Shown here in pieces: positions 1 to 38,871 of a DNA stretch of 38,871 nucleotides (its first letter is position 1; every line of letters starts with the position of its first letter). This DNA comes from Flavobacteriales bacterium. GTDB taxonomy: Bacteria > Bacteroidota > Bacteroidia > NS11-12g > UBA955. A model generated the notes under the pieces. The model had not been told where the DNA came from. It worked only from the letters and a program-made list of their open reading frames with translations, and did no database searches. The stretch lies in NCBI GenBank assembly GCA_947463095.1, contig CANHRE010000018.1, positions 1 to 38,871 of the forward strand, read 5' to 3'. Both the position numbers and the translations under genes were made by a program.

Positions 1-1
1 G

Positions 2-883
2 GTCAAAACGGCAGACGAAGCTCAAGCCGGTAGGGTGAACCTGCTGGTAAGCAGCGAACAGCCCATGGACATAGAGCCGGGTAAGCCCAGTGAACAGGCC
101 GGAGCGGAAGCACTGGCTTCTTTGAACGCTTGCCTTCAGGATGCCGCAGCCGGACGCCTGGATGCCATAGTGACCGCCCCGCTCGACAAAGCTACGGTAG
201 CTGTGCATGAGCCTGGCTTCACCGGACATACCGGTTACATCGCAAACGCCTTGGGCGCAGATATGCACGCCATGATGTTGGTAAGCGATACACTGCGTGT
301 GGCACTGGCTACCGAGCATGTGCCGCTTGCAGCAGTGAGCAGCGCTTTGAACAGGGAAACTTTGCTGGCTCGTATCCGCTTAATCCATACATCCTTAAAG
401 CGTGATTTTGCCATTGGCAGGCCCAGGATAGCGGTGTTGGGACTAAATCCCCATGCCGGTGATTCCGGATTGTTGGGGAAGGAAGAGTCTGACATCATCA
501 AGCCTGTTGTAGCCGATGCGCTGGCGCAGGATATGCTGGTGTACGGACCTTATTCTGCCGATGCCTTTTTCGGCTCGGGTAATTACCACAACTTCGATGT
601 AATTCTGGCGATGTACCACGATCAGGGGTTGATTCCATTTAAAGCGGAGGCATTTTATGATGGGGTGAATTATACCGCTGGCCTGCCGGTGGTGCGCACT
701 TCACCCGATCATGGTACCGCCTATGACCTGGCCGGAAAGGGGGAAGCCTCTCCGGCATCCTTCATCCAGGCCATGCTCGATGCCATCAGCATTGTACGCA
801 ACCGTCGGCAATACGATACAGGCAAAGAGCACTTTCTTCCTTATTCCGAAATGAAAAGGGAGCGTTTCCGCATAGACTTCTAG
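2..883 (+). CDS. pdxA: 4-hydroxythreonine-4-phosphate dehydrogenase, 5' truncated by window edge
   Basis: PdxA oxidises 4-phosphohydroxy-L-threonine with NAD in the DXP-dependent pyridoxal 5'-phosphate pathway; it is a cytosolic metal-dependent homodimer. The frame is open from base 2, so the N-terminus lies outside the window; 293 codons are visible against about 330 in the family. Conserved family blocks are GHTGYIA, NPHAGDSGLLGKEE, MYHDQGLIPFKA and TSPDHGTAYDLAGKG, which carry the metal- and substrate-binding histidines. An in-frame GTG at 35 is not the real start because homology continues upstream of it (the stretch TADEAQAGRVNLL). It is followed after 56 bp by the DUF177-rpmF-plsX-fabH genes in the same direction, an order usual in Bacteroidota. 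Confidence 0.95.
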   Translation, partial: VKTADEAQAGRVNLLVSSEQPMDIEPGKPSEQAGAEALASLNACLQDAAAGRLDAIVTAPLDKATVAVHEPGFTGHTGYIANALGADMHAMMLVSDTLRVALATEHVPLAAVSSALNRETLLARIRLIHTSLKRDFAIGRPRIAVLGLNPHAGDSGLLGKEESDIIKPVVADALAQDMLVYGPYSADAFFGSGNYHNFDVILAMYHDQGLIPFKAEAFYDGVNYTAGLPVVRTSPDHGTAYDLAGKGEASPASFIQAMLDAISIVRNRRQYDTGKEHFLPYSEMKRERFRIDF

Positions 884-897
884 GGTTCAGCGTCTTA

Positions 898-930
898 TTT
901 GGGTAAATACCTCTAAATATCGTATTTTCG
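898..930 (+). promoter_or_regulatory. Putative promoter of the DUF177-rpmF-plsX-fabH operon
   Basis: A TTTG at 898-901 is followed by 21 bp and TATTTTCG at 923-930, which fits the Bacteroidota promoter pattern TTG-N17-23-TAnnTTTG with one change (C for T at position 7). The box ends 9 nt before the TTG start at 940. Motif match only. Confidence 0.5.
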
Positions 931-939
931 CGCTTCGTT

Positions 940-1506
940 TTGAAAAACGAAACCAAGTTGGAAGAATTTGAAATTGCGTTTGTCAAGTTAAAAGACGGCG
1001 TGTATCACTATTCGTATCAGCTGGATTCGACGTTCTTTCAGGAGTTTGAATATCAAACCGCAGGTGTTGCCGGTATCAGTGCCGAGTTGAAACTGGAAAA
1101 GCAGAGTCATTTGTTTCAGTTGAACTTGTCTATTGACGGTGTTATGCATGTATCATGTGATCGCTGCTTGGAACCCTTGCCCTTTCCGGTGAGGGGAACA
1201 CGGAATGTGCTGGTAAAACAGCAGGTTTTAGGTGAGCGCATACCATTTGGTTTGATAGAAGAAGATGACGACCTGATGGTTGTTGGTCACAATGAGATTT
1301 CATTCAGTGTGGCACCTCTTTTTTACGATTTGTGCATCCTCACGCTTCCCTTGGTGAAGAATTGCGATGAACTGACCGTGAAACCCTGCAATCGAACAAT
1401 GTTGGAAAAGCTGGAACTACTTTCCGGTACCTCCGGCAGCGAAAACAAAACGGAACAAGATCCCAGATGGGAAAAACTAAAGGAACTATTAAAAGAAAAA
1501 AAATAA
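940..1506 (+). CDS. DUF177 (YceD-family) protein
   Basis: 188-residue YceD/DUF177 protein, a family linked to 23S rRNA accumulation and nearly always encoded directly before rpmF, as here. It carries the family's Cys-x-x-Cys pair (SCDRCLEPL, about residues 71-79) and two further cysteines near residues 129 and 139. The start is TTG at 940: the frame has a stop at 904-906, no ATG or GTG lies between, and the first in-frame ATG is at residue 67 inside the conserved part. The stop codon at 1504-1506 abuts the rpmF ATG with no gap, suggesting translational coupling. The molecular role is not established. Confidence 0.88.
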   Translation: MKNETKLEEFEIAFVKLKDGVYHYSYQLDSTFFQEFEYQTAGVAGISAELKLEKQSHLFQLNLSIDGVMHVSCDRCLEPLPFPVRGTRNVLVKQQVLGERIPFGLIEEDDDLMVVGHNEISFSVAPLFYDLCILTLPLVKNCDELTVKPCNRTMLEKLELLSGTSGSENKTEQDPRWEKLKELLKEKK

Positions 1507-1692
1507 ATGGCACATCCGAAGCGAAAAATTTCGAAAACACGCCGCGACAAGAGACGTACGCATGACAAACTGGAATTTCGTCCCATGATTGCAGATCCGG
1601 TTACAGGCGATGTAGCCCTGTTCCACAGGGTTAATCCAATTACCGGAACCTACAGAGGGGTGAAGGTAATGAAGGGTCGCAACGAAGGTTAA
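1507..1692 (+). CDS. rpmF: 50S ribosomal protein L32
   Basis: 61-residue L32. The basic N-terminus MAHPKRKISKTRRDKRRTH is the family signature and the C-terminal part ends in the usual YRG segment (TYRGVKV). No cysteines are present, so this is the zinc-independent form; the CxxC positions of zinc-ribbon L32 are replaced (IADPVTGDVALFHR). It starts immediately after the DUF177 stop and lies 8 bp before plsX, so it is part of one operon. Confidence 0.96.
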   Translation: MAHPKRKISKTRRDKRRTHDKLEFRPMIADPVTGDVALFHRVNPITGTYRGVKVMKGRNEG

Positions 1693-1700
1693 TTCTGCCG

Positions 1701-2666
1701 ATGAGGATTGGAATTGATGCCATGGGAGGGGATTTCGCCCCTCTCGAAGCCATCAAAGGCTGCGCTGAGGCTGCACGTTTATATCCTCATCTAAGTTTGG
1801 TGTTGTTTGGTGATCAGCATCAAATAGAACCACTATGGCTCGAATACGGTGCTCATTTAACCCAGGTTTCATGGGTGCACTGCTCCGAAACCATAGGCAT
1901 GGGGGAACACGCCGTCAAGGCCATCACCGGTAAAAAAGACAGCAGCATTGTTGTGGGCTTAAGCCACTTGGCAGCAGGTCACATTGACGCCTTTATGAGT
2001 GCGGGAAATACGGGAGCTATGTATGCAGGCTCTCTGTTTGCTGTAAAGCCCATAGATGGCGTGCAGCGTCCGTGCTTAACGTCTATAGTTCCTAAAGAAT
2101 CCGGAAAACACGGAGTTTTGTTGGATGTCGGTGCTAATGCAGATTGCAAGCCGGAAATGCTGAACCAGTTCGCTATGCTTGGCTCCCTTTACAGCCAATT
2201 TGTTTACCATGTTGATGAGCCACGCGTGGCTTTGATGAGTATTGGTGAAGAAGAGGAAAAAGGCAATGCCCTGACTCTGGCTACGCATGCCTTGCTGAAA
2301 GAAAACAAATCCATTCAGTTTGTAGGGAATGTGGAAGGGCGGGATCTTTTCGGAGAGCAGGCCGATGTGATTGTTTGCGATGGTTTTACCGGCAACGTCA
2401 TAGTGAAGGTATGTGAAGGTTTTTACTATCGCCTGGCAAAACGTGGCGTTCAGGATGACTATTTGGATCAGTTCAACTTCCGGCACTATGGAGGTACTCC
2501 TGTATTGGGAGTGAACAAGCCCGTGGTGATTGGTCATGGGATTTCTAAAGGAGACAGTTTTGTGAAAATGGTACAGCTTTGTGAGGAAATGATTAAAACA
2601 GACCTCATCGGAAAAATTCGTAACTCCTTTCAACAGATAACTACAGGTACAACAGAGAATGACTAA
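1701..2666 (+). CDS. plsX: Phosphate acyltransferase PlsX
   Basis: PlsX converts acyl-ACP and phosphate to acyl-phosphate, the acyl donor for PlsY in phospholipid synthesis; it is a peripheral membrane enzyme. The 321-residue protein has the family N-terminus MRIGIDAMGGDFAP, the SAGNTGAMYAGSL segment, LLDVGANADCKPEML and the DGFTGNVIVKVCEG block. Length matches the family. Its 3' end overlaps fabH by 8 nt, as expected for coupled fatty-acid and phospholipid genes. Confidence 0.96.
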   Translation: MRIGIDAMGGDFAPLEAIKGCAEAARLYPHLSLVLFGDQHQIEPLWLEYGAHLTQVSWVHCSETIGMGEHAVKAITGKKDSSIVVGLSHLAAGHIDAFMSAGNTGAMYAGSLFAVKPIDGVQRPCLTSIVPKESGKHGVLLDVGANADCKPEMLNQFAMLGSLYSQFVYHVDEPRVALMSIGEEEEKGNALTLATHALLKENKSIQFVGNVEGRDLFGEQADVIVCDGFTGNVIVKVCEGFYYRLAKRGVQDDYLDQFNFRHYGGTPVLGVNKPVVIGHGISKGDSFVKMVQLCEEMIKTDLIGKIRNSFQQITTGTTEND

Positions 2667-3654
2667 AATCAGGGCGGCGATAACCGGAGTAGGGGGCTAC
2701 GTTCCGGATACCATACTTAGCAATAAAGATTTAGAAAGACTGGTAGATACAAATGATGAGTGGATCATTTCCAGAACTGGTATCCGCGAGCGCAGAATTC
2801 TAAAAGAACCCGGAAAAGCTACCAGCGATATGGCGGTAATGGCCGTGCGCGATTTGTTGTCCAAAAGAGGTTTAGAACCCGATGATATAGACCTTTTAAT
2901 TCTTTGCAGTGTTACGCCGGATATGATATTTCCGGCCAGTGCAAATCTGATTACGCATAAACTGGGTACCAGTAAACCATGGGGTTTCGATCTTGCAGCA
3001 GCCTGTTCCAGCTTTTTATACGGATTGCATGTTGGTGCTCAGTTCATTCAGGCCGGAACCCATAAACGTGTTGTCGTGGTGGGCTCCGATAAAATGAGTG
3101 CCATTGTTGATTATACCGACCGCAATACCTGCATCCTTTTTGGCGATGGTGCAGGTTGTGTGTTGTTAGAACCAAGCGAAGATGATTGCGGCATTATGGA
3201 TGCCATCCTTCGCAGTGACGGTGCCGGTGCTGAATTCCTTCGCCAGAAAGCCGGTGGAAGTCTGAATCCACCTTCTCATGAAACCATTGATGCCCGCGAG
3301 CATTTTGTTTATCAGGAAGGCAAAACGGTGTTCAAGTTCGCTACCACCAATATGGCTGATGTTTCCAGACGCATCATGGACAGAAACAACCTGAGCGCAG
3401 AGGATGTTCAGTGGCTGGTTCCTCATCAGGCAAACAAACGTATTATTGATTACACAGCTGAAATTATGGGTTTACCTGAAGAAAAGGTACTCATGAACAT
3501 AGAGCGCTACGGCAATACTACTTCAGCTACCCTTCCTTTGTTGCTTTGGGATTATGAAAAGCAATTGCGCAAAGGCGATAACCTCATCCTGGCTACCTTC
3601 GGCGGTGGTTTTACCTGGGGTAGCATGTATGTACGTTGGTCGTATAATTCTTGA
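2659..3654 (+). CDS. fabH: Beta-ketoacyl-ACP synthase III
   Basis: FabH starts fatty-acid synthesis by condensing an acyl-CoA with malonyl-ACP. The 331-residue protein has the full catalytic triad: Cys116 in AAACSSF, His256 in PHQANKRI and Asn286 in RYGNTTSA. The C-terminal GGGFTWGSMYVRW is typical. The ATG overlaps the plsX end by 8 nt (reading ATGACTAA). In many Bacteroidota accB and accC follow; here the next gene is convergent, so the cluster stops at fabH. The 24-bp gap to the convergent neighbour shows no obvious hairpin. Confidence 0.96.
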   Translation: MTKIRAAITGVGGYVPDTILSNKDLERLVDTNDEWIISRTGIRERRILKEPGKATSDMAVMAVRDLLSKRGLEPDDIDLLILCSVTPDMIFPASANLITHKLGTSKPWGFDLAAACSSFLYGLHVGAQFIQAGTHKRVVVVGSDKMSAIVDYTDRNTCILFGDGAGCVLLEPSEDDCGIMDAILRSDGAGAEFLRQKAGGSLNPPSHETIDAREHFVYQEGKTVFKFATTNMADVSRRIMDRNNLSAEDVQWLVPHQANKRIIDYTAEIMGLPEEKVLMNIERYGNTTSATLPLLLWDYEKQLRKGDNLILATFGGGFTWGSMYVRWSYNS

Positions 3655-3678
3655 ATCAACAAAGTTCCTGATTTTGTT

Positions 3679-5103
3679 TTAACGGCCCCAGTCCTTCGTT
3701 TCCTGGAGTTTCTGTTGCATGAATGGAAGTTCAGGGTCCTGGATGCGTTTTATACTCCGTTTATCTTTATTCCAAAGAATATTGACGCCAAATTTTAGGC
3801 TTAGGCTTCTGCTTTGGTCGGCAGCTACCAAACCGTATGCATGTTCTGATGATGCGTAAAAGAGAAGCCTGCCGGCATTGATGGAAATACCAAGGCCGGG
3901 ATTAAGCCATATATTATTGAACGCGGTATTATGAGCCATGATGGATAACCAGTAAACCGGTTGCCAATTGATGCCAGCGTGCAGCGCCGGATGAATGGTG
4001 CCGTTGAAGAAGTCGCCATAAATCAGCGTTTGTATGCTGATGTTCGAATTAATGACGTACTGCATACCACAGAGAAACTGTGTGCCGATGGCTTTGCTGA
4101 AACTGCCTCTGATGGTATCTAAGCCCAAGCTCTGGTTGATGCTGTCCTTCAACTTACGGATGTAATGATCCAGTTGCTTATCGTCTGTTTGTATGGGTAG
4201 GCCTTCATACCTGAATGACGCACTGGGATTGTTGCTTCGCAGGTTAACTGCATTGGTTTTCCAATTTATGAATCCAAAATCCAGCAATGCTGCCGAGAGT
4301 GTTAAACGTGGATGCTCCTGCCACAGAATGCCCACATCTGCAGCCAAACCGGGGTTGTTGGAATTCCGGAAGAAATTTATGGGCCTAACGTTATTATTTC
4401 TGTTGATGATGGAATAACCGGTACTTGCCGCGTGTATATTAAGGTTAGCGGTTGCCGTCCATTCAAATTGATTTGCATCGGTATTAAGGTTCAGTTTCAT
4501 CCTTGAAGCATCTAAAAGTGTAAATCCCTTTAAGAATTTAATCCTTCCGCCAATAATAAAATGTTCCTTGATTTCCCTGGAATATGCAATGCCGTATTCT
4601 CTGTAGTGAATCGCGTTTAGGGAGAATTTCAAGTTAAAGGTGTTGCCCAAATTCACTCCTCCATTTCCGTCAACAAGCAGCCTGAACAAGTCTTTAGGAT
4701 ATTTGAACCGCAGCGAGGCGTGGTCAGTAACATGAAAAGACCACTGGCTTGTAGCGTATCTGAAAGCTGCAAATAACCATTGTTGCTCGGCCTTCACGCT
4801 GAGGTAGTTTCGGTTGCCGAACAACTGCACCACCTTGTTCAGGTTGAGGGTAGAAGAATCACCAGAAGTTTCTGCACACTTCAGCAGCTGCTTCAGGGTG
4901 AAGCTGCTGTTATAGTATTGAAATCCTATTCCGCTGAGTCCGGGAAACCCAATGGCAGCAGAAGCACCGATGCGAAATGCAGGATTCAACAGGGTTTGTT
5001 GCGGAATTTGCGATGCATGGTATATACCAAAGGCAGGTTGAGCCTTTACATCAGCCATAAATTTAAAGAAGCAGCACATAAACACTACCCTGCGAAGCAT
5101 CAT
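3679..5103 (-). CDS. DUF5723-like outer-membrane barrel protein
   Basis: 474-residue protein starting MMLRRVVFMCCFFKFMADVKAQ, which reads as a signal peptide cleaved after the Ala-Gln region. The mature start contains LLNPAFRIG, typical of Bacteroidota barrel proteins annotated DUF5723, followed by alternating hydrophobic/polar strands to the end. This points to a transmembrane beta-barrel in the outer membrane with unknown cargo or partner. It lies 6 bp downstream of a lipoprotein gene in the same direction, so the two are almost certainly co-transcribed and may form a barrel-lipoprotein pair. It converges with fabH. Family assignment is by pattern recognition and should be checked with a profile search. 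Confidence 0.7.
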   Translation of the reverse strand: MMLRRVVFMCCFFKFMADVKAQPAFGIYHASQIPQQTLLNPAFRIGASAAIGFPGLSGIGFQYYNSSFTLKQLLKCAETSGDSSTLNLNKVVQLFGNRNYLSVKAEQQWLFAAFRYATSQWSFHVTDHASLRFKYPKDLFRLLVDGNGGVNLGNTFNLKFSLNAIHYREYGIAYSREIKEHFIIGGRIKFLKGFTLLDASRMKLNLNTDANQFEWTATANLNIHAASTGYSIINRNNNVRPINFFRNSNNPGLAADVGILWQEHPRLTLSAALLDFGFINWKTNAVNLRSNNPSASFRYEGLPIQTDDKQLDHYIRKLKDSINQSLGLDTIRGSFSKAIGTQFLCGMQYVINSNISIQTLIYGDFFNGTIHPALHAGINWQPVYWLSIMAHNTAFNNIWLNPGLGISINAGRLLFYASSEHAYGLVAADQSRSLSLKFGVNILWNKDKRSIKRIQDPELPFMQQKLQETKDWGR

Positions 5104-5109
5104 CTTAGT

Positions 5110-6729
5110 TCAGAACTTTCTATAGATGTTCAGGCTGGTGTGTATTCCAAATTTTACATCAAGGCCTTGGCCTTGCCTTACTTTACAAATGCCAATGGGC
5201 TTACCTTGAAATTGGGCTGTTTTGGCCTTCATTTCAACATAAACTCTACGGGCGTTTATTACATTTTGAATTTTAGCTCTTTCCAGTTTAATGTCTATGC
5301 GTTCCTCAGTGGCCGTTTTTGCATTTCCTAAACTGTCTGATACAGCAGATGGAAACAACTCTTTATATGGGTTAATTAAAGAATCGAGTATGTTGTTTTG
5401 TTCATCCAGAAAATAAGCCTGCAGGCCCAAGGAAAGCGGTAGTTCATTCCTTACATCAAACCGGAATATTACCCAATCCAAGTTTGTGGCTTCATTTTTC
5501 CAGGTTTCCTGTAAATCTGCCGATGCCGAATAGGTGATACCTTCGGTTTCCAGGTAAAGTGGTAATTCAAGCGATATGGTGAAACTGCAACTACTTTCGG
5601 CCCAGATGGTTTGTTTGATGCTCCCCGAACCCGAGTGGGTATTCAATGTTGCGTTCCAGAACAAATAGTGTGGTTGCGCTTCAACCAGGCTTGCCACATT
5701 AGAATTCAGGCTGCTAAGGTACACCGAATCACTGCCGGTGATAGGATTTCCACGATCCATCACTGCAGCCGGAGCTGTATATGAATTTTGATTGCCATTG
5801 ATGCGCGTTCGTGTGCCGTCACCGTAGATAAAGCCCAGGCTGTTCAGGTTTAATTGAATGGGAATTCCATAGGTGTTTTTCCATTTTATTTTTAACCGGG
5901 CATCTTTAATTTTAGTTTTATTGGCAATGAAGTCAGCCGATAAGGCACCTAAGCGTACATCGTTAGTTTTAGCCAGGATGTCTCTATCGCTAAAAATACC
6001 ATGGGCGCGGTTCCAGCTGAATTCATTGGCAGTAAAAGTACAGGTTAACAAATCACTGCTGTTGATACGTCCACCAGCTGTATTGGTAAATATGGCACGG
6101 ATGCGCACCCTTAGCTGATTATTCCCTTTAGGACCTCTGCTCAGGTCGGCCATGACGCCGTTCAAGTCAAGGTCTACAGATCCTTGTGCAATTTGTCCGT
6201 TCCAGGGTAATTGTATTGACTTCGATACTGATGACTGTGGTTTACCACCCAGCAGAATCACGGTTAAACTCAGGCTGTGGTTGATGGCGTTTTCTACTTG
6301 CACTTGTAGTTTGCCCGATTTAAACAGGATTGAATCTACCGAAGAACCGTTTTGCGGCCATTCGATGATTTGGTCGCGCTCCATCACCACAGAACCGCCT
6401 TCAAGTAAATTTTGCTCAGAAGCATCCAGCGCATATTTAAAACTGGCATTCACCGACGGGGGCTTTAATAAATCCTGTCCTTTTAGTGAAACTCCAGTAT
6501 TGCGGTATTCGATATACACCTGACCATCGGCATAGGCGCCTACGCTGCTCACCTCATCTGAAAACCTGAAAGCATCTTCTGGTGAGAATTTAGCGTCAAT
6601 AAGTGGCAGGGCATAGGTGCCATTCCAAGTTACTCCATTCAAGGTTTTTAACTTCTGCACTGAATCCTTCATGCAGGCAGACAAGAACAGCCCGATATGG
6701 AACAATATGAAGACTTTTAACAACCTCAA
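5110..6729 (-). CDS. Hypothetical outer-membrane lipoprotein
   Basis: 539 residues with a lipoprotein signal: a short basic N-terminus, a hydrophobic stretch and the lipobox LSAC at residues 16-19, followed by MKDS. The body is rich in beta-strand-like segments and lacks any motif I can assign. A C-terminal segment (LPLSLGLQAYFLDEQNNILD) is of a kind recurring in Bacteroidota surface lipoproteins. The start is TTG at 6729, the only start giving a complete signal peptide; a second TTG is at 6723. The gene precedes the DUF5723 barrel by 6 bp. Function unknown; the pairing suggests a surface complex. Confidence 0.72.
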   Translation of the reverse strand: MRLLKVFILFHIGLFLSACMKDSVQKLKTLNGVTWNGTYALPLIDAKFSPEDAFRFSDEVSSVGAYADGQVYIEYRNTGVSLKGQDLLKPPSVNASFKYALDASEQNLLEGGSVVMERDQIIEWPQNGSSVDSILFKSGKLQVQVENAINHSLSLTVILLGGKPQSSVSKSIQLPWNGQIAQGSVDLDLNGVMADLSRGPKGNNQLRVRIRAIFTNTAGGRINSSDLLTCTFTANEFSWNRAHGIFSDRDILAKTNDVRLGALSADFIANKTKIKDARLKIKWKNTYGIPIQLNLNSLGFIYGDGTRTRINGNQNSYTAPAAVMDRGNPITGSDSVYLSSLNSNVASLVEAQPHYLFWNATLNTHSGSGSIKQTIWAESSCSFTISLELPLYLETEGITYSASADLQETWKNEATNLDWVIFRFDVRNELPLSLGLQAYFLDEQNNILDSLINPYKELFPSAVSDSLGNAKTATEERIDIKLERAKIQNVINARRVYVEMKAKTAQFQGKPIGICKVRQGQGLDVKFGIHTSLNIYRKF

Positions 6730-6798
6730 AACGCACAGTAAATGGCAAATAAAAGCAACAAAAAGCGCTTATCTATGAAATTCGCCTGTGAAATGCGA

Positions 6799-7218
6799 TT
6801 AATGTAGGCTGTTGTTGCCGAGCAACAGGATGTAAGCAAGCATACCCAGAACGCCAATATGACGCAACAGGCTTACCAGGAAATAGATTCGGATATAATT
6901 TGCGGGATAGTTGTGTTGCCTCAATTTTCGCGCACTCAGAAGCAGAATTCCCAGCAAACAGATGAAGAGCGCCAGGAAATAAATGATGGATATGGTTTGT
7001 TCCATCTTTTGGTTTCGTTCAATGAGGTAGAGGTAAGCAATGATGATGAAGCTTAACAAGAGCAGCGTATAAATCCTCATGCTGCCGAATATCTTGAACA
7101 ATTGCGCCTTCTGTTGGTCGCTAAGCAGCGCCGTAGCATTGCGCATCTTGATAGCCGAGAAGATGTTTATTCCCAGGAAAAGGATGATGATGATCCAAAG
7201 CCAGTTATCAAATAACAT
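6799..7218 (-). CDS. Hypothetical integral membrane protein
   Basis: 139 residues with four predicted hydrophobic segments (about residues 5-20, 50-68, 76-96 and 110-135), small basic loops (ARKLRQHNY) and no recognised domain. It has its own promoter (see 7223-7254) directly after the terminator of the efflux operon, so it is a separate transcription unit. The start ATG at 7218 is supported by the promoter box ending 4 nt upstream. Function unknown. Confidence 0.65.
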   Translation of the reverse strand: MLFDNWLWIIIILFLGINIFSAIKMRNATALLSDQQKAQLFKIFGSMRIYTLLLLSFIIIAYLYLIERNQKMEQTISIIYFLALFICLLGILLLSARKLRQHNYPANYIRIYFLVSLLRHIGVLGMLAYILLLGNNSLH

Positions 7219-7222
7219 GGTT

Positions 7223-7254
7223 CAAATTAACGAAGGCAAATTCGTTAAACAAAA
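7223..7254 (-). promoter_or_regulatory. Putative promoter of the small membrane protein gene
   Basis: On the minus strand TTTTG (7254-7250), 19 bp, then TTAATTTG (7230-7223) fits TTG-N17-23-TAnnTTTG with one mismatch. The box ends 4 nt before the ATG at 7218. The -33 element coincides with the T-rich tail of the efflux operon terminator. Confidence 0.5.
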
Positions 7255-7277
7255 GAGGGGCCAACGGGCCCCTCTTT
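7252..7277 (-). terminator. Rho-independent terminator of the efflux operon
   Basis: A perfect 11-bp inverted repeat (arms 7252-7262 and 7267-7277, core GAGGGGCC) with a 4-nt loop lies 20 bp after the RND pump stop. On the minus strand it is followed by a T-rich tail (TGTTT). Confidence 0.85.
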
Positions 7278-7297
7278 ATCACAAAGTTGATGAACCA

Positions 7298-10200
7298 TCA
7301 GATGTCCAGTTTTTCCAGGGCATCTGGTTGTGTATTGGCATCCGGATCATAGTTCTTTCCGAACCAGCCGAAAACTTTCTTCTTAATCTGTTCATTCAGC
7401 AGGTACATGGCCGGAACCAGAATTAATGTAAGGAAGGTTGCGAAACTCAGACCAAAGATCATGGTCCAGCTCAGAGGACCCCAAAATGCCACACTGTCGC
7501 CGCCCATGAAAATATGTGGGTTCAAATCGGTGAACATGGTCGCAAAATCTATATTTAGTCCAATAGCCAGAGGAATCAATCCCAGGATGGTTGCCGAGGC
7601 GGTGAGCAAAACCGGAGTCATGCGGGTTCTTCCTGCTTCAATGATTGCCTGCCTTAGCGGCACTCCATGGCTGCGCAGCAATTCGGTGAATTCAACAAGG
7701 AGAATACCATTTCGCACTACAATCCCGGCAAGCGCCACAATGCCTACTCCGGTCATCACAATCGAGATGCTCATTCCAAAAATGCTCAGTCCCAGCAGCA
7801 CCCCGATAATGGAAAAGATAATTTCCGAAAGGATGATGATGGGTTTGCTAATGCTGTTGAACTGAGTAACAAGGATTAATAGAATCAGTGCCAGTGAAAT
7901 ACCCATGGCTTTGCCTAAGAAAGATTGAGTTTCGGCCTGTTGTTCCTGTTCTCCGGTAAGTGCTACTTCTATTCCTGCCGGAACGCTGAATTCTGCTACT
8001 GCAGCTTTAATCTGTGGGATAACCTCATTAGGACTGTAACCGCTTAGCAGGTTGGAACCTAAAACAATGACACGTTTTTGGTTGATGCGGTTAATGCCAC
8101 CGTAGGTATTGGTATAGGAAACATCAGCCACTGCCGAAAGGGGCACCTGACGGAACATTCCACCCATGTTCATGTCGCGGTAACCAATTTTCATATTCAT
8201 AAGAGCGCTGATATCATTGCGCTGTTCGGATTTTATCCGCACTTGAATGGGGTAATCGTCGTTGTTGTCGCGGAACTTGCTGGCCTCAGCGCCATAGATG
8301 CTGTTGCGTAGGGCCATTCCTATCTGTCCTGTACTGATGCCCTGACGGTTGGCGCGTTCACGGTCAATATTCACCACAATTTCAGGCTTGCTGGAAACGA
8401 AGTCAGATTTCAATTCCTCAATACCTGCAATCTTTTTATCGTCAATAAAACGTTTCAGTCCTCCGGCGGTGCGCACCAATTCCTCAAAGGCGTCTCCGCG
8501 AATTTCAATATTGATGGGTTTACCAGTAGGTGGGCCTCCGCGCTCCTGCTCCACGGATATTTCAGTTCCGGGGATGCTCTGTAGGGCTTTACGTATTTTC
8601 TCCAGATATACTTCGGTGCTCATCCCATCGCGTTTGCTGAATTCAACAAAGGCTACGGTAACCTTTCCCCGGTGGGAAGCCACGGTGCGGTCGCCGCCTT
8701 GCGGATCGTTCGCGCCCACGGCCACATTGCTGATTACGCTTTCTACGATGGGGTTGTTGTTGCCCAGCACTTTATAAACGCGGTTTTCCACGATTTTGGT
8801 GATGCTGTCTGTATAGGCAGGTTTACTACCCACGGGCACATTCAGGTATACATATACAAAGTTGGGGTCTGCTGTGGGGAAGAATACCACGTTAGGCTTG
8901 CGTATTCCTGTAAGCACAATGGAGCAGAAAAACAGCACCACGGTACCAAACAATAGCCAAACCGGTCGTCTTCCATTCAGGCACCAGCTTAGCATGGACT
9001 TGAATCTATTCTGGAAGTTGGGCCAAACCTGCTCCTGAAACTTGCGAATAACCCGCTCCAGCCAAAAATGGTGCAGGGCATAAAAACCATAAATCACCAG
9101 GATGAAGTTGCCAAATCCAAAGCCACTGCTTCCTATCAAGCCTTTGCTTGCACCTGAAATGTATCCGATTGCAACCAGAGCCAGGGCGATGATGCTCACC
9201 TTCCTGAATGTTTTACGCTTTGCAGCGCGTTCGGCATCGCCATGGTGGTGCGGCTTCATAAACTGAACGGCAAATACCGGGTTGATGATGTATGCAACCA
9301 GCAGCGAAGCCAACAGGGTTATGATGAGGGTTACGGGCAGGAAATACATGAATTTTCCGATAATACCCTGCCAGAAGGCCAGAGGAACAAAAGGAGCCAG
9401 GGTGGTCATGGTTCCGCTGAATACCGGAAGAAATACTTCTCCAGCAGCTTTTTTCGCCGCATCCACGATGGGCATTTTGCCGTTTGCGAAGATGCGGTGG
9501 GTGTTCTCAATCACCACAATGGCGTCATCCACAACGATACCCAGCGCCAACAGGAAGCTGAACAACACAATCATGTTGAGGCTGAATCCCAGTGCAGGCA
9601 TGACCATAAAGGCCAGAAACATGCTCAGGGGGACAGATAAGCCAACAAAAATGGCATTGGTAGCACCCATAAAGAACATCAGGATCAGCGTTACCAGGAT
9701 GAAGCCGATGATGATGGTATTGATCAAGTCATGCAGTGTTACACGTGTTTCCGTGCTTTGGTCGCCGGTAAGCACTACGCTCAGATTGCCCGGATAAGAG
9801 GTTTTTTGCAATTCGGTCATGATGTTGCGACACTTGTCGCTGGCATCAATCAGGTTTTCACCGGCCCTTTTGATTACGTTCAGGGTAATCACGTTTTTAC
9901 CGCTAAGCCTGGCGTAGCTTTCTTTTTCCTTGAAGCCATCTTTTATTTCGGCAATGTCGCGCAGGTAAAGGGTAGCGCCGGATTGGGCGCGGATAATAAT
10001 ATTTTCAACCTCAGCAGGTTTTTTAAATTCACCCACCACGCTCAGGCTGCGTTTCATGTTTGCTACATCAATATTGCCACCTGCGATGCGTACATTTTCA
10101 TACTGTATGGCGCGAATAGCATCGTCCATGCCTATTCCGGCAGCTTCCATTTTATAAAGGTCCAGGTTCACCTGGATTTCCCTTTCCAGCGCGCCGATGA

Positions 10201-10765
10201 TGTCTACCCGGGTAATTTCCTTCAGACTCTCAATACGGTCTTTAGCCATTTCGGCGTATTCCTTTAGCTTATTCAGTTCAAAGTCGCCGGCAATATTGAT
10301 GTTCAGGATGGGCAGGTCTGCGAAATTGACTTCCTGCACCGTCGGATCTTGTTTCAGGTCGGAAGGCAGTTCGCTGCGCGCCTTATCCACTTCATCCTTC
10401 ACCTTTTGTTTGGCCTGATCTACGGATACATCAGTTTGGAATTCGGCCACGATGATGCTGAAATCCTGTACGCTTTGGCTGCTGAGTTTTTTCAGGCCGT
10501 TAATACCCTTGATTTTTTTCTCAATGGGTTTGGTTATCAGGTTTTCAATATCCTTGGGTGCTGAACCCGGATAGATGGTTTGGACATAAATGGTTGGGAT
10601 AACAATATCGGGGAATTTTTCCTTTGGAAGTCCGATATAGCTAAGAATACCAGTGATGGTAACAATCAGGGTTACCACCAAAATGCTGGTCTTATTGTCG
10701 ATAGACCAACTGGTGGGTTTGAACTCTTTAAATTTCTGGTTCATCTGCGGAAAGGGCTCATTCAA
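7298..10765 (-). CDS. RND efflux pump, inner-membrane permease subunit
   Basis: 1155-residue RND proton antiporter that would form the inner-membrane trimer of a tripartite pump. The first TM (ILVVTLIVTITGILSYIGL) leads into the FPDIVIPTIYVQTIYPGS porter start; TM4 carries the proton-relay pair Asp413-Asp414 (VVDDAIVVIE). The position equivalent to the AcrB TM10 lysine is Arg1018 (IVVRNGILLVEF). The central linker between the two halves contains two extra hydrophobic stretches (about 522-538 and 551-567), so 14 rather than 12 membrane segments are possible. The ATG overlaps the adaptor gene end by 8 nt. Closest to the HAE1-like branch; substrate cannot be read from sequence. Confidence 0.93.
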   Translation of the reverse strand: MNEPFPQMNQKFKEFKPTSWSIDNKTSILVVTLIVTITGILSYIGLPKEKFPDIVIPTIYVQTIYPGSAPKDIENLITKPIEKKIKGINGLKKLSSQSVQDFSIIVAEFQTDVSVDQAKQKVKDEVDKARSELPSDLKQDPTVQEVNFADLPILNINIAGDFELNKLKEYAEMAKDRIESLKEITRVDIIGALEREIQVNLDLYKMEAAGIGMDDAIRAIQYENVRIAGGNIDVANMKRSLSVVGEFKKPAEVENIIIRAQSGATLYLRDIAEIKDGFKEKESYARLSGKNVITLNVIKRAGENLIDASDKCRNIMTELQKTSYPGNLSVVLTGDQSTETRVTLHDLINTIIIGFILVTLILMFFMGATNAIFVGLSVPLSMFLAFMVMPALGFSLNMIVLFSFLLALGIVVDDAIVVIENTHRIFANGKMPIVDAAKKAAGEVFLPVFSGTMTTLAPFVPLAFWQGIIGKFMYFLPVTLIITLLASLLVAYIINPVFAVQFMKPHHHGDAERAAKRKTFRKVSIIALALVAIGYISGASKGLIGSSGFGFGNFILVIYGFYALHHFWLERVIRKFQEQVWPNFQNRFKSMLSWCLNGRRPVWLLFGTVVLFFCSIVLTGIRKPNVVFFPTADPNFVYVYLNVPVGSKPAYTDSITKIVENRVYKVLGNNNPIVESVISNVAVGANDPQGGDRTVASHRGKVTVAFVEFSKRDGMSTEVYLEKIRKALQSIPGTEISVEQERGGPPTGKPINIEIRGDAFEELVRTAGGLKRFIDDKKIAGIEELKSDFVSSKPEIVVNIDRERANRQGISTGQIGMALRNSIYGAEASKFRDNNDDYPIQVRIKSEQRNDISALMNMKIGYRDMNMGGMFRQVPLSAVADVSYTNTYGGINRINQKRVIVLGSNLLSGYSPNEVIPQIKAAVAEFSVPAGIEVALTGEQEQQAETQSFLGKAMGISLALILLILVTQFNSISKPIIILSEIIFSIIGVLLGLSIFGMSISIVMTGVGIVALAGIVVRNGILLVEFTELLRSHGVPLRQAIIEAGRTRMTPVLLTASATILGLIPLAIGLNIDFATMFTDLNPHIFMGGDSVAFWGPLSWTMIFGLSFATFLTLILVPAMYLLNEQIKKKVFGWFGKNYDPDANTQPDALEKLDI

Positions 10766-11915
10766 TAATCTGCACCGTTTGACCGTCGGATAAGCCCTGG
10801 AAGCCGTTGGTGATGATACGGTCGCCGGTTTTCAGGCCTTCCAGAATTTCAACTTTATCGCCGGAGTTACGACCTGATTTCACGCTGCGGTGGCGGGCCG
10901 TCCACTGATTGCCTTTTTGGTTTTCAATGACAAACAGTTCCGCACCCGTTCCGGTGTTTTGAATCACATTTACCGGAACAGCTATGGCATTTTTCTGTTC
11001 ATAGTCTGTTACTTTCAGCACTGCCAGCATATTGGGCCTTAAATCAGCAGCATCCTGCAATTTAGCTTCGCAGCGGAAGGAACGGTTCATCGGGTCAATC
11101 ACTTTGCTCACGAAGGTGATGTTGCCCTGTTTGTCCTTGTTTAAGTCGGGGAAGTGGATGTTCACAGCATCACCTTTATGGATTTTGGAAACATAGGTTT
11201 CTGCAACAGTAGTAACCACCTTAACACCGCTCATATTTACCACCCGAAACAGGGGCATGCCGGGCGCAGCAGTCTGGCCAACCTTCACATCAACAGATTC
11301 AATCGTGCCGCCAATTTGCGACTTGATGTAGGTCATATTCAGCTGCTGGTTGGCGGCGGCCAGGTTCTTTTCCATAGCTTCCTTTTGGTTTTTTGCAGAT
11401 AGGTACTGCACTTCGGTGCCAATTCCTTTCTCCCAAAGGTTTTTCTGCTTTTGGTAGAGTGTGGTCAGGAAGTCAACCTGCTGTTGTGCCTGGGCCACCT
11501 GTTGTTTGATAAGGTTATTGTCAATTTCGGCAAGAATCTGACCTGGGCTCACCTGTTGTCCGATGCTTACTGTAACACGGGTTACCACGCCGGGCATCTG
11601 TGCGGTGGCAATGGTGCTTTGCTCTGCATCAACTGTACCCTGAACTTCCACATATCCTCGGAACAGTTCTGGTTTGATGTCCAGCACCTCTACCAGCTTC
11701 AATACTCCTTCTGCACCGGTAGAATCCAGTTTGGTGATTTCGGCTTCCAGAACCTTGGCACGCTCCTGGAGGCTGCTTATTTCTTTTCGGATTTTAGATA
11801 GTTCGCCTTTTTTCTCATCCAGGCTGCCCGACTTCTTTCCTCCACATGCGCTGACGGCAATCGTCAGGATGCTGATAATTATCGTATTGCGGTATTTCAT
11901 TGTGTGTTTGTTCAA
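10758..11915 (-). CDS. RND efflux periplasmic adaptor (membrane fusion) lipoprotein
   Basis: 385 residues with a lipoprotein signal (lipobox VSAC, then GGKKSG), a charged coiled coil at about residues 35-65, the biotinyl-lipoyl half motif (MPGVVTRVTVSIGQQVSPGQ) followed by an alpha-hairpin (VAQAQQQVDFL...) and the second lipoyl half (GGTIESVDVKVGQTAAPG). These are the hallmarks of MFP/HlyD-family adaptors bridging the RND pump and TolC. An alternative start is Met6 at 11900. It is separated from the TolC gene by 2 bp and overlaps the pump gene by 8 nt. Confidence 0.93.
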   Translation of the reverse strand: MNKHTMKYRNTIIISILTIAVSACGGKKSGSLDEKKGELSKIRKEISSLQERAKVLEAEITKLDSTGAEGVLKLVEVLDIKPELFRGYVEVQGTVDAEQSTIATAQMPGVVTRVTVSIGQQVSPGQILAEIDNNLIKQQVAQAQQQVDFLTTLYQKQKNLWEKGIGTEVQYLSAKNQKEAMEKNLAAANQQLNMTYIKSQIGGTIESVDVKVGQTAAPGMPLFRVVNMSGVKVVTTVAETYVSKIHKGDAVNIHFPDLNKDKQGNITFVSKVIDPMNRSFRCEAKLQDAADLRPNMLAVLKVTDYEQKNAIAVPVNVIQNTGTGAELFVIENQKGNQWTARHRSVKSGRNSGDKVEILEGLKTGDRIITNGFQGLSDGQTVQIIE

Positions 11916-11917
11916 GG

Positions 11918-13282
11918 TTATTGGGTTAATGATTGCCCTAGGGCTTTTTTTAGATCCATCATAGCAATGTTCAGGTCGTATAAAGCACCCAGATAGTTCA
12001 CGCGGGCGCTCTTTAACTCATTTTCTGCCGAGAGTATTTCAAGGGTGCTGCCAACGCCTTCCTTAAACTTGATGTTGACATTGTTGTATATGGTTTCGGC
12101 AAGTTCAATATTCTTCTTCTGCACTTCCAGCGCTTTTAAACTGCTCATGTAAGCCTGGCGTGCATTGAGGTATTCCATGCCGGCAAAATATTCAAAGCTG
12201 GTAATGTCGTTCAGCGTTTTTTCACGATTGATGCGCACCTGGCGAATCTGACTTTGTTTGCGGAAGCCATCAAAAATAGGAACGCTTAGGTTTAGGCCCC
12301 ATAGGGTTGCAGGTACCCATGTATTGTTGATGGGCAGGTTTCCATCCAGGAAGTTAAACTGGGAGCGGTTGGTGGTGCGCTGATGGGCCATAAAACCTAC
12401 CAGCGACGGTGTATATCCAACCAGGTATCTCTTCTCATCAAAATAGTTCATTTTGAGGCTCTGTTGCAACAATTGATATTCCACGCGGTTGGAGGGTTTC
12501 GGCACAGTGGCATCTACAGGCATAACCACATGCAATTCCTGATTCAGTTGTTCCAGGTTGTCTGCAAGAATGATGGGTTTAGCTGGGTCGAGGCCCATGG
12601 TAAGTTTCAATACGTTTTGGGTCATTTCTACACCGGCCAGCAGTTTGTCGCGCTGCATCATCAGCGTAGATAGGCTCAGACTCAGTCGGTCAACATCAAG
12701 CTTTTCAGCAAATCCGGCTTTGTAGATTTCGCTCACCTCGTCTAGTGATTTCTTCAAAGCGAAGATGTTTTGATCCAGCAGTTCCAGGTTGCGGGAGGTG
12801 TTTAGGCACAAGGCATAGGATTTAGCTACAGCGTAAGTAAGGTCGGTTTCGCTCTTACTTTCCATCAACCTGCTAATTTCTACGAAGGATTTGGCAGCCT
12901 GCAGTCCTAATAGGTAAGTGCCGTCGTACAGCAGCTGACTGGCCTGGATGTTTATGTTAGAGGTATATTTCTGTTGGAATTTGATGAACAGAAAATCAGG
13001 GCCCTGACCGGTGAAGTTGGGAACATAGCTTCCCGGAATCTGCACGTATTGGGTAAAGCCGCCGGTGGCATTCACCTGAGGTAGTCCGATGCTTTGAATT
13101 TCCCTTACTTTTTGTTTCGCTAAAAGCACATCGGCTTGTGCATTTTTTACTTGTTTGCTGGTTTGAAGTGCCAGGTCAATAGCCTGCTTCATGGTGAGCG
13201 TCAAGGTGTCGCTGTATGTTTGGGCAGCAGAAGGTGCTAAGCCAGAAACAAGAAGTAGGAAAAACAGTGTTTTGCCTTTCAT
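11918..13282 (-). CDS. TolC-family outer-membrane efflux channel
   Basis: 454 residues with a signal peptide (MKGKTLFFLLLVSGLAPSAAQ) and two repeats of the outer-membrane efflux protein fold: LTMKQAIDLALQTSKQVKNA at the N-terminus and the long C-terminal helices (LEILSAENELKSARVNYLGALYDLNIA). It would supply the outer-membrane duct for the adaptor and pump encoded downstream. The ATG overlaps the TetR stop in an ATGA arrangement (4 nt), so translation is coupled to the regulator. Confidence 0.93.
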   Translation of the reverse strand: MKGKTLFFLLLVSGLAPSAAQTYSDTLTLTMKQAIDLALQTSKQVKNAQADVLLAKQKVREIQSIGLPQVNATGGFTQYVQIPGSYVPNFTGQGPDFLFIKFQQKYTSNINIQASQLLYDGTYLLGLQAAKSFVEISRLMESKSETDLTYAVAKSYALCLNTSRNLELLDQNIFALKKSLDEVSEIYKAGFAEKLDVDRLSLSLSTLMMQRDKLLAGVEMTQNVLKLTMGLDPAKPIILADNLEQLNQELHVVMPVDATVPKPSNRVEYQLLQQSLKMNYFDEKRYLVGYTPSLVGFMAHQRTTNRSQFNFLDGNLPINNTWVPATLWGLNLSVPIFDGFRKQSQIRQVRINREKTLNDITSFEYFAGMEYLNARQAYMSSLKALEVQKKNIELAETIYNNVNIKFKEGVGSTLEILSAENELKSARVNYLGALYDLNIAMMDLKKALGQSLTQ

Positions 13283-13884
13283 ATTTGAATATTGTCGAGT
13301 AATTTTTTTCCTTCTGGGGTTACAATACCATGTAAATGGTAGCGGATGAGTTCACGGTATTTGCTTACAAAGTCGAATTCCATACCGGGAAAACCATCCT
13401 CGTTGAACAAAGAATCCACGCTGTTTATATAAAACCGCGAAATCAGTTCAGGGTTCATGTCGTTTCGATATAAACCTGAAAGCATGCCCTTATTCAGGTT
13501 GTCTAAAAGCCTGGTGCTGATCATCTGGTCGCGTTGCCTGGTAAGCAAAGCATAACTCTCGGCATGGTATTTTCTGAGGTCGAAAATGAGTGCCGGATTC
13601 AATTCCCTGTGATCACTGCATATGAAATTGGCAATGGCAAGGGTATTCATCACCGCATTGCCTTCCTGATTATCCAGCTCATCCATCTTATCACCGATGG
13701 CTTTCAGATGCTGCTCCACCGTTTTTTGTACCAACTCATCCTTATCCCGGAAACAGCGATACAACGTTTTTTTACTAATGCTTGTCTCACGGGCCACATC
13801 ATCCATGGTAACGCTTCGAATGCCAAAACGCATGAACATGCGCTCGGCAGTGCTTAGTATTTTACGGATGGCCTCCATGGTCAT
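13279..13884 (-). CDS. TetR/AcrR-family transcriptional regulator of the efflux operon
   Basis: 201 residues. The N-terminal helix-turn-helix is clear (FGIRSVTMDDVARETSIS, then KKTLYRCFRDKDELV); the C-terminal ligand domain is divergent, as usual. It is the first gene of the tetR-tolC-adaptor-pump operon, so it is expected to repress its own operon and be released by a pump substrate. A perfect 15-bp inverted repeat lies directly upstream (13909-13950). Alternative start Met3 at 13878. Ligand unknown. Confidence 0.9.
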   Translation of the reverse strand: MTMEAIRKILSTAERMFMRFGIRSVTMDDVARETSISKKTLYRCFRDKDELVQKTVEQHLKAIGDKMDELDNQEGNAVMNTLAIANFICSDHRELNPALIFDLRKYHAESYALLTRQRDQMISTRLLDNLNKGMLSGLYRNDMNPELISRFYINSVDSLFNEDGFPGMEFDFVSKYRELIRYHLHGIVTPEGKKLLDNIQI

Positions 13885-13892
13885 TGTAGGCG

Positions 13893-13900
13893 CGAAATAA
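13893..13900 (-). promoter_or_regulatory. Possible -7 box of the efflux operon
   Basis: TTATTTCG on the minus strand, two changes from TAnnTTTG, ends 8 nt before the tetR ATG. It sits just downstream of the inverted repeat, as expected for an operator-controlled promoter. Weak match. Confidence 0.3.
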
Positions 13901-13906
13901 CGAAAT

Positions 13907-13950
13907 GGAAACTTTGGAAACTTTAATCACAACATAAGTTTCCAAAGTTT
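13907..13950. promoter_or_regulatory. Inverted-repeat operator upstream of tetR
   Basis: Two perfect 15-bp arms, AAACTTTGGAAACTT at 13909-13923 and its reverse complement at 13936-13950, are separated by 12 bp. The left arm belongs to a tandem repeat of GGAAACTTT (13907-13915 and 13916-13924); the right side holds two near copies in opposite orientation. This makes four half-sites just upstream of the tetR start, a plausible operator for cooperative binding of two TetR dimers. The factor is inferred from position. Confidence 0.7.
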
Positions 13951-13970
13951 TCGATAAACGACTGACAAAC

Positions 13971-15017
13971 TTAACAAGGGCCCTTGGGGAGGGAGAATCC
14001 AAATACACTTCCGGCACCTTCCGTACTCATCACATCAATCTGTTCACCATGTGCTTCTATAATATGCTTGACAATGGCAAGGCCAAGACCGCTTCCGCCT
14101 TTATTGCGGGATCTGCTTTTATCTACGCGGTAAAAACGTTCAAAAATGCGTCCCAGGTCTTTTTCCGGTATACCCAGGCCTGTGTCTGCCACCTCAATAC
14201 GCACCTTATTACCCATGGGCATGATTTTAAACCGACTGATGCCATTTTCTTTGCCGTATCGGATGGAGTTGGTGCCAAGATTGGTAAGCACCTGACGGAT
14301 GCGGAAGCTGTCGGCACATACTAGAACTGGTTTTCCCGGGTCTTGGAATTGCAGGCTGATGCGTTCTCTTCCTGCCTGGAATTCCAGGCTTTCTACCACC
14401 TCTCTCATCATTTCTGTGATATCGAATTCGCTGCGCTGCAGTTCTAATTCTCCGGCCTCGTATTGGGTGATGGTTTCCAGATCTGAAACGATACCTACCA
14501 AACGTTCCACATTGCGATCGGCCTTCTGCAGGAAGTTGCGGTTTACAGTTTCATCCTCCAGGCCGCCGTCAAGCAGGGTGGAAATGTAGCCTTGGATATT
14601 GAAAATGGGGGTTTTTAATTCATGTGAAACATTCCCCAGGAATTCTTTTCGATAGTCTTCCAATTGTCGCAGTCGTTCAGTTTCTGCACGGCGGTTTTCC
14701 AATATACGCTCCAGGGTACTTTCCAGCTTGGCTATTTCTGGAGCGCTGTCGGGGAGCTTCACTTCACTGTCGTTGCCTTCACGCAATTCGAGTCTGATGA
14801 GGTAGCTATGCAGTTTTCTCAGTGTAATGCCGAGGGTTCTTGTACTGATAATGGCAGCCGCCAGATAGGCAAAACCTGCCAGCAGCGTGCCTGTGTTGAT
14901 GTATTGATTTTGAAACCAGGGCTCGGCAGAAGTGCGGTGCCACAGGTAATTTACCAGCAGCAGGGTAATAACTGCTGTTATCAGGTTAAACAGGATGCGT
15001 GCACGGAAACTCACCAC
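13971..15017 (-). CDS. Sensor histidine kinase, PhoR-like, orphan
   Basis: 348-residue membrane kinase with two N-terminal TM segments (about 8-24 and 42-60), a short linker, the H-box FLGNVSHELKTPI (phospho-acceptor His132), N-box (TNLGTNSIRYG), G1 (DTGLGIPEKD), F-box (FERFYRVDKSRSR) and G2 (GSGLGLAIVKHI). All catalytic motifs are intact. There is only a tiny extracytoplasmic loop, so it may sense through the membrane. The start is GTG at 15017 or 15014; a stop lies 6 nt upstream in frame. A perfect -7 box (15019-15026) ends 4 nt before the second GTG, favouring 15014. No response regulator gene is nearby. Confidence 0.92.
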   Translation of the reverse strand: MVSFRARILFNLITAVITLLLVNYLWHRTSAEPWFQNQYINTGTLLAGFAYLAAAIISTRTLGITLRKLHSYLIRLELREGNDSEVKLPDSAPEIAKLESTLERILENRRAETERLRQLEDYRKEFLGNVSHELKTPIFNIQGYISTLLDGGLEDETVNRNFLQKADRNVERLVGIVSDLETITQYEAGELELQRSEFDITEMMREVVESLEFQAGRERISLQFQDPGKPVLVCADSFRIRQVLTNLGTNSIRYGKENGISRFKIMPMGNKVRIEVADTGLGIPEKDLGRIFERFYRVDKSRSRNKGGSGLGLAIVKHIIEAHGEQIDVMSTEGAGSVFGFSLPKGPC

Positions 15018-15018
15018 G

Positions 15019-15026
15019 CAAAGTTA
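15019..15026 (-). promoter_or_regulatory. -7 promoter box of the histidine kinase gene
   Basis: TAACTTTG on the minus strand is an exact match to TAnnTTTG. It ends 1 nt before GTG 15017 and 4 nt before GTG 15014. No convincing -33 TTG is at the usual distance. Confidence 0.55.
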
Positions 15027-15123
15027 GCAAACCTGTTAGGGCTTGTGTGTTAAGACCTTGAAAACCGGGGTTTGTCGATATAAAAAACCTCATCTTTTGA
15101 AAGTGTTGCTATTTTGCACCCTC

Positions 15124-16881
15124 ATGAGGTCGTTTTTTAAGATGGTTCTGGCAACCATGCTGGGAATGTTGCTCACCGGAATTTTGCTGTTCATTCTGGT
15201 TCTGGTAGTAGCCGGTTTGGCATTTTCTGGGATGAACAAACAGCCCACGGTGCCGGAAACGGCTGTTCTGGAATTCCGGTTACCTATGTCCTTTCCTGAG
15301 CGCTCACCGTACAATCCGTTCGATCAGCTTCAGGAATCGGGTGCATCTTCGGCACAACTGGGATTGCTTGATATTTTACAAACCTTGGATCGCGCAGTGG
15401 GAGACTCACGCATCAAAGGAATTGTAATACGCCCTGAAATGCTGATGTCCGGCATGGCGTCTGTGGCAGAAGTGCGGAATAAAATCCTGAGTTTCCGGAA
15501 ATCTGGGAAATTTGTTTATTGTTATGCCGATTTCATGACCGAAATGGGCTACTATTTAGCCTCTGCCTGCGATAAGGTTGTGATGAATCCTGCAGGTGAA
15601 ATGATGTTTGATGGCTTTGCAGGGGGTGTGGTGATGTACAAAGGGCTGCTGGACAAGGCGGGAATCTCGTTTCAGGTGTTTCGCGCAGGTAAATATAAAA
15701 GCGCTGTTGAACCCTTTATCCAAAAGCAATTGAGCAAAGAAAACAGGGAACAGGTACAACACTTGGTGAACAGCATGTATGGGGTGTTTATCCGCGACAT
15801 TTCATCAGCGCGCAAGGTTGATTCTGCTGCGTTGGTAGCCTATGCCCGTGAGCTGGCTGTTCGAGGTCCATCAGAGGCACTTCAGCTGAAAATCATTGAC
15901 GCAGTGATGCCTTACCATCAATTTGTGGAGATGGTAGAACTAAAAGCCGGACTGAAGGGTAAAGAGCTGAAGTCATGGGTGGCCTTTGCCGATTACCATA
16001 AGACAAAAGACGACACTGAAACCTACAGCCGCGATAAGATTGCCGTAGTTTATGGCATTGGGGAAATTGAATATGGTAGCCGCAATGAGCCGGAGTTAAT
16101 AAACAGCAAGACCATGGCCGACGCCATCAGGAAAGCACGGGAAGACAAACAGGTAAAAGCCGTGGTATTGCGCATCAACAGTCCGGGTGGAAGTTCGCTG
16201 GCTTCGGATATTATAGCCCATGAGGTAGAACTTACCCGTAAAGTCAAGCCGGTGATTGCCAGCTTTGGCGATGTGGCTGCTTCAGGTGGTTATTACATCG
16301 CATGCCTTGCAGATACTATTGTGTGTTTGCCTCAAACCATTACAGGCTCGATAGGCGTTTTTGGCTTGTTTCCCAATACCCAAAAGCTGTTCCAGGAACA
16401 CCTCGGGTTGAGTTATGAATCGGTGCCAACGGGCGAAAACAGTGATTTTGCGAGACCTGACCGTCCCTTGAACGCTGCGCAGAGCGCCTTCATCCAGCAC
16501 TCCGTAAACCGCATCTATAGCGATTTTCTGAATATTGTGGCCCGTGGACGCAAGCTTGACACTGCTTATGTGAACAGCATCGCCCAGGGCAGGGTATGGC
16601 CTGGAACGGATGCCCTTGCGCTGAAACTGGCTGATGTTCACGGAGGATTTGAAACGGCTTTGAAATTGGCCGCATCCAGGGCTAAAATCGGGAAATACCG
16701 CGTGGTGGAATATCCGGAAAATCGCTTTACCCTTGCCGCATTTTTTGGAAGCCTTGGCAATACAGATGCCGCGCTCAGGCAGGCTCTGGGCACAAACTAC
16801 GAAGTGTACCGAAAGGCGGTTCGTGCTGAACAGGTTAAAGGCATTCAAATGCGTATGCCCTTCGACTTGTCGGTTCAGTAA
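15124..16881 (+). CDS. sppA: Signal peptide peptidase SppA, 67K type
   Basis: Membrane serine protease that degrades cleaved signal peptides. From ATG 15124 it has 585 residues, the usual tandem-repeat length: a TM segment at about 8-32 and two S49 halves. The Ser-Lys dyad is visible, Lys192 in GKYKSAVEPF of the first half and Ser387 in DVAASGGYYIA of the second. The frame is open to 15043, but homologues start at MRSFFKMVLATMLG, so 15124 was chosen. A TATTTTG sequence at 15110-15116 could be a -7 box. It is divergent from the histidine kinase (106 bp between). Confidence 0.93.
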   Translation: MRSFFKMVLATMLGMLLTGILLFILVLVVAGLAFSGMNKQPTVPETAVLEFRLPMSFPERSPYNPFDQLQESGASSAQLGLLDILQTLDRAVGDSRIKGIVIRPEMLMSGMASVAEVRNKILSFRKSGKFVYCYADFMTEMGYYLASACDKVVMNPAGEMMFDGFAGGVVMYKGLLDKAGISFQVFRAGKYKSAVEPFIQKQLSKENREQVQHLVNSMYGVFIRDISSARKVDSAALVAYARELAVRGPSEALQLKIIDAVMPYHQFVEMVELKAGLKGKELKSWVAFADYHKTKDDTETYSRDKIAVVYGIGEIEYGSRNEPELINSKTMADAIRKAREDKQVKAVVLRINSPGGSSLASDIIAHEVELTRKVKPVIASFGDVAASGGYYIACLADTIVCLPQTITGSIGVFGLFPNTQKLFQEHLGLSYESVPTGENSDFARPDRPLNAAQSAFIQHSVNRIYSDFLNIVARGRKLDTAYVNSIAQGRVWPGTDALALKLADVHGGFETALKLAASRAKIGKYRVVEYPENRFTLAAFFGSLGNTDAALRQALGTNYEVYRKAVRAEQVKGIQMRMPFDLSVQ

Positions 16882-16945
16882 AAATAATTCTTACTTGTGG
16901 GTGAATAAAGTCAATTCCCTATCTTGAAGAAGAGTTTACCTGATA

Positions 16946-18544
16946 TCATTGAAGATCAATCTTAATGAGGTGACTACGCCACTGATTTCGATCATTGGCG
17001 GTATGCCCAACCATCCAGGCAACAGGTGCGCCAAATTTGCGCTGAATGGTGATATAGTCACCCCAACGGTTTGGAAGATTATTGCCATCTAAACGCGCGG
17101 TGTTGCCTGTTTGAATGCTGCGGCTGCTGGCAATTTTTGTTAAGGTCCTACCGCGCATGCTTTGTTTCCTGATTTGGGGAAATACATTGGTGCCGCTGTT
17201 CTGAAACACCATGATGGTTCCGTAATTTCGGGTGCTTTGGGTGCGGTGTGCAATACTGGGATAACAGTAATCGCTTTTGCCATTGTTGTGGAAGAATCGC
17301 TGGCGCACGTGGAAATTGGTAACATTGATGCGGGTTACGGCGATGCCACTAAAACTTAATGGATTTGATTTGCTGAACACAAAAGTGATTCTATCCCTGA
17401 GGTAAAAGGCTCCTTTGATCCGGCAATCGCCAACGTCCAGTCGTTCACGGGTATTGGGTTGAGCGGCACTCACCGCAGGGGAATAATCATTGATGTTGAT
17501 GGTGTATTTGCGCATTTCCGGAGACTTGTTGTGGCGATTGGTTATTTCAAATAGAAAAGCATCACCACCACCCATGGCGCTGCAGGCAATCAGGTAGATG
17601 CCGGGTCCATAATGCTTTCGGGTGGCCGATGGAACGGCATATACGCCGCCAATGGGCGACCAATGCCAGTTTGGCTTAATATCTTGCCATAGAATACCTG
17701 TTGGACGAATTCCTTCATAGCCGGCATCTTTTTCCAGCTGGTAAACGCAATTGCCCTGAAAGCGCCGCTCGTTATTGAATAAATTTCCGCTGATGAATAC
17801 TTCGTTGTTGTTTACCGCAAGTGATGGATAGTCGAACCAATACTGGCCCTCGCGGTGGGTATTATAGCTGTAGAAATTCCACGCTTGTCTTGGATCTTCC
17901 GAAGTTGAGAAACCAAGGATAATAAAAGATTCCTCCCAGGTGGAACCACTTTGGATGAAGAAAACAAATCGTCTGTTTTCCGGATCGTAAACCACCTTGG
18001 GGTCGGCTGTATTTAATCGAATACCTTCGTCAAAAGTGCTTAAAAAATCGGGATAGGTGAAGGCGTTGAGTTCGTTTCCTGATTCATCATAAAATCCAAT
18101 GCGCGCATTATCTGCTGCAACAATATATCCGCTGTCGGAAATGGCGAGGGTATTGTCGGGCGGCGTGATGGTCATACCAGGGTTGATTTCAACCTTTGTT
18201 TTAGGGGCGATTTCATCGGCATTTTTGGCCATTTGTTTTGCTTGCATCAAAGCCTCAACTTTTTGCTTGTTCTTGAGCTTCAATGCACGAATAGCTTGAA
18301 GGCTGTCCGGAAAAAAGGTTTCTTCCCCTGATTTCTGTTTGGACAGTATGCCGGTATTTTTAACAAGGCGCGGGTCTATCCTGTAATATGATACTGCTGA
18401 TGCAGGAAAGGTTTTTTCGATGCGTTCATAAGGTGCACCCTTGCCTGGATTTAAGGGCATGGGTTCAACATCGGAATTCTGGGCACTCAGACTTAAGCCA
18501 ATGGTGATCATTGCACAGGTGAGGAGAAGGGTGGTTCTGTTCAT
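16946..18544 (-). CDS. Secreted protein of unknown function, possible beta-propeller
   Basis: 532 residues with a clear signal peptide (MNRTTLLLTCAMITIGLSLSAQ). The body has repeated strands with Asp/Asn-rich turns (ITPPDNTLAISDSGYIVAA, DPKVVYDPENRRFVFFIQS, WFDYPSLAVNNNEVFISG), reminiscent of sialidase/BNR-type propellers. A short helical charged segment at about 85-110 precedes it. There is no T9SS sorting domain at the C-terminus (ends SHLIKIDLQ), so it is likely periplasmic or released by another route. It stands alone; 64 bp separate it from convergent sppA. Confidence 0.62.
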   Translation of the reverse strand: MNRTTLLLTCAMITIGLSLSAQNSDVEPMPLNPGKGAPYERIEKTFPASAVSYYRIDPRLVKNTGILSKQKSGEETFFPDSLQAIRALKLKNKQKVEALMQAKQMAKNADEIAPKTKVEINPGMTITPPDNTLAISDSGYIVAADNARIGFYDESGNELNAFTYPDFLSTFDEGIRLNTADPKVVYDPENRRFVFFIQSGSTWEESFIILGFSTSEDPRQAWNFYSYNTHREGQYWFDYPSLAVNNNEVFISGNLFNNERRFQGNCVYQLEKDAGYEGIRPTGILWQDIKPNWHWSPIGGVYAVPSATRKHYGPGIYLIACSAMGGGDAFLFEITNRHNKSPEMRKYTININDYSPAVSAAQPNTRERLDVGDCRIKGAFYLRDRITFVFSKSNPLSFSGIAVTRINVTNFHVRQRFFHNNGKSDYCYPSIAHRTQSTRNYGTIMVFQNSGTNVFPQIRKQSMRGRTLTKIASSRSIQTGNTARLDGNNLPNRWGDYITIQRKFGAPVAWMVGHTANDRNQWRSHLIKIDLQ

Positions 18545-18697
18545 GATGGTTGTATAGAATATGGTTTTAGTTTTTATGCAGGTTTAATGGTAGGAGCATT
18601 ACAAGCGTAAAACAAGGATCAATCTTCATTATCCAATGTTGGGGGAATTTTCCTTCTGGCCATCATTCTTGAGTTGCGTTTTTTGATGTAAAAAGCA
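18545..18697. other. Intergenic region without recognised content
   Basis: 153 bp between the NTF2-like gene and the secreted-protein gene, both on the minus strand. It must hold the promoter of the latter; TACGCTTG (minus strand, about 50 nt upstream of its start) is a one-mismatch -7 candidate. No hairpin or ORF stands out. Confidence 0.3.
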
Positions 18698-19183
18698 CTA
18701 ATTCTTTGAATCCTGTGCCCAAGTATGGTCGGCAATGATCTTCCAATGTCCTTCAACGTTTTTTAGTATTAAGGAAAAATAACCGCTGCCGGCTTCAGTA
18801 CTTTCTGTTAGCGCCCAGCGTCCAGAGGCAACGGCAAGTTCGGAGCCTTGACACATAGGGCCTATGCGGTCAATGCGGAATGCCAAAGTACCCATCGCAG
18901 TTTTATTTGGATAGTGCTTTTGGTATGCTTTGAGCGTATTAGCATGTCCGTAGCGCGTACCAAAACCTGAAACAAATCGCATAGAGTCATCTTGCCAATA
19001 GCCGTCCATAAAGGAAACCAGGTTTCCCCGATTCCAGTCATCCTGCTGTTTCAGTATGAGTGTTTCTATGGCTTTAAAATCGGCACCAGTTGGTTCTGTG
19101 CCCTTAGGGGATTTTGTGGTTTTCAGGTAGAAATAGACTCCAATAGCCAAAAGGAGCAGGAGCAGGAATCGTATAATTTTCAT
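18698..19183 (-). CDS. NTF2-like / DUF4440-type protein, membrane anchored or secreted
   Basis: 161 residues. An N-terminal hydrophobic segment (IIRFLLLLLLAIGVYFYL) is followed by an NTF2-like cone fold of the DUF4440 type: IETLILKQQDDWNRGNLVSF, the Y-W-x-D-D-S segment and the terminal GHWKIIADHTWAQ, which is the family's typical ending. Such domains bind small ligands or act as enzymes; no substrate can be inferred. It follows the small barrel gene by 5 bp and is probably co-transcribed with it. Confidence 0.78.
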   Translation of the reverse strand: MKIIRFLLLLLLAIGVYFYLKTTKSPKGTEPTGADFKAIETLILKQQDDWNRGNLVSFMDGYWQDDSMRFVSGFGTRYGHANTLKAYQKHYPNKTAMGTLAFRIDRIGPMCQGSELAVASGRWALTESTEAGSGYFSLILKNVEGHWKIIADHTWAQDSKN

Positions 19184-19188
19184 GTTTT

Positions 19189-19797
19189 TTAGGAACGGGT
19201 AAGGGGCAGCAGCACAGCAAACTGCACATTATTGTGAAATACGCCACTGCGCACAAAGTAGCGCAGCAACACAGGTTTTCTCATAGAGTTCAGGCCGTAT
19301 TGAAAGCTCAGGCGCAGGCATAGGTTTTTGCCGGAATGCTGCACTCCTGCGCTGCCCATAAGGTTAAAGGTGCGCAGGTCGTCTTTTAATTGGGAATAAC
19401 TACCCAACTTATCTCTGGCATCAAACACATAACCTGCCTGGGCTCCGGCGAGCACGCGGATTTGTTTCCACTGGGTCAAGGCGCTTACATAAATAGGAAC
19501 TTCCACCATATTCATCACATAATGAAATGGGAAAGGGTTGGGTTGTTCAGGGTCATTATAGCTCCGGCTACCGCGCTGGCTAAGCTGCACTCCGGTATGC
19601 CAACTCAGTCTTTTGCCCATGCCGCGCCATACCTCCACACCGGCGCTGTAGCCTATTTTGTTGAAGCCGCTTTCCTGATCTCCGTCGATCTGGCAGAAGT
19701 TAACGCCTGACCATAGGTTCATCTTAAATTCCTGCTGAGCGAAAAGTGGCCGCATCTGAACACCCAGAAAGGCTGTGATAAATAGAAGCCGCTTCAT
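19189..19797 (-). CDS. Small outer-membrane beta-barrel protein
   Basis: From ATG 19797 it has 202 residues with a signal peptide (MKRLLFITAFLGVQMRPLFAQ) and alternating strands typical of 8-strand OmpA/PorT-like barrels (SGVNFCQIDG, SAGVEVWRGMGKRLSWHTG, QIRVLAGAQAGYVFD). The frame is open to 20226, but that extension overlaps the divergent oxidoreductase and the signal peptide fixes the start. A perfect -7 box ends 5 nt upstream. Cargo unknown. Confidence 0.75.
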   Translation of the reverse strand: MKRLLFITAFLGVQMRPLFAQQEFKMNLWSGVNFCQIDGDQESGFNKIGYSAGVEVWRGMGKRLSWHTGVQLSQRGSRSYNDPEQPNPFPFHYVMNMVEVPIYVSALTQWKQIRVLAGAQAGYVFDARDKLGSYSQLKDDLRTFNLMGSAGVQHSGKNLCLRLSFQYGLNSMRKPVLLRYFVRSGVFHNNVQFAVLLPLTRS

Positions 19798-19802
19798 CAG
19801 AA

Positions 19803-19810
19803 CAAAAATA
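19803..19810 (-). promoter_or_regulatory. -7 box of the small barrel gene
   Basis: TATTTTTG on the minus strand is an exact TAnnTTTG match ending 5 nt before the ATG at 19797. No clear -33 TTG was found; it would lie inside the divergent oxidoreductase gene. Confidence 0.5.
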
Positions 19811-19811
19811 G

Positions 19812-19819
19812 GAGATTTG
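19812..19819 (+). promoter_or_regulatory. Candidate -7 box of the FAD oxidoreductase gene
   Basis: GAGATTTG, one mismatch from TAnnTTTG, ends 5 nt before the ATG at 19825. It lies next to the opposing box of the divergent gene, so both promoters share a 27-bp intergenic region. Confidence 0.4.
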
Positions 19820-19824
19820 CAATC

Positions 19825-20871
19825 ATGAGCAGCGCTGACGTGTTGGTAGTGGGCCAGGGCATTGCCGGAACCCTGATGGCCCGGGAACTGCTCCGTGTAG
19901 GTTTGGAAGTTCTTGTTGCCGATCCAAATCTTTTGCCGGCATCTTCTCAGGTAGCCAGCGGCCTGGTGCATCCTATTGTTCCCAGAACAGGTGGACTCAC
20001 CTGGAGGGCGGCGGAACTTTTTCCCGTTGTTCAGCATTATTATCACAACATCGCAGAAGAAACAGGTCAGTTTTTTTTCCATTCCATGCCCATGGCTTTT
20101 GTTGCCGACACGGAGCAGGACTGTCAGCATTGGAAGCGCGCAGCTGAAAAACTGGGGGCAGCATGGCTGCAATGGATGGATGAACTTCCCGAAATGAATG
20201 GGCGCTGTGGTGCCATCACCAGGCAATCAGGAAGGTTGGATATGCACGCACTGTGTGCCTTCTATAAAGCAAAATGGATGACAGAAGGGCGTTACTACCA
20301 TCGTGCGGTGCTTTGGGATGAACTTCGATATGAAGGCGGTTTCTGGCATTGGGGAAGGGTAAAGGCCAGGTATGTGGTTTTGTGCCAGGGGGCTCATGCT
20401 CAGGGACAAAGGCCGCTAGAGTTATTGCCGTTTCACCTCACTCAGGGAGAACTGCTGAGCCTCAGGGTTTTGACGCCCGATGCGATGCCTTCTTATATTG
20501 TGAAGAAAAAGGTGTTTTCCATACCCTTGGGCGATGGGGTATATCGCGTTGGATCCACCTATGATTGGAACAACCTGGAAACAGCGCCACGGGAGGTTAC
20601 AAGAGAAACACTCTTGCAGCAATTCCGGGAATTGGTTCCCGATGCCGGAGCTGTGGAAGTATTAGCCCATGATGCGGCCATCAGGCCAACGGTAGGACGG
20701 CGCAGACCATTTATGGGGCCGCATCCGGAACATCCTCAAATATTCATCTGCAATGGTTGGGGGAGTAAGGGTGCATCCCTAGCTCCCTTGTTGGTGCCTG
20801 AACTGCTGGCCTGCATGCTTCGGGGAACGCCGGTGCATCCAGAAACAGATGCAGCAGCCTATTGGCCATAA
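19825..20871 (+). CDS. FAD-dependent oxidoreductase (DAO family)
   Basis: 348 residues of the D-amino-acid oxidase/glycine oxidase superfamily. The N-terminus has the Rossmann FAD motif VVGQGIAGTLMARELL and an acidic strand end (VLVADPN); SQVASGLVHPIVPRTGG and the C-terminal AAIRPTVGRRRPFMGPHPE with ICNGWGSKGASLAPLL match the FAD/substrate-closing part. It resembles the oxidase half of MnmC and ThiO but has no methyltransferase domain. The substrate is not identifiable. Divergent from the small barrel gene; a bidirectional terminator begins at its stop codon. Confidence 0.88.
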   Translation: MSSADVLVVGQGIAGTLMARELLRVGLEVLVADPNLLPASSQVASGLVHPIVPRTGGLTWRAAELFPVVQHYYHNIAEETGQFFFHSMPMAFVADTEQDCQHWKRAAEKLGAAWLQWMDELPEMNGRCGAITRQSGRLDMHALCAFYKAKWMTEGRYYHRAVLWDELRYEGGFWHWGRVKARYVVLCQGAHAQGQRPLELLPFHLTQGELLSLRVLTPDAMPSYIVKKKVFSIPLGDGVYRVGSTYDWNNLETAPREVTRETLLQQFRELVPDAGAVEVLAHDAAIRPTVGRRRPFMGPHPEHPQIFICNGWGSKGASLAPLLVPELLACMLRGTPVHPETDAAAYWP

Positions 20872-20900
20872 AAAAAGCCCCGGATAACCGGGGCTTTTTT
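20871..20900. terminator. Bidirectional rho-independent terminator
   Basis: A perfect 13-bp inverted repeat (arms 20871-20883 and 20888-20900, core GCCCCGG) with loop ATAA; six A on one side and six T on the other give a U-tract on both strands. It serves the oxidoreductase (+) and the convergent T9SS cargo gene (-), and its first base is the last base of the oxidoreductase stop. Confidence 0.93.
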
Positions 20901-20919
20901 GTTCAGAGGAAAACCGAAC

Positions 20920-22872
20920 TTATTGGATGGTCATCTTCTTGGTTACGACGTTTTTACCGGCGGTAAAGCGATACAGGTACATGCCTGCTTTCAGACCTTT
21001 GCCGTCCAGTTGAATCATATGGTTTCCACGGCTCACCAGTTTCTCACTGGCACTGCGGATCATTTTACCGTCTAAGGTGATGATATCCACCTGCAGGGTG
21101 CCGGGCTCATCTATAAACACCATCACGTCTGATTTGTCAGAGAAGGGGTTAGGGAAGTTTTGAGAAACCACAAATACTTCGGCAGGCTGATTGGCTTTAT
21201 GCACACCGAGGCCCCACTGATGTCCGATGGCGTCAGAAAGGATTTTTGCGGTAGGAATGGCCGCATACATGATTTGGTTTTTCACCGGCTCATGGTTGTT
21301 GGTAGAAGTAGAGTTGTTCTGCAGGTTGGTGCCTGGGATCAGGTCGCGCTGCCAAACCATATGCACGAAATTATCTGCGATGGGAGCTACGCTGGCGAAG
21401 TCATCTTCTACCATCATTGTCTGAGTCAGGTTCTGTTCATCTTTCCATGTAGTGCCGCCATCGGTAGAATATACCAAGCCTATGTCGCGGTAGTTTGCAT
21501 CCAGGTCACTCACATCACCTTCTATGGGTACAGAGAAAGTCACGTAAATATTGCCTGCGGCATCAATGGTGGGAGAAGGTTGCCTCAGGGCAGATGTATT
21601 GCCCAGGCGAGCTACAGTATTCAGGTTTGTAGGAACCTGGCCGCTGCTCAGGAAGGCTGTGGTAGCGGCACTCAACGCATTGGCTTTATCGCCATCGCGG
21701 TCAAATGCAGCACCACCTGCAATAATCTGGCTGGTTTTGGTTACTTCATTCCAGTAGCCGAGGTACTGGAAACCGGGGAAGAACGAGAATGACTGGTCGG
21801 TATTGTCATCGTCAAGCATACGGCTGCCGCCCCAGAAGGCATGCACTTTGCCGTTGCGGTCAATCAGCACCTGTACGGTTCCGTCGTTGCTGAACGGAGT
21901 ATCCAGCATCAGCTTGGTAGATTTGTACGGGGCGTATTGGAAGGAATCGGCAATCATCTTGGTAAAGTTGGTGCCGTTATTGGTTGATTTCCACACAGAA
22001 ACGTCGTCAGCCAGGCCGCCGAAGATGATGGCAACAATAGAGTCGCGGCAGGTAATAGCGTATTGATCGCCGCCGCCGTTGGAAATACGTGAAGTGTCAA
22101 AGCCGGGCAGCATCACTGCTTGTTTGTCCCAGGTTACACCCCCATTGGATGAACGGCTGTACACCATAGGTGCCAGTACACCATTGCGCGTAGGAGCGCG
22201 GGGTTCACCGGGCTGTGAGCTGTCAGCATAGGTGTATATGGCGTGGATGTAATTGCCTGAAGAAGTGGCACGACCCCAAAGCGGGCGCAGGTTATTTTCT
22301 TTAAGCACTGCGGTTGAAGCCCAGTTTGTCTGGCCTTTTCCGCCGTTTTTAGAAAGCACGAAACCGCCTTGCGCAGCATCGTGTGCCATGATCCATTCAG
22401 CACCATTACTCAGCACACCAATACTTGGCCAGCCGAGGCGGGTGGTTTCAATGCGGTCAGCTTTTACAGCACCCCAGGTAGTGTTGTTGAAGTGGTTATA
22501 CCCGCTGCCCCTATTAGGGAAGGTGGTAGAGCTTTCATCGGCAGAGGTGGTCCAGGTGGCGGAAACGGTACCATCGGCGTGAAGCAGTACGCGGTTACCT
22601 ACGGAAGCATTGGATTGAAGATCATACCAGGTGTTGCCGATTTCCACGAAAGCATAGGGAACAATGCCACGGCGCAACAGGTATTCCTGGTTTTTGTTTA
22701 CAATGCCACTGCTCATACCTGACCCGGCTGCCGCCTGATCGGTGGTGATGTGAAAACTGCTTTTTACGGCCGGCCCCGCTGGCGTTGCCACCCGTACGTT
22801 GCCAAATGGCACCTGTGCAGTAAGGCCGCAGGCACCGGCAAATAACAAGGTTGAGAGTATGTGTTTGTTCAT
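20920..22872 (-). CDS. Secreted sialidase-like (BNR) protein with T9SS sorting domain
   Basis: 650 residues: signal peptide (MNKHILSTLLFAGACGLTAQ), a long beta-propeller-like body with Asp-box-type segments (SSNGGVTWDKQ, STNNGTNFTK, STDGGTTWKDE) and a type A T9SS C-terminal domain from about residue 570 (SQNFPNPFSDKSDV ... LKAGMYLYRFTAGKNV, ending KKMTIQ). The domain directs export through the type IX system and cell-surface attachment or release. Asp-boxes are shared by sialidases and other propellers, and no catalytic residues can be assigned, so the activity is open. Confidence 0.9.
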   Translation of the reverse strand: MNKHILSTLLFAGACGLTAQVPFGNVRVATPAGPAVKSSFHITTDQAAAGSGMSSGIVNKNQEYLLRRGIVPYAFVEIGNTWYDLQSNASVGNRVLLHADGTVSATWTTSADESSTTFPNRGSGYNHFNNTTWGAVKADRIETTRLGWPSIGVLSNGAEWIMAHDAAQGGFVLSKNGGKGQTNWASTAVLKENNLRPLWGRATSSGNYIHAIYTYADSSQPGEPRAPTRNGVLAPMVYSRSSNGGVTWDKQAVMLPGFDTSRISNGGGDQYAITCRDSIVAIIFGGLADDVSVWKSTNNGTNFTKMIADSFQYAPYKSTKLMLDTPFSNDGTVQVLIDRNGKVHAFWGGSRMLDDDNTDQSFSFFPGFQYLGYWNEVTKTSQIIAGGAAFDRDGDKANALSAATTAFLSSGQVPTNLNTVARLGNTSALRQPSPTIDAAGNIYVTFSVPIEGDVSDLDANYRDIGLVYSTDGGTTWKDEQNLTQTMMVEDDFASVAPIADNFVHMVWQRDLIPGTNLQNNSTSTNNHEPVKNQIMYAAIPTAKILSDAIGHQWGLGVHKANQPAEVFVVSQNFPNPFSDKSDVMVFIDEPGTLQVDIITLDGKMIRSASEKLVSRGNHMIQLDGKGLKAGMYLYRFTAGKNVVTKKMTIQ

Positions 22873-22943
22873 GGTAATGTGTTCTTAATTATTTAACGTG
22901 CAATTTATGGATTAATGAATGAAATGCTGAAACCGTGGGCTGC

Positions 22944-23966
22944 TCAGTTTTTTAAAATGTTCACGATCAATTCAATAAAAAGTTGATCATCTGAAGCACC
23001 GCCTTTATTCACTCCTTTGAAACGCAGATCGAAGTATTTGAGGTGGCCGAACACTTTTTCCAGATCCACAGGGCTGTAATGCCTTATTGCCGTAAGGTAT
23101 TCTGAAACGAAATACGCATTTACGCCCAGGATTTTTGCCAGCTCCTCCTTGTCTTTTTGCTTGTGGCCATGGGTGAGCATGATTTTATTGAAGTACTGCA
23201 CAAGAGCGCCAATCAGCACACTGCTGTGGTTTCTTCCGCTCATGTCGCTGCTAAGGTAATGGGCAATCTGAATGGACTTATTGAAGTTTCTGGCGCCCAG
23301 GGCCTTTTGCAGTTCAAAAACATTGAATTCTTTGCTCAGGCCGATGTGCTCCTGAATGTGTCTGGCCGTGATGTAGGGGTCTTTTACATTGATGAACAAC
23401 TTGGTCAGCTCATTCACCACCAAGCTCAAATCGGTTCCCAGGTATTCCGTTACCAGTTCGGCGGCCAGCGCATCCAGTGTTTTTCCCTGATCTCTGGTCC
23501 AGGTGTCCAGCCAGCGCTTCATCTGGTAATCCTTCAAGGGTTCAGAATCAAATACGCAGTATTTGGAGAACAACTTGGACAGTTTAGTACGCTTGTCCAG
23601 TTTCTTTTCCGATTTGATACACAGCACCAGGATGGTTGAGGGTTGGGGCGCTTCCAGGTATGCTTCCAGCTTCTCCATATCCGATAAATACTGAGCTTCC
23701 CTAACCACAATCAACTGATGTTCGGCCCCCATCGGATAGCGGCGGGCAGCCATCAACAGGTTCATGATGTTGGTTTCCTTGCCGTAAAGGGTGCTTTGGT
23801 TGAAGCTCTTCTCATGATCCGCCAGTACGGTGGCTTCCAGCGCTTCAGTAATTTTGTCAATGAAAAAGGGCTCTTTCCCTTGCAGGAGGTATGCCGGATG
23901 GAATACGCGATTTTTTATTTCCGCGAGAATTTTCTCATAAGATTGAAAAACCGGTACAGTGCTCAT
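22944..23966 (-). CDS. holA: DNA polymerase III delta subunit
   Basis: Delta opens the beta sliding clamp within the clamp loader. The 340-residue protein has the family start (YEKILAEIKNRVFHPAYLLQGKEPFFIDKI), the DHEKSFNQSTLYGKET segment, RRYPMGAEHQLIVVREAQYL and a helical C-terminal collar (VFGHLKYFDLRFKGVNKG). Length is normal. A divergent HsdR-N-like gene starts 21 bp away, a neighbour pair commonly seen in Bacteroidota. Confidence 0.93.
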   Translation of the reverse strand: MSTVPVFQSYEKILAEIKNRVFHPAYLLQGKEPFFIDKITEALEATVLADHEKSFNQSTLYGKETNIMNLLMAARRYPMGAEHQLIVVREAQYLSDMEKLEAYLEAPQPSTILVLCIKSEKKLDKRTKLSKLFSKYCVFDSEPLKDYQMKRWLDTWTRDQGKTLDALAAELVTEYLGTDLSLVVNELTKLFINVKDPYITARHIQEHIGLSKEFNVFELQKALGARNFNKSIQIAHYLSSDMSGRNHSSVLIGALVQYFNKIMLTHGHKQKDKEELAKILGVNAYFVSEYLTAIRHYSPVDLEKVFGHLKYFDLRFKGVNKGGASDDQLFIELIVNILKN

Positions 23967-23987
23967 TGACTAAATTGCGGGGGTTCT

Positions 23988-24425
23988 ATGCTGAGCTTTC
24001 CGGCCTATCAATTCCAGCTGCGCAGACAGGGGCAAAAAAACTATATTTTTGACAGAATCAGAAAAAAATATGTAGCCCTGACGCCGGAAGAATGGGTGCG
24101 TCAGCATGTGGTGTTCTGGTTGTTGGATGATCATCGGGTACCGGAGGGATGGATTGCGCTGGAACGGGGTATTTTGGTGAATGGACTGAAGCGCCGCACC
24201 GACATACTGGTGCTGAATCGCGATGCGTTGCCAGTATTACTGGTGGAGTGTAAAGCGCCACAAATTCCTATTAACCAGGCGGTTGCCGAACAGGCCCTGC
24301 GCTATAACATGGAAGCGGGTGTTCGTTATCTGTGGCTAACCAATGGCCTTGAACATAGTTTATGGAAACTCGGGCAGGATGGTCCTAAGCTCATGGAGGC
24401 GCTTCCTCCGCCGGGCGAATGGTAA
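23988..24425 (+). CDS. Stand-alone HsdR N-terminal-type (PD-(D/E)xK) nuclease-like protein
   Basis: 145 residues matching the type I restriction enzyme R N-terminal domain (HSDR_N_2 type). The nuclease core is visible: Glu34/Glu35 in the TPEEWVRQ helix, Asp72 in RRTDILV, the Glu87-x-Lys89 pair in VECKAP and a following Gln97 helix. No helicase, methylase or specificity genes are nearby, so this is not a restriction system. It diverges from holA (21 bp) and converges with the YciO-like gene (5 bp). The role is unknown; the intact catalytic pattern suggests DNA cleavage or processing linked to replication or repair. Confidence 0.85.
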   Translation: MLSFPAYQFQLRRQGQKNYIFDRIRKKYVALTPEEWVRQHVVFWLLDDHRVPEGWIALERGILVNGLKRRTDILVLNRDALPVLLVECKAPQIPINQAVAEQALRYNMEAGVRYLWLTNGLEHSLWKLGQDGPKLMEALPPPGEW

Positions 24426-24430
24426 GTTTG

Positions 24431-25042
24431 TTACCATGCTCCTTTTCCCTTGCGGATTAACAGGGGTTCTTCACCGCTACAGTCCAGCACGGTGGAAGGT
24501 TCTATACCACAAGGGCCGCTGTCTACCAAGATGTCAGCAATGTCAGGCATCCCCAGGGAAATCTCATCAGGGTCGTTGGCATAATCCAGTATGTGGTCAT
24601 CGCTGTGCAGCGATGTGGCCATCAGCGGCCGCCCGAATTCTTCGAGGATGCGCAAAAGCACCGGATGATCCGGTATGCGCACCCCGATGGTTTTCCGTTT
24701 GTTGTGAAACTGTTTCTCTACCGCAGCAGATGCCTTCAGGATGAAGGTATAGGGGCCTGGCAACTTATCGCGCAACAGCCGAAACAGCGGCTGGGAAATG
24801 GGAGCAGTGCATGCCGTAATTTGTCTAAAATCGCTGCATAACAATGACAACAAGGCCGTATTTGCCTTTTTACCCACCAGCTTGCACATGCGCTCTACTG
24901 CCGCGTGATTTAATGGGTCGCAGGCCAGCGCATAGACCGTATCTGTTGGGATTATCACCACTGCACCAGCCTGCAAGCGCGCAGCTAATGATGCAATCAG
25001 TTTCGGGTCGATGTAATATTCAGGCAACTCTATGCGGTCCAT
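24431..25042 (-). CDS. YciO/YrdC/Sua5-family protein (threonylcarbamoyl-AMP synthase-like)
   Basis: 203 residues of the YrdC fold, which in TsaC/Sua5 makes threonylcarbamoyl-AMP for the t6A37 tRNA modification. Family blocks are VVIIPTDTVYALACDP, LPGPYTFILKAS, KRKTIGVRIPDHPV, LMATSLH and GIEPSTVLDCS. The pattern KRKTIGVR and the PGPYTF block resemble E. coli YciO more than TsaC, so the exact reaction is uncertain. It lies 10 bp after the DUF3078 gene and is probably co-transcribed. Confidence 0.88.
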   Translation of the reverse strand: MDRIELPEYYIDPKLIASLAARLQAGAVVIIPTDTVYALACDPLNHAAVERMCKLVGKKANTALLSLLCSDFRQITACTAPISQPLFRLLRDKLPGPYTFILKASAAVEKQFHNKRKTIGVRIPDHPVLLRILEEFGRPLMATSLHSDDHILDYANDPDEISLGMPDIADILVDSGPCGIEPSTVLDCSGEEPLLIRKGKGAW

Positions 25043-25052
25043 GTGCCATTTC

Positions 25053-25940
25053 TTAACGTTTATAGGCTAATCCAACCCCAAAAACCTGCGACATCTGCCA
25101 GTTTTTGTCTTGGTTTTTATCCAGGATGGCGATGGCTGTAAAATTAGTACTCAGGTATTTTGTGAGGCGGGCCGTTACCATCAGATCCAAACGGCTGTCA
25201 AATCCTCCTTCGAGGTAATGGAATGGACCAAAACCCAGATATCTGGCAGTAATCCTGATGTTGGGGCGCAGGTCTGTACTCAATTCGCTTTGCAACTGCA
25301 AGCCCGCTTCATTGATTATCTTTTTGCCTCTGGCAACATTGGAAATCAGTTCTTTACCGGTTTCTGCATAGATGCGCTGGTTGAGCACAAATGTTTGTCG
25401 GGTAGCACCCAAGCCCAACTTCAACCACCAGAATTTTACCGGGGTGTATTTCAACCCAATGGCTTCAATAAGCTGCCCGGGGCTAAGAAAACCTGATATC
25501 AGGGTCTTTATCGTACGGCCTGCTGAATCTGTGTCGAAATCATAACCCCTGTATGCCTGCGTTTGAAAGGTAATCCCGGCAAACGCTTGCAGTTTAGGAG
25601 CTATTACGTAGTTATAATCGCTGGTGAACAATAACAAGTCCTGACTTTTTCGCATCATTTCACCCTGGTTTTTGATCATGCCGTACAACTGGTTGTAATT
25701 ATTTTCCCAACTGTGTTTCCCGCTGGTGTATTGCCCTTTGGCGTTTACATAGCTCAGTACATTCAGGTTATTGGTACCCCCGCTTTTCCAATTGTTCGAA
25801 AAGGTAGCCTGCGCTGCATTAAAGCCGATTTCAAAGCCACCATTCCATTTGGAACTGTCTTTGGGAATGTCTGCTCGCAACTTTGCCATGAAAAAAAACA
25901 ATGCTCCAGAAATGAAAAGTGTTTTTAAGTACTCCATCAC
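25053..25940 (-). CDS. DUF3078 outer-membrane protein
   Basis: 295 residues with a signal peptide (MEYLKTLFISGALFFFMAKLRA) and the DUF3078 pattern: SKWNGGFEIGFNAAQATFSNNWKSGG near residue 30, then strands WENNYNQLYGMIKN and the terminal VFGVGLAY. The protein is probably a barrel in the outer membrane of unknown function. Start: GTG 25940 or ATG 25937. A -7 box TATCTTCG (25945-25952) ends 4 nt before the GTG and 7 nt before the ATG. Confidence 0.82.
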   Translation of the reverse strand: MMEYLKTLFISGALFFFMAKLRADIPKDSSKWNGGFEIGFNAAQATFSNNWKSGGTNNLNVLSYVNAKGQYTSGKHSWENNYNQLYGMIKNQGEMMRKSQDLLLFTSDYNYVIAPKLQAFAGITFQTQAYRGYDFDTDSAGRTIKTLISGFLSPGQLIEAIGLKYTPVKFWWLKLGLGATRQTFVLNQRIYAETGKELISNVARGKKIINEAGLQLQSELSTDLRPNIRITARYLGFGPFHYLEGGFDSRLDLMVTARLTKYLSTNFTAIAILDKNQDKNWQMSQVFGVGLAYKR

Positions 25941-25944
25941 AATG

Positions 25945-25952
25945 CGAAGATA
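25945..25952 (-). promoter_or_regulatory. Candidate -7 box of the DUF3078 gene
   Basis: TATCTTCG on the minus strand, one mismatch from TAnnTTTG, directly before the gene start. The same TTCG ending recurs upstream of DUF177 and sucC. Confidence 0.4.
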
Positions 25953-26031
25953 TCAAAGCATCAGGTTCAGTTGCAGACCTGGGCAGCATCATGTAGGTCA
26001 ACCTTCAGGAGCCATAGAAACGGGTTTATAA

Positions 26032-26065
26032 ACAAGAACGGGGGACCGAAGTCCCCCGTTCTTGT
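26032..26065 (-). terminator. Terminator of mscL with UUCG loop
   Basis: A perfect 13-bp inverted repeat (arms 26033-26045 and 26052-26064, core ACGGGGGA/TCCCCCGT) closes a loop reading C-TTCG-G on the minus strand, the exceptionally stable UUCG tetraloop. It lies about 20 bp after the mscL stop; the tail on that strand is TTTATAAA. Confidence 0.85.
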
Positions 26066-26085
26066 AGCGTATTGCTTTCAGCGAC

Positions 26086-26391
26086 TCATTGCGCCTGATT
26101 TCTTTTGGTTTTATTGTAAATTCTGATGAACAGGAACAACACAAAAGCCACCAGCAGGAATATGATGGTTTGCTGTATGAAGTTTCCGTATTTCAATTCC
26201 GCATCGCCAACCTTTACAGACAGCGTAGAGAAGTTTACACCGCCTGTGATGATGCCAATCACCGGCATAATGATATCGCTAACCAGTGAATCTACGATTT
26301 TCTGGAAGGCTGCACCAATCACCACACCAACGGCCAGGTCAAAAACACTGCCTTTGGAGATGAATTCTCTGAATTCTGAAACTAGTCCCAT
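26086..26391 (-). CDS. mscL: Large-conductance mechanosensitive channel, short form
   Basis: MscL opens under high membrane tension to release solutes on osmotic downshock. The 101 residues contain the N-terminal helix (GLVSEFREFISKG), TM1 with the pore (VFDLAVGVVIGAAFQKIVDS), the conserved IIMPVIG and TM2 (IIFLLVAFVLFLFIRIYN). The protein ends soon after TM2 (NKTKRNQAQ), so the usual C-terminal cytoplasmic helix bundle is missing (E. coli has 136 residues). It follows sucC by 38 bp. Confidence 0.93.
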   Translation of the reverse strand: MGLVSEFREFISKGSVFDLAVGVVIGAAFQKIVDSLVSDIIMPVIGIITGGVNFSTLSVKVGDAELKYGNFIQQTIIFLLVAFVLFLFIRIYNKTKRNQAQ

Positions 26392-26429
26392 ATTTGAGTT
26401 TTCTTAAGTTGTGAATTTGTGATATACGG

Positions 26430-27662
26430 TTAAGCTTGATTTCCGCCCGGTTCGCGCATCAATTGTTTCACCAGCTCGGCAGCTTCTTTCAGCATGATGG
26501 CACTGTACACTTTCAAACCGCTCTCGTCAATGATTTTCTTGGCTTCTTCGGCATTGGTACCCTGCAAGCGCACGATGATGGGGATTTTAATGTCTCCAAT
26601 TTTACGGTAAGCTTCTACCACGCCGTTGGCTACGCGGTCGCAGCGCACAATGCCGCCGAAGATATTGATGAGGATGGCCTTCACATTGGGATCGCTCATG
26701 ATGATGCGGAATCCGGCTTCTACGGTTTCTGCATTGGCAGTACCCCCCACATCGAGGAAGTTTGCCGGTTCGCCGCCGGAAAGCTTAATGATATCCATGG
26801 TTGCCATGGCCAGTCCGGCACCGTTTACCATACAACCCACGTTGCCGTCCAGTTTCACGAAATTCAGGTTGTATTTGCCTGCTTCAACCTCGGTAGGATC
26901 TTCTTCAGCCAAGTCGCGCAGGGCAAACAGGTCGCTGTGGCGATAAAGAGCGTTATCGTCCAGGTTCACTTTTGCATCTACGGCGATGATGCGGTCATCG
27001 CTGGTTTTCAACACAGGGTTGATTTCGAACATGGCTGAATCGGTATCTTCATAAGCGCGGTAAAGAGCGGTAACGAAATTAACCATCTCCTTGAACGCTT
27101 TTCCTGACAAGCCCAGGTTAAAGGCTATCTTTCTTGCCTGGAAAGGTTGAAAGCCCACTTTAGGATCCACCCATTCCTTAAAAATCTTTTCCGGATGCTC
27201 TTCCGCTACCTGTTCAATATCCATACCGCCTTCGGTGGTATAGATGATCACGTTGTTTTTAGTACCGCGGTCAAGTAATACGCTCATATAATACTCCTTA
27301 GGCTCGGATGCACCGGGATAGAAAACATCCTGAGCAACCAATACTTTGTTCACTATTTTCCCTTTAGCGCCGGTTTGGATGGTGATGAGGTTTCCTCCCA
27401 GCAGGTTTTGGGCTATGTCGCGCGCTAAATCGGCATTTTTGGCTACCTGAACACCCCTTTGTTCGGTACCTTCAATTTTGCCCTTACCGCGTCCTCCGGC
27501 ATGAATCTGCGCCTTTACCACGCACCAGTCGCTGCCAGAAACTTCTTTCACTTTCAGGGCAGCTTCATAAGCCTGTTCGGGCGTTTCAGCCACATATCCT
27601 TCCTGAATGGCCACTCCATATTTTTTTAATACCTCTTTGGCCTGATACTCGTGTATGTTCAT
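26430..27662 (-). CDS. sucC: Succinyl-CoA ligase, beta subunit
   Basis: SucC forms, with SucD, the TCA-cycle enzyme converting succinyl-CoA to succinate with ATP or GTP formation. From ATG 27662 it has 410 residues, starting [17 protein letters not shown] as in the family. The ATP-grasp glycine loop is at [12 protein letters not shown] and the conserved C-terminal [20 protein letters not shown] is present. The open frame continues upstream to 27875, but that part overlaps the lolD gene and lacks homology. sucD is not in the window. Confidence 0.95.
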
Positions 27663-27679
27663 GGTTGAATTTCGAGCCG

Positions 27680-27687
27680 CGAAGTTA
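27680..27687 (-). promoter_or_regulatory. Candidate -7 box of sucC
   Basis: TAACTTCG on the minus strand, one mismatch from TAnnTTTG, ends 17 nt before the sucC ATG. Confidence 0.4.
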
Positions 27688-27700
27688 ATAGGCGCTGGCA

Positions 27701-27708
27701 TATCTTTG
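27701..27708 (+). promoter_or_regulatory. -7 box of the lolD-recQ operon
   Basis: TATCTTTG is an exact TAnnTTTG match, ending 29 nt before the lolD ATG. It implies a leader of about 22-25 nt, unlike the very short leaders elsewhere in the window. Confidence 0.5.
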
Positions 27709-27737
27709 ACTGCAGGTTTTGGCAAGTTGCCGGCTTT

Positions 27738-28397
27738 ATGATTATTAGTGCACGCGACATCAAGAAAAAGTTTGGAACACTGGAGGTACTCAGGGGCATC
27801 AGCCTTGACATTCCCGAGGGGCAAATGGTTTGTATTACCGGTGCATCCGGGGCGGGCAAAACCACATTGCTGCAAATTTTAGGCAGCCTGGACCGCCCCA
27901 GTTCGGGAACGGTGTTGCTCAATGGGCAGGATTTGTTCGCCATGAACAAAAAATCCCTTTCTGCTTTTCGCAACCGGCATATAGGATTCATTTTTCAGTT
28001 CCATCAGCTGCTGCCTGAGTTTACCGCCCTGGAAAATGTGTGTATTCCGGGTTGGATAGGCGGGCGCAATAAAACCGAAGTTAAAGATGAAGCCGAAGCC
28101 CTGCTGGGTTTCCTTGGCCTTGAGCAACGGCTTATGCACAAGCCCGGAACTATGTCTGGCGGCGAGCAACAACGTGTTGCAGTAGCGCGTGCGTTGATCA
28201 ATAATCCTTCAGTGGTATTTGCCGATGAACCTAGTGGAAATCTTGATTCTCGAAATGCGGCAGAGCTTCACGACTATTTCATTCGCCTGCGTGATGAGCG
28301 CAAACAAACCTTCATTGTGGTAACCCACAACGACCTTCTTGCCGGCCTGGGGAACCGCATCATCCGGATGCAGGATGGCATGATGGCAGATGCATGA
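27738..28397 (+). CDS. LolD-like ABC transporter ATPase
   Basis: 219-residue ABC ATPase of the LolD/MacB branch, which powers lipoprotein release or similar export. Walker A is GASGAGKTTLL, the Q-loop FQFHQLL, signature MSGGEQQRVAVARAL, Walker B VVFADEPSGNLD and switch His in VVTHND. Membrane partners (LolC/E-type) are not in the window, so lolD is a likely but not proven name. It overlaps recQ by 4 nt (ATGA). Confidence 0.87.
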   Translation: MIISARDIKKKFGTLEVLRGISLDIPEGQMVCITGASGAGKTTLLQILGSLDRPSSGTVLLNGQDLFAMNKKSLSAFRNRHIGFIFQFHQLLPEFTALENVCIPGWIGGRNKTEVKDEAEALLGFLGLEQRLMHKPGTMSGGEQQRVAVARALINNPSVVFADEPSGNLDSRNAAELHDYFIRLRDERKQTFIVVTHNDLLAGLGNRIIRMQDGMMADA

Positions 28398-30289
28398 GCG
28401 ATGAGGCCCTGCACATATTAAAACGTTATTGGGGGTATCCATCTTTCCGTACCGGGCAGGAATCGGTTATTCAGGCATTTATGGAAGGTCGCGATGTGCT
28501 TGCACTGATGCCCACGGGAGGCGGGAAATCATTGTGTTTTCAGGTTCCTGCGCTCATGCTGCCCGGGCTCACCCTTGTGGTGTCTCCACTTATTGCACTG
28601 ATGAAGGATCAGGTAGAAGGGCTGCATCGCCGGGGTATTGCCGCCGCCGCCATTACCAGCCACCACACGCGCAAGGAGCAGGAACGCTTTCTTGCCCTGG
28701 CCCGCGATCTGCAACTTCGCCTGCTATACCTTTCTCCTGAAAAGCTGGCCTCAGAAGATTTTCAAGGCTGGCTGGCCCACTTGCAGGTAGACCGTTTGGT
28801 GGTTGATGAAGCCCATTGCGTTAGCCAGTGGGGCTATGATTTCCGTCCGGAATACCTGACCATTGGCGCCGTCCGTTCGCTCATCCCCGGCGCAGCTTGT
28901 ATGGCCCTGACCGCATCAGCTACACCCCATGTGGTTGAAGATATAGCCGCTAAGCTGGCATTGCAAAAGCCTTTTCGCCATGCCGCCGGCTTTGATAAAC
29001 CCAACCTCGACTTTTCTGTACACATGGTGGAATCCAAGCCCGCATGGCTCAGGGAGCACCTGGCAGGGGTGAAATCCTGCGGACTGGTGTATGTGCCTAC
29101 CCGCCGCGATACACTGGAAACCAGCCAGTTGCTTAAAGACCACGGCCAGCGCGCCGACTTTTACCATGCCGGACTTGCTCCCGATGTGCGGGTTCGCAAA
29201 CAGCAGGATTGGATGCAGGGCCGCTCGCGTATTATGGTGTGCACCAATGCTTTTGGCATGGGCGTGGATAAACCCGATGTTCGCTTTGTGGTGCATACCA
29301 GCATACCCTTGTCGCCCGAAGCCCTTTATCAGGAAGCAGGCAGGGCAGGCCGTGACGGTAAAAAGGCTGTGGCGGGAATATTGTGGTACGAATCTGACCG
29401 CCTCAAATTGCAAGAGCAACTGGAAGACGCATTTCCTCCCATGGAATTGGTACAACGAGTGTACACGGCATTGATGAATCATTTTTCGCTTCCCGTTGGA
29501 ACAGGTGCCGATCGTTACTTTCCTTTCGATGCGGCCTTGTTTTGTAAGGCCTTTGGATTTGACCAGAAAACATTGCATTACGCACTGAACATCATGGAGT
29601 GGTGCGGCCTGCTCAAGGTGTCCGAATCAGTGCGCATACCGGCCAGGTTGCGTATTTTGTGCGCTTATCCCGATTTGTATGAGTTTAAGCTGGACCATCC
29701 GCGCTATGATGACCTGATCAATGCCATGCTGCGCTTATATCCCGGCATTTTCGATCACTACATAAACCTCAGGGAGCCGCAACTTGCCATGCTGATGGCC
29801 CGGCCGGAATCCGAGGTGCGGGAGCAGATGCAGGAACTAACTCGGGCCGGTATTTTGGATTATATCCCCCTGCGCGATAAGCCAGGCATCACCCTGCGCT
29901 GCGATTACCTGTTGCCCCCCAGGTTTAATGCGCCCCTGATAGAAAACATCAGACAGCGCAGGCAGGAAGCCCTGGATGCTGTGCTGGCCTTTGTTGATAC
30001 CCGCAACTGTCGTTTGCAATACCTCCGCAATTACTTCGGCGAAGCCGATGCAACACCTTGCGGTCATTGCGATAACTGCAGGGCTGCGCATGACAGGCTG
30101 CAGGTATCTAAGCTTACCCTGGAGGAAGTGAGGCCTTTGCTTCAGGAAGGTGCTGCGGAACCATTGGCGCTGATGCGCCATTTCGGATTTCACGATGTGG
30201 AGGCCTTCAGGCAGGCCATGCATCAAATTTTAGATTCGGGGTTGGTGCGTTTGAATGAAAAAGGACAGCTTGAATGGGTAAACGGATAA
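28394..30289 (+). CDS. recQ: RecQ-family ATP-dependent DNA helicase, with an inserted region
   Basis: 3'-5' helicase in recombination and replication-fork repair. 631 residues: Walker A (MPTGGGKS, Lys45), DEAH at 138-141 followed by the RecQ-specific aromatic loop (CVSQWGYDFRPEY), motif III (LTASAT), and motif VI (YQEAGRAGRDG). The four zinc cysteines of the RecQ C-terminal domain are Cys539, Cys556, Cys559 and Cys562. In E. coli RecQ they follow the helicase core closely (380-403); here about 190 residues of winged-helix-like sequence are inserted. No separate HRDC domain is obvious. Confidence 0.92.
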   Translation: MSDEALHILKRYWGYPSFRTGQESVIQAFMEGRDVLALMPTGGGKSLCFQVPALMLPGLTLVVSPLIALMKDQVEGLHRRGIAAAAITSHHTRKEQERFLALARDLQLRLLYLSPEKLASEDFQGWLAHLQVDRLVVDEAHCVSQWGYDFRPEYLTIGAVRSLIPGAACMALTASATPHVVEDIAAKLALQKPFRHAAGFDKPNLDFSVHMVESKPAWLREHLAGVKSCGLVYVPTRRDTLETSQLLKDHGQRADFYHAGLAPDVRVRKQQDWMQGRSRIMVCTNAFGMGVDKPDVRFVVHTSIPLSPEALYQEAGRAGRDGKKAVAGILWYESDRLKLQEQLEDAFPPMELVQRVYTALMNHFSLPVGTGADRYFPFDAALFCKAFGFDQKTLHYALNIMEWCGLLKVSESVRIPARLRILCAYPDLYEFKLDHPRYDDLINAMLRLYPGIFDHYINLREPQLAMLMARPESEVREQMQELTRAGILDYIPLRDKPGITLRCDYLLPPRFNAPLIENIRQRRQEALDAVLAFVDTRNCRLQYLRNYFGEADATPCGHCDNCRAAHDRLQVSKLTLEEVRPLLQEGAAEPLALMRHFGFHDVEAFRQAMHQILDSGLVRLNEKGQLEWVNG

Positions 30290-31362
30290 TATTTACTGTG
30301 GTGAACGACCTGCAAACGGACCGCAGGATGGAGCGCATATGCAGCACCCTGGCCGGTGCCGGTCATGATGTGCTGTTGATAGGCCGCAGGATGCCAGGCA
30401 GCCAGGATTTGCCTGTGAAAAACTACAGGACACAGCGGCTGCGCTGCCGGTTCAATAAAGGGAAGCTATTTTATCTGGAATACAACCTCCGCCTATGGTT
30501 TCATCTTTTGTTTCGCTCCTTTGATGTTCTTGGAACGGTAGATGCAGATACCCTGCCTGCCGGTTGGATGTTGCGCCGCCTGAAGCGCATCAAGCTGGTT
30601 TTTGACGCCCATGAATGGTTCAGCCAGGTTCCGGAAGTAGTGTGCAGGCCAGGTGTGCAGCGCATCTGGGAATGGGTGGAGCGGAATTTCATTCCCGCAG
30701 CAGACGCTGCCTACACGGTATGTGCTTCTATTGCTGCGCGCTATGAACAAATCAGCGGTAAACCATTTCATGTAATCATGAATGCTCCGCCATTGGATGC
30801 GCATTACCCAAACCATCAACCCGAAGACCCACCCTTTATCCTTTATCAAGGCGCCCTGAACCGTGGTCGTGGAATTGAAGCCATGATCATGGCCCTGCAT
30901 CAACTGGACATCAGGCTGGTACTGATTGGTGAAGGCGACTTGTCGGAAACACTGCGCAATATGGTACAGCGCGAAGGGCTGCAGCAAAAAGTACAATTTG
31001 CCGGCTGGGTGGCGCCGGATGAGTTGAAATATCATACCTGTAAGGCCTGGCTGGGACTTAACGTGAGCGAGAATCAGGGCCTGAGCTATTACCTCTCACT
31101 GAACAATAAGTTCTTCGACTACATCCATGCCGGACTACCTTCTCTGATTAATTCATTTCCTGAATACCTCCACCTGATGCAACAATGGGAAGTGGGCATA
31201 GCTGTTGATGCCGATGCCGATATGCTTGCAGCGGCTGTGAGGCGACTGCAACAGGATCCTGAGCTCTATGCCCGTTTGCAGCATAACTGTCGCGAAGCTG
31301 CGAAAATCTTAAATTGGCAGCGGGAAGCCGAAAAGCTGAAAGTTATTTATGCCCAACTCTAA
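30274..31362 (+). CDS. Glycosyltransferase, GT4-like
   Basis: 362 residues with a two-domain GT-B layout: N-terminal MGKRIIFTVVNDLQTDRRMERIC, an inter-domain DAHEWFSQVPE segment, then the donor-binding half (ILYQGALNRGRGIEAMIMAL, LVLIGEGDL, and the C-terminal NKFFDYIHAGLPSLIN with its conserved glutamate region shifted to INSFPEY). It transfers a sugar from a nucleotide donor; acceptor unknown. It overlaps recQ by 16 nt and the next glycosyltransferase by 14 nt, so the two probably act in one surface-glycan step series. Confidence 0.85.
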   Translation: MGKRIIFTVVNDLQTDRRMERICSTLAGAGHDVLLIGRRMPGSQDLPVKNYRTQRLRCRFNKGKLFYLEYNLRLWFHLLFRSFDVLGTVDADTLPAGWMLRRLKRIKLVFDAHEWFSQVPEVVCRPGVQRIWEWVERNFIPAADAAYTVCASIAARYEQISGKPFHVIMNAPPLDAHYPNHQPEDPPFILYQGALNRGRGIEAMIMALHQLDIRLVLIGEGDLSETLRNMVQREGLQQKVQFAGWVAPDELKYHTCKAWLGLNVSENQGLSYYLSLNNKFFDYIHAGLPSLINSFPEYLHLMQQWEVGIAVDADADMLAAAVRRLQQDPELYARLQHNCREAAKILNWQREAEKLKVIYAQL

Positions 31363-32494
31363 ACCCTTGCTGCATCTGGTAGCCTTTGATGTTCCTGAAC
31401 CACCGGACTATGGCGGTGTGATTGACATCTATTATAAAATCCGCGCTTTAAAGCAATGCGGTATTTCTGTGATACTTCACGCTTTTGAGTATGGCAAACG
31501 CGCAAGGACCGAGGCTTTACATCACCTATGCGAACGAGTGTATCTGTATAAGCGCCGCACCTTCAAGAATCCGTTTTACGGTGAGATACCGTACATCACT
31601 GGCAGCCGCGACAGTGCCGAGCTGCTGGAGCACTTGGCGAACACCGAAGCTCCAATTCTGTTTGAAGGCCTGCATTCCTGTTATTGGCTGGACCACCCTT
31701 CGCTGGCGAACAGGTTTAAGGTGGTGCGCACCCACAACATCGAACACGATTACTACGCGAACCTCGAAGCCGCTGAAACAAATTTCTTCAAAAAGTACTT
31801 CTTCAGGGTTGAAGCAGAGCGCCTGCGTCACTTCGAACCTATTCTCAAAAAGGCCAACCTCATTGCGGCCATTTCTCCTGACGACACGGGCTATTTTTCC
31901 AGGTTGTACGGGCATACGGAATATGTTCCGGCATTTCATCCAAACGAGCAGGTAGACATATCATCAGGGAAGGGAAGTTTTGCCTTATATCACGGAAATC
32001 TGGCCGTTGCTGAAAACAATCAGGGTGCTTTATACCTGGTTCGAGAGGTTTTCAGCAAGGTTCAGGTACCCTGTGTTATTGCTGGCAATCAGCCCTCGGC
32101 ACAACTGAAGCAGGCGGTGTCCCGTTTTTCGCATATACAACTTGCCGAAGGTTTGGACTCTGAAGCCGTACTGCGCCTGATAGGAGATGCACAGGTTAAC
32201 GTATTGTGTACCTTTCAAGGAACCGGCATAAAGCTAAAGCTCATCAATGCGCTTTACCGCGGCAGACACTGCTTAACCAACAGTGTAATGGTGCATCATA
32301 CGGGATTGGAGCCTTTGTGCAGGGTAGCGGATCATCCGCAAGAAATGGCTTCCTGCATTATGGAACTGATGGATAAGACTTTCACCGAATCTGATATTGC
32401 CTCGCGCAGGGAAGCATTGCAGCATGATTTCAACAACCATTCCAATGCAGAGCGCCTCATCCAGGTGATGCAAAAAGCGCATGCCTGGGGCTAA
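31349..32494 (+). CDS. Glycosyltransferase, GT-B type
   Basis: 381 residues with the N-terminal LHLVAFDVPEPPDYGGVIDIYYKIRAL, the VVRTHNIEHDYYANLE block, AISPDDTGYF and the donor half FALYHGNLAVAENNQGALYLV, VIAGNQPS and GTGIKLKLINALYRGRHCLTN. This is the pattern of a Bacteroidota GT family 4-like enzyme often found beside other glycosyltransferases. Donor and acceptor are unknown. It converges with uvrA (13 bp gap, no hairpin seen). Confidence 0.82.
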   Translation: MPNSKPLLHLVAFDVPEPPDYGGVIDIYYKIRALKQCGISVILHAFEYGKRARTEALHHLCERVYLYKRRTFKNPFYGEIPYITGSRDSAELLEHLANTEAPILFEGLHSCYWLDHPSLANRFKVVRTHNIEHDYYANLEAAETNFFKKYFFRVEAERLRHFEPILKKANLIAAISPDDTGYFSRLYGHTEYVPAFHPNEQVDISSGKGSFALYHGNLAVAENNQGALYLVREVFSKVQVPCVIAGNQPSAQLKQAVSRFSHIQLAEGLDSEAVLRLIGDAQVNVLCTFQGTGIKLKLINALYRGRHCLTNSVMVHHTGLEPLCRVADHPQEMASCIMELMDKTFTESDIASRREALQHDFNNHSNAERLIQVMQKAHAWG

Positions 32495-32507
32495 TCACCT
32501 GGAGTAA

Positions 32508-35363
32508 TCAAGATTTCTTTTTTACCGGTTTCAGCTCTTTTTTCAGAAAGCGCCCTGTATGGCTGTCCTTGAAGGCTGCCACATCTTCAGGCGTGCCATA
32601 CACCAGTATGTTACCGCCTCCGGAGCCGCCTTCCGGGCCCAGGTCAATCACATGGTCTGCAACCTTAATCACATCCATATTGTGTTCCACCACCAACACT
32701 GTGTTGCCGCGGTTCACCAATTCCTGAAGTACCTCGAGCAATTGCCTTATATCGTCAAAATGCAGACCCGTTGTGGGTTCATCCAGGATGTAAAAGGTTC
32801 TGCCCGTATCGCGTTTGCTCAGTTCGGTAGCCAGTTTCACGCGCTGTGCCTCGCCACCGCTCAAGGTGGTGCTGCTTTGTCCCAGCGTGATGTAACCCAA
32901 TCCAACCTGCTGCATAGTGATGATTTTGCGTTTGATCAGGGGCAGGTGCTCAAAAAAATCTACCGCCTGTTCTACACTCATCTCCAACACGTCGGTGATG
33001 CTCTTGCCTTTGTACCGCACCTCCAGTGTTTCCCGGTTGTATCGTCTGCCATGACAGGCATCACATGGCACTTCGACGTTGGGAAGGAAATTCATCTCGA
33101 TGACCTTCCTTCCGGCTCCGCCGCAGGTTTCACAACGCCCGCCTTTTACATTAAATGAAAAGCGCCCGGCCTTATAACCCCTGATTTTAGCTTCCGGCAG
33201 GTTGGCAAACAGGTTGCGTATCTCTGTGAACACCCCCACATAGGTGGCAGGATTGCTTCTGGGTGTGCGTCCTATCGGCGACTGGTCAATGCGAATGACC
33301 TTATCCACCAATTCCAGGTTTTTGAAGGATTTTACCGAAAGGTTTTTATAGTGCGTTCCGTAAATACGGTTGGACAGCAGCGGGAACAGGGTTTCGTTGA
33401 TCAGCGTGGATTTGCCGCTGCCGCTCACGCCTGTTATGGCGATGAAGCAGCCCAGCGGAAACCGCACCTGCACCGCGTTCAGGTTGTTGCCGGTGCAGCC
33501 GCTCAGCTCTATAAATTCCTTGCCGGGCTTGCGGCGTTTGGCAGGAACAGGGATTTCCATGGTTCCGGCCAGGAATTTTGCCGTAGTCGTGTCAAAGCGT
33601 GAAAAGGTTGCTAAATCTCCCTGGGCCACAATTCTTCCTCCGTGAAGGCCGGCACCCGGACCAATTTCTACCAAGTGATCGCTTTCCAGCATCATGTCGC
33701 GGTCGTGTTCTACTACCAGAACCGTGTTGCCTAAGTCGCGCAGCTCCTTGAGGCTGGCAATGAGCTTTTCATTATCTCTCTGGTGAAGGCCAATACTTGG
33801 TTCATCGAGGATATACAATACATTCGTCAGCTTAGAGCCTATTTGGGTAGCCAGGCGTATGCGCTGGGCCTCCCCACCGCTAAGAGTTCGCGCAGGGCTG
33901 TTCAGATTCAGGTAGGAGAGGCCTACCCCATAAAGGAACGATACCCGACCTTGAATTTCCTTGAGCAAGTCTGTTGCAATGATTTTCTGTCTTTCGTTCA
34001 GGTCTTCATGAACATGTTTCAGCCAGTCCAGCAGTGCCCCGATGTTCATGGATGCCAGGTCGGCAATATTCTTACCTGCCATGCGGTAGTAACGGGCTTC
34101 TTTCTTCAGCCTGCTGCCTTCACAATCGGGACAGATGGTATTGTGCATGAACAGTTCCGCCCAGGCGCGCATTTCTTCATCACTGCTCTCAAAATACTGC
34201 TCCTGCACAAAGTGAAAGACGCCCTTGAAGCTGCTTTGTACGCGTGTTTTCTTGCCGCTGTCGCTCACCTGTTCAATTGGGAAGCTGCTTTCTGTACCAT
34301 GCAGGATGGCACGCAATACCTCGCTGCTCAGACTTTCTATAGGGTCGGCAAGGCTGAACTTATAATGCCTGGACATGGCCCTGAGCTGGGTAAAGGTCCA
34401 GTTTTCCTTTATTTCGCCGAGGGGCGCCAGGCCGCCGCGGTTGATGCTTTTAGATCGGTCAGGGATGACCAGTGCTTCCGACACTTCTGATATCTCACCT
34501 AGGCCTTCACAGGTAGGACAGGCGCCATAGGGTGAGTTAAAGGAAAAGGTGTTCGGGTTGGGCTCGTCATAGCTGAGGCCGCTCACCGGGTCCATCAGGA
34601 ATTTGCTGAACAGTTGTCTGCTCTGATCGCTCATGTCGAGCACCATCATAGTTCCCTTGCCCATTTTCAGGGCCGTGCGCACCGATTCCGCCGCTCGTGC
34701 CGCAGCTGTGGCTCCTGCATCCAGGCGGTCAATAACCAGTTCGATGTCGTGGATCTTATAGCGGTCCAGCTGCATACCCGGTTTGATTTCAACCATAACC
34801 CCATCGATGCGCATACGCTGAAATCCGCGCTTATGGTATAGTTCAAAAAGCTCGCGGTAATGTCCCTTACGGCCTTTCACCAACGGAGCGAGTATGGCGA
34901 TTTTTTTGCCAAAATAACGCTGCTCTATGGCGTCAATGATTTGTGCTTCTGTGAAACGCACCATGCGCTCGCCACTTTCATAGCTGTAGGCTTCACCGGC
35001 GCGTGCAAACAGCAGGCGGAGGAAGTCATATACCTCAGTAATGGTGCCCACGGTGCTGCGCGGATTGCGGCTTACGGTTTTCTGCTCGATGCTGATGACC
35101 GGGCTCAGCCCGTTGATTTTGTCTACATCCGGGCGCTTCATATCGCCGATAAACTGCCGCGCATAAGCAGAAAAGCTGTCCAGGTAACGGCGCTGACCTT
35201 CCGCGAAGATGGTGTCGAAGGCAAGACTGGACTTCCCGCTGCCGCTCACGCCGGTAAACACAATCAGCCGGTTTCTGGGGATGCTGAGGTCCAGCGCCTT
35301 GAGGTTGTGTTCTCTGGCGCCAAACACCTCAATGGTGCCGGTATCTTCGGGAAATTCAGGCAT
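32508..35363 (-). CDS. uvrA: Excinuclease ABC subunit A
   Basis: UvrA recognises bulky DNA lesions and loads UvrB. From ATG 35363 it has 951 residues, the normal size. Two ABC modules are visible with Walker A GVSGSGKSSL and GVSGSGKSTL, signatures LSGGEAQRIRLATQIG and LSGGEAQRVKLATELS, and zinc fingers (CPTCEG/CPDCEG and CETCGGAG/CDACHG). The frame is open to 35417, but that extension starts upstream of a perfect -7 promoter box (35378-35385), so 35363 is the real start. Confidence 0.96.
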   Translation of the reverse strand: MPEFPEDTGTIEVFGAREHNLKALDLSIPRNRLIVFTGVSGSGKSSLAFDTIFAEGQRRYLDSFSAYARQFIGDMKRPDVDKINGLSPVISIEQKTVSRNPRSTVGTITEVYDFLRLLFARAGEAYSYESGERMVRFTEAQIIDAIEQRYFGKKIAILAPLVKGRKGHYRELFELYHKRGFQRMRIDGVMVEIKPGMQLDRYKIHDIELVIDRLDAGATAAARAAESVRTALKMGKGTMMVLDMSDQSRQLFSKFLMDPVSGLSYDEPNPNTFSFNSPYGACPTCEGLGEISEVSEALVIPDRSKSINRGGLAPLGEIKENWTFTQLRAMSRHYKFSLADPIESLSSEVLRAILHGTESSFPIEQVSDSGKKTRVQSSFKGVFHFVQEQYFESSDEEMRAWAELFMHNTICPDCEGSRLKKEARYYRMAGKNIADLASMNIGALLDWLKHVHEDLNERQKIIATDLLKEIQGRVSFLYGVGLSYLNLNSPARTLSGGEAQRIRLATQIGSKLTNVLYILDEPSIGLHQRDNEKLIASLKELRDLGNTVLVVEHDRDMMLESDHLVEIGPGAGLHGGRIVAQGDLATFSRFDTTTAKFLAGTMEIPVPAKRRKPGKEFIELSGCTGNNLNAVQVRFPLGCFIAITGVSGSGKSTLINETLFPLLSNRIYGTHYKNLSVKSFKNLELVDKVIRIDQSPIGRTPRSNPATYVGVFTEIRNLFANLPEAKIRGYKAGRFSFNVKGGRCETCGGAGRKVIEMNFLPNVEVPCDACHGRRYNRETLEVRYKGKSITDVLEMSVEQAVDFFEHLPLIKRKIITMQQVGLGYITLGQSSTTLSGGEAQRVKLATELSKRDTGRTFYILDEPTTGLHFDDIRQLLEVLQELVNRGNTVLVVEHNMDVIKVADHVIDLGPEGGSGGGNILVYGTPEDVAAFKDSHTGRFLKKELKPVKKKS

Positions 35364-35377
35364 GGATGGCGGGGCGG

Positions 35378-35385
35378 CAAAATTA
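35378..35385 (-). promoter_or_regulatory. -7 box of uvrA
   Basis: TAATTTTG on the minus strand is an exact TAnnTTTG match and ends 14 nt before the uvrA ATG. It excludes the longer frame as the start. No clear LexA box is recognised. Confidence 0.5.
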
Positions 35386-35523
35386 CGCCCATTTTGGCTT
35401 AATGACTGCCGACCCATGAAACTTGGGCCACTATGTTCATAAATACAGCTGAACCTATACGAAATGATGCTTGAAGATGACTGGCGCCGGTTGAACAGTC
35501 AACCACAAAATCCCATGCAAAGC

Positions 35524-35558
35524 TTTGATTCCTGCCTTTGTATTCGTCGGTAACTTTG
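35524..35558 (+). promoter_or_regulatory. Promoter of the marC-like gene
   Basis: TTTG at 35524-35527, 23 bp, then the exact -7 box TAACTTTG at 35551-35558. The box ends 4 nt before the ATG at 35563, so the transcript should have almost no leader. Confidence 0.6.
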
Positions 35559-35562
35559 CAGC

Positions 35563-36123
35563 ATGAAACTGCATGAAGTGCTCACCGTCAGCTTCACCCT
35601 GTTTGCGGTGATTGACATGATTGGGGCCGTTCCCCTCATCATCACCCTAAAAGAGCGCATCCCGGGCATCCATGCCCTGAAGGTTACGCTGGCTTCTGCC
35701 ATCCTGATGCTCGGATTTTTGTTTGCCGGCGAGCCTTTCCTGAGGTACCTCGGTGTGGATTTACAGTCTTTCGCCATAGCCGGAAGCATAGTGATGTTCA
35801 TTCTGGGTCTGGAAATGGTGCTGGGCATCCATGTGTTCAAGCACGATCCGGATTTGAGTACTGGAAACATTGTGCCGGTGGCATTTCCCATCATTGCAGG
35901 TTCCGGAACGCTTACCACCATCATGTCTTTGAAAAGCACCTATTCCGACTTGGTTATCAGCGTAGGAATAGCATTAAATCTGATCGTAATTTTTGTGGTG
36001 GTGGGAAGCACGCGTTACATCCAACGCAATTTGGGTAAGAGCGGTCTGGAAGTGATGCGTAAGTTCTTCGGCGTTATCCTGTTGGCTATAGCGGTAAAGA
36101 TTTTCCGCGCCAGCCTTTCCTGA
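35563..36123 (+). CDS. MarC/YchE (UPF0056) family membrane protein
   Basis: 186 residues with six hydrophobic helices and family blocks FTLFAVIDMIGAVPLIITL, GLEMVLGIHVF, NIVPVAFPIIAGSGTLTTIM and VVVGSTRYIQ. MarC proteins are inner-membrane proteins related to NAAT transporters; the role in antibiotic resistance originally suggested is not established. It is divergent from uvrA and ends 15 bp before the convergent ABC ATPase. Confidence 0.9.
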   Translation: MKLHEVLTVSFTLFAVIDMIGAVPLIITLKERIPGIHALKVTLASAILMLGFLFAGEPFLRYLGVDLQSFAIAGSIVMFILGLEMVLGIHVFKHDPDLSTGNIVPVAFPIIAGSGTLTTIMSLKSTYSDLVISVGIALNLIVIFVVVGSTRYIQRNLGKSGLEVMRKFFGVILLAIAVKIFRASLS

Positions 36124-36138
36124 ATGCGCACCCGGGCC

Positions 36139-37716
36139 TCAACGGAAGCTGAACAAGTGTTTGGTATAAGGGGTAGGCGGAGCGTTCATCAGGGTTTCGG
36201 TAGCGTCCAGCGCATCCGTTTTTCCTTCATGCAACACCAGGATGCGGTGGCTGAACCAGGCTGCGACATCCAGGTCGTGGGTAATGAACAGATACCCCAG
36301 CTTTTTCTGTTGCTGCAAAGAGGCCAGCAGGTTGAGTACCGATGCCTGCACGCTGGGATCTAAAGCTGAAACCGATTCATCAAGGATGATGACTTCCGGA
36401 TTGGCACATAAGGCCCTGGCAATACACACCCTTTGGCATTGTCCGCCGCTGAGTTCATGAGGATAAGCATTCCAGGTGTGCTCAGGCAGGCGCACATCCC
36501 GTAGGATTTCTTGTGCTTTTTCCCGCGCATGAATCCCTTTGCTGCGGTTCTTGCCGCCATGTCGGATGGCTTCTTCCAGTATTTTCAGCACCTTTTGGTT
36601 GGGGTTCAGGGCTGACAGGGGATCCTGAAATACCAGTTGGATCATGCCCTTGGGCAACGATTCATGCCGTTCATCGGTGATGGTTCCATCAAAATCGCGG
36701 TCCAGTCCGCTGATGATGCGTGCCAGTGTAGACTTTCCGCTTCCCGACTGACCGAGGATGCAGATGGTTTCACCGCGGCGCAGGCTGAAGGCAATGTCTT
36801 GCAGCACAGGCTTCTGCTCCGATGGGAATATTTTCTGATCCACCCGAATGATCAGTTGCTCTGAAGCATCGGATTCAGGGATTCTGTAGATGGGCAGCAC
36901 AAGTTCGCCCGGGGCCGGCAGGGTATGGCCGCGCTTATCCAGGGAAGGCCGGCATTCCAGCAACATGCGTGTATAAGTATGGGATGGCTTGGACAATACA
37001 TGTGCAGCGGAACCTTGTTCCACCACCTGCCCGTTTTGCATCACCAGCAGAGCATCGCAATAGCTTCCCAGCAGTTCGAGGTCGTGAGACACCAGAAGCA
37101 GGGCCACACCCCGGCTGCGGCATAAATCGGTCATCAATGCGCTCACCTGATGCTTCAGTTCAGCATCGAGGGCCGTAGTGGGTTCATCGGCCAGCAGAAG
37201 TTCAGGGTTGTTGGCAAGAGCCATGGCAATCATCAGCCTTTGCCTTTGTCCACCGCTTATCTGAAAGGGATAGGACCTCATGATTCGCTCCGGGTTGTTC
37301 AGGCCTGTTTCCATAAGCAGGGACATGGCACGCTCCAGTTTTCGTTGTTTGTGTTCCTCATCCATACATTCCAGCAATTGCTTGCCGCAGCGCATGGTCG
37401 GATTCAGCGCACTCAAGGGCTCCTGGAAGATAAACCCGACGGATTGACGGCGAAAGCGTCGCAGTACTTCTTTGTCTTCCCGACCGGTCCAACAATGCCG
37501 GGCATACTTGCCATGGAAATGCAATGATCCGGCGGCGGAAAGTGAAGGCGGCAACAAACCGGCAACCGACAATAAAGTGAGGGTTTTACCAGAACCGGAT
37601 TCTCCTGCAATGCCCACAATTTCTCCCTTTTGAACGCGAAGGTTCAATGGCTGCACGAGCATGCGCGAAGGGCCTGTGATGCTCCATGAATCAAGTTCAA
37701 GCAGGGCGGGATTCAA
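36139..37716 (-). CDS. Fused two-domain peptide/nickel ABC transporter ATPase (DppD-DppF/YejF type)
   Basis: 525 residues with two nucleotide-binding domains joined by a linker near residues 255-285. Domain 1: Walker A GESGSGKTLTLL, signature ISGGQRQRLMIAMAL, Walker B LLADEPTTALD. Domain 2: GQSGSGKSTLA, LSGGQCQRVCIARAL, VIILDESVSALD. Both sets are intact. It would energise an oligopeptide-type importer, but no permease or binding protein is adjacent. The start is TTG at 37716, required because the conserved N-terminus (LLELDSWSI) begins there. Confidence 0.9.
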   Translation of the reverse strand: MNPALLELDSWSITGPSRMLVQPLNLRVQKGEIVGIAGESGSGKTLTLLSVAGLLPPSLSAAGSLHFHGKYARHCWTGREDKEVLRRFRRQSVGFIFQEPLSALNPTMRCGKQLLECMDEEHKQRKLERAMSLLMETGLNNPERIMRSYPFQISGGQRQRLMIAMALANNPELLLADEPTTALDAELKHQVSALMTDLCRSRGVALLLVSHDLELLGSYCDALLVMQNGQVVEQGSAAHVLSKPSHTYTRMLLECRPSLDKRGHTLPAPGELVLPIYRIPESDASEQLIIRVDQKIFPSEQKPVLQDIAFSLRRGETICILGQSGSGKSTLARIISGLDRDFDGTITDERHESLPKGMIQLVFQDPLSALNPNQKVLKILEEAIRHGGKNRSKGIHAREKAQEILRDVRLPEHTWNAYPHELSGGQCQRVCIARALCANPEVIILDESVSALDPSVQASVLNLLASLQQQKKLGYLFITHDLDVAAWFSHRILVLHEGKTDALDATETLMNAPPTPYTKHLFSFR

Positions 37717-37721
37717 GCAGG

Positions 37722-37729
37722 TAAAGATA
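37722..37729 (-). promoter_or_regulatory. Candidate -7 box of the fused ABC ATPase gene
   Basis: TATCTTTA on the minus strand, one mismatch from TAnnTTTG, ends 5 nt before the TTG start. Confidence 0.4.
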
Positions 37730-37758
37730 TACTGGCTGACGGTGAATATTCCGAAAAA

Positions 37759-38730
37759 TCAGTTTGGCTTCAGGGTTTGCTGCTCAATGAAAGAAACGAA
37801 TTCCGCAGGGTTGTTGAACACACGGACGTTTGACGGAAAGGACAAATCTTTGCGCTTGATGACCTGCATTCCGGTGAGCAGTATTTGGGTATCCGGCCAG
37901 CTTTTGCTCAGGGCATTGATGAAAATTTGTGTAGGAAGATTGGTGTTTGCCGCCGTGAGGGAGCAGAAGATAAAATCGGGGATATGAACGGAGAAGATGC
38001 TGTTCAGGTCTTCCAGTGGGGTAGAAGTACCCAGATAAATTACGCTTTGTCCTCTGGCACGCAGGATGTAGTTGGCAAACAACAGGCTCAGGTCGTGGGG
38101 TTCACCGGCGGGAACAAACAGCAAATAGCGCCTCGCACCGGCTACCGGATTAAGGTTCAGCTGGTCAATAGACACATATAGGCGCTGCCTGATCAGGTTG
38201 GTGATGAAGTGTTCATGGGCAGGATGGATGCTCCCCCCTAGCCACAGCAGCCCTATATGCTCCATAAACGGGAAAATGATCCGGCCCATGGTTTCTTCCA
38301 TGCCAATCTTCAATACATTAACGGAGAGCGTTTTATTGAATTCCCGCTCATCGAAATCCATCATGGTTGATACCAGGGCCTGGATTTGCCCTTCATATTG
38401 GGTATTGTGTTCATGGATTTCGAGTGTGCGTTTCTGCACATCCTCTCTGCTCATCTGGGCAATGGCTTTGATTTTAACACCATTGTTACACAGGATGGCT
38501 ACGTTTAACATGTATTTCAGGTCATCTTCCTCGTAGTAGCGGATGTTGGTTTCAGTGCGTTTGGGCTTGAGCAGTCCATAGCGCTGCTCCCACATGCGCA
38601 GTGTAAAGGCTTTTATTCCAGTAATGTTCTCAATGTCTTTGATGAAATACTTATCCCGGAAAAACTCTTTTCCCTTTCTTTGTTCCTCTGGCAACATCCC
38701 GTTAGGATTTATTATTTCAGGTAAGCTCAT
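37759..38730 (-). CDS. MerR-family regulator with CarH-like B12-binding domain
   Basis: From ATG 38730 it has 323 residues. The N-terminus is a MerR winged helix (FIKDIENITGIKAFTLRMWEQRYGLL, TNIRYYEEDDLKYM). The C-terminal half is a cobalamin-binding module: Trp163, nine residues, then Glu173-His174 (the Wx9EH motif of CarH photoreceptors) and Glu210-x-His212 in GEPHDLS, matching the ExHxxG lower-ligand motif except that Gly is Ser. Homologues (CarH, LitR) release DNA on light absorption by adenosylcobalamin and control carotenoid genes. Alternative starts are 38751 and 38697. Its start overlaps that of the divergent gene. Confidence 0.87.
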   Translation of the reverse strand: MSLPEIINPNGMLPEEQRKGKEFFRDKYFIKDIENITGIKAFTLRMWEQRYGLLKPKRTETNIRYYEEDDLKYMLNVAILCNNGVKIKAIAQMSREDVQKRTLEIHEHNTQYEGQIQALVSTMMDFDEREFNKTLSVNVLKIGMEETMGRIIFPFMEHIGLLWLGGSIHPAHEHFITNLIRQRLYVSIDQLNLNPVAGARRYLLFVPAGEPHDLSLLFANYILRARGQSVIYLGTSTPLEDLNSIFSVHIPDFIFCSLTAANTNLPTQIFINALSKSWPDTQILLTGMQVIKRKDLSFPSNVRVFNNPAEFVSFIEQQTLKPN

Positions 38731-38871
38731 GACTAAAAAAATACTCATCACCGGAGCCTCGGGGCTTGTAGGTAGAAAATTAATTTCTCACTTGACAAGT
38801 CAAGGCGCTGTATGTAAGGTGCTTACTGCAAATAAAAAGCAAAAATATCAGGAACATCAATACTATTGGAA
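38729..38871 (+). CDS. TIGR01777-type NAD-dependent epimerase, 3' truncated by window edge
   Basis: Only 47 codons are visible: an N-terminal Rossmann motif (KKILITGASGLVGRKLISHL) and, after a variable basic stretch, a YYW segment as in TIGR01777 (YfcH-like) sugar-epimerase proteins. The reading frame runs off the end. The ATG shares two bases with the start codon of the divergent regulator, implying a common regulatory region. Confidence 0.72.
   Translation, partial: MTKKILITGASGLVGRKLISHLTSQGAVCKVLTANKKQKYQEHQYYW
38736..38743 (-). promoter_or_regulatory. Candidate -7 box of the MerR/B12 regulator
   Basis: TATTTTTT on the minus strand, one mismatch from TAnnTTTG, ends 5 nt before ATG 38730. 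It lies inside the first codons of the divergent epimerase gene. Weak, because the tract is A/T-rich anyway. Confidence 0.3.

Follow-up and report, generated by a model that had tools for sequence, protein, structure and literature searches.

Promoter boxes adjoining start codons point to widespread leaderless transcription in a freshwater Bacteroidota bacterium

The promoter motif TAnnTTTG was found directly before the start codons of many genes in an uncultured freshwater Bacteroidota, and leaderless or near-leaderless transcription from ordinary primary-sigma promoters is, with high probability, the best reading of this arrangement. The boxes would be ordinary Bacteroidota promoters of the sigma-ABfr type, with the -7 element TAHHTTTG at -12 to -5. 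RNA polymerase would start on the A of ATG when four nucleotides separate the box from the start codon (d = 4, d being the length of this gap in nucleotides), or a few bases earlier when d = 5-10. The mRNA would be leaderless or carry a leader of about 0-6 nt, and ribosomes would recognise the AUG at its 5' end instead of a binding region further upstream; the exact +1 position and the mode of ribosome recruitment are the parts of this reading that we infer. Judging by sequence, such placement may take up roughly half of the recognisable standard promoters in this bacterium.

Spacing of the box before start codons

The host is represented by a draft metagenome genome of 2.62 Mb. Spacings were counted in 1.197 Mb of it, made up of the window (the whole stretch of 38,871 nt that was analysed) and further stretches, and the shares given for this genome are estimates from that sample. 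Genes were called by a codon-pair model blind to the sequence upstream of the start, which gave 793 computed starts. Shares were counted on exact boxes only, and promoters may be degenerate.

Before the 793 starts, exact boxes occurred once at d = 0-3, 24 times at d = 4 and 41 times at d = 5-10 (7, 5, 16, 4, 2 and 7 at d = 5, 6, 7, 8, 9 and 10, respectively); beyond d = 10 there were about 3 per position, declining to a background of 0.56. A sequence-only reading of the window had proposed that many genes carry the box at a leaderless spacing, and had named a positional peak over the genome as the check. This check, run on the 1.197 Mb, gave a sharp peak with its onset at exactly 4 nt, and the proposal is further borne out by the depletion of boxes in operon-internal genes and by the conservation in orthologues described below. 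An empty interval at d = 0-3 is what this reading predicts, since with any nearer box transcription would begin within the start codon or past it. The sole case in this interval, at d = 1, is the histidine kinase gene of the window, in whose GTGGTG the second GTG lies at d = 4.

Among first genes, 20 had an exact box at d = 4, where column shuffles averaged 0.41 and never exceeded 3 in 500 trials; 49 had one at d = 4-10, against a shuffle average of 2.1 and a maximum of 7. Neither column-preserving nor within-sequence shuffles of the 485 upstream regions ever came near the observed count. A caller-free count (a box, N(d) and an ATG at the head of a long frame) had the same shape, again with its onset at d = 4. 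Furthermore, one-mismatch boxes at d = 4-5 preceded 19 first genes, where the background would give about 5. Exact boxes at d = 4-10 precede about 8% of all called genes; counting one-mismatch boxes as well raises this by several per cent.

The shuffles argue against chance matches of a short A/T-rich motif combined with a flexible choice of start codons, as do the comparator genomes, which lack a d = 4 peak of such strength, and the spacing conserved across orthologues of marC, the kinase and the ABC ATPase. It speaks for chance that some one-mismatch sites look accidental, that in three kinase orthologues a matching string probably belongs to the end of the regulator gene before it, and that exact motifs in the window number 17 on both strands where 25.7 would be expected, so that the raw motif is not over-represented. 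The signal in the window is the position of the boxes, not their number. Chance, to which we assign next to no probability as an overall explanation, is rejected for the genome-wide pattern and possible for single one-mismatch sites.

Two minor observations concern the spacing. Double start codons at d = 1 and d = 4 (GTGGTG at 15012-15018; ATGATG) recur genome-wide, for example TATTTTTGAATGATG in several contigs; annotation would choose the upstream codon, which should be outside the mRNA. In the sample of the own genome, spacings of 4, 7 and 10 nt were commoner than 5, 6, 8 and 9 nt, which could represent in-frame shifts of the start codon. This 3-nt periodicity was weak in pooled genomes (p about 0.02) and partly a frame effect, and the excess of d = 7 over d = 6 was absent across the family (30 genomes); the periodicity was dropped.

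Form of the box and choice of start codon

It has been reported that mapped promoters of Flavobacterium johnsoniae have a box at -12 to -5, 4-5 nt before the start, with the consensus TAHHTTTG (PMC6847099), and the box of F. psychrophilum likewise lies at -12 to -5 (PMC9723704). A box at this position would place +1 on the A of ATG at d = 4, which is where the peak was found. The boxes were selected by TAnnTTTG alone, leaving two positions free. At these positions, G occurred in only 3 of 65 and 2 of 65 boxes at d = 4-10, that is 4% against 15% in distant matches, and the boxes thus follow the sigma-ABfr element TAHHTTTG. The base after the box in the same set was C in 40 of 65 (about 63%) and never G, a signature fainter in distant matches, and a pyrimidine stood at -1 in 22 of the 24 cases at d = 4. 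Since the avoidance of G and the C after the box match the mapped motif, the near-start boxes look like primary-sigma promoters. No positional peak of TTTG or TTG was found upstream of them at the place of the -33 TTTG element in the sample of the own genome; as this element is also far less conspicuous in F. johnsoniae (PMC6847099), it was not treated as a strict criterion.

Exact boxes at d = 4-10 preceded 49 of 485 first genes and 6 of 227 operon-internal genes (p = 2.5e-4). This distribution bears on another explanation, in which the box serves translation, as an element close to the AUG that binds the ribosome or keeps the mRNA unfolded, and is not a promoter. In Bacteroidota, which have no Shine-Dalgarno sequences, the bases immediately before the start have an effect (PMC6847099), which is in keeping with such a signal; operon-internal genes, however, need translation as well, and marC is without the box whenever it lies behind an operon gene. 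The form of the box is moreover that of the mapped sigma-A motif, including the avoidance of G at the free positions, and the sharp limit at 4 nt fits a transcription start, whereas nothing would impose it on a ribosome-binding element. We consider a translation signal very unlikely.

Strong AUG preference, as expected of leaderless genes, was also found. The called near-box starts (d = 4-10) were ATG in 63 of 65 cases. Genome-wide, TAnnTTTG-N4-ATG occurred 75 times against 21 in the reversed control, and the counts at d = 4 were 21 against 25 for GTG and 12 against 34 for TTG. Leaderless genes in this bacterium would thus be almost all AUG genes, with rare exceptions. The suggestion that genes here are also translated leaderless from GTG and TTG is not supported as a general rule, there being no d = 4 excess for these codons; orthologue starts support it for two genes of the window, the kinase (GTG) and the fused ABC ATPase (TTG).

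Conservation at marC and other loci

All eight boxes originally reported in the window were recovered with the same spacings and mismatch counts, three of them exact (marC, the kinase and the small barrel gene) and five with one mismatch (Table 1).

Table 1 Box sites and associated features (box and gene positions are those of the window)
Feature	Sequence	Position	Strand	Remark
marC -7 box	TAACTTTG	35551..35558	+	exact; 4 nt to ATG 35563
marC spacer	CAGC	35559..35562	+	predicted +1 is the next base, A of ATG 35563
marC-family membrane protein gene		35563..36123	+	Pfam MarC 8e-31; predicted leaderless
marC hairpins (L031, L032, L034, L035, L037)		around 2955-2985		
Histidine kinase -7 box	TAACTTTG	15019..15026	-	exact; 4 nt to GTG 15014
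Sensor histidine kinase gene		13971..15014	-	HisKA and HATPase_c; predicted leaderless from GTG
Small barrel gene -7 box	TATTTTTG	19803..19810	-	exact; 5 nt to ATG 19797
FAD oxidoreductase (DAO domain) weak box	GAGATTTG	19812..19819	+	one mismatch; 5 nt to ATG 19825
Small membrane protein weak box	TTAATTTG	7223..7230	-	one mismatch; 4 nt to ATG 7218
Fused ABC ATPase box	TATCTTTA	37722..37729	-	one mismatch; 5 nt to TTG 37716
MerR-type regulator weak box	TATTTTTT	38736..38743	-	one mismatch; 5 nt to ATG 38730
DUF3078 gene weak box	TATCTTCG	25945..25952	-	one mismatch; 4 nt to GTG 25940
UvrA-like gene -7 box	TAATTTTG	35378..35385	-	exact; 14 nt to ATG 35363

The marC gene, whose nearest named record is a 96% identical marC in a Bacteroidetes MAG, was compared among relatives. 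In the window and in seven relatives, marC has no operon partner before it; here the box lies at exactly d = 4 in 8 of 8 cases, seven exact and one with one mismatch, and it stays there while the four spacer bases and the upstream sequence differ. Where marC is apparently directly behind a co-directional gene, an exact box at 4-10 nt was found in 0 of 11 cases (p = 1.6e-4). Several more distant relatives have boxes at about d = 8-29, corresponding to ordinary or short leaders. In the window, the UvrA-like gene (32508-35363) is divergent from marC, and the spacing of its box corresponds to a short leader.

At five non-operonic marC loci, T- or A/T-rich sequence comes after a hairpin of -9.6 to -15.5 kcal/mol. 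These terminator-like hairpins end about 16-22 nt before the marC ATG and abut the promoter box, so that a marC leader from further upstream is unlikely. They therefore bear on the view that the boxes are real but secondary, the main transcripts starting further upstream and having leaders. Alternative starts are common in bacteria, and their frequency lends this view some support, as does the location of about 43% of the exact-box promoters within 40 nt at d = 11-40. The hairpins in several marC relatives, however, leave no space for a leader, and intergenic gaps are short in many cases; we judge a secondary role of the boxes improbable, and leaderless transcription from them is the reading retained.

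The kinase orthologue of a sister species reads TAACTTTG-TACA-ATG, with its ATG aligned with GTG 15014. Six more kinase orthologues in the family (L167, L169, L170, L172, L179, L181) have the exact box at d = 4, several of them before an ATG. In three others (L182, L187, L188), TATAAATTTGAA before a GTG is probably the coding end of the preceding regulator, and these were excluded from the count. For the ABC ATPase, many orthologues retain the box 4-6 nt before the start, which may be ATG, GTG or TTG, and in two of them an exact box ends 5 nt short of a TTG that aligns with the TTG of the window. The aligned starts of orthologues thus support the choice of the kinase GTG as well as the TTG of the ABC ATPase, which was the least likely case of the sequence-only reading.

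Single one-mismatch sites are uncertain, and the weakest candidates are those of the oxidoreductase, the membrane protein, the MerR-type regulator and the DUF3078 gene. The oxidoreductase box has lost its first base, the nearly invariant T at -12, and found no confirmation in orthologues; that of the small membrane protein has lost the conserved A at -11. No comparable box was present in the nearest named orthologue of the MerR-type regulator, few orthologues having been examined, and the DUF3078 box, which lies 7 nt from an alternative start at ATG 25937, was unsupported in the one orthologue compared. The small barrel gene and the FAD oxidoreductase gene are divergent, with starts 27 nt apart (19798-19824 lies between them) and with the exact and the weak box adjoining on opposite strands. 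Because these boxes lie side by side, two RNA polymerases could hardly start there simultaneously.

Occurrence in the phylum and comparison with known systems

The use of the near-start position was expressed as the share, in excess over background, among exact-box promoters within 40 nt of the start. In the own genome, 57% of these promoters were at d = 4-10 (31% at d = 4-5), and the d = 4-10 share was 79% and 63% in two family members. A genome of the same order, a Ferruginibacter and a Roseivirga, all three with few boxes, gave about 24-30%, and the share was 6% in the Bacteroidales comparator, a Prolixibacteraceae, where the peak lay at d = 24-25. The comparator samples were small (200-400 kb), and the d = 4 peak in these genomes was weaker than in the own genome. 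The Prolixibacteraceae result agrees with the leaders measured in B. thetaiotaomicron, whose 5' UTRs have a mode of 23 nt with 3.7% below 10 nt (PMC7366714), and this agreement lends weight to the method.

Leaderless transcription from a start-codon-adjacent promoter is known elsewhere. In Deinococcus-Thermus, a -10 region adjacent to ORFs drives leaderless mRNAs (PMC12340547). The arrangement here resembles that system in the box a few bp before the start codon, the large share of genes and the discovery by box position, and differs in that the element there is TANNNT, used by a conventional sigma factor and tested with reporters, while the box here is the Bacteroidota element TAHHTTTG, identified in the sequence. 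Leaderless genes are also common in Actinobacteria such as Mycobacterium tuberculosis (PMC3898074), where many mRNAs likewise begin at the start codon, from a different promoter and in another phylum.

The boxes share their form, the avoidance of G at the free positions and the predicted distance to the start with the sigma-ABfr promoters of Bacteroides and Flavobacterium, in which, unlike here, most mapped transcripts are leadered. In F. psychrophilum 5.5% are leaderless (PMC9723704), in F. johnsoniae 87% have leaders above 10 nt (PMC6847099), and across the few cultured relatives measured, short or absent leaders amount to about 4-13%. The published view of Bacteroidota is that leaderless mRNAs are rare and cannot explain the missing Shine-Dalgarno sequences (PMC6847099, PMC9723704, PMC7366714). 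Of the 37 Bacteroidetes/Chlorobi genomes surveyed by Zheng et al. with a Pribnow-type search only, 1 had leaderless genes, and the authors noted that other boxes could escape the search (PMC3160421); such a search could miss the Bacteroidota box. Base biases led Nakagawa et al. to suspect that Bacteroidetes have leaderless mRNAs (PMC5397173), and work on gene starts assigned the FCB group to the genomes whose ribosome-binding sites are A/T-rich and non-canonical (PMC9581028). In the open-access literature searched, no report was found of a Bacteroidota lineage with a start-codon-adjacent box as its main promoter placement.

The published Bacteroidota transcript maps are those of Bacteroides and Flavobacterium, and the related lineage described here appears to use leaderless mRNAs widely. 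The replacement of leadered by leaderless initiation, and the reverse, could then be compared inside a single phylum. Start-codon annotation would be corrected as well, since a codon at d = 0-3 would lie outside the mRNA, and the result bears on expression tools and on the recruitment of mRNA by ribosomes with an occluded anti-Shine-Dalgarno. Leaderless translation might have arisen through loss of bS21, but this mechanism was rejected, as bS21 (PF01165) is present in 29 of 30 family genomes, including the own one. The 16S rRNA is absent from the own draft genome.

A d = 4 excess was found in all 30 sampled genomes of the family (2949 against 1279 in sum), with d = 6 and d = 7 smaller on average. 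That the whole environmental family has come to place the majority of its primary-sigma promoters at the start codon, leaderless initiation being the main mode for first genes, has in our judgement an even chance of being true; if so, it would contrast with a phylum whose missing Shine-Dalgarno sequences have so far been explained without leaderless mRNAs. Across the phylum the d = 4 excess varies, being near 1 in many families and strong in a few (f25, f8), which suggests repeated gains of the leaderless geometry outside the host family. At d = 4, the strong excess in f25 and f8, the former of which belongs to another class, is seen in counts of 56 against 8 (G213) and 128 against 33 (G110).
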